Source: Pirellulaceae bacterium (GTDB taxonomy: Bacteria > Planctomycetota > Planctomycetia > Pirellulales > Pirellulaceae). Taken from it: 64,000 nt of DNA. The position numbers were made by a program, and so were the translations under genes. Each line of letters starts with the position of its first letter. Positions within the stretch are counted from its first letter, which is position 1. The notes beneath the pieces were generated by a model that worked only from the letters and a program-made list of their open reading frames with translations, did no database searches and had not been told where the DNA came from. This document shows positions 1 through 64,000 of the stretch, in pieces. The DNA lies in NCBI GenBank assembly GCA_026004775.1, contig BPJU01000007.1, positions 124,001-188,000 on the forward strand, in the 5' to 3' direction.

Positions 1-567
1 GCGGATCTCCTGGTCTCGTCCGATCACCGGATCGAGTTTTCCCTGCTCGGCCTTGGCGACCAGGTCAATTCCGTAGCGTTCCAGGGCTTGATACTTGTCT
101 TCCGGATGAGGATCGGTGACGCGCTGGTTGCCGCGTATGGTCTGAAGTGCCGCCAGGATATCCGACTCGTTCACGCCCACGATGCGTAACAGTTGCTGGG
201 CTTTGGACGAGACCTGCGCAAGAGCCATCAACAGATGCTCGGTCGACACGTACTCGTCCCGCATCTGTTCCGCCAGTTGAGCGGAGCGCTGCAGAACGTC
301 GTGCAGCGCCCGGCCCACTCGCGGCTCGGTATCACCATACACGCGCGGGAACCGGTCCAACTCGCTTTGAACCAGTGACCGCACTTTCTGGGGATCCACT
401 CCCATTTTTTGCAGCAGCGGCCCGACAATCCCTTGTGTGTCTTCCAGAAGGCCTGCCAGGAGATGCACGGGGTCGATCTCCGGGTGGCCGCGCTCCTGGG
501 CCAGGGATTGAGCCGTTTGGATGCTTTCCTGAGCTTTGGCCGTGAGTTTATCGAAACGAAAGGCCAT
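1..567 (-). CDS. clpB: ATP-dependent disaggregase ClpB, N-terminal part (cut by window edge)
   Basis: Hexameric AAA+ chaperone that rescues aggregated proteins together with DnaK. The 189 visible codons carry the double Clp N-terminal domain (residues about 1-150, starting MAFRFDKLTVKAQ, with the typical HLLAGLL helix) and the linker into the first nucleotide-binding domain (PVIGRDQEIR at the edge). The rest lies left of the window. The ATG at 565-567 is preceded by a good Shine-Dalgarno (AAGGAGAA). It lies downstream of dnaK on the same strand, but a strong terminator separates them, so it probably has its own promoter in the short gap. Identity is secure from N-domain similarity and the dnaK context. 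Confidence 0.93.
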   Translation of the reverse strand, partial: MAFRFDKLTAKAQESIQTAQSLAQERGHPEIDPVHLLAGLLEDTQGIVGPLLQKMGVDPQKVRSLVQSELDRFPRVYGDTEPRVGRALHDVLQRSAQLAEQMRDEYVSTEHLLMALAQVSSKAQQLLRIVGVNESDILAALQTIRGNQRVTDPHPEDKYQALERYGIDLVAKAEQGKLDPVIGRDQEIR

Positions 568-632
568 GATCGGTTCTCCTTTCCACAGATATTTCCGTAA
601 ATGCAGCGCAAGTGACTGGCGAGCCCGGCCAC

Positions 633-664
633 AAAAACGGCGGTCAAGGAGGCCTTGACCGCCG
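633..664 (-). terminator. Rho-independent terminator after dnaK
   Basis: A 12-bp perfect stem (cggcggtcaagg / ccttgaccgccg, 638-649 and 653-664) with a 3-nt loop. On the minus strand a T5 run (complement of 633-637) follows. It sits 54 bp past the dnaK stop. Confidence 0.88.
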
Positions 665-717
665 ATAGGCGACGCGGCCTGCCGGTGCCTGTCCGGCCGA
701 GGGGTCAGCCGCTGCGG

Positions 718-2631
718 TTAATTCTTGACTTCGAATTCGGCGTCGATCGCGCCGTCATCGCCGGAGCTGCCGGAGCTACCGGTGCTGGAGGCAGTCGACG
801 CGGTTTGCGTCCGCGCCCGCTCGTACATGCTCTTGCTGAACGCATGCGAGGTCTGCTCCAGTTCGTTGATGGCCGCCTTGAGAGCCGCCAGGTCGTCGCC
901 CTTGGCCTTCTCGCGGACCTTTTCGATAGCTCGCTTGAGCGGCTCGCGGTCGGCGTCCGACAGTTTGTCGGCGTTCTCGTTCATCAGCTTTTCAAGCTGA
1001 TAGCACAGGTGATCGGCCTGGTTGCGCGCCTCGGCCAATTCGCGCTTCCGCCGGTCTTCTTCGGCATGCAATTCGGCATCACGTTGCATCCGTTCGATTT
1101 CTTCCTTGCTCAAACCGGCCGACTGCTCGATCCGCACCGACGCTTCGCGGCCGGTGGCCAGATCGCGGGCCGATACATTGAGGATGCCATTGGCGTCGAT
1201 GTCGAACTTCACCTCGATCTGCGGCACGCCGCGTGGGGCCGGCGGGATGCCTTCCAGGTTGAACTGACCCAACAGCCGGTTGTCGCGTGCCATCGGCCGC
1301 TCACCCTGGTAGACCATCACCGTCACCGCCGTCTGGTTATCGGCGGCCGTCGAGAAGATCTGCTTGCGTTCGGTCGGGATGGTGGTGTTCCGTTCGACCA
1401 GTTTGGTGAAGATACCGCCTTCGGTTTCGATACCGAGTGACAACGGCGTAACGTCCAGCAACAACACGTCGCGCCGTTCACCGGCCAGCACGCTACCCTG
1501 AATGGCAGCGCCTACGGCTACCACTTCATCCGGATTGACACCCTTGTGCGGCTCCTTACCGAAATAATCCCGCACGAACTGCTGGATTTTCGGGATTCGC
1601 GTCGAGCCACCGACCAGCACCACTTCGTCGATGTCCGACGGGCGCAATTTGGCGTCGGCCAAGGCCTGCTCGACCGGCTTGCGGATGCGCGGCATGAACT
1701 TGTCGATCAACTGCTCGAACTTCGAACGGGTGATCGTCATCTGCAGGTGTTTCGGACCCGTGGCATCCGCGGTGATAAACGGCAGGTTGATGTCGGTCTG
1801 CGGCATGCCGGAAAGTTCTTTCTTGGCTTTCTCGCAGGCCTCCTTCAGACGCTGCAAGGCCATCGGGTCCTTGCGCAAGTCGATGCCTTGTTCCTTGCGG
1901 AATTCCTCGGCTACGTACTGAATCAGCTCTTCGTCGAAGTCGTCACCTCCCAGGTGCGTATCACCACTGGTGGAAAGCACCTGGAAGACTTTGGCTTCGT
2001 CGCCATCGCCGCCACTCACCTCCAGGATCGACACGTCGAATGTGCCACCGCCCAAGTCGAAGACGACGATTTTTTCGTCTTTTTTCTTGTCCAGGCCATA
2101 AGCCATAGCGGCAGCCGTCGGCTCGTTGATAATACGAACCACTTCCAAACCGGCGATCTGGCCCGCATCCTTGGTCGCTTGACGCTGGGCGTCGTTGAAG
2201 TAGGCCGGAACGGTGATCACCGCCTTGTGGACTTTGTGTCCCAGATAAGCCTCGGCCGCGTCTCGCAACTTGCGCAAAACCTTGGCTGAAATCTCTTGCG
2301 GTGTATACCGCTTGCCGTCCACTTCCACCTTCACATATTCGTCCGGCGCGCCGACCACCTTGTAGGGCACCAGTTTCTCTTCTTCCGCCACTTCCGAATG
2401 CCGGCGGCCCATGAAGCGTTTGATCGAGTAAATCGTCCGATGTGGATTGGTAATCGCCTGGCGCTTGGCCGGCTCCCCGACCAATTCGCCTTTTTCGGTA
2501 AACGCCACGACGCTGGGCGTCAGGCGGTTGCCTTCTTGATTCGGAATCACCTTCGGCTCGCCGCCCTCAACGACGGCTACTACCGAGTTGGTTGTACCCA
2601 GGTCGATACCGATAATCTTTTCACCCTTCAT
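718..2631 (-). CDS. dnaK: Chaperone DnaK (Hsp70)
   Basis: ATP-dependent Hsp70 chaperone of the cytoplasm, 637 aa, the usual length. The nucleotide-binding domain shows [10 protein letters not shown] near residue 7, [17 protein letters not shown] and VGGSTRIPK. The substrate-binding domain and helical lid follow, and the protein ends in EFEVKN instead of the common EEV tail. The start at 2631 was chosen over an upstream in-frame start because the conserved N-terminus begins here and GAGGAG lies 9 nt upstream. No grpE, hrcA or full-length dnaJ is adjacent, and no CIRCE inverted repeat is visible upstream. A TTGACA hexamer (minus strand, 2682-2687) could be part of the promoter, but no convincing -10 accompanies it. 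Confidence 0.98.
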
Positions 2632-3206
2632 ATCCAACACTCCTCGCGTGCTTTTCGCTGGAACAAGTCGTCGCTTGCTTGTGTCAAATACCGCATGAAG
2701 CCTGGTCTGGTAAGCAAGACTCGTTATGACCCAGAGCAATTATCATGCCATTTCCCCGGTATGCCCGCGTCTGGCCGGCCACCGACAAGCGCCAGCGACC
2801 TTTCCCGTAGGAACCTACCCGTGTCGGCCGGCATCCGGAAAGGAGGCGACCACAGCGCACTGTACGATGCAAGGGAAACCGCAACGGGTAGATCGTGAGG
2901 AAACCCGTCGGGTTGTTTTTCATAAGATTTTTCTTGGCAACAAGTTGCGCATCTTGGTGGTTGTCGGCTGGAGTTGGCGGCGTTCGTCGCAATATGGGTC
3001 GCATTTTAGCGGGGCGAGCCGGCCCTCCCGCCGCGACGACTCGGCTTACCATTCAAGACCGATCGTGACCAAGGAATCAGAAATAGCGATGCAATGTCTC
3101 CGGAACGACCCGAAGGCGGCTTTTGTCGGCAGGTGCGTCAATGTGACAGGGTAAGCCGCGCCGGACGGGAACGGACAGCTCGCCCGAAGCAGCTGTCGTG
3201 GCGACG
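2632..3206. other. Intergenic region without a supported gene
   Basis: About 570 bp upstream of dnaK and downstream of the DksA-like gene. Short open frames exist on both strands, but none has a ribosome binding site together with a recognisable protein. No tRNA cloverleaf or CIRCE was seen. It presumably holds the dnaK promoter. Confidence 0.5.
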
Positions 3207-3234
3207 AAAAAACGGCAGGCCAAAGGGCCTGCCG
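3207..3234 (-). terminator. Rho-independent terminator after the DksA-like gene
   Basis: A 9-bp GC-rich stem (cggcaggcc / ggcctgccg, 3213-3221 and 3226-3234) with a 4-nt loop, followed on the minus strand by six T (complement of 3207-3212). It begins 20 bp after the stop codon. Confidence 0.88.
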
Positions 3235-3253
3235 GGCACGGGTCGGGCCTGTT

Positions 3254-3721
3254 TTACGCGGCCAGTTCGGAGGCGACGGAATTAAAATCCGGTTCGGATT
3301 CTATCGATTCGTCGTCATCTTCAGGCAAGGACAACCGCGACCAATGTTCGACGGTGCGGCTGGGAGTGGCCGATTCTCGTTCGGCCTGCTGGCGGCAGCG
3401 CAGGCACTGGACGGCAAACGGAAGGGCTTCCAGGCGAGCCATGGGGATGGCCTTGCCACAATCTTCGCAGATGCCGTACGTGCCGGCAGCCATTCGTTCC
3501 AGTGCCCGGTCAATCAGTCGCAGTTCCTCACTGGCCACCTCGGCCAAATTGGCGTTCACTTGCCCATAGTCCTCCTCGACAGCCAGGTCGGCCATATCGC
3601 CGACCAGCCGGTCGTTGGTCAACCGTAGCTCTTTCAGTTCACCGGACATAGCGGCAATCAGCTCTTGCCGCCTTTTTCGGAGACGTTGTTCAACGCGTTT
3701 GAGGAATTCTGTGCGTTTCAT
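3254..3721 (-). CDS. DksA/TraR-family C4 zinc-finger protein
   Basis: Small cytoplasmic protein (155 aa) of the DksA/TraR/YocK type. In the best-known members such proteins bind the RNA polymerase secondary channel. A helical coiled-coil region (residues about 1-80) precedes the four-Cys zinc finger C85-x2-C88 ... C106-x2-C109 (ICEDCGKAIPMARLEALP between). An acidic tail of about 45 residues follows. The start at 3721 is preceded by GGGAG 8 nt upstream; a longer in-frame extension lacks a clear ribosome site. It is a single gene with its own terminator inside a stress-gene island. The family is certain; whether it acts like true DksA is not. Confidence 0.88.
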   Translation of the reverse strand: MKRTEFLKRVEQRLRKRRQELIAAMSGELKELRLTNDRLVGDMADLAVEEDYGQVNANLAEVASEELRLIDRALERMAAGTYGICEDCGKAIPMARLEALPFAVQCLRCRQQAERESATPSRTVEHWSRLSLPEDDDESIESEPDFNSVASELAA

Positions 3722-4020
3722 GGCAGCACTCCCTTCAGTGCGAAGACCAAGGGAAGCGTGGACGCTGGATGGCGCCTCTATCGAGAGCAACATTCGTGCC
3801 GGAATGACCGTCCGTGAACCGAGATAGATGACTTACCGGTGGCGGGGGGTGGGGCAAGTTGCACCCGTTTTGGGCAGCCATGGTCGGGGCTGCCCGGTGT
3901 TACAGGGGATTGCGCCCCAATTTAAAATCATAGAGCGGAGTTGCGTGATGGAAAGGGGCAAACCGTATTGGGAGAGTAGAGTTGTGTGTGGGGCAGCAGC
4001 CGAAGTTGGACGGGTGAGCG

Positions 4021-4914
4021 ATGTTGCGGATTTTGCATATTTCCGATCTGCATTTCGGTAAGCCGTTTGTGCCGGAGGTGGGGGAGGCCTTGTTGGCGAT
4101 CGCGCCTGCGTTGAAGCCTCACGCGATCGTCGTCAGCGGCGATTTGACTCAGCGAGCCAAGAGGCAGGAGTTCGAGGCGGCTCGGCGGTTCCTGGATCAG
4201 TTGCCGCGGGTACCGTGTCTGGCCATTCCCGGTAATCACGATGTGCCGTTATATCGGCTTGCCGAAAGGCTACTGGATCCGCATCGGCTGTTTCGGGAGT
4301 ACATTTCGCGCGAGCTCGATCAGGTACTTCGTTTGGATCACGCCGTAATCGTGGGGTTGGATTCGACTTCGCCGCGACGCGCGATTACCAACGGCCGACT
4401 GCACAAGGGGCAACTGGAGTTTTGTGCCCGTGCGTTTGCCGACGCCCCACCGGATGCGGTGCGGATCATCGTGGCGCACCACCATTTCGCGCCGGCCCCC
4501 GATTATATCCATGATCAGACGATGCCCAATGCTCGCCGGGTCATTGAGCGGTTCGTCGATTTGGGAGTGGACATGATCCTGGGTGGGCACTTGCATCGAG
4601 CCTACATCGGCAATTCCTTGGACTTCTATCCCGGCAATCACCGCGATCGAGGAATCATTATCGTGCAATCGGGTACGACGACCTCACGGCGAGGGCGAGG
4701 CCGGGAACGCGAGAAGAATTCGTTCAACGTGGTGGAACTCGATGCCGACCTTATCGCCGTGACCCATTATATGTATTTCCACGAAGACGACGGGTTTGCT
4801 CCCTTAAGCCGTCATTTCTTTCCTAGACCGGGCCGCCGGTTCAACGATATTCACTGGCGTAACAAATACGCGCTTGTATTGGAGCCGGACGTGCGGACAG
4901 TTTCCGAAGGCTGA
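4021..4914 (+). CDS. Calcineurin-like metallophosphoesterase
   Basis: A 297-aa dinuclear-metal phosphoesterase of the CpdA/Icc-like class. All family motifs are present in order: SDLHFG (D9, H11), GDLTQ (D41), GNHD (N72, H73), AHHHF and GGHLHRA. The substrate (cyclic nucleotide, phosphodiester or pyrophosphate) cannot be told from sequence. No signal peptide is seen, so it is probably cytoplasmic. The start is the only ATG before the SDLHFG motif. A run of about 300 bp without a gene precedes it, and no operon partner follows on the same strand. Confidence 0.9.
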   Translation: MLRILHISDLHFGKPFVPEVGEALLAIAPALKPHAIVVSGDLTQRAKRQEFEAARRFLDQLPRVPCLAIPGNHDVPLYRLAERLLDPHRLFREYISRELDQVLRLDHAVIVGLDSTSPRRAITNGRLHKGQLEFCARAFADAPPDAVRIIVAHHHFAPAPDYIHDQTMPNARRVIERFVDLGVDMILGGHLHRAYIGNSLDFYPGNHRDRGIIIVQSGTTTSRRGRGREREKNSFNVVELDADLIAVTHYMYFHEDDGFAPLSRHFFPRPGRRFNDIHWRNKYALVLEPDVRTVSEG

Positions 4915-5030
4915 CTACGGCGGGTTGGGCTGCCTGCCGCGTGCGCTAATTGCAGGCAGAAGCTGCTGGCAGCGCCGGCGGCAGATGCCGATTGTCCGTT
5001 GTGGGGCGGGCCCCCCAACCCCGGGTTGCC

Positions 5031-5270
5031 TCACGGCTGCCGCCAGAATCGCAACAGCCACGCCACCGCCGAAAACAGAAGGCTCAATACCAGACACGTA
5101 GTCAGTGGAAAATAGAACCGGAAGCCGTCTCGTTCGATACGGATGTCACCTGGCAGCCGTCCCAGCCACGGAAGAGACGGCGCGAAAAGCAGCAATAGGC
5201 CGATTAGGGCCAGAAAAGCAGCCATGGCCAACATCGTCCAGCCCAGAAATGTAAACGGATTGTGGTTCAT
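5031..5270 (-). CDS. DUF2905 small membrane protein
   Basis: A 79-aa protein with two predicted membrane helices, residues about 8-28 and 55-72, separated by the family-typical GRLPGDIRIERDGFRFYFPL segment. This matches DUF2905 proteins, whose function is unknown. The start at 5270 gives the standard length; an upstream in-frame start at 5306 would add 12 residues, and neither has a strong Shine-Dalgarno. It lies alone between the phosphoesterase and the Hsp20 genes. Confidence 0.78.
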   Translation of the reverse strand: MNHNPFTFLGWTMLAMAAFLALIGLLLLFAPSLPWLGRLPGDIRIERDGFRFYFPLTTCLVLSLLFSAVAWLLRFWRQP

Positions 5271-5355
5271 ATCTGGCGATTCATTTCGGATAGCAACCCA
5301 GCTCAAACCGCAGCCGGCTAATCAACCGCGCGTGGACGAATTCTAGCAGCCGGCC

Positions 5356-5398
5356 AAAAAACATGCATCCTTGACCGCAAAAGGCGGCCAAGGATGCA
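5356..5398 (-). terminator. Rho-independent terminator of the Hsp20 cluster
   Basis: A long stem (tgcatccttg-ccgc paired with gcgg-caaggatgca, one mismatch, 5364-5378 and 5384-5398) with a 5-nt loop, followed on the minus strand by six T (complement of 5356-5361). It lies 70 bp past the last Hsp20 stop. Confidence 0.88.
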
Positions 5399-5468
5399 CC
5401 AGATGAACGAACACCCTCCTGGTGGGGATAAGGAAACTTCCCGTTTCCCGGCGTTGCGTCCGGCGGCA

Positions 5469-5990
5469 TCAGCCGACCTTGACCTCGATCCGTTTGCCTT
5501 TCGCCTCAGCGGTCTTCGGCAAATGGATCTCCAGCACGCCGTTGTGGTAACGAGCGTCGATGTGGTCCACATCAGCGCCGTGCGGAAGCGTTACCGTCCG
5601 GCGTAGCGAACCGTAGCGGTAGCTGTACGTGCGGCCCTCTTTGCCGGACTCCGCCTTGTGCTCGGCCCGTACCGTCAACACGTTGCCACTGACGCGGATG
5701 TCAAACTCCTCGGCTTCGAATCCGGGAGCTTCCACCCGCAGCACATATTCGTTTTCGTGATCCTCCCATCCCAGATCCCAGGGCCAGCTCAGGCGGCCTT
5801 CCGACCAGAGGCTCGGCACATCCGTGAACCGCTCGGTCATCCACCGATCATCGAAGAACCGGTTAACCAGCGCGGCGAAATCTTCCCGCAAACGGTCGAA
5901 CAGGTCCTCTTCTCGAGTCGTTTTCACCATGCCGCCGCGACGTACCTTGATATTACCGTTGCGCTTGCGCCAAGGTATCAGGCTGAACAT
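5469..5990 (-). CDS. Hsp20/alpha-crystallin small heat-shock protein (third in cluster)
   Basis: ATP-independent holdase chaperone, 173 aa. The N-terminal arm (about 60 residues, with a Phe/Trp-rich FFDDRWMTERF stretch) precedes the alpha-crystallin beta-sandwich, which ends in the conserved NGVLEIHLPK motif. The terminal motif KRIEVKVG is shared with the two neighbours (RRIEVKA). The start at 5990 follows a near-perfect AAAGGAGGT 6 nt upstream. It is the most distal of three tandem hsp20 genes and the terminator follows it. Each copy has a different N-terminal arm, suggesting different clients or oligomers rather than recent duplication. Confidence 0.93.
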   Translation of the reverse strand: MFSLIPWRKRNGNIKVRRGGMVKTTREEDLFDRLREDFAALVNRFFDDRWMTERFTDVPSLWSEGRLSWPWDLGWEDHENEYVLRVEAPGFEAEEFDIRVSGNVLTVRAEHKAESGKEGRTYSYRYGSLRRTVTLPHGADVDHIDARYHNGVLEIHLPKTAEAKGKRIEVKVG

Positions 5991-6061
5991 GGCTCGACCT
6001 CCTTTTACCAGCATCCCTGATGAACACCGCCGCACGTGCTTTAGCCGTTTGGTGCCCTCGA

Positions 6062-6454
6062 TCAGCCGGCCTTCACCTCGATACGACGAGGTTTCACGGC
6101 TTCCGTCTTGGGCAGGTGCACGGTAAGCACGCCGTTCTTCAATTCGGCAGTGATCCGCCCCGTGTCGATCGCCTCGCCGATCGTAAAGCTGCGATAGAAG
6201 TCACCGATGCCATATTCGCCATACACACATTCGTCTTGGGCATGGCGCGGCTCGACACGGCCGTAAATCGTGAGCATATCGTTTTCAAAGCGGACATCCA
6301 GGTTTTCCGGAGCCACACCCGGCAGATCACCGAACAGCAGCAGTTCATCGTCGGTCTCGAAGATATCGAACCGCGGGCTGTAGGTGACACCGCTGCGGGT
6401 GCGTTCCACTTGAGCAACCTCAGGTTGTTCGCGTTTGACTAACGTTTCTGCCAT
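6062..6454 (-). CDS. Hsp20/alpha-crystallin small heat-shock protein (second in cluster)
   Basis: A 130-aa small heat-shock protein and the shortest of the three. It has a reduced N-terminal arm (about 25 residues) and an alpha-crystallin domain starting at SPRFDIFETDDELLL and ending in NGVLTVHLPK and RRIEVKAG. The start is fixed by AAAAAGGAGG 8 nt upstream. It lies 71 bp from the next gene and 94 bp from the previous one, so the three genes are probably cotranscribed from upstream of 6989. Confidence 0.93.
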   Translation of the reverse strand: MAETLVKREQPEVAQVERTRSGVTYSPRFDIFETDDELLLFGDLPGVAPENLDVRFENDMLTIYGRVEPRHAQDECVYGEYGIGDFYRSFTIGEAIDTGRITAELKNGVLTVHLPKTEAVKPRRIEVKAG

Positions 6455-6548
6455 GGCTGGTGCCTCCTTTTTCCAGGATCCTCGCCTGCCCGGGCACGCG
6501 CGGCCCGGACAGGGCTTGTTTGCTCTTGCCGTCTGACGCCGCGAACGA

Positions 6549-6989
6549 TCAGCAGGCTTTCACCTCGATCCGCCGCGGTTTTGCCTCTTCTCGCTTCGGC
6601 AGCGTCACGGTCAGCACACCGAGCTTCAGTTCGGCTGTGACTTTGTCCGGATCGACCGACTCAGGCAACTCGATCATGCGGCTGAAGCTGCCATAGTACC
6701 GCTCCTGGCGATGCCAGGTACCGTTCTTGATCTCCGGCTGCTTCCGCTCGCCCTTGATCGACAGTTGCCGGTCGCCCGTCACCACGATCTCAAGGTCCGA
6801 CAACTCGAAGCCCGGAAGCTCGGCTTCCACATACAGATTGTTGTCGTCTTTCCAGACATTCAGTGCCGGGAAACCGACGCCAAACTCGAAACCACGCCAA
6901 CCGTTACCCGACAGCAACCGTTCCATTTCTTCATGCATGCGATTCAGTTCGGACCAGATGCTGCGGGGATCCCAACGAGTCATCAACAT
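6549..6989 (-). CDS. Hsp20/alpha-crystallin small heat-shock protein (first in cluster)
   Basis: A 146-aa classical bacterial Hsp20. An amphipathic N-terminal helix (SIWSELNRMHEEMERLL) precedes the crystallin domain (PALNVWKDDNNLYVEAELPG ... GVLTVTLPKREE) and RRIEVKA. The start at 6989 has AAGGAGG 8 nt upstream; the longer frame to 7040 lacks one. As the promoter-proximal gene it should carry the heat-shock control site, but no CIRCE-like inverted repeat is visible upstream. Confidence 0.95.
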   Translation of the reverse strand: MLMTRWDPRSIWSELNRMHEEMERLLSGNGWRGFEFGVGFPALNVWKDDNNLYVEAELPGFELSDLEIVVTGDRQLSIKGERKQPEIKNGTWHRQERYYGSFSRMIELPESVDPDKVTAELKLGVLTVTLPKREEAKPRRIEVKAC

Positions 6990-7574
6990 GGCTCCACCTC
7001 CTTCTTGCAACCTACCGCTGCAACCTTCTACTGGACCCATGCTTTACTTACCAACCTCCCGAACCTGGTCAGTCCCCACCTGCTTGGAGCAGGTAGCTCT
7101 GACCGCCAGATAGCGTTGCAAAACGCGTGCCAATGCTCTGAGCTGGGTTGGCTGGGAGAGCTTCCAGAGCTTGGGGGGCCTGGTGGCCGCCCAGGTCGGC
7201 TGGGCGGCTGAAGTGTAAGCGTTATAGAAGCCGGCACAGTATATGATGAATTCGACCGGGGAGGCAGGGCGGCCGGCAAGCCGCTCCAAGCGACTCACAC
7301 CCGATCGGGAACCATTGTCGGCCGGGTGTGTCAATTTGTCGTTCCGGAAACAAAAATTGCGCGATCTTTGCGGGGACACCTTCCTGGATCGCCGTTAAAC
7401 CCGCAGACTCCTTCCTTGGAATATTAGGGGGATATTCGGGTATGGCGTTTGCCCGCCCTACGGACGGTACGCCCATGCACACTACCCAGGCGCTGTAGAA
7501 TATTTTGTTGGGTGGTGATTGTCTTGAGTACGCGAGGAGCAAAGTTTCGCCGGTGGCGAGCGGCGTGTTGCGAC
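6990..7574. other. Intergenic region between divergent chaperone genes
   Basis: 585 bp between hsp20 (leftward) and the DnaJ-like gene (rightward). No gene, tRNA or CIRCE is recognised. It must contain both promoters, but no unambiguous -35/-10 pair was found. Confidence 0.4.
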
Positions 7575-8195
7575 ATGTTCGGATCGGGTGAACTTCCCAA
7601 CTACTATCAGGTTTTGGGTGTACCGGAGGACGCGGACCAAGAAGCGATCGAAGCCGCCTTTTTGGGATTGGTGCGCGAGTACCATCCGGACACGTCCCGG
7701 GAACCGGACCCGGGCAGCCGCCGTTTCAAGGAGTTATGTGAAGCCTATCGGGTGCTCAGCGATCCGGTGGCTCGGCGCGACTATGACCGGCGGCGCGGTA
7801 GAAGAATACCGGTGCGTGTGGAACCGAGCCGTTACTCGCAAGGACCGACAACGTCATCCACTACATCTTGGTCCGTGCCGCCGTCCATGGATATTTGGGG
7901 CGAGCTTCCCATAACGCCCGAGGAAGCGACGTGGGGCGGTCGATGCCAGCTAAAGGTGCGGCGTGAAGTGGACTGTCCGGCCTGCCGTCCCGGCGACCTA
8001 CCTACGCCACAACACAACTGTTCGAAATGCCATGCCACCGGACGGTGTTGGGAAGTGGTGGACGTTCGTTTCCGAATACCGGCGGGAGCCCGAACGGGTA
8101 CGCTGATTGCTCTTGCGGGCTATGGCCACCAGCAGCCGGGAAGGCCCTGGTTCGGTAGACTGTTGCTGCGGGTAAGAGTGCGTCCGAGCTGGTAA
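7575..8195 (+). CDS. DnaJ-like protein with a half zinc finger
   Basis: A J-domain co-chaperone, 206 aa against about 370-380 for full DnaJ. Residues 8-72 form a J domain (NYYQVLG, then HPD at 37-39 and the AYRVLSDPVARRDYD helix), so it should stimulate DnaK ATPase. After a Ser/Thr-rich linker comes a shortened DnaJ core (PEEATWGG) with only two Cys pairs, C134-x2-C137 and C149-x2-C152, where DnaJ has four. It then has one C-terminal-domain strand set ending RIPAGARTGTLIALAGYG. The second zinc module and second C-terminal domain are absent. The start is uncertain: no clear Shine-Dalgarno precedes 7575, and an upstream TTG is possible. Confidence 0.8.
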   Translation: MFGSGELPNYYQVLGVPEDADQEAIEAAFLGLVREYHPDTSREPDPGSRRFKELCEAYRVLSDPVARRDYDRRRGRRIPVRVEPSRYSQGPTTSSTTSWSVPPSMDIWGELPITPEEATWGGRCQLKVRREVDCPACRPGDLPTPQHNCSKCHATGRCWEVVDVRFRIPAGARTGTLIALAGYGHQQPGRPWFGRLLLRVRVRPSW

Positions 8196-8286
8196 GCGGG
8201 GCCCGGGCATGTGCTGGTCGAGCCGGTCAGATCCGTTCGGCGGCTCCCCGGTGGCCTGTGCCGCAGTCACAGGAGGTAGAAGCTCG

Positions 8287-8772
8287 ATGGAACCGAATAG
8301 CGCAGGTCGCTTCACCGCAGACGAACATCGGGCAGCCGTCGTTCGCAGTCGCGCGGAACGTGACGAAACACTGGCGGCTATCCATCAGTTGGAGTCCGCG
8401 CTGGCCGCTCCGGCCCCGGGCCGCGAATCGGCTTGGGGACAAGCCGTCCTGGAGGGGCTCAAGCGCCTGGAGAAGGCTTTGCTGCGGCTTCAGACTCAGG
8501 CAGCCGAACGCAATCACTTGTGGTCCGACATCCAGCAGATCAGCCCCCGTTTGCAGCGCCGTATCAACCGTCTTCGCTGGCAGTTGGACGACCTGTGCCG
8601 CCAAGCCGGTTCGTTGCGCGCCCAATTGGAGCACGCTCTGGAAGAAACCCCCGACTATGCCGACTTTCGGCGGCGGGTTGCTCTGCTGATAGCCGGGATC
8701 CGGCATTTCCGGGACCAGGAGGCGGACCTTATTTATGAAGCTTACCAGGTCGATATCGGTACTCCCGACTAA
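8287..8772 (+). CDS. Helical hypothetical protein
   Basis: A 161-aa protein I do not recognise. It is almost entirely alpha-helical and rich in Arg, Gln, Leu and Ala, with two long stretches likely to form coiled coils (about 15-80 and 85-125). It ends in a conserved-looking segment RDQEADLIYEAYQVDIG. There is no signal peptide or membrane helix. AGGAGGT lies 9 nt upstream of the ATG. It stands between the DnaJ-like and ferritin-like genes on the same strand (gaps of 91 and 106 bp), suggesting a shared stress role, but nothing specific is shown. Confidence 0.7.
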   Translation: MEPNSAGRFTADEHRAAVVRSRAERDETLAAIHQLESALAAPAPGRESAWGQAVLEGLKRLEKALLRLQTQAAERNHLWSDIQQISPRLQRRINRLRWQLDDLCRQAGSLRAQLEHALEETPDYADFRRRVALLIAGIRHFRDQEADLIYEAYQVDIGTPD

Positions 8773-8878
8773 CCGGTGGCCGGCCCGGCAGCAGTCAAGC
8801 ACCTACTTCCCGAAAGTCGCGACAAACGGTATCGTCACAGAACGCTACATTGTCCGCCACCGAGCAGGAGGAGCATTC

Positions 8879-9316
8879 ATGGCAGATTTTGCGAAAACGG
8901 TTGCCCTACTCAACCGTATCTTCGCTCTGGAACAGTTTTCGCTGGCCAACTATCTGATGGACGCCCATCCTTGGGTCCATCGCGGGGATGAGCGTTTGGT
9001 CGAGGTGGTTCGGGCGATTGCTCGCGATCAGCAAGAATACGCCGAACAGGTGGGCCGGTGGATTGTCGAGCATGAAGCGAGTCTGGCTCCGGCCTGCTAC
9101 CCGATGCGTTACACCGCTTTTAACGACGTATCGATTGAGTTTCTCATGGATCGCTTGGTGGAAGAGCAGCGGCATATCGTGGAAGAACTGGAGCGGCTGG
9201 TACCCGAACTACAAGGTACGGGGGAACCGTACGAGCTGGCCCAGCAGATCCTCGGCAGCGAAAAAGCTCATTTGGAAAATCTTCAGGAAGCTCTTGCTGC
9301 CGCCGAAGCGGCTTGA
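8879..9316 (+). CDS. Ferritin-like domain protein
   Basis: A 145-aa four-helix protein with a ferritin-like set of candidate metal ligands: E18 in helix 1, E53 in helix 2, E96-x2-H99 in helix 3 and E128-x2-H131 in helix 4. Such a pattern suits a di-iron site for iron oxidation, storage or peroxide protection. It is not a standard Dps or bacterioferritin sequence, and whether it forms a cage is unknown. The ATG is preceded by AGGAGGAG 6 nt upstream. Cytoplasmic; probably expressed with the two preceding genes. Confidence 0.75.
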   Translation: MADFAKTVALLNRIFALEQFSLANYLMDAHPWVHRGDERLVEVVRAIARDQQEYAEQVGRWIVEHEASLAPACYPMRYTAFNDVSIEFLMDRLVEEQRHIVEELERLVPELQGTGEPYELAQQILGSEKAHLENLQEALAAAEAA

Positions 9317-9429
9317 AGCAGCGAAAAAGTATCCGAACGGCGCAGCGTGACTCTGATCACCCGGCGCTGGCCAGCCGCGCCAGCCGGCGGGCTAGTTGCC
9401 GCTTCGGGAACGGTTAGGTGGATCGAGGT

Positions 9430-10515
9430 TTAACGCTGCACGCGAGCCGAGCCGCCTCGAGCCAGCGCTTCGACTTCCGGCAGTCTGGCCATCGTCACGT
9501 CGCCAGGGAATGTCGTCAGTAGCGCGCCGTGAGCCCAGCCCAATCGGAGCGACTCATCAGGCGACCGGCCGCTGATAAGGCCGTAGATCAACCCGGCGGC
9601 AAATCCGTCTCCGCCTCCGATCCGGTCTACCACGTCCAGCGAGCAGGTGGGGCTGACATAGCGTTGGCCGTCGAGCCACAGGACGGCTGCCCAGTCGTGC
9701 CGATTGGTGGAATGGACTTCACGCAGAGTCGTGGCCACGGCACGGATATGGGGGTACTGTTGGACGACACGTTCGATCATTTGAAAGAAGGTTTCCGGAT
9801 CGAGCTGGGAGCGGCCGCTTTGCACATCCGGTCCGGGGATACCCAGACCGAGCTGGAGATCTTCTTCGTTGCCCAGCAACACGTCGACATGCTGGACGAT
9901 ACGGGTCATGGTTTGGCGAGCCTGTTCGGGGCCACCGACGGCATTCCACATCTTGGCTCGATAATTAAGGTCAAACGAGGTAACGGCGCCGTGAGCTTTG
10001 GCGGCTTGCATCGCTTCGATGATCAGAGGGCCGGTTGTGGCGGAGAGAGCGGCGAAAATACCGCCGGAATGAAACCACCGCACGCCCTGGCCGAAAATGC
10101 TCTCCCAATCAAAATCTCCCGGTTTCAGCAGCGCACCGGCCTCGTTGGCCCGATTATAGAACACCACCGGCGGGCGGACTCCCGCACCGCGATCACTGTA
10201 AACCGTGGCGATGTTCGGACCGCGCACGCCGTCATGGTCGAACCATTTATAGAACGGACGAACACCCATTTCGCGGACCCGAGCCTGCACCAGCTCGCCG
10301 ATCGGATAGCGTACCATGGCGGTCGCAATGCCGGTGGCCATACCGAAACAATCGGCAAGATTGGCGGCGACGTTGTATTCGCCGCCCGAGACGTGGATCT
10401 CAACGCTGCGAGCCCGGCGGAACGGAATGATGCCCGGATCCAGGCGGTGGACCAGGGCGCCCAAAGCCAGAAAGTCCAGCGCACACGGATCGCTTCGCAC
10501 GGAAAGTACGGACAT
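9430..10515 (-). CDS. PfkB-family sugar kinase, likely 2-keto-3-deoxygluconate kinase
   Basis: A ribokinase-fold enzyme of 361 aa. It has the N-terminal sugar-binding motif GGEYNVAANLA and the C-terminal PfkB anion-hole motif DRIGGGDGFAAGL, where the GGGDGF form is usual in KDG kinases. The predicted reaction is ATP plus 2-keto-3-deoxygluconate to KDPG, in hexuronate/pectin breakdown. The start at 10515 is supported by GAGGGG 8 nt upstream; the in-frame ATG 18 nt earlier has none. An SDR gene for the same pathway lies 164 bp upstream on the same strand. Substrate assignment is inference from motif and context. Confidence 0.82.
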   Translation of the reverse strand: MSVLSVRSDPCALDFLALGALVHRLDPGIIPFRRARSVEIHVSGGEYNVAANLADCFGMATGIATAMVRYPIGELVQARVREMGVRPFYKWFDHDGVRGPNIATVYSDRGAGVRPPVVFYNRANEAGALLKPGDFDWESIFGQGVRWFHSGGIFAALSATTGPLIIEAMQAAKAHGAVTSFDLNYRAKMWNAVGGPEQARQTMTRIVQHVDVLLGNEEDLQLGLGIPGPDVQSGRSQLDPETFFQMIERVVQQYPHIRAVATTLREVHSTNRHDWAAVLWLDGQRYVSPTCSLDVVDRIGGGDGFAAGLIYGLISGRSPDESLRLGWAHGALLTTFPGDVTMARLPEVEALARGGSARVQR

Positions 10516-10566
10516 CGGATGACCCCTCGTCATCAGGAAAAATCACCGCGGAAAATTTTTTAACGG

Positions 10567-10621
10567 CCTATCGAAAACCGCTCTTGCTTCGCTTATCGAC
10601 AGGTCACGAACCGGTGTTCGG
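10567..10621 (+). repeat. REP-like palindromic repeat, copy A (diverged)
   Basis: A 55-bp sequence starting CCTATCGAAAACCG and ending CCGGTGTTCGG, whose ends can pair. It aligns end to end with two other copies in this window (38385-38440 and 41358-41413), having lost one C near its left end. It lies in the gap between the SDR stop and the kinase start. Confidence 0.6.
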
Positions 10622-10679
10622 CCAGGCTCTCAGGCGTCGCCCCCCCACCTCGCCGGTTCCGAAAGCCCATAATGTGCCA

Positions 10680-11492
10680 TCAAATCGTGGTAGCCGTAAA
10701 GCCCCCGTCCACGACGATATTTTGTCCGGTGACGAACGAGGCGGCGCGGGGAGAGGCCAACCAGACGACGACGCCGGCCAGTTCGTGAGGTTCCCCGAAC
10801 CGGCCCATAGGCGTATGTTCGATGATACGGCGGCCTCGTTCCGTATAAGAGCCGTCCGGCTGGTACAGCAGCGCCCGGTTCTGCTCGGCAGGGAAAAACC
10901 CGGGACTGATGGCATTGACGCGGACACCCATGGGGGCCCATTCGCGGGCCAGGAACTGGGTCAAATTGATGACGGCGGCTTTGGCCGCCGAATAGGCCAC
11001 AACTCGCGACAACGGCGTGATACCGGAAAGCGAGGCGATGTTGATGATGCTGCCATGCCGAGCTGCCAGCATCGCTTCGCCGAACACCTGGCAGGGGAGC
11101 AGAACGCCGCCGATCAGATTCAGATCGAAAACGTCTTTCCAGGCTGGCAACGGCAGTTGGCAAAAATCGGCGCCTGGTGGCAGAGTCGCCTCCGGGCGGT
11201 TTCCTCCGGCAGCATTGACCAGCACGGTCACCACACCCCACTCCCGCTCGATTTTGTGCCGGGCTTCCAGCAAGGAGTTGCGGTCGAGGGCGTCGGCGGC
11301 AACAAACATCGCGGTGCCCCCGTTCTGGGTGATGCTTTGCACGCGTAGATGCCCGCGCTCAGCGCTGCGGCCCAGAATCGCCACGCGGGCGCCGGCGCGT
11401 GCCAGCGCCTCGGCCATCGCCCCGCCCAGCACCCCCGTGCCGCCGATCACCGCCGCCCGCTGGTCCGTAAGCGAGAACAATTCCTGCACCAT
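10680..11492 (-). CDS. SDR-family oxidoreductase, possibly D-mannonate/fructuronate oxidoreductase
   Basis: A 270-aa classical short-chain dehydrogenase. It has the Rossmann motif GGTGVLGG near residue 17, NAAGG, catalytic Ser in IINIASLSG, the YSAAK catalytic Tyr/Lys pair, and a C-terminal ASFVTGQNIVVDGGF. The insertion around GNRPEATLPPGADF is typical of the SDR type annotated as D-mannonate oxidoreductase in hexuronate operons. The downstream sugar-acid kinase supports that, giving fructuronate/mannonate then KDG then KDPG. Gluconate 5-dehydrogenase-like activity is an alternative. Cytoplasmic and NAD(P)-dependent. Confidence 0.8.
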   Translation of the reverse strand: MVQELFSLTDQRAAVIGGTGVLGGAMAEALARAGARVAILGRSAERGHLRVQSITQNGGTAMFVAADALDRNSLLEARHKIEREWGVVTVLVNAAGGNRPEATLPPGADFCQLPLPAWKDVFDLNLIGGVLLPCQVFGEAMLAARHGSIINIASLSGITPLSRVVAYSAAKAAVINLTQFLAREWAPMGVRVNAISPGFFPAEQNRALLYQPDGSYTERGRRIIEHTPMGRFGEPHELAGVVVWLASPRAASFVTGQNIVVDGGFTATTI

Positions 11493-11599
11493 CGTCTCCC
11501 ACTCCCCATGCGCATCATCGATCGTCGGGCAAGATAACCTCTACACGGCCGGCGCTGAAGTAGGCGTCTGTCGTTCTTTCCGGACACCCGTCCCGGCGG

Positions 11600-12907
11600 C
11601 TAGGAATCCCGAGCGGTGAAGAATCGTACGGTTCCCTGCGAAGCAATCGCCTCGCCGATCCGCCGCAATGCCAGTGCGTAAGCTGCCGTTCGCATGTCGA
11701 TCCGCTGCTCCTCCATGATCCGCCAAACAGCCTGGAACTGTGCGGTCATCGTGCGCCGGAGCCGTTCGTGGACGGTTTCCAGCGACCAATAATCCCCGCT
11801 GCGATTCTGCACCCATTCAAAATAACTGACCGTTACACCACCCGAATTGGCGAGGATATCGGGAACCACCAGTTTGCCGGAACGTGACAATATTTCATCC
11901 GCATCGCTGGTGGTTGGGCCGTTGGCCACTTCCACAATGACGGGCGCTTGAATCCTATCGGCGTTATGACGGGTAATCTGATTTTCCAGTGCCGCCGGAA
12001 CCAACAGATCAACATCCAGCTCGAGTAACTCCTGATTGGTGAGCGTTTGGGCCTCGATTGCCGTGCAGACCGAGCCTTCGCAGTAGACGGCTTTCAACCG
12101 GCGCGTCTCGTTCTTGGCAAACACCAGACTGGGAATGTCAAAACCCTCTTCCCGGTAGATGGCCCCGCCTGAATCACTCACGGCGACGATGCGATAGCCG
12201 TCCTGGTGGAGCAACAGAGCCAGATGTTGACCGGCATTCCCGAAACCTTGGATGGCAACGCGCGTGTTGTGGGGAGTCCACCCCCGCAGTCGCTCCAGCT
12301 CTTTGATGCAATAATAAGCTCCTCGGCCGGTGGCATCTTCTCGGCCAAGGCTTCCGCCCAGCGGGATCGGTTTACCGGTGATGACGGCGGGAGTGCGGCG
12401 GCGATGGATTTTCGAGTATTCGTCCATCATCCAGCCCATGATCATGGCGTTGGTGTAGACATCCGGAGCCGGGACATCGGTTTCGGGGCCGATGAAATCG
12501 GCGATCTGTTCAATAAAACCGCGCGTCAAGCGTTCCAATTCCATTCGCGAGAGTTCTTTGGGATTTACCACCACTCCGCCTTTGCCACCGCCGTAAGGCA
12601 GGCCGGCCACGGCGCACTTGAACGTCATCCAGAATGCCAGCGCTTTGACCTCCGGAAGCGTTACCTGCGGGTGATAGCGAATCCCGCCCTTAGTCGGCCC
12701 GCGCGTATCATCGTGGCGGACTCGATAGCCGGTAAAGATGCGCAGAGTTCCATTGTCCATGCGCACCGGAATCGACACTTCCAACACCTGTTTTGGATGC
12801 TTCAGCCGCTCGACCGCTTCCGGATCGATGTCGGCGTAGCGCAGTGCCTTGTCCAACCTGCCTACGGCATCCTCGAAAATGTCACGCGAATTGTCCGGTG
12901 CGGACAT
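11600..12907 (-). CDS. Glu/Leu/Phe/Val dehydrogenase
   Basis: NAD(P)-dependent oxidative deaminase, most likely glutamate dehydrogenase: L-glutamate to 2-oxoglutarate plus ammonia. At 435 aa it fits the family. The substrate domain has GGIRYHPQV, the catalytic Lys motif LPYGGGKGGV and the PAPDVYTN signature. The Rossmann domain has AIQGFGNAG. The start at 12907 (AAGGGG upstream) removes a low-complexity N-terminal extension that would overlap the upstream gene. That gene's stop lies 34 bp away, so the two may be cotranscribed although functionally unrelated. Confidence 0.93.
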   Translation of the reverse strand: MSAPDNSRDIFEDAVGRLDKALRYADIDPEAVERLKHPKQVLEVSIPVRMDNGTLRIFTGYRVRHDDTRGPTKGGIRYHPQVTLPEVKALAFWMTFKCAVAGLPYGGGKGGVVVNPKELSRMELERLTRGFIEQIADFIGPETDVPAPDVYTNAMIMGWMMDEYSKIHRRRTPAVITGKPIPLGGSLGREDATGRGAYYCIKELERLRGWTPHNTRVAIQGFGNAGQHLALLLHQDGYRIVAVSDSGGAIYREEGFDIPSLVFAKNETRRLKAVYCEGSVCTAIEAQTLTNQELLELDVDLLVPAALENQITRHNADRIQAPVIVEVANGPTTSDADEILSRSGKLVVPDILANSGGVTVSYFEWVQNRSGDYWSLETVHERLRRTMTAQFQAVWRIMEEQRIDMRTAAYALALRRIGEAIASQGTVRFFTARDS

Positions 12908-12941
12908 GGGTGGCCCCTTTGCCGGATCGGGAGAAGGATCG

Positions 12942-14279
12942 TCATACGCGAGGGATTTCGAATCCGGCTCGGGGCTCTCTGGCGAAGAACCCGGCTGCCT
13001 GCTCATCCCCGAGAATCTTCTCTTCCTTGGGATCCCAGCGAATGACGCGATTCAGTCGAGCTGCAATGGCTGCCAGATGGCAGGTGTTCATGATCTGGAT
13101 ATGGGAGTAGACATCCGAGACCGGCAGCCCACCTTCCCGCAGACAACGGTAGAAGTTTTGCTTGTGCCCCTCGAACGGTTTGCCTTTGTAGAGGCGACGG
13201 AGATCTTCGTCCGTAAAGAGCTCCTTGTCCCAGTTTTCTTCGATGGGCTTGCCGGTGATGCGCCCGCGATTGACGAACAGCCGTCCCCGGGTGCCTTCAA
13301 AGAGGATGCCGTTGTCCGAGCGGCTGGTGATTACCATTTCGATGCCGTTGGCGAACCGGCAGACGACAGCATAATCGTGGGCGGTGTTAAACGAATCGTC
13401 TACGGTAGGGTAGCCGTTTTCGAAAGGTACGGGATGCTTGGCGTCTCGTCCGTCGATCTCGACCGGCCCCGAGCCTTCGTCGACCTGTTGGATGGCCCAC
13501 GAAGCGATATCGACGTGGTGGGCTCCCCAGTCGGTGAACTTTCCTCCCGAGTATTCATACCACCAGCGAAACGTGCCGTGGCAGCGTTGGCGGATGTAAT
13601 CGACCAGGGGGGCTTGCCCCAACCACATGTTCCAGTCCAGCTCCGGCGGCGGAGAACTCTTCGGGAACGGACCGCCCACTTGTCCACCGTCGATACCAAC
13701 GGTAATGCGTTGGATATCTCCCAGCAATCCTTTTTGTACCATGTTCACGGCGCGCAGAAACCGATCGCGGTCGCTTCGCTGCTGTGTGCCGATGAAGAAA
13801 ATTCGGTCCGCATAGCGCCGGCAGGCGTTGCGGATCAGTTGATTCTCTTCGAGCGTCAAGGTGAGCGGTTTCTGGCAAAATACGTGTTTGCCGGCTTGCA
13901 AAGCCTCAATGGCGATCTTCGTGTGCCAGTGGTCAGGCGTGTCGATGCTGACGACATCCACATCGTTCCGCTCCAGAATCCGCCGATAGTCGCTGTAGGT
14001 GTCTGCTTTGCCGGCGCCAATCTGTTCGTCGTTCTTGGCACGAGCCAAGTGGTTGGCGTCCACGTCACACAGAGCCACGATATCCGCGAAACGAGCATGA
14101 TCGCGGGCATCGGCCATTCCCATGCCTCCCAGGCCGATGCAGCCGATGCGGGGGCGGTCGTTTGCCGATTGATTGGCGAAACCTTTGCGTACCCACGGGA
14201 AATAACCGGCCGCCACCAAGGTTCCCGCCGTTGTGACATTTTCCAGAAACCTGCGGCGTGTCGTTCGATGGCTGCTCAC
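12942..14279 (-). CDS. Tat-exported Gfo/Idh/MocA-family oxidoreductase
   Basis: An NAD(P)-dependent sugar or inositol dehydrogenase-like protein, 445 aa. The N-terminus carries a Tat signal (TTRRRFLENVTTAGTLVAAG, residues 6-25), so it is exported folded with its cofactor. The Rossmann domain follows (IGCIGLGGMGMAD), with the CQKPLTLTLEE motif containing the family EKP-like lysine and a DWGAHHVDIA metal/substrate segment. Planctomycetes carry many paralogues used in polysaccharide breakdown; the substrate is unknown. The start codon is GTG at 14277-14279, with AAGGAGG 8 nt upstream. Confidence 0.9.
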   Translation of the reverse strand: MSSHRTTRRRFLENVTTAGTLVAAGYFPWVRKGFANQSANDRPRIGCIGLGGMGMADARDHARFADIVALCDVDANHLARAKNDEQIGAGKADTYSDYRRILERNDVDVVSIDTPDHWHTKIAIEALQAGKHVFCQKPLTLTLEENQLIRNACRRYADRIFFIGTQQRSDRDRFLRAVNMVQKGLLGDIQRITVGIDGGQVGGPFPKSSPPPELDWNMWLGQAPLVDYIRQRCHGTFRWWYEYSGGKFTDWGAHHVDIASWAIQQVDEGSGPVEIDGRDAKHPVPFENGYPTVDDSFNTAHDYAVVCRFANGIEMVITSRSDNGILFEGTRGRLFVNRGRITGKPIEENWDKELFTDEDLRRLYKGKPFEGHKQNFYRCLREGGLPVSDVYSHIQIMNTCHLAAIAARLNRVIRWDPKEEKILGDEQAAGFFAREPRAGFEIPRV

Positions 14280-14423
14280 CGTTTTACCTCCTTACCGTTC
14301 GTCGCTTCTTCTGACTATTGGCCCGTTGCCCCAACCTCCCACGGTAGTTGTAGTATGGCATAGTTGTGCGCCGATTTCACCCCGAACTCGGCTCCACCGG
14401 ACTGCGCGTGGAGAAACAGCGGT

Positions 14424-16697
14424 TCAACGAAGCACTTTGTCCAGCCAGTCGTAGACCTCCTGGCGCACCTCGGGCGGGAAGTCATGACCGCAGTCCGGAT
14501 AAACAAATCGCGGTGGTGGCTGGTTCCAGAGCCCATACACCTGGCGGCATTTCTGCTCGATTTTTTGTACTCCCTCCACAGCGAAATTACTGTCGTGGAT
14601 CGGGGCGTTCACGAACACGGCGCGCGGTGCGATGGCGGCCAGAACTTCGTAAAAATCGAAAGGTACGCGGTCCGGATCGTTTCCGTATTCCGCCGCAATC
14701 CTCGGCATATAGCGATCGCTGGTCCAGCCGGCCAGGTTGCCACCATAGTAGTGATGGAACGCCGTGAATCCGCAACTGGTGACCACGGCGCGAATCCGTT
14801 GATCAAATGCAGCCGTGAAAAGAGCATTGTGACCACCCAGCGAATGGCCTATTACCGCAATGCGATCCGGGTCGACCTCCGGCAGACTCTCCAATAAATC
14901 GACGGCTCGCATGTTGTCCCAAATTGCTTTGATCGTCCCGCTGGGATAGCTGCCGCGCGCTTGGCGAAAATCGAAGGCATAGTCGCCGAAAGAAGGATAA
15001 TCGGGTACCAGGCAGACATAGCCTCGCCGAGCCAGTTCGTCGGCGTAATGCAGGTTAGGATTGCCTCCCAGCCCAGCCGGCTCTTTCTTGCCGATCGACG
15101 TCGTCTGGTGCAGGCACAGCACCCCCGGCGAAGGGCCAGAGCGTTCTTTGGGTACCAGCAGATAGGCGGGTACCCGGGAAGTGGCGTCGGATCGGAATTC
15201 GATGGTTCGCCGCCAATAGGGGCCCGCGTCCTCCTCGGCCAGCAGCTCAACGCCAAGCGGCACGCGCTGGATTGGTTCGGGCAACGCGCCCATCACAAGC
15301 TGCATGTCTCGCAAAATCCTGTCGCGGCGTTCTCCCCATTGCTCGAGGGTTTCGATGGTCCTGCGCTCTGCTCCCATGACCCATACGAGTGGATCGCGAT
15401 GGTCCACCTGAGGTTCAGCTTCCGCCGGCGGTTGATCGACAGGGCGACTCTTGGCCGGTTCGGTCAGAGAGGAAGTTCGTTCGTTCCAGGCGATATAGAG
15501 GCCACAGCGATCCGCCAGCACCAGGTCCAGATCTCCGTCGCCGTCCAGATCGGCTGTTTTCGGATCCAGACCCAACGCGACGCGGCCGCCGCGATGGATG
15601 TAGCGGCGAAGCCAGGCTCTCGTGGACGGCTCGAAGCGGTACCAGGCGACCACCAGCGGGTCGTACTCACCGAGATCCCTGCCGTCGTGGCCCAAGTAAC
15701 GCGAGCCACTCACCAGTTCGGGCCGGCCGTCCCCATCGAAATCACCCGTTATCAGAGCGTGAGCTTGAGACCAGGTCGAATCGACGACGTGCATCTGCCA
15801 TTCGCGTGCTCCCGAGTCGGTACGGATTTGTTCCAGCCAATATAATCCAAAATGGTGGCCTCGCCCCCACACCAAATCGGCATCTCCGTCGGTGTCTACG
15901 TCCCACACGAGTATGGGGATGCTGGCGTCACGATGCAGGCGGAATTCCCCGTGATAGTGCCACTGCCCATCGGGCCCCTGTTCCAACCAACCGCGTGAAC
16001 ACACCAGGTCAACGCGCCCGTCGCCATTGATATCCCCGGCTCCTATCCCGTGGCCGGCCAGTGAAGCCGGGAGGTCGCGGCGCTGCCACAGGTCCGCTAC
16101 AAGTCCCGCTTCGATCCGGCTTGCCGGACGCGCCAACTTCCACCAGGCAGCAAACTGTGTCCCGTTAGGCAACAGGTCCAGAACTCCATCACCGTCGACG
16201 TCCACAAGCCGTCCGGTTTCCATCGGGCCGGGCCGAGCCGCCACCCACTTGGTCCAAGCCTGTCCCGGCTGTCCGGGATTCCGTACCCAGTAGATCGATT
16301 CACTGCGGTAGTTGCAGCTAATCACGTCGGTCCATCCGTCGCCGTCAACGTCCCACGGCAAGTTGGAGTAGTCGTCGTAGCGGCCCCGGATCATCTCTAC
16401 TTCACGCACAAAATGGCGCTGCCAATCCGGTGACTGATACCAGAAGCCACCGGAAAACACATCCAGCCGGCCGTCACCATCCACATCGAACACGGCACAT
16501 GCCGGAAAAGATGAGGAGAGATTGAGCGGCATGATACGAAATTCCGGCGGCTCAGCGGCCGCCACGCTCGCCGCCAGCCATACAACCGAAAATCCACCAA
16601 GGGAACGCAATACCTGTGCGAAGAACGGATGGGCGCATGCCATCGCCACGGAAAACGCTTGGAGCCCACGTTGCCCGTGAACTGTAAATCGTGCCAT
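14424..16697 (-). CDS. Secreted FG-GAP/VCBS repeat protein fused to an alpha/beta-hydrolase (esterase-like)
   Basis: A 757-aa secreted protein. A signal peptide (ending about residue 48, SVAAAEPP) precedes a beta-propeller-like region, residues about 60-400. That region has at least six Ca2+-binding repeats of the DxDGDGxxD type, such as DVDGDGRLD, DVDGDGWTD and DLDGDGDLD. The C-terminal 300 residues form a dienelactone/acetyl-xylan-esterase-like hydrolase with nucleophile S619 (GHSLGGH), probable acid D702 (PIHDSNF) and H738 (DCGHDF). A role in deacylating plant or algal polysaccharides is inferred. The fusion of a propeller to a full hydrolase in one chain is unusual. No frameshift is visible at the junction. 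Confidence 0.85.
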   Translation of the reverse strand: MARFTVHGQRGLQAFSVAMACAHPFFAQVLRSLGGFSVVWLAASVAAAEPPEFRIMPLNLSSSFPACAVFDVDGDGRLDVFSGGFWYQSPDWQRHFVREVEMIRGRYDDYSNLPWDVDGDGWTDVISCNYRSESIYWVRNPGQPGQAWTKWVAARPGPMETGRLVDVDGDGVLDLLPNGTQFAAWWKLARPASRIEAGLVADLWQRRDLPASLAGHGIGAGDINGDGRVDLVCSRGWLEQGPDGQWHYHGEFRLHRDASIPILVWDVDTDGDADLVWGRGHHFGLYWLEQIRTDSGAREWQMHVVDSTWSQAHALITGDFDGDGRPELVSGSRYLGHDGRDLGEYDPLVVAWYRFEPSTRAWLRRYIHRGGRVALGLDPKTADLDGDGDLDLVLADRCGLYIAWNERTSSLTEPAKSRPVDQPPAEAEPQVDHRDPLVWVMGAERRTIETLEQWGERRDRILRDMQLVMGALPEPIQRVPLGVELLAEEDAGPYWRRTIEFRSDATSRVPAYLLVPKERSGPSPGVLCLHQTTSIGKKEPAGLGGNPNLHYADELARRGYVCLVPDYPSFGDYAFDFRQARGSYPSGTIKAIWDNMRAVDLLESLPEVDPDRIAVIGHSLGGHNALFTAAFDQRIRAVVTSCGFTAFHHYYGGNLAGWTSDRYMPRIAAEYGNDPDRVPFDFYEVLAAIAPRAVFVNAPIHDSNFAVEGVQKIEQKCRQVYGLWNQPPPRFVYPDCGHDFPPEVRQEVYDWLDKVLR

Positions 16698-16974
16698 TGC
16701 TTGCCTCCTCTGATAAACACCGTTGCCGTCACGTTACCGTGACGCCGTATTGGTTGCAATCACTGAGGATTTTTTCGCTTTACACATGCTTCGAGTAAAC
16801 AGGACAGATATTGGGTCTGCGACGGATAGATGCATAATGCTTCGGGAAAACCGGTCGACCCCGAATTGCTATTACGCCGTGCGCGAATGTGAGTCGAGGA
16901 AATAACAATTGTGGCTCGAACCGAGCACGTGCGGGATGTTTGCCAGGTGTGCCAAAGGGATCTCTCACCTGTTT
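16698..16974. other. Intergenic stretch left of MITE copy 1
   Basis: Part of a 1,053-bp gene-free region between two divergent genes. No gene is seen here; it must contain the promoter of the FG-GAP/esterase gene. Confidence 0.4.
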
Positions 16975-16982
16975 CGAAAATG

Positions 16983-17193
16983 GTAACCGTTCACGGTTAG
17001 CACATGAAGAACACGATATTGGCTTATGGGGTAGCGGAAGTCGCCAGGCGGGCGCGGTAGCGGCCGCCGCAAGACTTCCGCAACGAAAAAATCTTCGCGA
17101 AGCGTCCACATTCCGTATGCGGAACACGCAAGTGTTCCGCATCTTTGGAAGCGAGGCCCCGAAACAGCTTGTGATTCAACCGTGAACGGTTAC
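16983..17193 (+). mobile_element. IS66-like MITE, copy 1 (211 bp, 8-bp target duplication)
   Basis: Perfect 16-bp terminal inverted repeats: GTAACCGTTCACGGTT at 16983-16998 and its complement at 17178-17193. The flanking direct repeat CGAAAATG (16975-16982 and 17194-17201) is a perfect 8-bp target duplication, which marks transposition. There is no transposase inside. The interior holds three palindromic parts: a hairpin with arms GCGGAAGTC/GACTTCCGC (17033-17081), CTTCGCGAAG (about 17092-17101), and TGCGGAACAC-GCAA-GTGTTCCGCA (17119-17142). GTAA ends with 8-bp duplications are the known IS66-family signature, so a non-autonomous IS66 derivative is inferred. Confidence 0.9.
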
Positions 17194-17201
17194 CGAAAAT
17201 G

Positions 17202-17750
17202 TTATCAGAAATCGGCCAACTGCGGCGCAGTTTTGTTCCCTCTTCGATTACAATCCTGTGAAATCAATTGTTTCTTGCACGGAGACTATTCGCGTGCTTT
17301 GTGTTTCCACGTCTGTGCGGCAGGAGGCTTTGTGCGACGGACTTTCCCGGTTCAGTACGGCCAAAGTGTTGTTGCCCTACGGCGATTAATGAGGTAGGCG
17401 GCGGGCAAAGCTGCGGGCCAGGAACTCGGGGCAAACCAACCGGAAGAGCCGCCTCTGGTGGATTCGAGCTAATTGCGCTGTACGCGGGCAGGCACCGCCC
17501 GAGCACCAGCCACCCGGCCCTCGTGCCACCGCGCCCGTCCGGCTGCCCAAGCGATTACCCGCTGCAACCGATTTCCTGATCCCCTAACCCCCAACGCTCA
17601 TCATGGTCACAAGGCAGGCACCCGGTGCCAAGCTTCCTACATCTTGTTTAATTGGATATGATGGGCTGGTAGGCATAATGATCTACAGCCGCCGCAGCCA
17701 TTTTCGCACCCATTTTGCAATTTAGGCGTGCTATTCATGCGGGAGGTTCA
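17202..17750. other. Intergenic region upstream of mnmG
   Basis: About 550 bp with no supported gene. A weak promoter-like pair TTGGAT (17652-17657), 16 nt, CATAAT (17674-17679) lies about 70 bp before the mnmG start. No tRNA or other RNA gene was recognised. Confidence 0.35.
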
Positions 17751-19649
17751 ATGGCGCGTACTGTTTATGACTTTGACATAGTGGTCGTGGGAGCTGGACA
17801 CGCCGGTACGGAAGCCGCCTTGGCGGCCGCCCGGATGGGAGCCCGCGTCGCGCTACTGACCACCAACCTCGATACGGTTGGTCAGATGAGCTGCAACCCG
17901 GCAATTGGTGGGGTGGCCAAAGGGCAGATCGTGCGCGAAATTGACGCTCTGGGCGGCGCCATGGCTCGGGCCATCGATGCCACAGGCATCCAATTCCGCA
18001 TGCTCAACTGTCGAAAAGGGCCCGCCATGCACAGCCCCCGTGCCCAAGCCGATAAGAAAGCCTACCAGCAAGAGATCAAGCGAATCATTGAAACGTCCCC
18101 AGGTGTGGCCTTGCGCCAAGAAACGGTCGAAGATCTGCTGATCGAGCGGACCGGCTCCCGGCTTCGCGCTACGGGGGTGATCGTGCGCGGAGACGCCTGG
18201 TATCGTGCACGGGCGGTGATCCTCACCACCGGTACTTTCTTGCAAGCCATTATGCACACCGGCGAGACCAAGACGCCGGGCGGTCGAGCCGGAGAAGGGA
18301 CGACAGCAGGCATCAGCCAGGCGTTGGCCCGGCTGGGGTTCGTCCTCGCTCGTTTCAAGACCGGGACTCCCCCGCGCGTCAATGGTCGCACGATCGATTA
18401 CAGTCGCACGACCGAACAACCGGGCGACGACGATCCGCAACCGTTTTCCTTCATGAACGATCGGCTGCACGTCGAGCAATTGCCCTGTTGGATTACCTAT
18501 ACCAACGAAGGCGTGCACGAGATTATCCGCCAGAATCTGCACCGAGCGCCGATGTACAGCGGTCAGATTCGATCGCGCGGCCCGCGCTACTGCCCTTCGA
18601 TTGAAGACAAGGTCGTTCGCTTTGCAGACAAAACGCGGCACCAGATTTTTTTGGAACCGGAAGGGCGACGCACTGCCGAAGTCTATGTCAATGGCATCTC
18701 GACCAGCTTGCCTCGGGATGTCCAGGACGCCATTATTCGGCTGATTCCCGGTTTGGAGCGGGCCCAGATCATGCGCTACGGGTATGCCGTCGAATATGAC
18801 TTTTGCCCGCCCGACCAATTGTGGCCATCGCTGGAGACCAAACTTGTCGAAGGATTGTTCTTTGCCGGGCAAATCAATGGAACGACCGGCTATGAAGAAG
18901 CGGCTGCGCAGGGGCTGATGGCCGGAATCAATGCAGCGTTGCGATTGAAGGGGGCCGAGCCATTGGTGCTGCGGCGCGATCAGGCCTATATCGGTGTGCT
19001 GATCGACGACCTGGTCACCTGTGGTGTGGACGAACCGTACCGGATGTTTACCAGCCGCGCCGAATACCGACTCCTGCTCCGGCACGATAATGCTGACCGG
19101 CGATTAACGCCCATCGGCGAGAGAATCGGAGTTGTCGAGCCGGAACGTGCGGTGCGTTTGCGCGAAAAACTCGAGGCCATCCAACACGCTCGCCAAATTC
19201 TCCAGCGCGTCGTGTACGAAGGCAGTTCTCTGGAACAATGGTTGCGGCGCCCCGAAATTGGCTGGAACGATCTGGTTGCCCGTTGCCCGCAATTGGCTCA
19301 GTTCCCGCCGGAAGTCGCTCAGCAGGTGGAATACGACGTGAAATACGCCGGCTATATCGCGCGCGATCAAGCTCAGATCGAGCGCCAACTGCGATTGGCT
19401 CAACGTCACATTCCTGCAGATTTCGATTACCACAGTCTTCCCCATCTGCGCTGCGAAGCGCGCGAAAAACTGTCGCGCATCCGTCCGCTGACTATCGCAC
19501 AAGCCAGTCGCATCAGTGGTATCACTCCGGCTGACATCGCCTTGCTGATCGCCCATCTGGAAGGGCGCACGACACGTCGCCACCAGGACGACCCAGCTCA
19601 ACCCACCTCGGCAGCCTCCGCCGGCGGTGAAGTCTCGACAGATCCGTAA
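17751..19649 (+). CDS. mnmG: tRNA uridine-5-carboxymethylaminomethyl modification enzyme MnmG (GidA)
   Basis: FAD-dependent partner of MnmE that installs the 5-carboxymethylaminomethyl group on U34 of certain tRNAs. At 632 aa it has the usual length. The FAD-binding motif VVGAGHAGTEAA is near residue 11, followed by the family motifs SCNPAIGGVAKGQ, ARFKTGTPPR, FAGQINGTTGYEEAAAQG and TSRAEYRL, plus the C-terminal helical MnmE-binding domain. A short disordered tail of about 20 residues follows. The start at 17751 has GGGAGG 6 nt upstream. mnmE, usually linked in other bacteria, is not in the window. Confidence 0.97.
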   Translation: MARTVYDFDIVVVGAGHAGTEAALAAARMGARVALLTTNLDTVGQMSCNPAIGGVAKGQIVREIDALGGAMARAIDATGIQFRMLNCRKGPAMHSPRAQADKKAYQQEIKRIIETSPGVALRQETVEDLLIERTGSRLRATGVIVRGDAWYRARAVILTTGTFLQAIMHTGETKTPGGRAGEGTTAGISQALARLGFVLARFKTGTPPRVNGRTIDYSRTTEQPGDDDPQPFSFMNDRLHVEQLPCWITYTNEGVHEIIRQNLHRAPMYSGQIRSRGPRYCPSIEDKVVRFADKTRHQIFLEPEGRRTAEVYVNGISTSLPRDVQDAIIRLIPGLERAQIMRYGYAVEYDFCPPDQLWPSLETKLVEGLFFAGQINGTTGYEEAAAQGLMAGINAALRLKGAEPLVLRRDQAYIGVLIDDLVTCGVDEPYRMFTSRAEYRLLLRHDNADRRLTPIGERIGVVEPERAVRLREKLEAIQHARQILQRVVYEGSSLEQWLRRPEIGWNDLVARCPQLAQFPPEVAQQVEYDVKYAGYIARDQAQIERQLRLAQRHIPADFDYHSLPHLRCEAREKLSRIRPLTIAQASRISGITPADIALLIAHLEGRTTRRHQDDPAQPTSAASAGGEVSTDP

Positions 19650-20131
19650 TGTTCGACGTCCACTGTAGGGACACGTACAACGTCGATCCCCGGTTTGCCA
19701 CATCCGGTCCAGGTTCAATCCGGACCACAATTTTTAAAAATTTTTGGGGGGGCACGGGGTGTTTGTTGTAACTGCTTGATAAATAGCCACTTCGGCGGAA
19801 AAAATCGATCTTGACTCCACCTTTTGGCTGCGGCATAATCTGCGCTGGCAATTCGGGCAAGGTTGGTGGACATGATCGACCTTGCCGATTCGCGGGATCC
19901 GGGTGAATACTTGCGTAGGGGCAAGGTTCCGGGGCATCCCGGCGGGAAAAGCGCATGAATTGGGCGACTTGGGTGTTTGGGTGTGTTAGGTAGAGTCGGT
20001 TAGCGAGGGAACTTGAGGGGAATTGCGTGAGCCGTGCCTCGGTCACGCATTCCGGTCCAAAACGGCAGACGGTGGTACCGAGTGGCGTACCGCAGGACCG
20101 GTCCCAATCTTATCCAGGAAGGGTGTTGACT
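19650..20131. other. Intergenic region with mnmG terminator and an A/T-then-G tract
   Basis: 482 bp without a supported gene. It contains the putative mnmG terminator (19706-19735) and an odd block of T5-A5-T5-G7 at 19731-19752. A T-loop-like GGTTCAATCC at 19712-19721 is part of the terminator hairpin, not of a tRNA. Confidence 0.45.
19706..19735 (+). terminator. Putative terminator after mnmG
   Basis: Stem ggtcc/ggacc extended by gg/cc (19706-19726) followed by ACAA and five T. It lies about 57 bp past the mnmG stop. The stem is short, so confidence is moderate. Confidence 0.55.
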
Positions 20132-20731
20132 ATGGCCACGACCAACACAACAAAAACGGTCTTCACAACCGGCGAAGCAGCGAAGATCTGCAAGGTAAGC
20201 CAGCAGACCATCATCCGATGCTTCGACAACGGCACACTCAAGGGGTTCCGCGTGCCGGGTAGTCGCTTCCGGCGAATCCCTCGTGAACATCTTTATGCGT
20301 TCATGCGCGACAATGGTATCCCGACCGATGCGCTGGAGGACGGAAAGCGCAAAGTATTGATCGTGGACGACGACCAGGAATTGGTTGAGCTGATGGTGGA
20401 CGTGTTCCAGCGCGATGGTCGTTTTGAAATCCGCACGGCCAACAACGGCTTTGATGCCGGTATGCTTGTCAAGGAGTTTCGTCCGGACGTGGTGGTCTTG
20501 GACGTAATGCTGCCGGATATTAACGGCAAGGAGGTCTGCCAGCGCGTGCGAAGTGATGAGACGCTCGAAGCCGTCAAAATCATCTGCATTTCGGGTATGG
20601 TCGAGCAGGATAAGGTGGCGGAGTTGAAGGCGGCTGGTGCTGACGACTTTATGCAAAAACCGTTTGCCGTCGACCGGTTGTTAGAACGGGTTTGCGAACT
20701 GCTCGACATCGATCGCCCGGCACGTGTGTAG
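20132..20731 (+). CDS. Response regulator with N-terminal excisionase-type HTH and C-terminal receiver
   Basis: A 199-aa regulator with inverted architecture. Residues 10-60 form a MerR/excisionase-like helix-turn-helix (FTTGEAAKICKVSQQTI ... GFRVPGSRFRRIPREHL). Residues 74-195 form a CheY-type receiver with the acidic pair at D79-D81, phospho-acceptor D124 (VVVLDVMLPD), S154 and K177 (QKPF). DNA binding is probably controlled by phosphorylation, perhaps from the soluble histidine kinase about 750 bp downstream; that pairing is inference. AGGAAGGG lies upstream of the ATG, and tandem hairpins terminate the gene. Confidence 0.88.
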   Translation: MATTNTTKTVFTTGEAAKICKVSQQTIIRCFDNGTLKGFRVPGSRFRRIPREHLYAFMRDNGIPTDALEDGKRKVLIVDDDQELVELMVDVFQRDGRFEIRTANNGFDAGMLVKEFRPDVVVLDVMLPDINGKEVCQRVRSDETLEAVKIICISGMVEQDKVAELKAAGADDFMQKPFAVDRLLERVCELLDIDRPARV

Positions 20732-20758
20732 TGCGAAGATTCGGAACCGTTCACGGTC

Positions 20759-20825
20759 GGTGTGGGTCTGATTCCACACCTTCCGCACAGTAGGTGCGCC
20801 GTCCTTGTGACAGCGCACTTTTTTT
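20759..20825 (+). terminator. Tandem hairpins and T-run after the HTH-receiver gene
   Basis: Hairpin 1 is GGTGTGG/CCACACC (20759-20765, 20774-20780). Hairpin 2 is GTGCGC/GCGCAC (20794-20799, 20813-20818), followed immediately by seven T (20819-20825). The second is a standard intrinsic terminator. Confidence 0.75.
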
Positions 20826-20973
20826 AATGTCTCAGGCCTCCAGGATCTTTGCCGGCGTGTTGGCCAGCCGCAGTAGGGGCTTGTGGGGAAGGACGTTCTG
20901 CACTATTGTAAGGCTCGGGATGGTCGGGTGAAGTGGATGGCGCGTCCGGTGGACGCCAGCGCAGGGAGAGATC

Positions 20974-21381
20974 ATGTCGAGCCAACCCATACAACGGATA
21001 TTGCGTCATCTGACTGTCCGAGGCTATGTCGTTGAAACACACGTGGATGATGAGACAGAAGAAGAGGTGTATTTGGCGGACCATCCGCATCGCGTAGGGA
21101 TGTTTATTCGACGCGTTGCCGGTGGACTGCTATTCTGGTCTTATTTCCGCCACTCGGAGCGGGCACAAAATGATCTGAACGGGTTTCTGCTGCTGGTAAA
21201 TAAAACGAACCGCGACGCGCTGGTTGCTCGCTTTTTCGTCGATGCGGACTACGACCTGATCTTCGAAGCATGGCATCCGGATCGCTATGCCCGAGACGAG
21301 TTTGATCTGTTTTTGGATGCCTGGCAACACGATTGTATGTTGTGTCTCAGCGTCGAAGGCCTGGAGGAGTATCTTATCTGA
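20974..21381 (+). CDS. YbjN-like / type III secretion chaperone-like domain protein
   Basis: A 135-aa acidic protein with an alpha/beta pattern like YbjN/T3SC-fold proteins: an N-terminal helix, then strands (EEVYLADH, LLFWSYFR), a helix (DLNGFLLLVNKTNR) and the strand-turn RFFVDADYDLIFEAWHP. A long acidic helix ARDEFDLFLDAWQHD follows. No enzymatic motif is visible. GGGAG lies 7 nt before the ATG. It sits between an HTH-receiver gene and a histidine kinase on the same strand, so a role in that signalling module is possible. The family call rests on fold pattern only. Confidence 0.6.
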   Translation: MSSQPIQRILRHLTVRGYVVETHVDDETEEEVYLADHPHRVGMFIRRVAGGLLFWSYFRHSERAQNDLNGFLLLVNKTNRDALVARFFVDADYDLIFEAWHPDRYARDEFDLFLDAWQHDCMLCLSVEGLEEYLI

Positions 21382-21482
21382 TTGAGCGGGCCCGCCACAT
21401 GGCCCGATCGATGCTGGCACGCGATGGAGGAACTGCCATAATGATTGCGTGCCGTGTTCGGTTTCGGGAGTAGTGTCGGGCT

Positions 21483-23000
21483 ATGGAAGTGTTGCCCGTT
21501 TGGGATGACGAGCAGCTATTGTGGGCCGTTCCGCTGGACGACGGGAACGCCTTCCGGCTGGTCCGGATTTTCGTCCAGGAAGACAAGGGCCAGTGGCCCG
21601 CTCATCTGGCCCAGTGGCTTGCCCGTTCGCCAACCGGAATTCTTTGGGCGGTAGCAAATTACTTGGAATCCGAGCAGCACTGGCCGGCGGGAATCCTGCC
21701 GCTGGCCGAGTGGCTGTGTCGGTGGATCGCCCATGGGGAGGGCTCCCGGTGGGAGCGCGACACGGAGTGGTTTGCCGGCGAGCTTCCCACATTCTCTGAA
21801 AACGATCGCCGCCAATGGGGACAGACGGTGGCCGTCATGCTACAAGCTGCCCGCAGTGTGGCCCAAGGAAATCTCCCCTGCGCCCAATCTCTGTCGTTTT
21901 GGACTCTTGTGGCTTGCGGATTGGAGCAGTGGCTGTTGCCGGTGCCCGCCGTGACCGAACGGTCATTCTCTTACGCACAGTTGTTGCGGTGGCAGCAGCA
22001 GATTCGCCCGAGTACGGCCAGTATGTCGGCGGCAGATCGGCCGGCACCACAGGGGACATTTGCAGTCGGGGGACCGAATCAGAATGGGGCGATGGCCCAG
22101 CTTCCCTATGATGGCCTTGCTGCGGCTGTCGGCGCAGCTCTGGAAAATGCGGAATCGGGGGAAGTTGAAGACGCGAGCCACGTCGCTGCCTGGCTGGCAA
22201 CCGATCCCAGACCGTCATCGTGGCTGGTCGAGGCGTTGCCGCGCCTGGCCTGCTGGCGGAGTCTCGACGAAAATTTCCAACAGCAATTGCAACGCGCCAA
22301 ATTGGCGGCCCTCAAAGAGTTCGCCTATGGTGCCAGTCATGAGCTGAACAATCCCCTGGCCAATATTTCTATGCGAGCCGAGGCACTCCTTCGGGAAGAA
22401 ACTCACCCGGAACGCCGCCGTAAATTGGCAACCATTCTGAGCCAGGCGATGCGAGCCCACGAGATGATTGCTGACCTGATGTTGTTTGCAAAACCGCCTG
22501 CGCCCCAGAAGAAACGGGTGCCGGCCGGACAGGTGATTCGCCGAGCAGTCGAGCGGTTGCTCAACAGAGCGGAAGAACAAGGAACGCAGTTACGCTTATC
22601 GGTGCCGGACGAACCGTTGTACGTCGAGGCCGACGAACAGCAGTTGGCCGCGGCGGTAGAAGCGGTCTGCGTCAACGCGCTGGAGGCGGTGGCGTCCGGT
22701 GGTCTGGTGCAGGTTGAACTGGCAACGTGCGGTGGCCCTGGTCAACCGGCGGGTTGGGTTCAGATTGCCGTTCGTGACAGCGGGCCGGGAGTTCCTCAGG
22801 GGGCGATCAGCCACGTGTTCGACCCGTTTTTTTCGGGACGTGAGGCCGGCCGCGGGCTCGGCTTGGGACTGTCCAAGTGCTGGCGGATCATGGAGCAACA
22901 CGGCGGCCAAGTGTCACTGGAGAGCTCTCCCGCCGGAGTGACCGTGTATTTGCGCTTACCGTTGTCCGAACCTCCAGCCTCGCGCAATTCCGGCTCGTGA
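21483..23000 (+). CDS. Soluble sensor histidine kinase
   Basis: A 505-aa cytoplasmic kinase with no membrane helix. The N-terminal 270 residues are a helical input region I do not recognise, possibly HDOD-like in placement. The dimerisation domain has phospho-acceptor H286 (GASHELNNPLANI). The ATPase domain has VNALEA (N box), DSGPGVP (G1) and RGLGLGLSKCW (G2). It is probably part of a signalling set with the HTH-receiver regulator upstream. An NhaC-type antiporter follows after 38 bp and may be cotranscribed. Confidence 0.88.
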   Translation: MEVLPVWDDEQLLWAVPLDDGNAFRLVRIFVQEDKGQWPAHLAQWLARSPTGILWAVANYLESEQHWPAGILPLAEWLCRWIAHGEGSRWERDTEWFAGELPTFSENDRRQWGQTVAVMLQAARSVAQGNLPCAQSLSFWTLVACGLEQWLLPVPAVTERSFSYAQLLRWQQQIRPSTASMSAADRPAPQGTFAVGGPNQNGAMAQLPYDGLAAAVGAALENAESGEVEDASHVAAWLATDPRPSSWLVEALPRLACWRSLDENFQQQLQRAKLAALKEFAYGASHELNNPLANISMRAEALLREETHPERRRKLATILSQAMRAHEMIADLMLFAKPPAPQKKRVPAGQVIRRAVERLLNRAEEQGTQLRLSVPDEPLYVEADEQQLAAAVEAVCVNALEAVASGGLVQVELATCGGPGQPAGWVQIAVRDSGPGVPQGAISHVFDPFFSGREAGRGLGLGLSKCWRIMEQHGGQVSLESSPAGVTVYLRLPLSEPPASRNSGS

Positions 23001-23038
23001 TGCGGGTTGCCTGGTGAATCGGTCGTAAAGGTTGCTCG

Positions 23039-24637
23039 ATGGCTACGCATGATTTTGGAGCCTGGAGTCTGGTGCCGCCCGTGCTGGCTATCCTGCTGGC
23101 CATTGTCACGCGGCGCGTGTTGCTGTCGCTTTTGGCCGGTATTGTGCTGGGCGCCTGGATGCTCGATCCGCAACCGGCCGCTTTCCTGGTGCGGCTGGCG
23201 GAAGGTTTGTTATGGAGTAACCTTCAAGAAGAGGGACACCTGCGCGTCTTCTGCTTTACGCTCCTGATGGGAGCGATGGTCGGCGTCATTCAACGTTCCG
23301 GCGGCATGCAGGCATTGGTGGCAAGGCTGGCCGGTTGGGCACAGGGACGCTGCGGCGGGCAACTTCTCACTTGGTTTTTGGGGCTGCTGGTTTTTGTGGA
23401 TGACTATGCAAGTTGCCTGTTGATCGGCAACACCATGCGCCCGCTGGCAGACCGGCTCCGCATTTCGCGGGAAAAACTGGCATACCTGGTCGACTCCACG
23501 GCAGCTCCCGTGGCCGGGTTGGCCCTGGTGTCAACCTGGGTGGCGGCGGAAATCAGTGCCATCGAGGAGGGACTGGCCAAATTGTCTCTTACCGAGCAAG
23601 TCGACGGGATGGATCTTTTTCTGCGGAGCATCCCCTACCGTTTTTATGTACTGTGGACGATTTGGATGGTAGCACTCTCGGCTTGGTGGGGCCGCGATTT
23701 CGGCCCTATGCTGGCGGCCGAACGGCGAGCCTGCCGCAACACGCCGAACACCGACTCGTCGGACCATGACCATCAGCCGCCAGCCGATAAAAGGCGCGCC
23801 TGGATTGCCATCGGTCCGGTGCTGTTAACCGTGCTGGTGACGCTTGGGCTGTTGATTATCACGGGACGGCACGAGCTTATCCAGCAGAACGGCCAGGCTC
23901 CGCCACTGATGACGCTCGAAGCCTGGGCCAAAACTTTCGGTAATGGTAACTCGAATCTGTCCCTAACCTATGGGGCTTTGATCGGGCTGCTATCCGCCGT
24001 CGGCTGGTGCTTGTGGCAAAAAGCTTTGGCAGGAGACGAGATTCGTGATGCCGCCTTCCTGGGAGCTCGTCACGTTATCGGTGCGCTGGCGATTCTCTGG
24101 TTCGCCTGGACATTGTCGGATCTGACCGATGCCCACCACCTCGGCTCGGGTGTCTATCTGGCTCGATGGCTGAGCCAGTCCATGGACGTGCGCTGGATGC
24201 CGGCTCTGGTATTTGTACTCAGTTGTCTGGTGGCCTTCAGCACCGGTACAAGCTGGGGGACCATGAGCCTGTTGATGCCGCTGGTGGTACCGACGGTCTT
24301 CCGGATGCTGGAAGATTCCGTCGCATTGTCGAGACCCGACTTGCTCCACCATCCCATTTTTCTGGCCAGTATCGGCGGAGTCCTGTCCGGGGCGATTTTC
24401 GGCGATCATTGCTCGCCGATTTCCGATACGACCGTTCTGTCGTCGCAAGCCAGTGGTTGCCCTCACGTGGCCCATGTGGTAACGCAAATTCCGTACGCTT
24501 GCTCTGTGGCTTTTTGGGCTGTCTTCCTGGGGGCCTTTCCTGTGGGAATAGGAATATCGGTCGGCTGGCTCCTGGTGCTGGGGTGCCTGGCTATCGCCGT
24601 GCAGCTTTGGCTGGTGGGCCGCAAGCCGGAGCCATAG
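23039..24637 (+). CDS. NhaC-family Na+/H+ antiporter-like transporter
   Basis: A 532-aa inner-membrane protein with about 11-13 hydrophobic segments. It resembles NhaC/YuiF-type exchangers, with a soluble loop near residues 225-255. Family-typical features include FVDDYASCLLIGNTMRP in the first half and FSTGTSWGTMSLLMPL and GDHCSPISDTTVLSSQAS in the second, the latter being the highly conserved NhaC core. The exchanged ion or solute (Na+/H+, or malate/lactate in some relatives) cannot be fixed. Weak AAAGG ribosome site. It converges with the Lon/CARF-like gene. Confidence 0.9.
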   Translation: MATHDFGAWSLVPPVLAILLAIVTRRVLLSLLAGIVLGAWMLDPQPAAFLVRLAEGLLWSNLQEEGHLRVFCFTLLMGAMVGVIQRSGGMQALVARLAGWAQGRCGGQLLTWFLGLLVFVDDYASCLLIGNTMRPLADRLRISREKLAYLVDSTAAPVAGLALVSTWVAAEISAIEEGLAKLSLTEQVDGMDLFLRSIPYRFYVLWTIWMVALSAWWGRDFGPMLAAERRACRNTPNTDSSDHDHQPPADKRRAWIAIGPVLLTVLVTLGLLIITGRHELIQQNGQAPPLMTLEAWAKTFGNGNSNLSLTYGALIGLLSAVGWCLWQKALAGDEIRDAAFLGARHVIGALAILWFAWTLSDLTDAHHLGSGVYLARWLSQSMDVRWMPALVFVLSCLVAFSTGTSWGTMSLLMPLVVPTVFRMLEDSVALSRPDLLHHPIFLASIGGVLSGAIFGDHCSPISDTTVLSSQASGCPHVAHVVTQIPYACSVAFWAVFLGAFPVGIGISVGWLLVLGCLAIAVQLWLVGRKPEP

Positions 24638-24653
24638 GTGGGCTTTGCCCGCC
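24637..24653. terminator. Small GC hairpin between convergent genes
   Basis: GGTGGGC-TTT-GCCCGCC (7-bp stem with one G-T pair) begins at the antiporter stop codon, in the gap to the convergent gene. No T-run follows, so a terminator role is only possible. Confidence 0.3.
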
Positions 24654-24700
24654 GCTCACCGCACGAACGCCGGGCATGCGCGCTCGCCCCGGGTGGGTAA

Positions 24701-26101
24701 TCAGCCGCCGCATCCGCCCGTCCAGGTACTCCCAATGGGCCAACAATCCGGCCGCTCCGTGAACGGTTTAGGGCGCCGCGTCTGGCTATGGAAGTCCGAC
24801 AGACAACACAAGGCGATGGCGCCGACGGGAGCGGCATTGTGTAGCGCGAATTTCCAGATCACCTTACCCGAGGTAATGTCCACGGCCAGTTGGCTGGATG
24901 TTGCCGGACCGAGGAACCGCTGGAGCGAACTTCGGAAGGAGACCAGCAGATGATCATAGTCGCCTTCGTCGAAACGATCGGCTTGAATCGGAGCCTGGAT
25001 GTCTGCCCGTTGCAATTCGGTACGCAGTTCGTCGACGAGCCGCCAACTGCGCGACTCACAAAGAAGGAGAATGTTTTCCGGCTTCAGGGCGGCGGCCCAG
25101 ATCACCGCCAGGTCAAAACCGTGGCTGACCAGCGAGACAAAATGCGTCACGTGTTGGAGTTTTCGAGATTGCACAAAGCGGCAGACATTTTCCACGATGT
25201 CCGGACGGATATGCTTTCGGTAGTAATCACGAGCGGTGGCTTCATCTTGAACCGAAAGGAAATAAAACGATCGAGCCTCGGCACGGGAATCCCGGCCGGG
25301 CGGCACGGCCAACGCCTCAAATAAAGGATACAGCGATTCCCGCAATTCGACCCCCGAGCGAGATATTCTCTGGGGAATCCCGCAAATGGTCAGCCCCGGG
25401 CAGGAGAGGTTCTCCACGATCTTCGCCGCGGATTCTCTCTGCGTTTCGGGTACAAACAGCAGGCGTGCTCCCAGTTGTGCCGCCAGTTTCACTTTCAGAT
25501 CCAAACCGTCGACCCCGCAACAGCCATCCTGTTCGTCCCAGGTCGCGGTGGCCAGCACGTCGTGTCTTGGCCGAATCCCGTGTTCGGCCAAGACCAGCCC
25601 TGCGGCCAAAGAGAAAAAAGCCGAGTCGAACGTGCCGGGAAGCTCTGACAGATCCACCCGTTCCGACCAGCTTTCCTGCCCGAAGCGCAGTCCCCATTGG
25701 CGACAAGTAAGAGAGCCGGTTTTGGCGAGTTGTTTGATTACGCGATCGGCAAGTCGTCGCAGCTCTACCGGTAAATGCGGATCATGTTGTTGTTCTTTTT
25801 CCCACCGTACCCGCCACAGCGTAACGGGCAGAAAAGGGCCATTCGGTGAACCGTTGAATTTCAATAACAGAAGGATCGCACACTCACCGGAGCGCATTTC
25901 ATCGAGGTGGGAGGGTTGGGGCATGAGCGCCTTGCCGGCGATACGCTGGTAATGTTGGTTGGCAAGTTGCAACACCTCGGGTTTGAAAAACCACGCCGCG
26001 ATCTCTCCCAGCCGTACCACGCCGTCATACGCCTGAGCAGGTTTCAGATGCGCACAGTCGTCGCCGGCCCAGCAGCAGAGCTGTTGGTAGGTGATAGCCA
26101 T
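24701..26101 (-). CDS. Lon-like protease domain fused to a CARF-like sensor domain
   Basis: A 466-aa protein. Residues about 130-225 resemble a Lon (S16) protease core without the AAA+ part. S160 lies in FDSAFFSLAAGL, where Lon has its GPSAG serine, and K203 lies in GLDLKVKLAAQLGA, where Lon has GGxKEKLLAA. The 43-residue spacing equals that of E. coli Lon S679/K722. Residues about 317-455 look like a CARF-type Rossmann domain: VSLVSHGFDLAVIWAAALKP, NILLLCES, then AVDITSGKVIWKFAL, like the CARF motif DxTGGTK. This suggests a ligand-activated protease, similar in idea to CalpL (Lon plus SAVED). The domain calls are inferred from motifs. A MITE lies 26 bp upstream of the start and the ribosome site is weak. 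Confidence 0.65.
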   Translation of the reverse strand: MAITYQQLCCWAGDDCAHLKPAQAYDGVVRLGEIAAWFFKPEVLQLANQHYQRIAGKALMPQPSHLDEMRSGECAILLLLKFNGSPNGPFLPVTLWRVRWEKEQQHDPHLPVELRRLADRVIKQLAKTGSLTCRQWGLRFGQESWSERVDLSELPGTFDSAFFSLAAGLVLAEHGIRPRHDVLATATWDEQDGCCGVDGLDLKVKLAAQLGARLLFVPETQRESAAKIVENLSCPGLTICGIPQRISRSGVELRESLYPLFEALAVPPGRDSRAEARSFYFLSVQDEATARDYYRKHIRPDIVENVCRFVQSRKLQHVTHFVSLVSHGFDLAVIWAAALKPENILLLCESRSWRLVDELRTELQRADIQAPIQADRFDEGDYDHLLVSFRSSLQRFLGPATSSQLAVDITSGKVIWKFALHNAAPVGAIALCCLSDFHSQTRRPKPFTERPDCWPIGSTWTGGCGG

Positions 26102-26135
26102 CCGCGTCGCCCAACCATTGTTTGTTTGCCACGAA

Positions 26136-26346
26136 GTAACCGTTCACGGTTGAATCACAGGCTGTTTCGGGGCCTCGCTTCCACAGGTGCGGAACACTTG
26201 CGTGTTCCGCACACGGAATGTGGACGCTTCGCGAAGATTTTTTTGTTGCGGAAGCCTTGCGGCGGCCGATACCGCGTCCGCCTTGCGACTTCCGCTATCC
26301 CATAAGCCAATATCGTGTTCTTCATTTTCTAACCGTGAACGGTTAC
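26136..26346 (-). mobile_element. IS66-like MITE, copy 2 (211 bp, 8-bp target duplication)
   Basis: Same element as at 16983, in the opposite orientation. Terminal repeats are at 26136-26151 and 26331-26346, both perfect. The 8-bp target duplication GCCACGAA is at 26128-26135 and 26347-26354. It is inserted between the 368-aa gene and the Lon/CARF-like gene, ending 26 bp before the latter's ATG, so it splits an otherwise same-strand cluster and replaces the immediate upstream region of the protease gene. Confidence 0.92.
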
Positions 26347-26489
26347 GCCACGAACATGGTAGTATCTCACTTACATAGATACCACCGGATAAATGTAACG
26401 GAAATATACCACCGCCGCGGTTCAGACCCGTGATGGCCAAGATGTTTCCGTCTCATCACGCGCCGAGCTATTGCCCCGCCCACACCGGT

Positions 26490-27596
26490 CTAGTCTTCCT
26501 GTGGCCACTCGACGCCATCCACATGCAACTGGAGCGGGGCGAGAGCCGGTAAAGAACGCAACTGATCGCGCACGGTTTCCCACGGCAGCCGGGCCAGGCC
26601 CTCTTGGTCGATTTGCAGTTCCACCGTGCAGAAACGCACGTTGACTCCCGCCAGCTCCTTGGCGGGGGAATCATCCCGGCGACGAAACTCAATACAGAAA
26701 AGTTCGCCGGCAGAGATGGCATGCGGTAGAGAAAGAACAGCTTTGAAGCGATTATCAGGCGAACGCCACGTGATCAGCCGACTTACTCGCAAGGCAAGAT
26801 ATTTCGGAGCGGCCGCTACCGCATGCGCTAGCGGAATGGCAGTCAGTGAATCGACTGTCCAAATCGGCGTAGCCCGACGAGCATAATATTCCGGGGAGAC
26901 TGCCGGTGCTTGGGCATCGATTAATTCCTGGTAAAAGGACTCGGCGCTCTCCCATTCCTGGCGGCGGATATCCGGCAATGTGTCGTCCAGCCACCAGGGA
27001 AGAAGTTCATCGTAGGGAAAGGCTAACATTTTCCGCCAGTTTTCCAGTAGCGGTGCCGAAGAAACCGTAGCCAACAAAGGTGCTATGTCTTTCGATAAGA
27101 GAATTTCGTCCAGTGCTTCGACGGCACGCTGAAAATTATCAAAAGCTTGTTCCAGTTCCACACTGGATTCGGGAAGCTCTTCAAGCACCCGGTCCAACGC
27201 GTCATCGATGGCAACGTTGCAACACCACAGGTCGTGACGGGCTTGGAGAGTGTCCAGGCACAACGCTTCCGCGGTCACCGGATCGACTTCGTCCCACAGT
27301 TGTGGCAACCGCTGAATGCTGGCGATCAGCTCTTGGGCCGCTTCGGTCCCGAAGCGGCACGCGGCCAGCGCGACTTCCGGAGGAAGATCACCTTGGAGTT
27401 CCTCGGGAAGCACTATGCCATACACGCGGCACCGGCCCAATACATAAGCCAACCTCAGGGCGGCCGCCCCAGCCTCCGCCTCGGAAACCGGGCCTCCTTG
27501 AACCAAAGCATGCAATGCAGCATCCGCGAGGGCTTCGCGTAGATCCGTTATCATACTTTCGGCGATGCCGTTTGACCCACGAAGTATGTCCATCAT
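26490..27596 (-). CDS. Unrecognised 368-aa protein of the Lon/sigma-like cluster
   Basis: I do not recognise this protein. It is acidic and mostly helical in residues about 1-240 (VSEAEAGAAALRLAYVLG, LEELPESSVELEQAFDNFQRAVEALDEIL). The C-terminal region of about 120 residues is beta-rich (KAVLSLPHAISAGELFCIEFRR ... VRFCTVELQIDQEGLARLPW) and could be a small sandwich domain. No signal peptide, membrane helix or catalytic motif is visible. The first codons are two consecutive ATGs at 27594 and 27591. In the cluster it lies between the 225-aa protein and the protease, the position where a cleavage target or inhibitor would fit, but that is speculation. Confidence 0.65.
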   Translation of the reverse strand: MMDILRGSNGIAESMITDLREALADAALHALVQGGPVSEAEAGAAALRLAYVLGRCRVYGIVLPEELQGDLPPEVALAACRFGTEAAQELIASIQRLPQLWDEVDPVTAEALCLDTLQARHDLWCCNVAIDDALDRVLEELPESSVELEQAFDNFQRAVEALDEILLSKDIAPLLATVSSAPLLENWRKMLAFPYDELLPWWLDDTLPDIRRQEWESAESFYQELIDAQAPAVSPEYYARRATPIWTVDSLTAIPLAHAVAAAPKYLALRVSRLITWRSPDNRFKAVLSLPHAISAGELFCIEFRRRDDSPAKELAGVNVRFCTVELQIDQEGLARLPWETVRDQLRSLPALAPLQLHVDGVEWPQED

Positions 27597-27784
27597 TGCA
27601 CCGCCCTCGGGACTGACTGACTTTCAATACCATCCCGCTACATTACCCTGAGAATGCCATACCGGAAACAGAGCCGCCGACATTTCCATCGGCACGCAAC
27701 CGGGATTACGCCTGCCCCGTTACCCCATCTCCCCCGGAGAGCCAGCAAACAGCGGCCAACGGTCGGAAAACAGCGCTGTTTGTG

Positions 27785-28462
27785 CTAACTCGTTTTCTTC
27801 CTTTTCCAAAGCTGGATGGAGGGGACAGATTGGGGTGTATCTTCTTCATACCAATTACCCAGCCTCCCACGCCAGGGCATTTGTGGGATTTCAGTGGCAA
27901 ATCCCCACGTCTTGGGCGTTACGAAATAAACCATTTTGCCACCTTTGCGGTTTATCGCAAACAGCTGTCCGGATTGGTCGTCGATAAAGCCGTAACGCCA
28001 TAACAATGCCTTAGCTACAATTTTCCACCATTTTTTCGCACTACCATAATGTACGGTCAAGAAGTTCGGAAAACGACAGCCGACAAGGCGAATTTGATTG
28101 CCAACCTTTTGGACGAGACCAATCATGCCCGAGGGGGTTAACGCGTGCCAGGCCGTGCGGTGCCCGCTCTGAAGCAGCAGAACCATCGGCCGGCGATGGC
28201 CTTCTACCAGTTGGCTCCGGCAAAGCTCCAGCAACTCGTCCAGAGCCTTTTGGCATTCCGAGCTTGGGAGGCCTTCCTTAAGACCCCGCAACAGGCTGCC
28301 AGGAACCCATTGCTGCCAAAGTCGGTTATGGCGCACAGCCTCGTCCCGAATGACCGCCATCGCGCGCTCTTCGATAAGAATTTCGACCTCGTCGCGAACG
28401 GCGCCCCCGGCTTGCCAGCTTCGAGGATCCACTACTCGCAATGACCCTACCTGACGCGTCAT
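27785..28462 (-). CDS. Unrecognised 225-aa protein following the sigma-like gene
   Basis: I do not recognise it. The N-terminal half is helical and charged (VRDEVEILIEERAMAVIRDE). The C-terminal half is basic, with many aromatic and glycine residues (GSAKKWWKIVAKALLWRYG, GGKMVYFVTPKTWGF). It ends in a Lys/Arg-rich tail. No membrane helix or signal is seen. It starts 17 bp after the stop of the sigma-like gene, so cotranscription is very likely and a functional link (anti-sigma, partner or effector) is plausible but unproved. It is followed by a 188-bp gap before the 368-aa gene. Confidence 0.65.
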   Translation of the reverse strand: MTRQVGSLRVVDPRSWQAGGAVRDEVEILIEERAMAVIRDEAVRHNRLWQQWVPGSLLRGLKEGLPSSECQKALDELLELCRSQLVEGHRRPMVLLLQSGHRTAWHALTPSGMIGLVQKVGNQIRLVGCRFPNFLTVHYGSAKKWWKIVAKALLWRYGFIDDQSGQLFAINRKGGKMVYFVTPKTWGFATEIPQMPWRGRLGNWYEEDTPQSVPSIQLWKRKKTS

Positions 28463-28479
28463 CTCAGGAATCGCCTTGA

Positions 28480-29376
28480 CTAACTGTTCCCGTAATACTT
28501 GTCGAACAAGAAACGCAGTTGCTCTCTTGCTCGATTGACGTGCTGGATGAGGGCATCCACGCTCAGGCCGGTGACTTGATGGATAATTCTAGCTCGATCC
28601 TTGAGCTTCACCGGGTTGTCTACCGCAGCCGGTGGGAACGGATCCGGTACATCCGGGCAAACTTGCCGCACCTCATCCAGCCATTTTTTCCAGCGTGCGG
28701 CAGGCACACGGCGGTAGAATCCCAGGATCGCCATAGCAATGACGCGGCGGAGGATCGGCACAGTCTCACACTGCTTTAAATCCTCTTCCGCGAACGGCTC
28801 AACCGTTTCCGGATCCGGCGGTGCTTCGGGTTCGTCCCGTCTCCCTTGTTCCGTATCTTCAGGCGCCCCAGGGAACCCATCAGTGTACCACTTCGTCTGC
28901 TGACGGAGGATGTCGACCACTATTCGACCTACTACCTTGTTGGCCCATGCGGGAAAACTGCCTCTGCCGATCTTATATTGCTGAAGTCGTCCACTAAAGA
29001 AAATGCTTACAACTTCCGACAGATAACCGTAAGCCTTCTGACAGCTAATTCTGGGAGGCGCGACAGGGGCGTCATTTGACAGCGAATTACCATCCGCATC
29101 AGAAATTTTGCCGCCCGATCCATTGTGTACGGTCTCGAGCGATGCATCCTGCGGTGGGTTCGCGGAGCATGACTGCGTACCTAAACAATCGACCAGGACA
29201 CACGCAATAAACTGTGGCGGACATGGACGTCCGTAACGCCTGAGAGCTCGCGCAGCAAATTGTAGCACCCGTTTCAGTACCGACGCATAGGCTTGGCGGT
29301 GTTGCGGATGGGAGTCATCGAGACAGGCTTCCACGAGCGCGTCCCAATCCGGCGTGTTCTGAGGATGCGTGCTCAC
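28480..29376 (-). CDS. Divergent ECF sigma-factor-like protein
   Basis: A 298-aa protein that looks like a diverged sigma70-family (ECF-like) factor. Residues about 118-160 resemble region 2 (YLSEVVSIFFSGRLQQYK, then FPAWANKVVGRIVVDILRQQ, as in ECF factors F..W...I..N...D.LR). Residues about 260-292 resemble region 4 (IIHQVTGLSVDALIQHVNRA followed by REQLRFLF, a helix-turn-helix). It is longer than typical ECF factors because of acidic, Pro-rich inserts (70-110 and 165-200). The start is GTG at 29374-29376 with AGGGGG upstream. It is the first gene of the minus-strand cluster ending with the Lon/CARF-like protease. Similarity is visual only. Confidence 0.55.
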   Translation of the reverse strand: MSTHPQNTPDWDALVEACLDDSHPQHRQAYASVLKRVLQFAARALRRYGRPCPPQFIACVLVDCLGTQSCSANPPQDASLETVHNGSGGKISDADGNSLSNDAPVAPPRISCQKAYGYLSEVVSIFFSGRLQQYKIGRGSFPAWANKVVGRIVVDILRQQTKWYTDGFPGAPEDTEQGRRDEPEAPPDPETVEPFAEEDLKQCETVPILRRVIAMAILGFYRRVPAARWKKWLDEVRQVCPDVPDPFPPAAVDNPVKLKDRARIIHQVTGLSVDALIQHVNRAREQLRFLFDKYYGNS

Positions 29377-29689
29377 CAGCTACCCCCTTGCATCTGGGTG
29401 CCTAGGGTACTTGGGCGCTGCCGTGCCGGTCGTACTTCCATCCAGAGCAACCGATGAGTCTAGCGGATGGCAGAATGGTTGTCGAGCAGCAAAGTGACAC
29501 CTTGCGGACCGCTGTGGCCGGAAGTACCTGGACGCGCCGTTCGTTTCGCCAGCACACAAAAGGTAACCGGCCGACGGATCGGACATCCGATCGCCGCCGA
29601 AGCGAGAAGGTCAGAACTTCATCCAGAAGAAGACGCTGTTTGCTTCTGCCAGCAAGAACACCTCGAACGGCACGACTCGGTCGGGCGGA
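29377..29689. other. Intergenic region
   Basis: About 310 bp between the sigma-like gene and the end of the Pro-rich secreted-protein gene. No gene, RNA or clear promoter is recognised. It should hold the promoter for the leftward sigma-like cluster. Confidence 0.4.
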
Positions 29690-30196
29690 CTACGGCGTCA
29701 AATACCGCAAGAAATTGCGGATCGGCTGGCCGGGCACATAGACTACCGGCTGCCCCAGAATCCCTCGCGTCACATAAACGGCCGGCGGTGTCGAGACGAT
29801 CGGCAAGAGCGGCGGCCAGCCCACGGCAGCTTGCCGCACCGCCGGAAAGGCCGCCGGCGAATCGCTCCCGCAACTCCCACCGGATGGCACAACCGTCCTG
29901 GGGACCGCCGGTGTAATCGGCACACTCGAGGGCAACGCCGGTGCTCCCGGTACGCTGACAGCCGGTGGTGAAGAAGGCGCTGCCGGCAATGCCGTAGGTG
30001 GCGGCGCCGAGGTGCCGGGCTGGGAACTCAACGGTTGATACGCCACCCGAACGCCTTCGGTAGCCCGCATCGGCGCGGAAGCTACCGAACGCCAGCCGCG
30101 ACTGTACTCTTCCGGTACGGCAGGTTGTTCTCCGAGTGTCGTGAGTGGTATAGCCAACAGCACCGTACCGATCATGCTGCCAAGAAACCTGTTCAT
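29690..30196 (-). CDS. Proline-rich exported hypothetical protein
   Basis: A 168-aa protein. A signal peptide at residues 1-22 (FLGSMIGTVLLAIPLTTLG) precedes a low-complexity Pro/Ala/Ser/Val region (about 55-135). It ends in an ordered segment RGILGQPVVYVPGQPIRNFL. Similar C-termini are, from memory, common in planctomycete secreted proteins of unknown function. GGAGA lies 6 nt before the ATG at 30196; an upstream in-frame start would precede the signal peptide with a basic, poorly supported extension. Confidence 0.7.
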   Translation of the reverse strand: MNRFLGSMIGTVLLAIPLTTLGEQPAVPEEYSRGWRSVASAPMRATEGVRVAYQPLSSQPGTSAPPPTALPAAPSSPPAVSVPGAPALPSSVPITPAVPRTVVPSGGSCGSDSPAAFPAVRQAAVGWPPLLPIVSTPPAVYVTRGILGQPVVYVPGQPIRNFLRYLTP

Positions 30197-30509
30197 TGTC
30201 CGTCTCCAGCTTTGCCTCCCGCGGATTGGAAGTCTTGGCGTTTGCGGCCATTTAAAAAAACTTGTAGCAAACACATTCGTACTTATAGAAGTCGCTTCCT
30301 ACCGACCCGTTTGTCTCCTTTATTATACGCACTGTCCAGTCAATTCGTTCAAACAAATTTACCGTCAACACGGCAGCGGCAAAAGTCGTGGAAAAAATAG
30401 TTTGTGCAGGATAGGAAATTCGGAAGGAATATGCCGGTTGGGTAGCGACGAGAAGTTATCCGATATAACAATTCGGTAGCAGGATTTGCCAGGTTGGGCG
30501 GATTCTTTG
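30197..30509. other. Intergenic region, relatively AT-rich
   Basis: 313 bp between the Pro-rich protein gene and the end of the DHDPS-family gene. No gene is recognised. It contains a candidate leftward promoter (30322-30352). Confidence 0.45.
30322..30352 (-). promoter_or_regulatory. Candidate sigma-70 promoter for the Pro-rich protein gene
   Basis: Minus strand: a perfect TATAAT -10 (30322-30327) with TTGAAC (30347-30352) 19 bp upstream as -35. It would give a leader of about 120 nt before the ATG at 30196. Confidence 0.45.
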
Positions 30510-31532
30510 TCAAGCCATGCCCCGTTTTCGAAGCTCATTCATCACTTCGCGCACAATGCGGGCCACTTGTTCGGAATCAACCCCGTCGCCGGCCGGACAG
30601 CCTCCCACCGGTTCATCCGTGAAACCCTCTTCCGCCAGGAGACATTGTAGCTGGCGGCTAAGCTGTTCCAGAGCCATCTGCTGGGTATCGGACTGGGGCT
30701 GGCGTCCGACGCCGGTTCGGATGCCGCGCAACCGCAAGGCTGCCCGGAAACCTTCGGGGAACTCAGCCGTCATGATCATGGCGTCGAACAGCTTGAGCAG
30801 TCGATATTGCAGATCACGAGCCTGGTCGAGTCGGCCGGCTATGGTAAGGTCATAGAGTTTACGGGTGATTTCCGGTACGACCCCGCTGGTGGCGTTTGTT
30901 CCCCCGTGGCAGCCGACGAGCAGCATCGGCATGAGGGCGGCGTCCCAGCCGGTGAGAAACGCGAAATCGGGGCGTATCGGTTGGACAGCCGCGATCATCC
31001 GCATCATGTGGGGCAAGTCGCCGGACGAATCCTTGATCGCCACCACGCGCTCGCACTCCTCGGCCAGGCGAGCCACGGTCGGCACGTCGATCGGTGAGGC
31101 AAACATGGGGATGTTGTAGAGGGTGATGTCGACCGGGGAGTTTCGGGCGATTTCGCGGAAATAGGCGTAGACGCCGGCCGGCGACAAGCGGTAATAGAAC
31201 GGGGAGACGATGGCCACAGCACGTACCCCCAATTCGTGGTAGTACTCGCAGGCCTTGATCGTCTCGCGCGTATTGGCTTCGGCCGCGCCGGCCAGAATCG
31301 GGACTCGCCCCGCCACCTGGTCGACGATGATCTCGATGATCCGTCGCCGTTCCTCGGCCGTAAATCGCAGAAACTCACCCGTCGAACCGTTCGGATACAG
31401 GCCGTGCACCCCACGCTCGATCAGCCAGTCGACATACCGCCGCAGTTCCGCTTCGTTGATCTCGCCCTGGTCATCCAGCGGTACGATATTCGGAGTAAAA
31501 ATGCCTCGTAGCGGTGCTTTTTCGGTTATCAT
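30510..31532 (-). CDS. Dihydrodipicolinate synthase/N-acetylneuraminate lyase-family aldolase
   Basis: A class I TIM-barrel aldolase, 340 aa. It shows [14 protein letters not shown] in the pyruvate-binding loop, the Tyr in [10 protein letters not shown] and the Schiff-base Lys in VAIKDSSGD. The family covers DapA, NanA and KDG/KDPG aldolases. The last 40 residues (rich in Gly/Glu, ending [11 protein letters not shown]) exceed the standard barrel. Because sugar-acid genes are nearby at 9,430-11,492, a keto-deoxy-sugar aldolase is a reasonable guess, but true DapA cannot be excluded. Confidence 0.85.
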
Positions 31533-31854
31533 GGCTGTAGGTCGCCGTAATGGTGGCGGGCCACAGGTGCCGCTTAGGGCGAATTGGGCCCATAGCTGTG
31601 GGAAACACTTGCCAAACCGTCCGGCCTACCGAGAGACGGTTCCCGATACGATGGATACATCTTCCATCAGCCTAATCGCCAGCAGGCCTGCCGAAAACGG
31701 CACATCGGTCTCGATAGGTTTGACGGTTATGGCGATTTTGCGGCGTACTTACCCTTGGCTCGTTTGCCTCAGGGTGGTTCATGGCCGGTGGGCCGGATGT
31801 TACAACCATAGCTTGAATATCGACTCCCGGCGATGGCTCAACTAAGTATCCACA
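31533..31854. other. Intergenic region between divergent genes
   Basis: 322 bp between the aldolase (leftward) and the GT-C protein (rightward). No gene or clear promoter pair is recognised. Confidence 0.4.
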
Positions 31855-34131
31855 ATGACACAACGTTCGACCAGCCATTCCGGTAAGTTTTCGCTTGCAG
31901 TTCCCGCGCGGCGCTTGTCGCTCGCCCGGGCCGGTCGGGTGCTGAGGACCGTGGTACTGGTGGCCACGGTGCTGATTTACCTCGGATTGTTCTTTGCCGG
32001 AGGCGGCAAGCGGGCCGAAATATACGCGTTGCTGTGGCGAAGTTATCTTTTCTTGCCGGATCAATTAGCGATCGATCTCTTCCAGATGTGGTGCGGAGGT
32101 GAGCCGGCAGAGGCGACGATTGTGGACCGTCTTCCCGTCTTGGCGGTGGCTTTGGTATGGAGCTGTGCAGCGTGGGCCGCCGGTGACTGGATTCTGGATC
32201 GCCTGCGGTTGCCGATGGCCGGCTGGCAAAAGGTTGTCTACTCGTGGGGAATCGGGCTTCAGTTGTGTTCGCTCTACACGCTGGCGGTGGGTTTGGCCGG
32301 CCTGCTGCACCAGAGCTGGTTATTCTGGGGCCCGAGTCTGCTGACGATTGCAGCCGCTGTTTGGCGCCATCGCCGGCAGCTTTCCCGCGAGAACGTGATG
32401 CGCGTGCCGCCAAGTGGACGGCAATGGCTGGGCTGGCTGGCGATTCTGCCGCCCCTGGTACTGCTGCTGTTGCTTGCGCCACTGCCTCCGTGGGAATTCG
32501 ACGTGAGGGAATACCACCTCCAGGTTCCCAAAGAGTGGTACCAGCAAGGTTTCATCGGGTTCCTGCCACACAATGTGTATGGCAACATGCCGATGGGCGC
32601 GGAGATGCAAGCGCTGGCAGCTATGGCCTTGTGGGGTGGGCCGGACGGATGGTGGTACGGAGCTTTGGCTGGAAAAGTCATGATCGGGCTGTATGCCCTG
32701 TTAGGTGCGCTGGGGATTGCCGCCGTACTGGACTGGCTCGGCCATCCCCGTGCCGGTTGTTGGGCGGCTGCCATCTATCTGTCGACGCCGTGGATCCTGC
32801 ACGTTTCCACGGTGGGGCTGGTAGAGGGAGCCGTCGCCGCGTATGGCATCCTGGCCGCCGGGGCAGTGGGCCAGGCGATCGCAGGTCCGCTTCTGGTGGA
32901 CACAAGTGGAACAACCGCGCCAAACCGTCATTCCCAAGCAAGACGCCAACTCTTCTCGGACGAGTCGCTGCGGTGGCTGGCGTTGGCCGGTTTCTTGGCC
33001 GGTGCCGCAGCTTCGTGCAAGTACACCGGCCTTCTGTTCGTGGCGGCGCCGATGACCCTCATCATTCTCTTGTCACGGAGGCTGCATGCTAAGGGAGCAA
33101 TGATATTCGTCCTAGTTTGCCTGGCAGGTGTCGGTCCGTGGTTGCTGAAAAACTACTACTTTACCGGCAATCCCACTTATCCACTATTATATGAGATCTT
33201 CGGAGGACAATATTGGGATGAAGCGACGAATAAAAGGTGGGTAAGAGCGCACGGGCCGCCTTTGGATGCACACGGCCATCGATTCCATTGGCACCAGTTG
33301 CGCGACGCGCTGCGAGACATTGGCTGGGAAAGCGATAAGCTCAGTCCGCTGTTGTGGAGTCTAGCATTGGTAGGATTCTTGCAGCCGCACGACGTTCGCT
33401 GGCGGCGAATGCTCATCGGCCTGACGGTCGCCTATTTCGGCGCATGGTGGCTGTTCACGCACCGATACGACCGCTTTTTCGTCCCCTGTTTTGCCTGGAT
33501 CGCCGTCTGGTCGGGAATCGGGGCAAGTGCTCCGGCGGCCGGCTCGACCTGGAAAAAAGGGATACAGAGCCTGGTGATCATGGGAATATTGCTGAACTGT
33601 CTGGTGGTGAGCACCGGTGCTCTTACGGGCGATAATCGGATGTTGGTACCACTAGAAAAATTGCGGCGCGATGAGCCGCAACTGCGGCGAACCCACCCGG
33701 CACATCTATTCTTGAACGATCACGTGAAAAAAAATGAAACTGCCGTGATCGAAGGAGATGCACAGGTATTCGACCTGGAAGTGCCGATCTACTACCATAC
33801 CTGTTGGAATCCTAGTTGGTGGGAGTTATGGACGAAGAATAAATCTTTGGAGGAACAACGCGATCTCCTTCGCCGGCACCGAGTAAAATACGTATTCTTT
33901 CACTGGTCGGAAATCGCTCGCTATCGGCAGCCGGGGAATTATGGGTTTACCGATTATATTACCCGCCGGCGGATACACGATGATTTTGTGCGGCCGGGCC
34001 TGCTGCGCTTTGTGCCAGTGCCTTCTGGCGAAGGCTGGCTGGATCCGCGATCAGGCGAATTGTACGAAGTCGTGTACGCGCATGATCAGGCAAAATCAGA
34101 AGCCAATCCGGCAACTGGTGATGGTCGGTAG
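31855..34131 (+). CDS. GT-C-type membrane glycosyltransferase-like protein
   Basis: A 758-aa integral membrane protein with about 12 hydrophobic segments and a C-terminal soluble domain of about 130 residues. The acidic motif WEFDVREYHL after an early membrane helix sits where GT-C/GT39-type (ArnT/PMT-like) enzymes carry their catalytic Asp. Later features such as SCKYTGLLFVAAP and WLLKNYYFTGNPTYPLLY are typical of this superfamily. The probable role is transfer of a sugar from a polyprenyl-phosphate donor to an envelope acceptor. The start is uncertain because no strong ribosome site is seen. The phosphorylase-family gene follows after 30 bp. Confidence 0.78.
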   Translation: MTQRSTSHSGKFSLAVPARRLSLARAGRVLRTVVLVATVLIYLGLFFAGGGKRAEIYALLWRSYLFLPDQLAIDLFQMWCGGEPAEATIVDRLPVLAVALVWSCAAWAAGDWILDRLRLPMAGWQKVVYSWGIGLQLCSLYTLAVGLAGLLHQSWLFWGPSLLTIAAAVWRHRRQLSRENVMRVPPSGRQWLGWLAILPPLVLLLLLAPLPPWEFDVREYHLQVPKEWYQQGFIGFLPHNVYGNMPMGAEMQALAAMALWGGPDGWWYGALAGKVMIGLYALLGALGIAAVLDWLGHPRAGCWAAAIYLSTPWILHVSTVGLVEGAVAAYGILAAGAVGQAIAGPLLVDTSGTTAPNRHSQARRQLFSDESLRWLALAGFLAGAAASCKYTGLLFVAAPMTLIILLSRRLHAKGAMIFVLVCLAGVGPWLLKNYYFTGNPTYPLLYEIFGGQYWDEATNKRWVRAHGPPLDAHGHRFHWHQLRDALRDIGWESDKLSPLLWSLALVGFLQPHDVRWRRMLIGLTVAYFGAWWLFTHRYDRFFVPCFAWIAVWSGIGASAPAAGSTWKKGIQSLVIMGILLNCLVVSTGALTGDNRMLVPLEKLRRDEPQLRRTHPAHLFLNDHVKKNETAVIEGDAQVFDLEVPIYYHTCWNPSWWELWTKNKSLEEQRDLLRRHRVKYVFFHWSEIARYRQPGNYGFTDYITRRRIHDDFVRPGLLRFVPVPSGEGWLDPRSGELYEVVYAHDQAKSEANPATGDGR

Positions 34132-34161
34132 AGATTCGATAAAGTGGGGTGAGAGAGCGGC

Positions 34162-35049
34162 ATGCTATTGCGGTGGCTGGTGGCTAACTACTATCGGCAA
34201 GTAGCGGACCAGTTGTGGGAGGGAGTGACTTCTACGGCATCCCGGCTATTGCATGGACCGGCCGAGCAGGCGGTACCGCCGGCGCATTTTCGTTCGGTAC
34301 TCGTTACGGGCGTCAAGTGGGAAGCAGGGCCGATTCTGCGCGCGCTGGAACCGGTGGTGTCGGCTCGCTACGAGGAGGGGCATGAGCATTGGGGGATATA
34401 TCGAAACGTTCCCGTGCGGGTGGTGGAGACCGGTATGGGGCCGCAGCTTGCCGCTCGGGCCACCCGGGCTCTCGTCAGCCGTTGCCGCCCGGAGCGTGTG
34501 CTGGCGATCGGTTTCGCCGCGGCCCTGACCGACAGGATACCGGTGGGCAGTGTGGTGGTACCGGCAAGAGTTCTGGATTCGGAGGGCAACGAAATCCCGT
34601 GGACACCAGCCGACTGGCCTTTGACCGAGCAGTTGCCGGTGGCCTCGGCCACGATGGTCTCGCTGGATCGCGTGTTGACTTCGGCCCAGCAGCGGCAGGC
34701 TGTAGCCGAGCGTTTTGCAGCCGAGGTGGCGGATCAAGAAACCGCTGCAATTCTGCGAGTTTGCGCGGAACTGGGTATCCCATGCCATGCCGTGAGAGTG
34801 GTAACCGACGCTTGGGATGACCCGTTGCCCCAAGAAGTCCAACGGTGGCTGAAACAGAAAAGCTGGGCGGGAAAACTGGGCGTGCTGGCTGGGGCATTGA
34901 TATACCGCCGGGAGGAGTTGGGTGAGCTATGGCGATTGAAAGAGCGAGCGGCGGTGTGCTCACAAAGGTTGGCGGACGCTCTGGGATTCACCGGCACACC
35001 GCTCCCGGAGGCTCCCGGCGGTCCGCAAGCCGATGGCGGCCAGGCCTAA
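34162..35049 (+). CDS. Phosphorylase-superfamily nucleosidase-like protein (MTA/SAH nucleosidase / HpnG-like)
   Basis: A 295-aa protein. After about 40 residues it has the purine-nucleoside phosphorylase/UDP fold: VLVTGVKWEAGPI, VVETGMGPQLAARAT (GMG phosphate/ribose loop), LAIGFAAALTDRIPVGSVVVP, and VRVVTDAWDDP, where MTA/SAH nucleosidases have a Ser/Asp pair. It could cleave adenosylhopane-like or adenosylated intermediates as HpnG does. Its neighbour ispH feeds isoprenoid synthesis, which supports that weakly. It could equally be a nucleoside-salvage enzyme. GAGAG precedes the ATG. Confidence 0.7.
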   Translation: MLLRWLVANYYRQVADQLWEGVTSTASRLLHGPAEQAVPPAHFRSVLVTGVKWEAGPILRALEPVVSARYEEGHEHWGIYRNVPVRVVETGMGPQLAARATRALVSRCRPERVLAIGFAAALTDRIPVGSVVVPARVLDSEGNEIPWTPADWPLTEQLPVASATMVSLDRVLTSAQQRQAVAERFAAEVADQETAAILRVCAELGIPCHAVRVVTDAWDDPLPQEVQRWLKQKSWAGKLGVLAGALIYRREELGELWRLKERAAVCSQRLADALGFTGTPLPEAPGGPQADGGQA

Positions 35050-35210
35050 GAGCCCTTGATCGCGCTGGTAGTAGTTCCGCCGCAAAGGAACGTCTCCGGG
35101 TGTATGGACAACGGGCGTGGTGGGGCTTATGGGCCCAGCCTTCAACAGGCTCGGCTTGGCCCCTTGGGGATCGGCGGATATGATGCACGATATGGGAGGG
35201 ACATTGAGTC

Positions 35211-36149
35211 ATGAAAATCCTGCTGGCGGCGCCGCGAGGCTTCTGTGCGGGTGTCAATATGGCCATTGAAAGCCTGGATGTGGCACTCCGGGCTTTTGGG
35301 CCACCGGTATACGTTTATCACGAAATCGTGCACAACCGGTATGTGGTGGAAACCTTCCGGGAAAGGGGAGCGGTGTTCGTGAATGACTTGGAGCAGGTAC
35401 CGGAAGGAAGCTATTTACTGTTTTCGGCACACGGCGTGGCTCCCGAGGTGCGGCGGATCGCTCGGCAGCGGCGATTGACCGCCATCGACGCGACGTGCCC
35501 ACTGGTTACCAAAGTCCATCTGGAGGCCATTCGGTTCGCCAAGGAAGGCTATCTGATCGTGCTCATCGGCCACGAAGGCCACGATGAAGTTGTCGGTACG
35601 ATGGGCGAAGCACCGCATTGCATGGTGCTGGTGGAAAGTGAAGAAGATGTCGACCGGCTGCCTGTGCCGTTCAACGGAAAGATCGCATACCTGACCCAGA
35701 CAACCTTGTCGGTGGATGATGCCAACCGAATTATTCGGCGGCTCAAAGAGCGGTTTCCCCAAATTGTGGGACCTCCCAAGGAAGACATCTGCTACGCGAC
35801 GCAGAATCGCCAGGAAGCGGTGCGGCTGCTGGCGGCCGAAGCCGATGTGGCCCTGGTGGTGGGCAGTCAAAACAGCTCCAACAGCCAGCGCTTGAAAGAG
35901 ATCGCCGGCGAGTGCGGCATCCCTGCCTATTTGGTGGATGGACCGCAAGACATCGATTTGGGATGGTTTTCGGCCGATGACACCGTGCTGATGACGGCCG
36001 GTGCCAGCGCGCCGGAGAAGTTGGTGGAAGAATGCATCGCGTTCTTGGAGCAGCATTTTCCGACTACGATAGAAACTCGCGTGGTGCGCACCGAAGAGGT
36101 GCATTTCCCGCTGCCGCGGGAGTTGCGCGGCCTGCCGCTCCCCTCATGA
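35211..36149 (+). CDS. ispH: 4-hydroxy-3-methylbut-2-enyl diphosphate reductase IspH
   Basis: Last enzyme of the MEP isoprenoid pathway, reducing HMBPP to IPP and DMAPP with a 4Fe-4S cluster. At 312 aa it has the usual length. The three cluster cysteines are C12 (APRGFCAGV), C96 (DATCPLV) and C194 (DICYATQNRQ), with the conserved SAHG, GHEGHDEV and TQTTLS motifs. The start at 35211 fits the strongly conserved N-terminus; GGGAGGG lies about 15 nt upstream. It follows the phosphorylase-family gene by 161 bp. Confidence 0.97.
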   Translation: MKILLAAPRGFCAGVNMAIESLDVALRAFGPPVYVYHEIVHNRYVVETFRERGAVFVNDLEQVPEGSYLLFSAHGVAPEVRRIARQRRLTAIDATCPLVTKVHLEAIRFAKEGYLIVLIGHEGHDEVVGTMGEAPHCMVLVESEEDVDRLPVPFNGKIAYLTQTTLSVDDANRIIRRLKERFPQIVGPPKEDICYATQNRQEAVRLLAAEADVALVVGSQNSSNSQRLKEIAGECGIPAYLVDGPQDIDLGWFSADDTVLMTAGASAPEKLVEECIAFLEQHFPTTIETRVVRTEEVHFPLPRELRGLPLPS

Positions 36150-36590
36150 CATGTCCCGTAGCTCGGGCTGGGAAGATGGCCGCGCGTGCCTGATTTCCAA
36201 TTGAATCGCCGGAGCAGCTCCAGAAGCCTCGCCGCTTCTCCAACGAAGCTCCAACACGTTGTTGCGGGCAAGCAGCCCTGAAACCTCGATCGGCCGCGCC
36301 GTATCCGCGGACAACAATTGGCCATTGAGCCGAATCTGGGCAGAGCGCGGAGCGTTTTCGATTCTCAAATAGATCCGATCGTTCGGCTCGATGCCTGTGG
36401 GATGGCCAAACCGGCGGCTCAATATCACCCAACCGCCGGCAGGTCGCCGGCTGTCTGAGGTATCCAACCAGGCCGCCCATCCTTCCGGTAATCGTACCGT
36501 GCCTTCCTCGCCAGCACGGCTGTGGTTGTCTACGAATCGGTACTGCCACGGACCGCGAAGGCGAATCACATGGTCTGGAGAATTCCTCAT
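36144..36590 (-). CDS. Stand-alone GH2-like sugar-binding (beta-sandwich) domain protein
   Basis: A 148-aa protein with no signal peptide. Its pattern matches the N-terminal jelly-roll of family-2 glycoside hydrolases: RLRGPWQYRFVDN, VRLPEGWAAW, GWVILSRRFGHPTG, IYLRIENAPRSAQIRLNGQLL and NVLELRW. The catalytic barrel is absent, so it may be a carbohydrate- or protein-binding module. AGGAGG lies 7 nt before the ATG at 36590. It lies 58 bp downstream of the DUF1080 lipoprotein gene, probably in one transcript, and its end overlaps the ispH 3' end by 6 bp in convergent orientation. Confidence 0.7.
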   Translation of the reverse strand: MRNSPDHVIRLRGPWQYRFVDNHSRAGEEGTVRLPEGWAAWLDTSDSRRPAGGWVILSRRFGHPTGIEPNDRIYLRIENAPRSAQIRLNGQLLSADTARPIEVSGLLARNNVLELRWRSGEASGAAPAIQLEIRHARPSSQPELRDMS

Positions 36591-36648
36591 GGGCAATCCT
36601 CCTGCCATTGTCCGGCAGCCTTTTGGGGGGCGGCGTGCGTGGCTCGTG

Positions 36649-37971
36649 TCACCGATCCAGGTTGATGATCCGGATGTTGCGGAACTCGATACGCGTCGTA
36701 GGATCATGTCCCTGGAACATAATCGTCCCGGCTTTCAGACGCCGACCTTGCCGGGGATTGTCGTGGTCCGGGCGATCGTCGCGCCAATCGGTGACCTGTA
36801 GCCCGTTGACCCACGTGGCGAACCGGTCGTGGACGGCGGCGATCGTCAAGCCGAACCAGGCTTGATCGTCGGCAGCCACGATGCGAGCCGACTGGCGGCG
36901 AAAAATGGCACCCGTGCCCTGGTCAATCGGCTGGGTTCGGTCACCCGAGCGGTATCCGTTGTGGATCTGGCACTCGTAGCCATTCATCATTTCGCCGGGA
37001 ATGCAGCGGAAAAAAACTCCGGAATTGGTTCCGCTCGCCAGTGTGCGGCATTCCAATTGCAAGATGAAGTTGGCATAACTCCGCTTCGATTCGATCATGC
37101 CCCGGCCGCCTGCCAGACGCAGCACGGTGCCATCGTGTTCAACCGTCACCGGTTGATCCGGATAGATTCGCCAGGCGTCGAGTGATGTCCCGTCGAAAAG
37201 AGACACCGCACCCAAAGGGCGAAGCCGTATGTTGCGGAAGGCGACTCGCCCCTCGTTGAACTGAAGGCCGATCAGCCCCGACTTCAGCGGCGCCGGGTCC
37301 TCATAGTGAAGCGTCTCCTCCCCGTCCAACCTGACAACAATCGTTCCGCCTCGGCATGTCACGTCGAACGATCGCCAGCCGGTGCCGGAAGTGTCGCGGT
37401 CCACTTTGAGTCGACCGACTAGACTTCCCGTGGGGAACGGATTGTCCGCCGGAGCAATGTTCAGCTCATAGCAATCTTGCCGTGGATCGGTTGGATGAAG
37501 CGGCGTGCGAAGGAATACGCCGCTGTTGGTCTGCGGCTGGGCCATGAACTCTACATGCAATTCGTAATCGGCAAATGGCAGACTGGTGCAGAGCAATCCT
37601 TTTTCGCCCGCCTCAGCCACAATGGTGCCATCTTCCACGTGCCAATCCGTGTTGGCGGACTTCTCCCAGCCAAAAAGAGTTTGGCCGTCAAAGAGCGATA
37701 TCCAACCGTCCTGCCACAATTCGGCCGGGAGCGTTCCAGGGGGAAGGGGCGGGGGAGATTGCCCGCCGGGAGCTGCGGCCGCCACGACCTCGTTGGCCTC
37801 GTGGGGACGCGTCTGCCCGGCGACCGGTTCGGGAACAGTGGCGGATTGAACGGGCTGGGAATGGGTGGACAGGTCAGCTTCCCGATCAGCCTGCGGAAGC
37901 GGCGAGGACGAGCAGCCGGCTAGTGCGGCAAGCAGCATTCCTGTAGCCAGAACTCGATTTGCGAACATCAT
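36649..37971 (-). CDS. Lipoprotein with two DUF1080 (3-keto-disaccharide hydrolase) domains
   Basis: A 440-aa exported lipoprotein. The signal peptide ends in the lipobox LAGC (about residues 16-20), followed by a Pro-rich linker and two concanavalin-like DUF1080 domains. Domain one starts near GWISLFDGQTLFGWEK and domain two near GAVSLFDGTSLDAWRI; both have the TNSGVFLR/TNSGVFFR core motif. The family is linked to hydrolysis of 3-keto sugars and polysaccharide binding, and is greatly expanded in planctomycetes. An alternative TTG start 21 nt upstream exists; ATG 37971 was preferred. Tandem duplication within one chain is notable but known. Confidence 0.87.
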   Translation of the reverse strand: MMFANRVLATGMLLAALAGCSSSPLPQADREADLSTHSQPVQSATVPEPVAGQTRPHEANEVVAAAAPGGQSPPPLPPGTLPAELWQDGWISLFDGQTLFGWEKSANTDWHVEDGTIVAEAGEKGLLCTSLPFADYELHVEFMAQPQTNSGVFLRTPLHPTDPRQDCYELNIAPADNPFPTGSLVGRLKVDRDTSGTGWRSFDVTCRGGTIVVRLDGEETLHYEDPAPLKSGLIGLQFNEGRVAFRNIRLRPLGAVSLFDGTSLDAWRIYPDQPVTVEHDGTVLRLAGGRGMIESKRSYANFILQLECRTLASGTNSGVFFRCIPGEMMNGYECQIHNGYRSGDRTQPIDQGTGAIFRRQSARIVAADDQAWFGLTIAAVHDRFATWVNGLQVTDWRDDRPDHDNPRQGRRLKAGTIMFQGHDPTTRIEFRNIRIINLDR

Positions 37972-38464
37972 AGCTTCGATCCCTACCGGCAACTGCCCAT
38001 ACGACGATTTTCAGGCGAGTCCGCACACCATGATAGGTTGCCGGGCACCGGCGACGCTAGTGCCGCGATGGGTGCGTTGGGGCGCCGCATGTTGACGGCA
38101 GTGGCATGTATCGCGTACCTGCCGCTACTCGCACGTTGCGCAAGCCCCATAGCCGCTGTTCACAGCACGGCGCGGGGAACCGTGTCGCTGGTGGTGGCGC
38201 GCTCAGGGAGAATCGCTGGACCCCACGAGGAACGACAGGACCGGTCGTTTTTTCGTTGACGTGGCGGTTTGGCGGCCTTAGGCTAGATGTTTAGGGTGTG
38301 AGGTGAGGCGTAAAGGTTGGCAGCCGGATGGTCGGCTGGCTGCGGGTGTCGCGGTGGGAGTATGGATGCCCGCCACGGGAAAAACCTATCCGAAAACCGG
38401 CTTAGGGTTCGGTTGCAAAAGTCCGCCGGCCGGTGTTCGGACGGCCTGAAAGGAGGAACGCGAT
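37972..38464. other. Intergenic region with REP-like repeat
   Basis: 493 bp between the divergent DUF1080 and CBS genes. No gene is supported, though short frames exist. It contains REP-like copy B (38385-38440) directly before the CBS gene. Confidence 0.45.
38385..38440 (+). repeat. REP-like palindromic repeat, copy B
   Basis: 56 bp with ends CCTATCCGAAAACCG and CCGGTGTTCGG, which can pair with one mismatch. It has the same length as copy C at 41358. It ends 24 bp before the CBS start and could affect its leader. Confidence 0.65.
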
Positions 38465-38887
38465 ATGACTTTGCGCGAGATACTTGAACGAAAGGGGAAC
38501 AGTCTTCACACGACCGAGCCGACGGCGACGCTGTTGGAAGCGGCTCAACTGATGATGCGGTACCGCATCGGGTCGTTGGTGGTACTGGAAGGCGAGAAAC
38601 TGATGGGCATTTTCACGGAACGGGATCTGTTGCGCGTGGCTGCTACCGGTAAGGACTTGAAAGACGTGCGTGTGCAGGAAGCGATGACGGTGGACGTTAT
38701 AACGGGTAAACCCGACGATTCGGTCACCAGTGTGATGAAGCTCCTTACCGAGAAGCGGATTCGCCACTTGCCGGTGCTGGACGGCGATCGGTTGATGGGG
38801 ATGATTTCAATCGGCGACGTCGTCAAGGCTCAATACGAGAACTTGGAGTTCGAGAATCACATGCTCAAGAGCTACATCTCATCGTAG
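38465..38887 (+). CDS. Tandem CBS-domain protein
   Basis: A 140-aa protein made of a single Bateman module. CBS1 is residues about 8-60 (LEAAQLMMRYRIGSLVVLEG, GIFTERDLLR). CBS2 is about 72-125 (DSVTSVMKLLTEKRIRHLPV, GMISIGDVVKA). Such modules bind AMP, ATP, NAD or SAM and regulate partner proteins, and no fused effector is present. The start is fixed by AAAGGAGGAACG 4 nt upstream. Cytoplasmic; probably monocistronic. The next gene is convergent. Confidence 0.92.
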   Translation: MTLREILERKGNSLHTTEPTATLLEAAQLMMRYRIGSLVVLEGEKLMGIFTERDLLRVAATGKDLKDVRVQEAMTVDVITGKPDDSVTSVMKLLTEKRIRHLPVLDGDRLMGMISIGDVVKAQYENLEFENHMLKSYISS

Positions 38888-38952
38888 GCACCATCGCCGC
38901 ATCGCATGACGGCGGGCGCACGACCGGAATGCGTCTGTGCATCCGTTGTGGA

Positions 38953-40428
38953 CTACTGCCGGTCGGAAAAATAGTTCAGCGTATAGTAGGCTTCGGCATG
39001 AAGCAGCGGCTGGCCGTTGGCCGAACGGATTCCCGGCAAGAACAGCTCGTGCACGTGGCCCTCCTGTAGCCCTTCGACATACAGCCGCACCATGTGCGGG
39101 TCGTCCAGTACGCGAGCAGCTCGCAATACTGGTCGGGTTTGATCGACCTCGGGGCTGCCGTAGTCGGCCTGGTAGATGTAGGTATGAGTAGCCAGCCGGT
39201 ATGAGTCGAGCTGTGCGGCCGAGGAGCGATCGACCGGAAGGGTGAAGGTCAACAGGAAGCCGTCGCGCATCAATTCGATTTTCAGGATTTCGAAGGGGAC
39301 TCGGCCCGTCCAATCCAAGCGTTGCAACGAGAATGGTTTCGGGCCGCGCGATCCCCAACCGCGATTCGTGCCGCCGACGAACAATTTTCCTTCTGGAGCC
39401 AGATAGAGCGCCACGTTGCCCGAGGCGAAGCCGTCGCGAAACGGGAAACAGGCTCCCTGATAATACCCGTGGACTTTTTCCAGGTAGACGCGCATGACGG
39501 TACTGTTTGTCTGATCGCCTACGAAAAGTTGTTCGGCAAAGGGGCCGAATTTTCCACCGGTCGTATCGCACACGATGCCGCTGGCCGACTGCCCCATCCG
39601 CCGGTAAGGGAAGTAGACGGCGGGCGGAACCAGAGCGGGAATCCGTTTGGCTTCGGTCATCATGCGGCTGCCGCTTCGCGGATCCGAAGGTCGCGGCCCC
39701 ATGGTATCTTTCACGGCATCGTACCAGCGGTTACCAGCCGGGTGCCCTTGAAAACTCCCGGGGCGCAGATGTTTCAAGCTGCACGTGCCGTTCCAGGGGC
39801 CTTGGTTATCGGTCATGAAGACATCGCCGACTGCGTTCATGCCGATGCCGCCGGGCGATCGCAGACCACTGCAAGTGGGCACGACTCGGCCCTCGGGCGT
39901 CACGCGCACGCACCAGCCCCGCAGGAACGCTTCGCTAGTAAAGGAACCGGTCAGACAGAGAGCTACCCACAGATTGCCGTCGCGGTCGAAAGGCGATCCG
40001 AACGCGTACTCATGATAATCACCGCTCAGTCCCCAACCGTCCGCCACTGTCTGGAACTGGTCGGCGCGGCCGTCGCCGTCCGTATCGCGAAGACGTGACA
40101 CTTCACCGCGCTGCGTTACATACAACCACCCGTCGCGTTCGGTAATCCCCAGCGGCTCGTGCAATCCGGCCGCAAAAAGATGGAACGCCATCTGCTGCGG
40201 TTCACCCAGCGGATTGTCGACCAGGTACACATCACCCCGTCGCGTGCATAGGGCAAGTTGGCCGGTCGAGGTAAGTGTCAGGCCGCCCACTTCCAGAACC
40301 ACGCCTTCAGGGATCGGTACGTCGACGATGCGGTAGAAGTCCGCTTCAGCCGCTGGATCGGCGGCTTCGGCAGCGCCGGCCAGCAGCGCTGCCCCAATAA
40401 TAGCGGCTGCCGATAGTACCCGAGACAT
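38953..40428 (-). CDS. Secreted beta-propeller protein (PQQ-dehydrogenase/PVC-type)
   Basis: A 491-aa secreted protein with a signal peptide at residues 1-22 ([15 protein letters not shown]). It has repeated propeller motifs: [68 protein letters not shown] and [14 protein letters not shown]. This resembles the glucose/sorbosone dehydrogenase-like propellers that planctomycetes often fuse to heme domains. No CxxCH motif is present here. The C-terminal part is a beta-domain ending [22 protein letters not shown], a Big/CARDB-like arrangement. The substrate is unknown. Confidence 0.78.
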
Positions 40429-40588
40429 AATCGGTCTCCCATTGGTCTGTGTTCATTTTTGGATGGATTGATTACACCAGTATGTCCGTGCGGTGTCAAA
40501 GGGACGTACAGGGAGGTCGGCTCAACGTGGCTTTGGAAAGTGGGTCACGTGGGTGAAGCGATAAAAGTCGTTAATCCGGACAAGCCTT

Positions 40589-40594
40589 TATAAT
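40589..40594 (+). promoter_or_regulatory. Candidate -10 box for the HAD hydrolase gene
   Basis: Perfect TATAAT about 68 bp before the ATG at 40662. No good -35 hexamer is visible at the right distance, so this is tentative. Confidence 0.3.
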
Positions 40595-40661
40595 GGCATG
40601 TTGGTGCGAATAGTTTCGGCCTCGGGTGCGTCGTCGGGTGGACAAATAGTGAATCGATCGC

Positions 40662-41354
40662 ATGAAGGTGGTGTTTTTCGACATTGACGGAACTTTACTC
40701 TTGTCAGGCGGCGCAGGGCGCCAGGCGTTGGAGTCGGGCTTTTGTCACTGTTTTGGAGTCTCGTTGGTTAAACCGATTGTGTTGGACGGCCGGCCGGATC
40801 GAGCCGTGGGAACGGCGCTTTTTGAGGCACATGGCCTGCAAGACACGGAGGAGAATTGGGCTCGGCTGTGCCGCGCCTATTTGCACCGGCTGCCGGCTAC
40901 GTTGAAGCAGCGTCCAGGTCGCGTGCTGCCCGGCGTGCTCCGGTTATTGGATCTTCTTGCCCGGCGGCCCGATGTGTTTTTGGGATTGCTCACCGGCAAT
41001 GTGCGCGAGGGGGCTCGTATCAAGCTCGAGCATTTCTCCTTGTTGCCTTTCTTCGGCCCCCCGCTGATCGGAGGGTTCGGCGATCAGGAACGGGATCGCC
41101 GGCAAGTGGCCAAGCGAGCGGTGGTTGCCGTCGAACGCCACTTGGGGCTGGAGGGTGCTCGGGCCGAGTACTGGGTGGTAGGGGACACGCCCTGGGACGT
41201 CCAGGCAGCACGCGCCATCGGGGCTCGATGTGTGGCGGTCGCCACGGGCTTTTACAGCCTCGAGCAATTGGCTGCTTATAAGCCCGATTTTTTGCTTTCG
41301 GATCTTGAACAATTGGATGACCTGCCGCACTGGTGGCGCGAGCTATCTGACTAA
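40662..41354 (+). CDS. HAD-superfamily phosphatase
   Basis: A 230-aa phosphoglycolate-phosphatase-like hydrolase. Motif I is FFDIDGTLL (nucleophile D7, acid D9), motif II LLTGN, motif III the Lys in ARIKLEHF region, and motif IV VVGDTPWDVQAAR. A helical cap (about residues 15-90) lies between motifs I and II. It is cytoplasmic; possible roles are phosphoglycolate salvage or other small phosphate esters. The REP-like repeat copy C lies just past its stop and may end the transcript. Confidence 0.88.
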   Translation: MKVVFFDIDGTLLLSGGAGRQALESGFCHCFGVSLVKPIVLDGRPDRAVGTALFEAHGLQDTEENWARLCRAYLHRLPATLKQRPGRVLPGVLRLLDLLARRPDVFLGLLTGNVREGARIKLEHFSLLPFFGPPLIGGFGDQERDRRQVAKRAVVAVERHLGLEGARAEYWVVGDTPWDVQAARAIGARCVAVATGFYSLEQLAAYKPDFLLSDLEQLDDLPHWWRELSD

Positions 41355-41357
41355 CTG

Positions 41358-41413
41358 CCTATCCGAAAACCGCCGTTGGTCCTTTTATCCACAGGGTGCG
41401 AATCGGTTTTCGG
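41358..41413 (+). repeat. REP-like palindromic repeat, copy C
   Basis: 56 bp containing a perfect 12-bp inverted repeat: ATCCGAAAACCG (41361-41372) and CGGTTTTCGGAT (41404-41415, 2 bp past the block). It starts 3 bp after the HAD stop codon, where it could act as a terminator or mRNA-stabilising structure. Confidence 0.7.
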
Positions 41414-41628
41414 ATGGCTCTAAACCTCCTTGTTGCATAGGAACCGTGGATTTTGGTGTGAAAACGAGTGGAGCCGGAATGTCTTGTGACGGTCGCCGAT
41501 TCGGGGCCTTCCGCATTGTATGGTCGCACCGCCGTCTTGGCCGCCACACGTGGCACGGCCGTCCCGGCTGTGGGGGTCACCCAAGACGCTGGTGAAAGCC
41601 GGTGCAAAGCGATCTTGACCTTCGCCCG

Positions 41629-41678
41629 GTAGCGGAAGTCGCTAGGCGGCGGCCCCAGCAGCCGCCGTAAGACTTCCG
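41629..41678 (+). repeat. Solitary hairpin related to the MITE internal hairpin
   Basis: Outer arms GTAGCGGAAGTC and GACTTCCG, inner arms GGCGGC (41645-41650) and GCCGCC (41661-41666), with the spacer GTAA before GACTTCCG. The same module forms the first internal hairpin of the three MITE copies, but here there are no GTAACC terminal repeats. It is either a remnant of an old copy or an independent repeat that the MITE contains. Confidence 0.6.
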
Positions 41679-42009
41679 ACACCAATAATTCCCCATCAGG
41701 TATCCCCGTCTTCGACGACCCACCAGATTGGGCGAGCGTTCGCCCCGCTCCTTCCAGTTCGAATATCGGGTGGGTCGGGCCTAAATAACTTTGCACAATT
41801 CGGCATCATGTCGACGTTTAGGCGGCGATACGAGTCACCCCGTGGTGTCCACGCAGGTTACGGTCCTCAAGATATCGAGGAACGTCACCTAGTCATTCAT
41901 CATGCTGCGGCATTGGTCGTTACGTGTCACATTATCATGCAGGTCACGCCATACCCCCGTCATGTCCAGTTCTGACCGAACCGGGACAGCACGACGGAAC
42001 GGTTTGCGA

Positions 42010-42540
42010 TCAAGATCGGCGGCGGGGCTGGTCCTGGGAGGATCGACGCGCCCGGCTGTCTTCACCGACAACTTGCCGGATGGCGGCCACCGCCATCCGA
42101 TCACATTCTTCGTTTTCCGGATGCCCAGAATGCCCGCGCACGGGAACGTACTCCAGTTGGTGTTGCTTCAGCAGTTGATCGAGCCGTTTCCAAAGGTCGA
42201 GGTTCTTGATGGTTCTGGTCAGGCCGGTACTGGAGCTGATCCAGTTTCGTGCTTTCCACTTGGGCAACCATTCCGTCAAACCTCGCCCCACGTACGTACT
42301 ATCCGTGTAAAGCACCACGTGGCAAGGGCGCCGTAGCGCTTCCAGGCCGCGGATCACCGCCATCAGTTCCATGCGATTGTTGGTGGTTCGCACTTCACTG
42401 CCGGATCGCTTTATCTGGCGTCCCGTGGCGGGGTCGCGGAGGATAAACGCCCAGCCGCCCGGCCCTGGATTGTTCTTGCATGCTCCATCCGTGAATAGCT
42501 GAACCACATAGTAGTTGCTGGTAGATCCTTTCTTGGGCAC
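42010..42540 (-). CDS. rnhA: Ribonuclease HI
   Basis: Endonuclease cutting RNA in RNA-DNA hybrids, 176 aa. The four catalytic acids are visible: D18 (LFTDGAC), E58 (NRMELMAVI), D80 (YTDSTYV) and D147 (NEECDRMA). The GHSGHPENE loop precedes the last one. I chose GTG 42540 because AAGGA lies 9 nt upstream and it gives the standard N-terminus. An in-frame ATG at 42582 would add 14 residues and lie next to the stop of the upstream kinase gene. The C-terminal 25 residues are basic and probably disordered. Confidence 0.93.
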   Translation of the reverse strand: MPKKGSTSNYYVVQLFTDGACKNNPGPGGWAFILRDPATGRQIKRSGSEVRTTNNRMELMAVIRGLEALRRPCHVVLYTDSTYVGRGLTEWLPKWKARNWISSSTGLTRTIKNLDLWKRLDQLLKQHQLEYVPVRGHSGHPENEECDRMAVAAIRQVVGEDSRARRSSQDQPRRRS

Positions 42541-42584
42541 CGTGGTATTCCTTGTGGCACAGATCCAGAGCCAACCGAACAAGT

Positions 42585-44558
42585 CTAATGCAGTGCTTCG
42601 GCCCGCGATAGTTCCGTCCCCGTATCGGGCGCGCCGGACAGAACCGAGCGGCGCCAGTGCCAGGGCAACGTAACCCAGAACGTACTTCCTTTTCCAAGCT
42701 CACTGCTAAAATCGATCTCCCCGCCCAGCAGCCGGCACAGCTCTTTGACGATCGACAATCCCAGCCCCGTGCCGGAGTACTCTCGCGTCAGACCGTCTTC
42801 ACCCAATATTCGCCGCCCTTGCCGGAATTTTTCAAAAATGATCTCCCTGTCTTCTTCGGCAATTCCCACTCCCGTATCGATGACAGTCAATCGCAGCCGG
42901 CCGTCGTCGAGCCGCTGGGCACGTACCTGAACTCGTCCTCCCTCGGGAGTAAACTTGATGGCGTTCGAAAGAAGATTGGTAAGTATCTGCTGCACCTTGG
43001 CCGGATCCTGATAGATGGGTGGCAAGTTATCCGGCACATCTACCGTAAGACTAATATTCTTGTCTTCAGCCAAATGCCGCACGAGGTCGCATTGAGTAAC
43101 CACCAGATTGGCAATATCGAATTCGCTCGGCCGCACGTCCATCTTGCCGGCTTCCAGCTTGGCAAGATCCAAAATGTCATTAATCATTTCCAGCAGCGCA
43201 CGGCCGGATTTCTGGATGTTTTGCGCATAACGTTTTTGCTTTTCGGTAAGAGAAGGGATCGATTGCAAGACTTCCGAAAAGCCGATAATGCTGTTAAGCG
43301 GCGTCCGCAATTCGTGGCTCATGTTCGCGAGAAACTCGCTCTTGACCCGGTTCATTTCATAGAGGCGCATGTTCAACTGAGCCAACTCATCGACTTTGGC
43401 ATCCAGTTCCTGGTTGGCCCGTTGCAAGTTGGCCTGGGTTTCGGTCAAGTGCCGCACCATGCGGTTGAACGACGCGGCCAGCTCTTCGAATTCATCGTTC
43501 GTCTGTATTTCGGCACGCACGCCCAGGTTTCCCCGGCTGATCGAATCGCTGACATCCCGCAAGTGTTTCAGAGGCGACACGATGACATACCGCACGATAA
43601 CGTACAAAGTGATCATCGTGCCGAAAAACATGATGATTCCGGTGGCCGACAGGATCGCCCGGATCCAATGCACGGCCGCCAACGACTCGCGATACGGCAA
43701 GATCACTTTCACCACGCGAAACGGCTCGTACGGTGCCGGCAGAGCTGCCGTCTCGACCGAAGCCGAAACCGCTCCTGTCGATGGAAGTCGTACATGGCAA
43801 CCACGACACGCATCTTTGAAATACACCGGCTGGTAGTAGTAGTATTCATAGTGGCCGGCTTCGGCCAGTGGGCGGAACTGTTCGCGATAGACAACCGGTA
43901 CACCATCCGGTGTGGCAAAATCACTCGGTTTGAGCGTTTCCGGCATCGCCAGAATGGCCTTGAGCGACGGGATGTCCGTCGCGGGGGCATTGCCGGGCGA
44001 CGTGCCTGGTACGGACTGAGCTGTTGCGGCCCCCGCTGGAGAGCCGGTGGCCGCCTGGTCCGTCGAGCCGGACGGGTTTTCAGCGGGTAGTTCCGGTTGC
44101 TGGCGGCGGATCTCCTCCTGTAACTGCTCCAACAACTCCTGCTCCCACGACTCTTGCGGCGCTACGACTCCCAAATGCGGATCTCCCGCGGGGCTCATGA
44201 TTTCGGCCCGGTAACTGTCAGCTTCCAGACCGCGGATGATATCTTCGACCAGCGCTTTCTGGTCCTCGGTACTCGCCCAAGCCACAAAGTGCAACTTGAG
44301 CATCTTCATCACGGCAAACGCCCGGGCACGTTGCTGCACATTGAACCGTCCCTGTTCCAGCGCTCGAAACACCGGCTCTTCCGCCACCTGATCCACCCAC
44401 ACGAAGGCGGCCGCGATCAGGAACAACAGGCACGCTCCGAAAAGCAAACGGCACTTGCGCTCCAGATTCGTTTCACCCAAGACCCTGGCCAATGACCGAT
44501 AAGCTGTCGAAGGAGCCTCGGTCGTGGAAGAGTCGTATTGGGTGTTGTCCATTGCCAT
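42585..44558 (-). CDS. Membrane sensor histidine kinase with periplasmic CxxCH heme-binding domain
   Basis: A protein of about 657 aa. One membrane helix at about 38-56 and a second at about 300-328 flank a periplasmic domain of about 240 residues. This domain resembles the DUF3365/Tll0287 type and carries a c-type heme motif CRGCH (about 251-255), so it probably senses redox state or a gas through heme. HAMP, HisKA (MSHELRTPLNSIIGFSE) and HATPase (NLLSNAIKFTP, DTGVGIAEED, GTGLGLSIVKEL) domains follow. No response regulator is adjacent. The start is ambiguous among GTG 44564, ATG 44558 and ATG 44552. rnhA follows after 44 bp. Confidence 0.88.
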   Translation of the reverse strand: MAMDNTQYDSSTTEAPSTAYRSLARVLGETNLERKCRLLFGACLLFLIAAAFVWVDQVAEEPVFRALEQGRFNVQQRARAFAVMKMLKLHFVAWASTEDQKALVEDIIRGLEADSYRAEIMSPAGDPHLGVVAPQESWEQELLEQLQEEIRRQQPELPAENPSGSTDQAATGSPAGAATAQSVPGTSPGNAPATDIPSLKAILAMPETLKPSDFATPDGVPVVYREQFRPLAEAGHYEYYYYQPVYFKDACRGCHVRLPSTGAVSASVETAALPAPYEPFRVVKVILPYRESLAAVHWIRAILSATGIIMFFGTMITLYVIVRYVIVSPLKHLRDVSDSISRGNLGVRAEIQTNDEFEELAASFNRMVRHLTETQANLQRANQELDAKVDELAQLNMRLYEMNRVKSEFLANMSHELRTPLNSIIGFSEVLQSIPSLTEKQKRYAQNIQKSGRALLEMINDILDLAKLEAGKMDVRPSEFDIANLVVTQCDLVRHLAEDKNISLTVDVPDNLPPIYQDPAKVQQILTNLLSNAIKFTPEGGRVQVRAQRLDDGRLRLTVIDTGVGIAEEDREIIFEKFRQGRRILGEDGLTREYSGTGLGLSIVKELCRLLGGEIDFSSELGKGSTFWVTLPWHWRRSVLSGAPDTGTELSRAEALH

Positions 44559-44600
44559 TACCACGTTCGCCTGTAGGGCGCTCCCAGGGCGTTTTCTTAC

Positions 44601-46883
44601 TTAAAGCATATCCAACGGTTCCACATCGGCAATCCAGTGCACCTGGTCGGGTGGGTTGAGCGTTCGCCGCGCTTCCCGCAGGAGGCGGCGCAGAGGATCG
44701 AGGTTTTCGCAGGTGAGCAACAACAGATGGAAGCGGTACTTGCCTTGCAGTTTGGCCATCGGAGCGACGGCCGGGCCGAGCAGGCGTGCGTCGGTTGTCG
44801 GCCACTTCTGCCGCAGGAAATTGCCCAGGGTTTCGGCGAACTTTTCGGCTTCCTCGGCTACCGGGCCGCGGACCACCACGCGGATCATCTGCCCGAACGG
44901 TGGATAGCCGAACCGCCGCCGCGCGGCCAATTCGCTGCGTGCGAACGACTCATAATCGTGGTGAGCTGCGGCCAGCAGCGCGGGATGTTCCGGGGTGTAA
45001 GTCTGCACGTATACACGGCCTCCGGCGGGGCCTCGCCCCGTGCGGCCGGCAACTTGCGTTACAAGCTGAAAGGTGCGTTCCGCCGAGCGGAAGTCGGGCC
45101 AGTGAAGCGCCGCATCGGCGTGGATCACGCCCACCACCGTCACATTGGGAAAGTCCAACCCCTTGGCGATCATCTGGGTGCCGAGCAGGATGTGAGCCGT
45201 TCCGTCACGGAATTTGGCCAGAGCAGCAGCGTGCGCGCCCGGCTTGCGCATGGCATCGCTATCCATCCGCACGCACACCGCCTGCGGGAAGCGTGCCTGG
45301 AGTTCCACTTCCAGGCGCTGCGTGCCACGTCCCAGCAGTCGAATCGTTTCCGAACGGCAGCCCGGGCAATTCTCCGGAAGGGGCTGCTCGTGCCCGCAAT
45401 AATGACACTTCGCCTGAACGTCGACGCGGTGGTGGGTGAGCGGGATGTCACATTGGGGGCAACGCACCACGTGACCACAGGCCATGCATTGAATGACCGT
45501 GGCATAGCCCCGGCGGTTCAGCAACAGGATCACCTGATGCTTCTCGGCCAGAGCCTGATGGATGGCCTGATGCAGCGGGCGGCTTACCGAACCGGCCGAC
45601 ACCGATCGATGGCTCGGGTCGCGCATGTCGATCAAACGGACCGGAGGCATGGGACGGCCTTCGATGCGCCGCGTGAGGCGCAGAAGCTGATACTCGCCCT
45701 GCTGGGCACGCCAATACGATTCCAGCGACGGCGTGGCCGATCCGAGAATCAAGGGAGCTTTCTCCAGGCGGCAGCGATAGCGTGCCACTTCGCGGGCATG
45801 ATAGCGCGGCGTGATCTCTTGCTTGAACGAAGCATCGTGCTCTTCGTCGATCACGACCAATCCGAGTCGCGGCACGGGGGCAAACACAGCACTGCGCGGC
45901 CCGACCACCACGTCCACCCGACCCTCATAAATTTCACGCCAATAGCCGTGCCGTTCCGGATCGGATTGGTAGCTGTGCAGCACGGCCACCCGCGAAAAGC
46001 GACTCCGGAATCGCTCCTCGGTCTGCGGCGTAAGACTCACTTCCGGTACCAGCACGATCGCCTGTTTACCCAAAGCGACCGCCCGTTCGATGACGTGGAT
46101 GTATACCTCTGTCTTGCCGCTGCCCGTCACTCCGTGCAGCAGGAAAACGTCCGGGCGTTCCTGCTCAACCGCCTGGCGGATCGCTTCCCGTGCCTGGAGT
46201 TGCTCGTCGGTAAGCGGTGGCGGAGCGGTTCGCTCGACGGCTAGCGTGGGCGGGGTGGGATGGCTGAGCCGGCGGACGCGCGAGCTTACCAGCAAACCGC
46301 GCTTGCGCAACTGTTGGATGGGCGCCGTCGAGCAGCCGGCGCGTCGAGCCAGTTCGCGGATGGTCATCACTTCGCCGGCCGACGCCAGGCAATCGAGGAC
46401 GGCACGCTGCTGGGGCGATAACCGAAGTTCCGCCAGTTGATCGAGAAGCCCCGGTTTCAACCCGACGACCAGCGTCAGCCGCGTGCCGGCCTGCGAGCGC
46501 ACCCCCGACGGCACGGCCGCCTCCAGCGCCTGTCCCCAGGAACAAAGATAATACTCGGCCAGCCACCGCGCCGTCTGGAGCATCGAGCCGGTAAAAAGCG
46601 GTTGCTGGTCAGCGACGCCGGCCACCGCTTTGAGTTTCTTGTCAGGAGGCGGGAGCCGATGGTCCACCGCCACACAATAACCGATAACCGGCTTGCGCCG
46701 CCGGCCGAAAGGAACCCACAGCCGCCGTCCGGGTTCGACCTGTTGCCGCAGAGAGTCGGGTATCAGATAGTCGAACTCGCCTTCCCAGTCCGCAAACACC
46801 ACGCGTGCCAGCGGCCGTCGCTCGTCGTCGGCTTGCCATGGCTGCTCCGGCAACAACTCAAACAATCGGCCCTGTGCTTCCAT
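44601..46883 (-). CDS. priA: Primosomal replication-restart helicase PriA
   Basis: 3'-5' superfamily-2 helicase that reloads the replisome at stalled forks; 760 aa. The N-terminal DNA-binding part contains VVFADWEGEFDYLIP. Walker A is GVTGSGKTEVY, Walker B is VIDEEHDASFKQ, and the paired Zn-binding cysteines are CMACGHVVRCPQC and CHYCGHEQPLPENCPGC. Helicase motifs LLGTQMIAKGLDFPNVT and VAGRTGRG follow. The start at 46883 has GGGGAAGG close upstream; an in-frame extension of 25 basic residues to 46958 is less likely. Divergent from nadD. Confidence 0.96.
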   Translation of the reverse strand: MEAQGRLFELLPEQPWQADDERRPLARVVFADWEGEFDYLIPDSLRQQVEPGRRLWVPFGRRRKPVIGYCVAVDHRLPPPDKKLKAVAGVADQQPLFTGSMLQTARWLAEYYLCSWGQALEAAVPSGVRSQAGTRLTLVVGLKPGLLDQLAELRLSPQQRAVLDCLASAGEVMTIRELARRAGCSTAPIQQLRKRGLLVSSRVRRLSHPTPPTLAVERTAPPPLTDEQLQAREAIRQAVEQERPDVFLLHGVTGSGKTEVYIHVIERAVALGKQAIVLVPEVSLTPQTEERFRSRFSRVAVLHSYQSDPERHGYWREIYEGRVDVVVGPRSAVFAPVPRLGLVVIDEEHDASFKQEITPRYHAREVARYRCRLEKAPLILGSATPSLESYWRAQQGEYQLLRLTRRIEGRPMPPVRLIDMRDPSHRSVSAGSVSRPLHQAIHQALAEKHQVILLLNRRGYATVIQCMACGHVVRCPQCDIPLTHHRVDVQAKCHYCGHEQPLPENCPGCRSETIRLLGRGTQRLEVELQARFPQAVCVRMDSDAMRKPGAHAAALAKFRDGTAHILLGTQMIAKGLDFPNVTVVGVIHADAALHWPDFRSAERTFQLVTQVAGRTGRGPAGGRVYVQTYTPEHPALLAAAHHDYESFARSELAARRRFGYPPFGQMIRVVVRGPVAEEAEKFAETLGNFLRQKWPTTDARLLGPAVAPMAKLQGKYRFHLLLLTCENLDPLRRLLREARRTLNPPDQVHWIADVEPLDML

Positions 46884-47020
46884 ACCTTCCCCGCGACGTC
46901 GTTTCCGAACCGAGTTTCGGCATACCCGGTTCTGGTCCTCGGAGCCTTCTTTCGCCATGATAACCAGGGCAGGGCAGTGGGCCGAGAGGCGGCCGAAGTT
47001 TTGATCGATAAGGATAGGCG

Positions 47021-47662
47021 ATGCGCGTCGGTCTTTTTGGCGGAAGTTTCGACCCGGTGCATTACGGGCATCTGCTGCTGGCCGAATGTTGTCGGGAGGC
47101 CTGCCGGTTACACGAGGTGTGGTTCATGCCCGCCGCCGTGCCTCCTCATAAACAACAACACCCTCTGGCCGATGCTAAACATCGTGTCGAGATGCTCCGG
47201 CTGGCTACGGCCGGACACCCGGCGTTTCGTGTCAGTACCTGGGAAATAGAGCGGGGCGGGATCAGCTACACGGTTGAAACGCTCCAGCGGATGCGCCAGG
47301 AGTTGCCCGAAGCGGAGCTTTATTTGCTGGTCGGTTCCGACACACTGGCCGATATGGCTCATTGGCGCGAACCGGCCACCATCTGGAGACTGGCCCGCAT
47401 TGCGGTCGTGTGCCGCTCCGGACAACCGCTTGCGGCCGGAGCCCAATGGGAAGAACTGAGACGCCAGGTAGGGGCCGATTTATTCGAGCAGTATCCGCCA
47501 CAACCCGTCGAGATGCCGCTTTTCCAGATCAGCAGCTCCGACATCCGCCGAGCCGTAGCGTGTGGTCGCAGTATCCGGTACCGTACGCCGCGCGCCGTGG
47601 AACTCTATATCCAACAGCACGGCCTGTATCAGACTTCGTCAGGAGACCACCGCGTTACTTGA
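47021..47662 (+). CDS. nadD: Nicotinate-nucleotide adenylyltransferase NadD
   Basis: NAD biosynthesis enzyme converting NaMN plus ATP to NaAD, 213 aa. The nucleotidyltransferase motif GGSFDPVHYGH is at residues 7-17, followed by PPHK, LLVGSDTLADMAHW and the ISSSDIR motif that binds ATP. The start is the first ATG before the conserved GLFGGSFDP. Its last 24 bp overlap the convergent histidine kinase gene, so the two may interfere in transcription. Confidence 0.96.
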   Translation: MRVGLFGGSFDPVHYGHLLLAECCREACRLHEVWFMPAAVPPHKQQHPLADAKHRVEMLRLATAGHPAFRVSTWEIERGGISYTVETLQRMRQELPEAELYLLVGSDTLADMAHWREPATIWRLARIAVVCRSGQPLAAGAQWEELRRQVGADLFEQYPPQPVEMPLFQISSSDIRRAVACGRSIRYRTPRAVELYIQQHGLYQTSSGDHRVT

Positions 47663-48463
47663 ACCGATGGCGGTGGCAGCTTGCGCGGCCTGCGAAAAAG
47701 CGGCCGGCGGCGCAACAGGAAGCAGGATCGTAAACGCCGTGCCTTTACCCACCGTACTTTCGACACGAATACGCCCTCGATGAGCTTCGATCACGTCGCG
47801 ACAGTAGGACAATCCTAATCCGGTACCTCCCTTACCTGACCGGTCCGGCCCGCGTTTGGTGGTAAAGAACGGTTCGAATATTTTGGGGAGCAGCTCCGCC
47901 GGTATTCCTGTACCCGTGTCGCGGACTACCAACTGCACCATGTCGGGTTCGTGAGCCGGCGCGACCCGCACCAACAACCGCCCTCCGTCGGGCATCGCCT
48001 GTCGAGCATTGACCAGCAGGTTGATGAGCACCTGCTGGATTTGATTCCCGATCGCTAACACTGCGGGGACCGGCTGCAAATCGCATTCGACTTGTATGCG
48101 ATACTTTTGCATTTCTCGTTCCAACAGCAGCAGCGTGTCACGCACCAAGCCCGGAAGATCGGTCGGTTCGAACGATTCGGAGCGATTGCGGGCGGCTCCG
48201 AGAATCGTGGCCGTTATCCGGGCAGCTCGCTGACTGGCCGCCAATATCCGATCCAGAGCCTTGGCCCGAGTCGGTTCGTCCGCGGCTCGCATGCCAAGTT
48301 TGGCGTAATTGATGATGGTCATCAAAATGTTGTTGAACTCGTGAGTCGTCGTGCTCACCAGTTCCCCCAACACCGCTAACCGCTCACACTGTACCAAACG
48401 CTCCTTGAGCTGCTCGAGTTGCTTTTCAAGTTCCTCTAGCCGTTCCAATTGGGTTGCTGACAT
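47639..48463 (-). CDS. Soluble histidine kinase
   Basis: A 274-aa cytoplasmic kinase with almost no input domain. An N-terminal coiled coil (LERLEELEKQLEQLKERL) leads into the H-box VSTTTHEFNNILMTI (H around residue 41). The ATPase domain has NLLVNARQAM, DTGTGIPAELL, and GGTGLGLSYCRDV. Such a short protein probably receives its signal from a partner protein or acts as a phosphatase for a receiver. No regulator is adjacent. The Ala/Gln-rich tail overlaps nadD on the opposite strand by 24 bp. Confidence 0.88.
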   Translation of the reverse strand: MSATQLERLEELEKQLEQLKERLVQCERLAVLGELVSTTTHEFNNILMTIINYAKLGMRAADEPTRAKALDRILAASQRAARITATILGAARNRSESFEPTDLPGLVRDTLLLLEREMQKYRIQVECDLQPVPAVLAIGNQIQQVLINLLVNARQAMPDGGRLLVRVAPAHEPDMVQLVVRDTGTGIPAELLPKIFEPFFTTKRGPDRSGKGGTGLGLSYCRDVIEAHRGRIRVESTVGKGTAFTILLPVAPPAAFSQAAQAATAIGSSNAVVS

Positions 48464-48758
48464 GCCTGATGCCTTCCGAATTGCCCCACTGCTACGTCTT
48501 GGCTTGTTTATCGCGTCAGCCCTGTCCTGCCTTCTTTGCCCCGCAGGTAGTTCTTAACTCTTTGCATTACAAGTATTTATGGCTTGCTTTCATATCGTCG
48601 AATCCGGCTGGCGTCCTGAAGAGGAAACCGATACAATCCGCCGCCCAACGCGAGGCCCCATGCGCAAGGCGGCGCCAATTGGCAGGCCGAGTCGTGTCCG
48701 TGCCGAACAACGCAACTTTGCCGGCCAAAAACAGGCTGCATCAAGGATGACGCAGGCT

Positions 48759-49016
48759 ATGAACAGCTTGACTTTACTGGAAGAGACGTTTCGTATCGCG
48801 CGGCGTTTAGGTTACGGCATCCGACAAGAGTGGATCGGATCAGGAGGAGGATTGTGCGAAGTGCGAGGCCGCCGATGGATCTTCGTCGACCTTTCCCAAT
48901 CGGTCTCCGAGCAGTTGGCGATGATGGCCCAGATCCTGGGACGCGACCCGCGTATTGACCAGGTTACGATGAGCGAAGCGCTGCGCTCGTACCTTCATTC
49001 CCGTCGTGCCGCATGA
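48759..49016 (+). CDS. Small conserved planctomycete-type hypothetical protein
   Basis: An 85-aa protein: an N-terminal helix (LLEETFRIARRLGYGIRQEWI), then a short beta meander (GGGLCEVRGRRWIFVDLSQS) and a C-terminal helical part (ILGRDPRIDQVTMSEALRSYL). Similar proteins are, from memory, widely kept in planctomycetes; the function is unknown. ATG 48747 is an alternative start 12 nt upstream but is too close to its AAGG. The stop overlaps the next gene's ATG (ATGA), so translation is coupled. Confidence 0.72.
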   Translation: MNSLTLLEETFRIARRLGYGIRQEWIGSGGGLCEVRGRRWIFVDLSQSVSEQLAMMAQILGRDPRIDQVTMSEALRSYLHSRRAA

Positions 49017-49879
49017 AGCTGACCGCGTACTCTCAGTGGACAAATACCCGACGCTTGACCTGTCGAGCGGCTGACCCGCGCCGGTGCGTGGAGCCGGATC
49101 GGTCAGCCGAGACCGTTCCGCCCTCCGGCGGTCGGATCGTGGCCGGCCGTTCGGACAGTCCGCCGGCCGGCACAATCGGGTGGCCACGTACCCCGGTAGC
49201 CAAAGGCCCACGCGCACGAGTTTGTATTTTGGTTCCTTGCCTCTTGCTATGGGCTGCCGCATGCGGCTGCCGCTGTCCGGCCTGCCTTCCCGGCCTGCCT
49301 GCGCCCGGCCAAGCACCACCCGAACCGGCGCTGTGGGACAACCCCATGTTCGTTCCGGCGATGGATATTGACTTCTTGTGGGACCAGGTTGTCGATGCCG
49401 TAGACGATTATTTCAAGATTGCCCGTGAGGAGCGGCTGCGGCTGATTGGTAACGTCCTGACCGAAGGCCGCTTGGAAACACATCCGGCGATTGGCGCTAC
49501 ATACTTGGAGCCATGGAAACGGGATTCGACGCCGGGTTTTGAACGCTGGCAAAGCACTTTCCAGACAATTCGCCGTACAGCCACCGTGCGTGTCACTCCG
49601 ACCAAGGGCGGTTATCTTATTGATGTGCAAGTGATCAAAGAATTGGAGGATCTTTACCAGCCCGAGCATTCGACCATCGGTGGGGCCACCCTGCGGCATG
49701 ACGGCTCGCTGGTTCGCACCGATCTGCAGTCGCCCCGCGGACCTGCTGTGCTGGGTTGGATTCCCCTGGGGCGCGATCTGTTGCTGGAACAGCGCCTGCT
49801 GGCCGATCTGCACGCCCGACTCGTTGGTACAGGCCCGCTCAGCAATCCAGACCCAGGCACCGACAGCAGCCATCCCTAA
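49013..49879 (+). CDS. Lipoprotein-like conserved hypothetical protein
   Basis: A 288-aa protein whose start overlaps the preceding stop by 4 bp (ATGA). The first 65 residues are basic and Pro-rich, then a hydrophobic signal segment VCILVPCLLLWAAACGC (about 69-86) with a lipobox-like Cys. The mature part has an alpha/beta domain: WDQVVDAVDDYFKIAREERL, RLIGNVLTEGRLETHPAIGA, ATVRVTPTKGGYLIDVQVIKE, GWIPLGRDLLLEQRLLADL. From memory this pattern recurs in planctomycete genomes without known function. The real start might be an internal codon nearer the signal peptide, but coupling favours 49013. Confidence 0.7.
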   Translation: MKLTAYSQWTNTRRLTCRAADPRRCVEPDRSAETVPPSGGRIVAGRSDSPPAGTIGWPRTPVAKGPRARVCILVPCLLLWAAACGCRCPACLPGLPAPGQAPPEPALWDNPMFVPAMDIDFLWDQVVDAVDDYFKIAREERLRLIGNVLTEGRLETHPAIGATYLEPWKRDSTPGFERWQSTFQTIRRTATVRVTPTKGGYLIDVQVIKELEDLYQPEHSTIGGATLRHDGSLVRTDLQSPRGPAVLGWIPLGRDLLLEQRLLADLHARLVGTGPLSNPDPGTDSSHP

Positions 49880-49979
49880 CTGACAGTGGTCATCCAAAAC
49901 TAAAAACGAACTTTTTGGATCGGGCAGAACCGCCCGGTGGCATTCGAAAGAGAGTAGACTTCCCGAGGTCTGTCTCAGG

Positions 49980-50192
49980 GTAACCGTTCACGGTTGGCAA
50001 ATAAAGAAAACGATATTGGTTTAGGGGGTAGCGGAAGTCGCAAGGCGGAAAGCGCCAGCGTTCCGCCGTAAGACTTCCGCATTGAAAAAATCTTCGCGAA
50101 GCGTCCACATTCCGTATGCGGAACACGCAAGTGTTCCGCACCTTTGGAAGCGAGGCCCCGAAACAGCTTGTGATTCAACCGTGAACGGTTAC
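49980..50192 (+). mobile_element. IS66-like MITE, copy 3 (213 bp, no target duplication)
   Basis: Perfect 16-bp terminal repeats at 49980-49995 and 50177-50192, with an interior highly similar to copies 1 and 2 except for the variable inner hairpin. The flanking octamers (GTCTCAGG left, AAGATAAG right) do not match, so it is older, rearranged, or has lost one duplication by mutation. Its right end is 35 bp from the ATG of the next gene. Confidence 0.88.
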
Positions 50193-50227
50193 AAGATAAG
50201 TTATAATGACTTCGGCTGTTTTCCCTT

Positions 50228-51268
50228 ATGGACAAGAAGTATCGCCTGGCGACTTGGGTAAGAGAAGTGGACCGAGCATACGTTCACCGGCGTACGTTTT
50301 TGAAGGGAGTGGCCTTTACCGTGGCAGCTTCAGCATATGGGCAGGCAACAGACGTACAAGGAGACGATCAGCGCGAATTGCCGTCGTTCTTGATTGTCGA
50401 CACGCACCAGCATTTGTGGGATCTGGGATGGCAGAAGTTGCCCTGGCTGGAAAATGCACCGGCCGTTTTGAGAAAAAACTATCTGCCTGTTGATTATCAG
50501 CAGGCCGTGGAAGGCTGTAACGTTCAGGCGATCTACATGGAGGTGGATGTTGCCGAAGAGCAGCTCCAGCGGGAGGCGGAGCATGTCGTGCAGTTGATAC
50601 GTAACCACGTGGGGCTCACTCGAGCCGCGGTTGTGGGCGCCAGGCCGGCCGCGGCGATGTTTGGCGAGTATCTAGCGCGTATTCGTCGAATGCCCGAAGT
50701 CAAGGGCGTTCGCCAAGTGCTTCATGTCGCGTCGACACCGCCCGGCTTCTGCTTGTCCAAAGAGTTCCAGCGAGGAATCCGGAAGTTGGGTGAAGCGGGC
50801 TTGAGTTTTGAATTGTGTATGCGGCCGGGTGAGTTGGAGGATGCGGTGCGTCTGGTCTCCGAATGCTCGGAGACACAGTTTGTGCTGGACCATTGTGGCA
50901 ACGCCGATCCGATGGCTTTCAGCAAGAAACCTGCTCGGCAACCGGAGCACGACGCCGATGCATGGAGGAGGGCCATCGAGCGGCTGGCCGCCCGTGCCAA
51001 TGTGATTTGCAAGATCTCGGGTATCGTGGCTCGAGTGGGCGCGGAGTGGGGGCCGGACGATCTGGCACCGATCGTGCTCCACTGCTGGGATTGTTTCGGG
51101 CCGGACCGAGTGGTCTTTGGGGGCGACTGGCCGGTGTGCTTGCTGGGAGCGCCGTTACGCTCGTGGATTGCTGCTTTGCATGCCATCACTCGGTCCCGCC
51201 CCGAGGAACACCAGAGGAAACTCTGGTCGGAGAATGCGCGGCGCTTTTATCGGCTTTCTGGAGGCTAG
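50228..51268 (+). CDS. Amidohydrolase-family protein, L-fuconolactonase-like
   Basis: A 346-aa TIM-barrel metal-dependent hydrolase. A twin-arginine-like segment (RRTFLKGVAFTVAASAYG, about 21-38) suggests export by Tat. The barrel has DTHQHLWD (H60, H62), FVLDHCG, and GGDWPVC with the catalytic Asp. DTHQHLWD is typical of the fuconolactonase/COG3618 group that opens sugar lactones. Substrate unknown. A TATAAT at 50202-50207 lies 20 bp before the ATG, immediately after MITE copy 3, so expression may depend on a junction promoter. Confidence 0.85.
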   Translation: MDKKYRLATWVREVDRAYVHRRTFLKGVAFTVAASAYGQATDVQGDDQRELPSFLIVDTHQHLWDLGWQKLPWLENAPAVLRKNYLPVDYQQAVEGCNVQAIYMEVDVAEEQLQREAEHVVQLIRNHVGLTRAAVVGARPAAAMFGEYLARIRRMPEVKGVRQVLHVASTPPGFCLSKEFQRGIRKLGEAGLSFELCMRPGELEDAVRLVSECSETQFVLDHCGNADPMAFSKKPARQPEHDADAWRRAIERLAARANVICKISGIVARVGAEWGPDDLAPIVLHCWDCFGPDRVVFGGDWPVCLLGAPLRSWIAALHAITRSRPEEHQRKLWSENARRFYRLSGG

Positions 51269-51433
51269 CCCCAAACCCGGGCAGTTGCTCACAGCGGGGC
51301 TTTGCTTCAGGGGACGGACGAGTTTTCGCGGTAAAGAGGCATCGGAACACCGCCGGCGACGGTACGGCCCGAGACGATAGTATAATAGGGGCGTGAGGCA
51401 TCGGGCGGCGAATCTTTTCCGGGGGCCGGCGGT

Positions 51434-52387
51434 ATGGCGCGGCATGGGCTTTCGCTGGTGGAACTACTGGTTGCGGCCACCATTATCGGCCTGGTGGCCG
51501 CGCTGGTGTTACCTGGAGTTCAAGCGGCTCGAGAGTCCGCTCGCCGAACTCAGTGCGCTAACAATCTCAAACAGATCGGTCTGGCACTGCATCTTTTCGA
51601 GTCATCGCACCGAGTGTTTCCCGCTTCCGGCTGGACGACGGCAGGTCCTGGGAATCCAGCCGGCAAATACGTTGGCTGGCGGGCTCTGGTACTGCCGTTC
51701 CTGGAACAAGTCCCGGTGGAAATGCAATATGATTTCCAGCAGCATTGGTGGGAAGAACACAACTTGCACGTGGGGCGGATCCCATTGCCGATTTTCTTGT
51801 GTCCCAGTGTAGGAGGCAGGTTGGCCGTGACATCGGTTGTGGCCAAGCCGCCTCGTCCGGCACTGTTGCTTTCCCAGCCGCCGGCCGCCACGGATTACGA
51901 GGCTCTCATGGGCGTCCAGCCCGCATCGATCAACCCGCACTTGAATCGACCGTTTTACAACGCATCGAATCGTTTCGCGGTAATGCACCGCAACTCGCGC
52001 ACACGCTTTGCGGATATTTTGGACGGGGCAACCGGGACGTTGATGGTGCTGGAGGCAGCAGGTCGCCCCACAGTCTTTCGGGCAGGCAAGCCGCAGTTGC
52101 ATCTTGCAAATGATCAGGGTATCGGCTGGATTGATAGCGAGGGAGGCTTCAGTTTGGATGGGAGTTCTGCTGATGGAGCGATCGAGGGTGGGGGACCTGC
52201 GGCAGGAAGTTTTTTTGCTATGAACCGCCGCAATGACAACGAGCCTTATGCCATGCACCCCGGAGGCATCTATGTGGTGTTCGCCGACGGGCGCGTGCAG
52301 TTTGTATCGGAGTCGATTTCGCTTTTGACCTTTGCAGCTTTGGCAACTCGAGCCGGTGGTGAGGCGCCGATCGATATTGTCCCGTAA
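51434..52387 (+). CDS. DUF1559 prepilin-like protein
   Basis: A 317-aa protein with a type IV prepilin/pseudopilin N-terminus: G-LSLVELLVAATIIGLVAALVL with the E5-like Glu, cleaved by prepilin peptidase before the Leu of GLSLVE. The DUF1559 domain follows (ARRTQCANNLKQIGLALH, and near the C-terminus AMHPGGIYVVFADGRVQFVSESI, the H-X9-DG motif). These proteins occur in large numbers in Planctomycetes; their function is unknown but surface or secretion-linked. A basic residue cluster precedes the hydrophobic helix, as expected. Confidence 0.95.
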   Translation: MARHGLSLVELLVAATIIGLVAALVLPGVQAARESARRTQCANNLKQIGLALHLFESSHRVFPASGWTTAGPGNPAGKYVGWRALVLPFLEQVPVEMQYDFQQHWWEEHNLHVGRIPLPIFLCPSVGGRLAVTSVVAKPPRPALLLSQPPAATDYEALMGVQPASINPHLNRPFYNASNRFAVMHRNSRTRFADILDGATGTLMVLEAAGRPTVFRAGKPQLHLANDQGIGWIDSEGGFSLDGSSADGAIEGGGPAAGSFFAMNRRNDNEPYAMHPGGIYVVFADGRVQFVSESISLLTFAALATRAGGEAPIDIVP

Positions 52388-52431
52388 AGTTACTGCCGGT
52401 CGCAGTACCACCCTCGAAAAAAATTCGCGAA

Positions 52432-52470
52432 ACGAGCGTTGTCTGGCCCGCGGACCAGACATACGCTCGT
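52432..52470. terminator. Long hairpin between convergent genes
   Basis: A near-perfect 15-bp inverted repeat (ACGAGCG..GTCTGG / CCAGAC..CGCTCGT) with a short GC loop. It lies in the 153-bp gap between the convergent DUF1559 and PEP-hydrolase-family genes. An A-run about 10 bp to the left gives T on the minus strand, so it may end the leftward transcript; the rightward side has no T-run. Confidence 0.5.
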
Positions 52471-52540
52471 AAAGGAATGAGGGACTATTCTGGTGTAACA
52501 GACACTACGCTCATTTGGGGAAAGTAAGGTCCGCAGTCTG

Positions 52541-53377
52541 TCACGTTCGAAATCGCAGGTTCGTGAACTTCCTCACCTGCTCGGTGATAGCCCGCTCGAC
52601 CGGCAGCCGCTCCATGCTGCTTGCTCCATAGAAACCGACCACACCCTCGGTGCGGTCCAGCACATACTGTGCGTCCTCCGGTTCCGCTATCGGGCCGCCG
52701 TGGCAAAGCACCAGAATGTCGGGGCGCTCTTTTCTGGCGGCATCATGGATAGCCTGGATCAGGCGCACGCAATCATCCAGTGAGCGGGCGGTGGTGGCAC
52801 CGATGGTACCTTTGGTGGTAAGCCCCATGTGCGCGATGAGGATATCGGCACCGGCGCGGGCCATCGCTATCGCTTCTTCTTCATTGAAACAATAAGGTGT
52901 CGTCAGCATACCCAGTTCATGGGCCAGACGAATCATGTCGACTTCCTTGCCGAACCCCATGCCGGTTTCTTCCAGATTTTGCCGGAACAGACCGTCGATC
53001 AGCCCGACGGTGGGGAAGTTCTGGACGCCGGAAAAACCGATATCATCGAGCTCTTTGAGAAAATATTTCATCAGACGAAACGGATCCGTGGCACAGACAC
53101 CCGCCAGTACCGGGGTATGTTCGACCACAGGCAACACTTCGTGAGCCATCTGGACGACGATGGCGTTGGCATCGCCGTAGGGCATCATGCCGGCCAGTGA
53201 GCCGCGGCCGGCCATGCGGAATCGTCCCGAGTTATAAATCACCAAGAGATCGATTCCACCTGCTTCCGACATTTTGGCACTGATACCGGTACCGGCGCCG
53301 CCGCCGATGATTGGCCGGCCGGAAGCCACTTTGGCTCGAAGGCGTTCCAGAATCGATTCCCGGGAGAATAGTGCCAT
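52541..53377 (-). CDS. Phosphoenolpyruvate hydrolase/TIM-barrel signal-transduction-family protein
   Basis: A 278-aa TIM-barrel protein of the phosphoenolpyruvate-hydrolase-type family (often called a TIM-barrel signal transduction protein). Features are [66 protein letters not shown] and [12 protein letters not shown], all typical of the family. The start at 53377 is preceded by AAAGGAAG 7 nt upstream. It is the last gene of a minus-strand run after the ABC ATPase gene (55-bp gap). The reaction is not established for this group. Confidence 0.8.
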
Positions 53378-53432
53378 GGGCCGCTTCCTTTCGATCTGAT
53401 AACCGGCGTCCCACACGACGCTGGCGGCAGTT

Positions 53433-54365
53433 TCAGATCTTCTTTCCTAATCCCTTAGTAAGCGCCATAAATGCCGACTCAAGACTGATCGTTTCTTCGG
53501 CGAAATGTTTGAGGCGGAATCCGTTTTGCACCAGCAAGCTGCTCAGTTGGCTGTAATCGACATCGCCGGCTTTCAACGTTACGCGCATGCGACCATTTTT
53601 TCGTTCCAATGATTCGACCAGGGGATGATCGCCGAGCAGCTTTTCAGCCTGGTCCTGGTCGCCGGCCACTTCGATTTCCAACACCGTATTCTGCCGCACC
53701 AAGCGCATCACATCACTGACGGTGGTGTTGATTTGCATCACTCCTTTGTCGATGATGCCGACTTTGTTGCAGATGTCGGCCAACTCGGGAAGGATATGAC
53801 TGGATACAATAATCGTTTTGCCCATGTTGCCGAGTTTGCGGAGGAGGTTTCGCATTTCGATGCGCGCCCGCGGATCCAGGCCGCTCAGCGGTTCATCCAG
53901 CAGGAGGACCTGCGGGTCGTGCAGCAGGACGCGAGCCAGCCCCAGGCGCTGTGTCTGCCCTCGGGAGAGCGTATTGGCATACGCATCGCGTTTGAAGTCC
54001 AGGTCGACGATCTCCAGCATTTCGTTACAGCGCTTGCGCCGCTGTGGGCCTCGGATCCGATAAGCGGCTGCAAAGAACTCCAGGTACTCGATCACCTTCA
54101 TGTCGTCATACACGCCGAAAAAGTCGGGCATGTACCCCACGAGCCGGCGGATTTCACGAGGCTGTGTATAAATGGAATACCCGCAGACGTAGGCTTCACC
54201 CCACGTGGGGTTCAGGAGCGTCGCCAGAATGCGCATGGTGGTGGTTTTTCCGGCGCCATTGGGACCGATAAAGCCGAAAAGATCGCCCTGCTCGAGCTCC
54301 AGGTCGATGCCGCGGATGGCGAAGGCATCGCCGTATTTTTTGGTGAGGTCAACGGTCTTGATCAC
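53433..54365 (-). CDS. ABC transporter ATP-binding protein
   Basis: A 310-aa ATPase of the ABC-2/CcmA-NodI class. It has Walker [12 protein letters not shown], the Q-loop region [12 protein letters not shown], the signature [18 protein letters not shown], Walker B LLLDEP followed by the D-loop SGLDPRAR, and H-loop SSHIL. The signature SRGQ replaces the usual LSGGQ. The C-terminal 85 residues form a regulatory extension. The start is GTG 54365: its GTGA overlaps the TGA stop of the upstream membrane-protein gene, so translation is coupled and the two products likely act together. No separate permease lies in the run. Confidence 0.9.
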
Positions 54366-56715
54366 TGCACAGCAGCCTCCCCCACGGGGTACTCGGTGCG
54401 GCGAACCGGCATGACAAAACGGTAATACGTCCGGCACTGACCCCTGGTTTTGTCTGTCCCTGGTTCGGCAAGCAATTCGACCGCCGGCCCGGACACGCGA
54501 GCGACGACGATCGCTCGATCCAAGGATAACTGATCGCTCATGTCCACAAAACTCTGGTACTGCTGGCCCAGACCTGTATAGGTGCGGCCACCCGCCGCCG
54601 CATAGAACATCATTACCTCCAAAATCCGATCCACATTGCGACTCTGCTGGTCCCATGGTGTGGACGCATAACCGACCTTGGTGCCTAAGATGCGCCGCTC
54701 GGTAAGAAGCCATTCCAGATCGCGTCTCTGGAGCTGTTCGATCCTTATGGTAGCTCCCGGTTCAATCGCTGCCTCAGCCCGATAGGCCCAGCGCTGGTGC
54801 GCGATCAACACGTCTTTCAAAGGAACCGAGAGTGGATTTTGGAAGGAGCCTTTCAAGAAACCATTGCGGTCAGCCCACAGTCCCGACCCGATCGGACGGC
54901 TGAGCTTGCCGCGCCATTGACCCAGCAAGGCGCGTGTGCCCGCAGCCAGTATGGGAGCCTCGATCACATCGGCTCGGCGCAGTTCGTCAAAGGTGCGAAT
55001 CGGATAGGGAATCCCCGACAGAGTTTCCACTGCTGTGCGGTCCAGCCCGCCCAGCCCCGTGCCGGGCAACCCCTGCCAGGTAAGTAAGTTCTCCGATAGC
55101 TGCAGTTCCGAGCCCTCGATGGGAGTGGAAGGCTTCAGATGCCACGAGTATTTGGCGAGTCGATGGCTATAGACCGAAGCCCAGGTAGTTCCGCGCACAT
55201 GCCCGGTATCGGCATCGATGTCGACAAGTTCCACACGGTTGACGATAGGTCCCGCGGGGGACTTCCATCGGGTGTGCAAGAAATGGATCAGTACCGAAAA
55301 GGCGATGATGCCGATGGTCCACGTGAGCCAGGTCCATTCGCGGCGTCCTTTAAGCAGCCAGAGCAGCGCGTAGTCGCCCGGTCCGAGCCACAGGATGTAC
55401 AGCACCAGCAGAGCCGCAACAGCCGTGAAGGAAACCAGGGCGACACCGCCGGTCAGACCCGAGCCGGGAAAAAAGTCCAGGGCGCTTCGCAACTGGCCGA
55501 CCATCTCATCAAAACCGATGTGGACGACGCGTCGGGTGAGTTCTTCGCGGCCAGCCGGCGGCTCTCCCCCCGCCTGCCGAGCCAGTTCAGCCAAGACCGC
55601 CGGCGTCGCCGACCACGACTCGAATGCCGGCTGGTCCAGATCGAACATTACCCACGTCACCACACCCAATCCCACCGCATACCGGCAGATGGCGGGTTGC
55701 CGGCCGGCATGTCGGGCGTCGAACCAGGTCAGCGCAGGCAAATCCGACCGGTCGCATGTCACGGCGGTAAATGGCCCCAACGGTTGATCGGCATGAGCAA
55801 ACGACTCAAGCCCGGGCGCTTCGGTGATCTGGATCACCTGTCGCGGCGTCGCCGGCAGCAGCGGTACGAGTGGACCGCTGCCGGAGCCCCACCGCTGGGC
55901 GTTCTGGCCAAGCGACAACACCAGCCGCCCGCCCGATTGCACCCATTCGACCACCGCCTGCCATTGCTCAGGTTGCCATTGGTCGAGAAACTCCCGATCC
56001 GACGTCAACAGCCACAAAGTATCGACACCATCAAAGGCACGGGCCACACGCGGCAGGCGCTCGACCTCTTTCCAATAACTGACCGCGGGCAGTTTCCCCA
56101 AGGAACGCAGACGCTTGTCCCAGACTCGATCCAGCGGCAAGTTGCCACCCAATACCACGTGCCACGGACGAGTGGACTCGAGCACCCGAACGTCCTGGCC
56201 TAACGCCAAGTCGAAACGCGCTACGTCTGCTTGCCCGAACGGAGTAGTGCCTCCAGATTGCCCTGAAGGCGGCCGAGCCTCAGGTAGCGGATAAACTCTG
56301 TGCGCTGGCCTGCCGCCAACTCGATCGGCTTCTGGGAACCGTCGTCGGCTGCGGCTTGCCAGGCCGCCGGCAGGCCTTCGCTGTCCGGAGCACGGATCTC
56401 CAGGTACCCTTTGAAGGGACTTGAACCGTTCTCGACTACCACCGTCACGGCCGTCCAATGGCCGACTTTGGCCGTGTTGTCCACGCCCATGTGGATCGCC
56501 ACGATCCGCGGATGATCGGCCAAGGCGGCACCGGCGGAGGCAATCAGGGTGGCTACCGCGAAGACGAGCCGAAACAGTGGCCATGCGGGTCTGGTGCCAG
56601 TTAACAGACGGCCGGACGACGCAGCATGGTCGGGAGGGGCGTGGACCGCCTTTGTTGAGCGAAGTCGAGGGTCGGCCTGCGGGGCCACTGCCCGATCAAG
56701 GCTTGCCTTGGTCAT
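54362..56715 (-). pseudogene. Membrane protein linked to the ABC ATPase, broken by a -1 frameshift
   Basis: Two overlapping open frames together encode one protein of about 784 aa. The first (56715 to 56221) has a signal peptide (VFAVATLIASAGAALADHP) and an N-terminal beta domain, and stops after RSGKQT. The second frame continues with ADVARFDLALGQDV, a GATase-like region (SDREFLDQWQPEQWQAVVEW) and two membrane helices (near 55450-55360 and 55330-55270). Restoring one G in the GGG run (CCC at 56234-56236) gives RSGQADVARF, a smooth join. It could be a homopolymer sequencing error, a true mutation or slippage. Its end couples to the ABC ATPase by GTGA overlap. Confidence 0.7.
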
Positions 56716-57031
56716 CACACACACAGACAAACTCTCCACAACCGGGGCAGCCGGAGCCATACTTGCGACGAACCGCATCCTCCAGATCGACACCGGCCAC
56801 ATTGGCGATCGTAGCCAACCAGGCCAATACGTCGGCGAATTCCGACGCCTGTTCTTCGCGTGTGCCGCTCCGCAACGCCGCCGCCAACTCGCCCACTTCC
56901 TCCATCAACCACATGAAGGTTCCGTCAATGCCTCGAGCCACATCCTTCGGCAAATACATGCGCCGGATCAGTTCCTGGAAGGACGAAAGGCTGAGGCTCG
57001 ACGATTGTTGCGAGGGCCGACCGTTGTCCAT
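56696..57031 (-). CDS. MazG-like nucleotide pyrophosphohydrolase with Cys-rich tail
   Basis: A 111-aa protein with the MazG/NTP-PPase core: WLMEEVGELAAALR (E44, E45, E48) and SEFADVLAWL (E64, D67), the metal-binding ExxE...ExxD set. It is expected to hydrolyse non-canonical NTPs to NMP and pyrophosphate. The C-terminus adds a Cys-rich segment (C95, C98, C103, C105: GCPGCGEFVCVCDD) that could bind zinc or iron. The start at 57031 has CAGGAGAA 6 nt upstream. Its end overlaps the start of the following membrane-protein gene by 20 bp. Confidence 0.85.
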   Translation of the reverse strand: MDNGRPSQQSSSLSLSSFQELIRRMYLPKDVARGIDGTFMWLMEEVGELAAALRSGTREEQASEFADVLAWLATIANVAGVDLEDAVRRKYGSGCPGCGEFVCVCDDQGKP

Positions 57032-57117
57032 CGAATTATTCTCCTGCGAAGAGTTCAGCATAGTCCGGACACGGGCAGGCGGCCAGGGAGGGGATGCCGT
57101 TCGGCAAACGCGATCGG

Positions 57118-58950
57118 TCAGCGGGCATCGGCCATCGCCTGGAGCTGTACCACGGAGCGTTTCTGTTCTTTTTCCAGAAATGCCCGGCCGTACTTGACGT
57201 TCACATGGTCCCACGGCAGCCGATCTTCCAGTTGGAACGGTTCGTGCAACAGCCGGTCCATGTCCAGCCCTACATCGGCCAGTGCCTGCCACCAGCGGTG
57301 GGGCTGGAAAAACTCCGACCAACTGTCCAATCGAGCGCCGCGCCGCCATGCCAACTCGATCGCCTCGGCGACCCGTCGATCACCGCGGCTGATCACGCCC
57401 TCCAGCAGGCTGGTGTCGATATTATGGCACTTGACGGTAACCGAACGGATGCGGCGGCGGGAGTGCAGGTAGCGATGGGCTTGCTCGAAATACTCGCGGC
57501 GAGCCATACCATTCCATTGGTAGGGCGTGTGCGCCTTGGGCACGAAGTTCGACACGCTTGCCGTCACCCGCCCGTAGCGGCCGCGCTCCTGCTTGCCAAT
57601 CAAAGCAATATGCTCGGCCATTTCAATAATGCCGTCCAGATCCACCCGCCGTTCTCCCGGCAAGCCGCACATAAAATAGAGTTTGACGCTTTCATAGTTG
57701 TTGCGGAATGCGGTGCGACAACCTTCATAGAGGTCGTCGTTCTTGATCTTCTTGCGAATCTGTTCTCGCATGTCGTCACGAGCCACTTCCGGGGCCAGCG
57801 TCAAGCTGGAACGGCGGTCGTTGCCGATCAGTTCGGCGATGGTCCGTAACTGTTCGTTGACCCTCAGACTCGGCACCGACACGTTCACCCCCAACGGCCG
57901 AAAAACCTCTTTCAAGCGCCGAACGAGATCTTCAAAATAGGGATAATCGCTGCTGGAAAGCGACAACAGCGAGATTTCGTTGTAGCCCGTGTTGCGGTAC
58001 GCTTCCAGCGCGGACTGGACAATCGTTTCGACCGAACGAACGCGGAGCGGCCGCTTGATGACGGTACTCTGACAAAACCGGCACTGCCAGGGACAACCAC
58101 GCATGATTTCAATGGCGATGCGGTCGTGGACGCACTCGACAAGCGGAACCAGCGGATGCGTCGGCAGCGGAATCGCCTCCAGGTCGCTGATCACCACCGG
58201 CTGAATCGTGGCCGGAACGTCCGGATGGACGCGGTGCAGATCGACAAACTTCCCATCCGCATATTCCGGTTCGTAGAAGCGTGGCACGTAGCAGTAGGGC
58301 AACCGGCGTACCAGTTCCAACAGCGCCTCGGCACGCTGCTCGACGCCCGCTTGACCGGAGGCCCACGGCCCCAGGGCTCGAGCCGCTTGCCGCAATTCGA
58401 GCCAGGTGTTGCAGATCTGGGGCAACGACAGTTCTCCATCGCCTGTCACAAACAGGTCGATAAACGGTGCAAGCGGCTCGGGGTTCTGAGCGCAGGGGCC
58501 CCCGGCAATCACCAGCGGATCGGCCATCGTCCGCTCGACGCTCCGCAGCGGAATGCCGCCCAGATCGAGCATGGTCAGGATGTTCACACATCCGATTTCG
58601 TATTGGAGCGAAAAGCCCACCACGTCGAACTCGTGAAGCGGGGTGAAGTTCTCCAGGCTATACAGAGGTAGGCCCCTTTGCCGCAACTGCTGTTCCATGT
58701 CCGGCCACGGCGTAAATACCCGCTCGCAAGCCCACTGCGGATCGTTGTTCATCAGCGTATAGAGCACCTGAAGCCCGTGGTGGCTCATGCCGATCGTATA
58801 CACGTCCGGAAAGGCCAGGCAGACCTTCCCCTGCACGTCGCGGTAGTCCTTGCGCACAATGTTCTGCTCGCCACCCAGATACTGAGCGGGTGTCTGGACG
58901 TGGGGCAGAACGTGCGATTCGATATACTCTTTCAGGCGTCGATTGAACAT
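57118..58950 (-). CDS. Radical SAM protein (TIGR03960-type, B12-binding-like)
   Basis: A 610-aa radical SAM enzyme. The N-terminal Rossmann-like part (VCLAFPDVYTIGMSHHGLQV ... GGIPLRS) resembles a B12-binding domain. The core binds a 4Fe-4S cluster through C-x3-C-x2-C in RGCPWQCRFCQST. Later motifs are SLSSSDYP, SLTLAPEVARDDMR and LYFMCGLPGERRVDL. In other bacteria this protein is often followed by a TIGR03936-type partner, sometimes fused; none is seen here. The start at 58950 has AAGGTGA 6 nt upstream; an in-frame start 18 nt earlier is less likely. Confidence 0.87.
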   Translation of the reverse strand: MFNRRLKEYIESHVLPHVQTPAQYLGGEQNIVRKDYRDVQGKVCLAFPDVYTIGMSHHGLQVLYTLMNNDPQWACERVFTPWPDMEQQLRQRGLPLYSLENFTPLHEFDVVGFSLQYEIGCVNILTMLDLGGIPLRSVERTMADPLVIAGGPCAQNPEPLAPFIDLFVTGDGELSLPQICNTWLELRQAARALGPWASGQAGVEQRAEALLELVRRLPYCYVPRFYEPEYADGKFVDLHRVHPDVPATIQPVVISDLEAIPLPTHPLVPLVECVHDRIAIEIMRGCPWQCRFCQSTVIKRPLRVRSVETIVQSALEAYRNTGYNEISLLSLSSSDYPYFEDLVRRLKEVFRPLGVNVSVPSLRVNEQLRTIAELIGNDRRSSLTLAPEVARDDMREQIRKKIKNDDLYEGCRTAFRNNYESVKLYFMCGLPGERRVDLDGIIEMAEHIALIGKQERGRYGRVTASVSNFVPKAHTPYQWNGMARREYFEQAHRYLHSRRRIRSVTVKCHNIDTSLLEGVISRGDRRVAEAIELAWRRGARLDSWSEFFQPHRWWQALADVGLDMDRLLHEPFQLEDRLPWDHVNVKYGRAFLEKEQKRSVVQLQAMADAR

Positions 58951-59116
58951 TGGTTCACCTTGTGTCACAGGTTCCCGATCGCCGAGACAAGCGTTGGATC
59001 GAGCCCGACACCTTGCCGGCTTTTCACCTCGGCGATACGTTCAACGTGGAGGGCTCTCCCGAATGCCGGGGGAGCCGCCGCAAAGACTACCCTTACCCGT
59101 AAGAACCATACCTCCC

Positions 59117-59431
59117 ATGTCCGATTATACCACTGTATGCAAATTGAGCGACCTCAGTGAGGGCCAAGGAAGGGCTTTTGCCGTGAACGGCCGGATGGTG
59201 GCGGTCTTTCTGGTAGAAGGAAAACTGTACGCTATCGACGATTTCTGCCCGCACATGGGGGCCTCGCTGGCCACCGGCTACGTAGAAAACGGCATTGTGA
59301 CCTGCCCGTGGCACGCCTGGCGTTTTGCGTTATGCGATGGTACCTGGTGTGACAGCCCGCGGATCAAAATCGACACTTTCCCGGTGCGGGTGGTGGGCGA
59401 TGAAGTGCAGGTGGCTGTCCCCGAGCGGTAG
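59117..59431 (+). CDS. Rieske [2Fe-2S] ferredoxin-like protein (NirD-type)
   Basis: A 104-aa soluble Rieske protein. The cluster ligands are C44-x-H46 (FCPHMGAS) and C63-x2-H66 (CPWHAWRF), the standard C-x-H...C-x2-H set. The size fits the small subunit of nitrite reductase (NirD) or a dioxygenase ferredoxin. No nitrite reductase large subunit or oxygenase is nearby, so it could be a general electron carrier. The start at 59117 was chosen because an upstream extension would be basic and Pro-rich, unlike the family. Confidence 0.9.
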   Translation: MSDYTTVCKLSDLSEGQGRAFAVNGRMVAVFLVEGKLYAIDDFCPHMGASLATGYVENGIVTCPWHAWRFALCDGTWCDSPRIKIDTFPVRVVGDEVQVAVPER

Positions 59432-59435
59432 GCGG

Positions 59436-61022
59436 TCACCGGCTCCCCGAAACCAGGTCGGACAACCGAATCCGTTCAAAGACCAGGTGCGCCTGGCTGC
59501 CCTCGTACACAATGCCGATACGGTCAGCGTCCACTTGGGTAAGGCTGGGGTAACCGAAGCCACGCCCTTCGTCCAGCAGCATCCGATGCGATTCGGGCCA
59601 CGTCATCCCGTCGTCAAAACTGACCTGAATCGACTGGTGCGTGCGCGCCTGTTGCGAATGCGGGTTGGCGAAGAGCAGGACATGCGGAGGGGTGCGACCA
59701 GGCAGAGCCACTCGCAATAGACTTCCATTGCAGGTCGGTTCGATCAGAACCCGGCGACTGGTCGGATGTTCCGTCCAAGTCTTTCCCAGGTCGCGAGTGA
59801 TCGCCACGGAACGGAACTTTTCCCGATCGTTGCGCATGTTGAGCATGATCGAGCCGTCGGAGAGCTCGACTGCCTGGCATTCGCTGGTGTCGTGGTCCGC
59901 AGGGGTGCCCACCTGCCAGGTGGCGCCATGATCGCGACTGACGAGCAGCGTCGAAAATTTCCGGCCCGTCTCGTTGCGCCCTTGAGCGGGCATCACCAGT
60001 GTACCATCGGCCAACTGGATCCCCTGTTGCGGTGAATGCACCAGCAACCACCAGTCATAAGGCTTTACTTGCCGCGTCAAATTCACCGGTTTCGACCAGG
60101 TAACACCATCGTCGTCCGATCGAACCATCAACAATTGGGCTGTTTTGCCGATCTCGTAACCCGGCTCCGAGCCGTCATCGCGCCACTGGTGTTTTCCCGG
60201 CTTGCCGTGCATCCATACGGCAAAACAGAAAACCGTCCCCGTTTGATGGTCCACGATCAGTCCCGGATCGCTGCATCCGTTCTGCTCCTCAGGCAGGCCT
60301 CCGTAAGTGCCCATATCCATGATCACATGGGTGGCTGCCCAGGTTTGTCCGGCATCGGTGCTACGGCTCAGGCCGATGTCGATGTCGCCTTGAAGGTCGC
60401 GAGGCGAGCGGCGGCGCATGTCGTAGACGCACAGCAACGTGCCCCGCGGTGTGGTCGCCAAAGCGGGTATGCGGTAGGTATGGACCCCGTCCTGACCGGC
60501 TTGGCGAAGGGCCACACCCACACGTTGCGGACCTCGCCGGCCCCCGGCCACTGGACGCACACGCCCTTGGCTGGTGCCGACGGCTTGCAGCCGTATTTGC
60601 ACCAAGCGTCCCACCTTGGCCGAAGGCGCCAGCCGGCACGCCAGCCAAAAACTGTGTTGCCCACTCGACAGCTCCTGGTCACACGCCAATCGCACTTCTT
60701 GCGAGTTGACCACACCCTCGGCCAGTCGATGGGCCGTCGACCACGGGTTGTCCGGTTCGGATCGGTACAGTTCCAGTCGAGCAATGTCGTCCAATGACTC
60801 CGTCCCCTCCAGCGATAGCTCAATACTCTCCAGCCCCCATGACTCGCCCTCCGGCACTCGGACGTGCAGTTGCAAGACCGGGCCTCGCTCATTTCCAATA
60901 AGTAATGGCCAAGTCGGGTAATGGACCGTTACATCGGCAGCCAACGTGCACCAGCACCACGTCATGACCAGCACACTGCTGGTTACCGGCGTCGCGAAAC
61001 GTGCAAATGAATGACGGGCCAT
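59436..61022 (-). CDS. Secreted sialidase-like BNR-repeat protein
   Basis: A 528-aa protein with a short signal segment (ATPVTSSVLVMTWCWCTLAAD). An N-terminal beta domain (residues about 30-170) precedes a six-bladed sialidase propeller. Five Asp boxes (SxDxGxTW type) are visible: STDAGQTW, SDDDGVTW, SRDHGATW, TRDLGKTW and SFDDGMTW. The YRIP motif (HTYRIPAL) and Arg-containing PSRPD-like region fit exo-alpha-sialidase (GH33). Cleavage of sialic acid or related sugars is inferred. The start at 61022 follows AAGGGAT; a GTG 24 nt upstream is possible. Confidence 0.85.
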   Translation of the reverse strand: MARHSFARFATPVTSSVLVMTWCWCTLAADVTVHYPTWPLLIGNERGPVLQLHVRVPEGESWGLESIELSLEGTESLDDIARLELYRSEPDNPWSTAHRLAEGVVNSQEVRLACDQELSSGQHSFWLACRLAPSAKVGRLVQIRLQAVGTSQGRVRPVAGGRRGPQRVGVALRQAGQDGVHTYRIPALATTPRGTLLCVYDMRRRSPRDLQGDIDIGLSRSTDAGQTWAATHVIMDMGTYGGLPEEQNGCSDPGLIVDHQTGTVFCFAVWMHGKPGKHQWRDDGSEPGYEIGKTAQLLMVRSDDDGVTWSKPVNLTRQVKPYDWWLLVHSPQQGIQLADGTLVMPAQGRNETGRKFSTLLVSRDHGATWQVGTPADHDTSECQAVELSDGSIMLNMRNDREKFRSVAITRDLGKTWTEHPTSRRVLIEPTCNGSLLRVALPGRTPPHVLLFANPHSQQARTHQSIQVSFDDGMTWPESHRMLLDEGRGFGYPSLTQVDADRIGIVYEGSQAHLVFERIRLSDLVSGSR

Positions 61023-61314
61023 TACGTTATCCCTTCGAAAATCCACACCTTTTTTACGTTGAGTCTACAATGTGATAGATGTGCCCAACAACGGTTTGTG
61101 GCGGTTGTCGAGAAGAGCTGTTGTTTTGTCGAGCGACGGAAAAACCGGGCGGATGTCCGTGGTTGCATTCTGGCCTGGCCACCGTCGTGGGATGTGCCGA
61201 TCAATTTTTGGCTGGCAAAAGGTTTTGGCGACCTAAAAAAACGGAACCACACAGGAAGTATTAACTGGTTGATCACCGTTTTTTGCTGGCGAAGGGTCTT
61301 CGCGATACGTTGCC

Positions 61315-64000
61315 GTGGAAAGCACGCCTTACGACTTTGATGAGCTTCGCCGCCGGCTGGTGGATGTAATGCGGGCGGACCGCTACCGCTTGGAGCGGTG
61401 GCTGGAACGGATGGAGCGGCGGGCGGCTGCCGGGGCGGTGCTGAACCAAGAGGTGCCCCGCTGGCGGCAGGCCATGGAAGCCTCCTGGCAACTGAGGCAA
61501 CTTCGAGCCGCCCGCGTGCCGCCGATCGCGTACGACCCGAACCTGCCGATTACCGCGTGGCGGGACCGGATCCTGGAAGCGCTGCACGAGTGGCCGGTGG
61601 TTATCGTGTGCGGCCAGACCGGATCCGGCAAATCGACGCAGTTGCCCAAAATGTGCCTGGAAGCCGGGCGCGGCATAGCCGGGATGATCGGCCATACGCA
61701 GCCCAGGCGCATCGCGGCCGTGGCCATTGCGTCGCGCATAGCAACGGAACTCGGTAGCCCGCTGGGAACGGTCGTGGGCTACAAGATCCGGTTCCAGGAG
61801 CGGACCGAGCCGGCAACGCTCGTGAAAGTAATGACCGACGGTATTCTGCTGGCGGAGATCCAAAGTGACCGTTTTTTGGAAAAGTACGACACGCTGATCA
61901 TAGACGAGGTGCACGAGCGGTCGTTGAACATCGATTTCTTGCTGGGGTATCTGCGCCGGTTGCTCAAGCGGCGGCGCGACCTTCGGCTGCTGCTCACCTC
62001 GGCCACTCTGGATGCTGCTCGCTACAGCGAATTTTTCCGCACGCCGCGCGGCCCGTGCCCCGTAATCGAAATACCCGGACGCGGCTATCCGGTAGAAATC
62101 CGTTACTGTCCCGCGGAGGTTGGCGAAGAAGAAATCGAACCGGACATGGCGGCCGCAATCCGCCGGGCACTGGAGGAATTGTCGGCGGAGCCGGAGGGAG
62201 ACGTGTTGGTGTTCTTGGCCACCGAGCGGGAAATCCGGCAAGTAGCGCGATCCTTGCGGGGATGGGTGATAAACCAGGCCGCTCGGCGCTGGGAGATCTT
62301 GCCGCTCTACGCGCGGCTGCCGGCTGCCGAGCAGCAGAAGGTGTTTGCACCGCACCAACACCCCCGCATCGTGCTGGCCACCAATGTAGCCGAATCGTCG
62401 CTGACGGTTCCGGGCATTCGTTATGTGATCGACACCGGGACGGCTCGGATCAGCCGTTATTCGCCCAAAGCGAAACTCCAGCGGTTGCCGATCGAGCCGG
62501 TCAGTCGGGCGTCGGCCGACCAGCGTGCCGGCCGCTGTGGGCGCCTGGCACCAGGCATTTGCATACGGCTTTACAGTGAAGAGGACTACTTGTCGCGCGA
62601 GGCATTCACCACGCCAGAAATCCGCCGCACGAACCTGGCGTCGGTGATTCTTCAGGCCAAATGTTTGGGGATCGGGTCGATCGAGCAGCTCGAGTTTCTC
62701 GACCCGCCGCGTCCGGAAATGGTGCGCGACGGGTATCGCACGCTTTTCGAGCTGGGGGCGATCGACGAGCGCCGGCAACTGACGCCGCTGGGACGCCGTC
62801 TGGGGCAACTGCCCGTCGATCCGCGGGTAGCCCGCATGATTCTGGCTGCCGTTGAGCTCGGCTGTGTGCACGAAGTGCTCGTCGTGGCCGCAGCCCTGGA
62901 AGTGGGTGATCCGCGGCTGCGACCTGCCGAGGAGACGCAAGCGGCCGACCAGGTTCATCGCCGCTGGGCGGACGAACGCTCCGACTTTCTGACTTTGTTG
63001 AACCTCTGGGACGATTACCAGCAGATGCGCGGCGAGCTGTCCCGTTCCGCGCTGCGCTCGGCCTGCCGCGAGCGGTTCTTGTCCTTGACGAAGCTCTCCG
63101 AATGGTCCGAGCTTTACCGGCAACTGCGAGCCCTCGTGCAACGCTCAGGGCATCCGGTCACCAGTCGTCGCGACGATTACACTGCCGTGCATCGAGCTCT
63201 CTTGGCAGGGCTGCTTTCGGGTATCGCTTATCGGCATCAGGCGTATGAATACCGTGGGGCAGGGCAACTGCGCTGCTACCTGTGGCCCGGTTCCAGTGTC
63301 TTTTCTATGCGCCCGAAATGGATCATGGCCGCCGAGATCGTCGAGACCACTCGGCGTTACGCCCGCATGGTGGCCCAGATCGAGCCGGAATGGGCCGAAC
63401 CATTGGCGTCGCACTTGATCGAGAAGCGGCACGTGAACCCGGTCTGGAGCCGCCGGCGAGGTACCGCTCTGGTCACCGAAAAAGTCTCGCTGTTCGGCTT
63501 GCCTCTGATCCACAACCGTATTATTCCCCTGAAAACCGTCGACCCGCAGGCCGCGCGGAAATTGTTCATCGAGCGAGGGCTGGTCGGAGGAGAATTGGCT
63601 GGCCACTTCCGCTTCCTGGAACACAACCGGCAGGTGATTCGAAAACTGTTGGAATATGCCGGCAAGTCCCGCGAGTCGGTGTGGTTTCGGTTGATCCAGA
63701 CTCAGAGCAACTTTTACGAGGAGCGTCTGCCGCCCCAGGTGGTCGACCTGGCATCGCTGCGAGCCTGGTTGCCCCAGGCCGAGCGGCGGAACCCGCGTGC
63801 GCTGTATCTGGATCTGGAGCACTTGCTGCCGGAGCAACAGCCGCTGCCCGACACCAAGGCATTCCCGGACACTTTGCCCGACCCGGCCAACCCATTGCCG
63901 CTGGAATACCGGTTTGCACCGGGCGAGCCGCTCGATGGCGTCACCCTCACTGTTCCCGTGTCGATGGTGCCGGAATTGGATGGCGAACAGCTCGAGTGGT
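61315..64000 (+). CDS. hrpA: ATP-dependent RNA helicase HrpA, N-terminal part (cut by window edge)
   Basis: A DExH-box helicase; 895 codons visible of about 1,300 in the family, the rest lying right of the window. Walker A is GQTGSGKST (100-108), motif II is DEVH (197-200, the DEAH-type variant), motif III is TSAT, and motif VI is QRAGRCGR near 403-410. The helicase-associated and OB-fold regions follow. The start is uncertain: GTG 61315 is the only plausible start codon after the in-frame stop at 61270, with GAAGGG about 18 nt upstream, which is a weak ribosome site. Cytoplasmic, in RNA or ribosome metabolism. Confidence 0.93.
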   Translation, partial: MESTPYDFDELRRRLVDVMRADRYRLERWLERMERRAAAGAVLNQEVPRWRQAMEASWQLRQLRAARVPPIAYDPNLPITAWRDRILEALHEWPVVIVCGQTGSGKSTQLPKMCLEAGRGIAGMIGHTQPRRIAAVAIASRIATELGSPLGTVVGYKIRFQERTEPATLVKVMTDGILLAEIQSDRFLEKYDTLIIDEVHERSLNIDFLLGYLRRLLKRRRDLRLLLTSATLDAARYSEFFRTPRGPCPVIEIPGRGYPVEIRYCPAEVGEEEIEPDMAAAIRRALEELSAEPEGDVLVFLATEREIRQVARSLRGWVINQAARRWEILPLYARLPAAEQQKVFAPHQHPRIVLATNVAESSLTVPGIRYVIDTGTARISRYSPKAKLQRLPIEPVSRASADQRAGRCGRLAPGICIRLYSEEDYLSREAFTTPEIRRTNLASVILQAKCLGIGSIEQLEFLDPPRPEMVRDGYRTLFELGAIDERRQLTPLGRRLGQLPVDPRVARMILAAVELGCVHEVLVVAAALEVGDPRLRPAEETQAADQVHRRWADERSDFLTLLNLWDDYQQMRGELSRSALRSACRERFLSLTKLSEWSELYRQLRALVQRSGHPVTSRRDDYTAVHRALLAGLLSGIAYRHQAYEYRGAGQLRCYLWPGSSVFSMRPKWIMAAEIVETTRRYARMVAQIEPEWAEPLASHLIEKRHVNPVWSRRRGTALVTEKVSLFGLPLIHNRIIPLKTVDPQAARKLFIERGLVGGELAGHFRFLEHNRQVIRKLLEYAGKSRESVWFRLIQTQSNFYEERLPPQVVDLASLRAWLPQAERRNPRALYLDLEHLLPEQQPLPDTKAFPDTLPDPANPLPLEYRFAPGEPLDGVTLTVPVSMVPELDGEQLEW

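Follow-up and report, generated by a model that had tools for sequence, protein, structure and literature searches.

A probable orphan IS66-type MITE family in a Pirellulaceae genome

Introduction

Single-ORF elements of the IS66 family include ISDge4 of the ISBst12 group, described with ends GTGACTACTCAGCA / GTAACTGCTCAGCA and an 8-nt repeat (PMC12898284), and 8-bp repeats have also been reported for two other IS66 elements, ISPpa5a and ISPpa7 (PMC3281130). MITEs of the IS982 and IS5 types have been described (PMC9769881, PMC3189936), among them the IS982-derived MITECca01 with 169 copies (PMC9769881). No IS66-derived MITE was found in the literature searched, as judged by titles and abstract openings and with few subscription journals included.

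In this study, we analyzed a MITE in a stretch of 64,000 nucleotides (hereafter, the window) and in the genome to which it belongs, which comprises 6,143,060 bases in 30 contigs and is 99.9% complete. The family was compared with IS66 elements of the same genome and of the order.

MITE copies in the window

Three MITE copies were identified in the window, as the preliminary description had reported, each with perfect 16-bp inverted ends GTAACCGTTCACGGTT, a sequence that is itself an imperfect palindrome (AACCGT-TC-ACGGTT). The window contained six exact matches to this end and one match with two mismatches, against a chance expectation of 0.01. The features are as follows.

16983..17193, + strand: copy 1 of the MITE (211 bp, subfamily A; end search, flanks, subfamily alignment)
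16975..16982, unstranded: left 8-bp target duplication CGAAAATG of copy 1 (flank reading)
17194..17201, unstranded: right 8-bp target duplication CGAAAATG of copy 1 (flank reading)
16983..16998, + strand: left 16-bp terminal inverted repeat of copy 1 (end search)
17178..17193, - strand: right 16-bp terminal inverted repeat of copy 1 (end search)
26136..26346, - strand: copy 2 of the MITE (211 bp, subfamily A), in the opposite orientation to copy 1 (end search, flanks)
26128..26135, unstranded: left 8-bp target duplication GCCACGAA of copy 2 (flank reading)
26347..26354, unstranded: right 8-bp target duplication GCCACGAA of copy 2 (flank reading)
49980..50192, + strand: MITE copy 3, 213 bp, B/A hybrid, without target duplication (end search, flanks)

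The two different, perfect 8-bp duplications reported earlier were thus recovered at copies 1 and 2, and the reported lack of a transposase was borne out, the reading frames overlapping the copies being short (132 aa or less). All three copies lie between large reading frames. The interior had been called highly similar in all three, which holds for copies 1 and 2 but not for copy 3; in an alignment of 22 copies, the left part of copy 3 was B-like, and the part from about the middle to the right end was A-like. The flanks of copy 3 differed (GTCTCAGG on the left and AAGATAAG on the right), indicating no target duplication. A second hybrid of this type, at C8:307050 (L100), had an exact 8-bp duplication. 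The hybrid type is therefore able to move, and the absent duplication at 49980 needs another cause, presumably recombination, an adjacent deletion, or decay, for instance. Additionally, a solitary intergenic end with two mismatches (GGAACCGTTCACGGTC) was found at 20743-20758 and is perhaps a decayed remnant.

Copy number, target duplications, and subfamilies

Genome-wide, the 16-bp end gave 109 forward and 102 reverse matches with at most one mismatch (73 and 73 of them exact), and the pattern read backwards gave none in either direction. A 26-bp diagnostic end of the MITE yielded 78 matches at up to two mismatches. The family comprises roughly 75 copies, in agreement with the high copy number suggested from the window. 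Merging of identical flanks reduced the 78 matches to 74 distinct copies (one merger being a duplicated pair on contig C12). Five of these had no second end inside 400 bp, leaving 69 two-ended rows, among which one 128-bp element was counted twice. The lengths were mostly 211 bp (38 rows) or 213 bp (17 rows). An 8-bp target duplication was present at 54 of the 69 rows, exact in 41 and with one mismatch in 13, and was lacking in 15; a separately deduplicated count gave 40 exact duplications and 13 with one mismatch. Exact direct repeats of other lengths from 5 to 12 bp were found in none of the 69 rows, and one row had a 4-bp match only. Copies on contigs C5 and C10 have common flanks and may represent one insertion that was duplicated.

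Comparison with empty sites, which had been proposed as a check, also gave a positive result. In a search among the extracted loci, 8 of 54 copies had a counterpart in which the target was uninterrupted, whereas only 1 of 54 mismatched joins did. Of these eight, one was a trivial self-match and two were at the limit (six mismatches in 42); the remaining five were mostly MITEs nested in a longer family, here called element A. The duplications, together with the empty sites, show that the MITE has transposed.

In a comparison of 67 copies, which left out the two 128-bp rows, subfamily A (44 copies) and subfamily B (22 copies) had mean identities to their consensus of 97.2% and 98.2%, respectively. 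Because both are nearly identical to their consensus, the amplification was recent. The single outlier is 270 bp long and carries 57 additional bases close to one end. Since these bases start like the end of element A, comparison by eye suggests that the MITE was derived from this longer family.

Element A and interrupted elements

Element A is a second gene-less family bounded by the same ends as the MITE. Among the extracted loci, end pairs more than 280 bp apart were found in 11 rows (366 to 2,505 bp), with exact 8-bp duplications in five, one-mismatch 8-bp duplications in four, and duplications of 9 bp and 7 bp in one row each. Two of the 11 rows are not simple copies of element A, namely an interrupted MITE (L071) and a composite of element A and an adjoining MITE (L076). 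Some copies of element A have long internal repeats, such as a 149-bp unit repeated 7.8 times in L115 598-1756 (C12), and the number of long internal repeat units differs among its copies. Where element A adjoins the MITE, in L076 91-1107 (C10), the 8-bp sequence GTTTTGTC occurs three times, between and around both. Further short elements, bounded by GTAACCGTTC and flanked by perfect 8-bp duplications, measured 155, 182, 353, 356, and 401 bp, and a 205-bp element with GTAAGCG/GTAACCG ends likewise had a perfect 8-bp duplication.

Some longer units with matching ends were considered as autonomous elements and rejected. The 2,087-bp unit C2:592197-594283 (L071 498-2584), which also has a duplication, is a type-B MITE split by another insertion. 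This insertion has its own ends, GGGTGCAGGTTGCACTTTG, which start GGGTGCAGGTTGCAC, and GAATTTGAG is repeated at its borders. No Pfam family was matched by the 498-aa frame of the insertion, which may be an ISKra4 element. In the elements of 2.2-2.9 kb at C8:281963-284189 (L113) and C17:37526-40410 (L112), the transposase gene belongs to IS110 and was read as a passenger because it lies at an identical GGGGGAGAG motif in both. The IS110 gene follows this motif in both elements, the sequence further left differing, and may target the palindromic repeat.

Resident and single-gene IS66 elements

An IS66 transposase had been predicted elsewhere in the genome. Ten matches to PF03050 were identified at six places, corresponding to three full elements with open tnpC frames and three damaged ones. 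The prediction was therefore right as to the presence of IS66 loci but not as to the type expected from the MITE, since all six loci had GTAAGCG(T/C)ACAC ends and the profile of DUF6444, which is the N-terminal domain in the other branch of IS66, had no match in the assembly at E 0.01 (1 of 14 control genomes was positive). A full tnpABC element with matching ends, also looked for, was not recovered: the resident end GTAAGCGTACACCGGC is identical to the MITE end at 11 of 16 positions and, with GTAA set aside, at 7 of the other 12 (P about 0.014). The MITE was accordingly rejected as a deletion derivative of the resident element, the ends not being identical. None of the five resident end pairs examined (L073, L133, L134, L135) had a target duplication, which is unusual for IS66. 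Judged by its ends, the resident tnpABC element would not be the obvious partner of the MITE.

In the rest of the order, 24 of 396 genomes and 12 of 144 genera contained an exact copy of the 16-mer, with one match for the reversed control among the matches listed. Single exact matches in the relatives L151, L160, L163, and L132 were discarded as GTAACCGTTCACGGTTAC palindromes without a partner end. With the L198 TnpC as query, matches were obtained in 49 of the 396 genomes at E 1e-20, and 30 loci from 68 match rows were searched for the MITE end within 500 bp at up to two mismatches, with 200 shuffled patterns as control. The end was present at 25 of the 30 loci (24 of 29 independently of the query locus, which is one of the 30) and on both sides at 11, compared with 0.06 and 0 for the shuffled patterns; five loci had no MITE end. 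The kinship with IS66 put forward in the preliminary description is supported by these single-gene loci. The two-ended elements measured 1,466-1,576 bp and contained one gene, encoding a transposase of about 450-490 aa. The Pfam families DDE_Tnp_IS66 and DUF6444 were matched by the transposases of L247 and L262, which have both ends, and by the query P0001.

None of the intact elements seen carried the exact 16-bp end on both sides. A genome of the same family (G264) had six exact-TIR copies, and in five of these, remnants lay directly inside the exact end. Four of the five contained the beginning of a TnpC-like reading frame; the one frame piece tested, of 106 residues, matched DUF6444 but not the DDE domain.

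Duplication length varies within the single-gene branch. Duplications of 8 bp were found at the two-ended elements L247, L248, and L283, of 9 bp at L262, L264, and L276 (three copies in two genomes, with the first 14 bases of the MITE), and of 7 bp at L275. Six of the 11 two-ended elements had no detectable duplication (L249, L251, L261, L266, L269, and L272), L268 stops at a contig end, and L273, with ends GTAACTATTCAGC, had one of 8 bp. There is no clean split of duplication length by transposase type, because L283 resembles L262 and L264. A transposase with matching ends from a family giving another duplication length had been named in advance as speaking against the IS66 assignment; this is touched in part by the three 9-bp copies, although these are IS66 transposases, and 8 bp was found at others whose ends are closely similar. 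The constant 8 bp of the MITE points to the 8-bp members of the branch, short of proof.

Distribution of the family

Among 392 genomes of the phylum, the complete 211-bp MITE was found only in its own genome, and four others matched over inner fragments of 24-42 bp. A search of the public genome collection identified exact A-type ends in two contigs (BPJP01000024.1 and BPJP01000025.1) of the MAG 'Gemmatales bacterium KatS3mg105', in stretches (L317-L320) carrying copies of A, B, and element A with duplications and showing 99.66% identity over 7,737 compared bases. The adjoining 3.3 kb had no match in the MITE's own genome in a search that was run without a positive control, so both misbinned contigs and transfer are possible. 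In viral contigs, the 16-mer occurred in 11 stretches, none of which had a partner end at a distance of 60-3500 bp. Additionally, the 3.5-Mb assembly of the genome G376 (73% complete; e.g., L169) contained the exact 16-mer end 238 times but gave no PF03050 match, representing a denser, orphan-like family.

Origin of the MITE copies

Taken together, these results are best explained by an orphan IS66-type MITE family that was mobilised in trans by a single-gene, DUF6444-type IS66 transposase whose gene is now lost or unassembled, to which we assign a probability of about 0.86; the transposase is deduced from the ends that bound it in relatives. Such a transposase would bind the 16-bp ends in trans and insert MITE copies at staggered 8-bp cuts. 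A and B would correspond to two master copies that spread recently in at least two bursts, after which the gene may have been lost from the genome or may lie in an unassembled repeat, with the resident IS66 as a possible substitute. Because the assembly has no DUF6444 gene, the family appears orphaned or its partner unassembled. With the cognate gene lost or unassembled, the MITE copies are probably stranded if the resident tnpABC element cannot cross-act.

Mobilisation in trans by the resident three-gene element, with ends GTAAGCGTACACCGGC, is unlikely, although it is an IS66 with three full copies and open tnpC frames and its agreement with the MITE end outside GTAA exceeds chance. It ranks lower as partner because of the five mismatches in 16, the ends of the single-gene clade fitting far better, and its five end pairs lack the target duplications that the MITEs have. 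A transposase from outside IS66 is the least probable source. Some other IS families likewise give 8-bp duplications, and the end sequence by itself is insufficient to prove the transposase family, but the MITE end is tied to IS66 loci (25 of 30) against a shuffled control near zero. It is also very improbable that the copies have been retained as a useful RNA or terminator structure of a transcribed element and not as transposons. The 211-nt strand folds at -103.4 kcal/mol, well beyond its shuffles (z -8.66), and the window copies lie between large frames; part of this fold, however, is supplied by the inverted ends of the MITE, and the Rfam search of the window gave no match. The covariation test on 22 of the compared copies, the same as in the subfamily alignment, was nil (term -0.05, with double changes in 3 of 48 pairs), and we rate this reading low because covariation is missing.

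On a wider scale, we tentatively propose, with somewhat less than even confidence, that IS66 MITEs with one conserved end arose independently across the order and that they outlive or outnumber their transposase in some genomes. If so, IS66 ends would form a reservoir open to re-mobilisation by a visiting transposase, and IS66 MITEs would be a class absent from the literature searched. In the present genome, an unannotated repeat is now a defined transposon family with its ends placed in a branch of IS66. As a recently amplified MITE without a matching transposase in the assembly, it allows loss, incomplete assembly, and cross-mobilisation of the partner to be tested directly.

Comparison with known systems

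As far as the cited descriptions extend, single-ORF IS66 elements of the ISBst12 group resemble the MITE in their GTAAC...TCA-type ends and 8-bp duplication (ISDge4, PMC12898284), whereas the MITE is gene-less, 211-213 bp long, and occurs in a genome in which the cognate element was not found. The tnpABC elements share GTAA ends with the MITE and have an IS66 DDE transposase, and 8-bp repeats are given for ISPpa5a and ISPpa7 (PMC3281130). In contrast, the resident tnpABC element differs in its GTAAGCGTACACCGGC ends, its lack of a DUF6444 domain, its length of 3.45 kb, and the lack of a duplication at the pairs examined. The parent of MITECca01, an IS982 element, is described as still present (PMC9769881), while the IS66 parent was not found in the genome studied here. 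In kind, the MITE family is ordinary: like MITECca01 as described (PMC9769881), it is short, gene-less, and present in many copies from a lineage-restricted burst.
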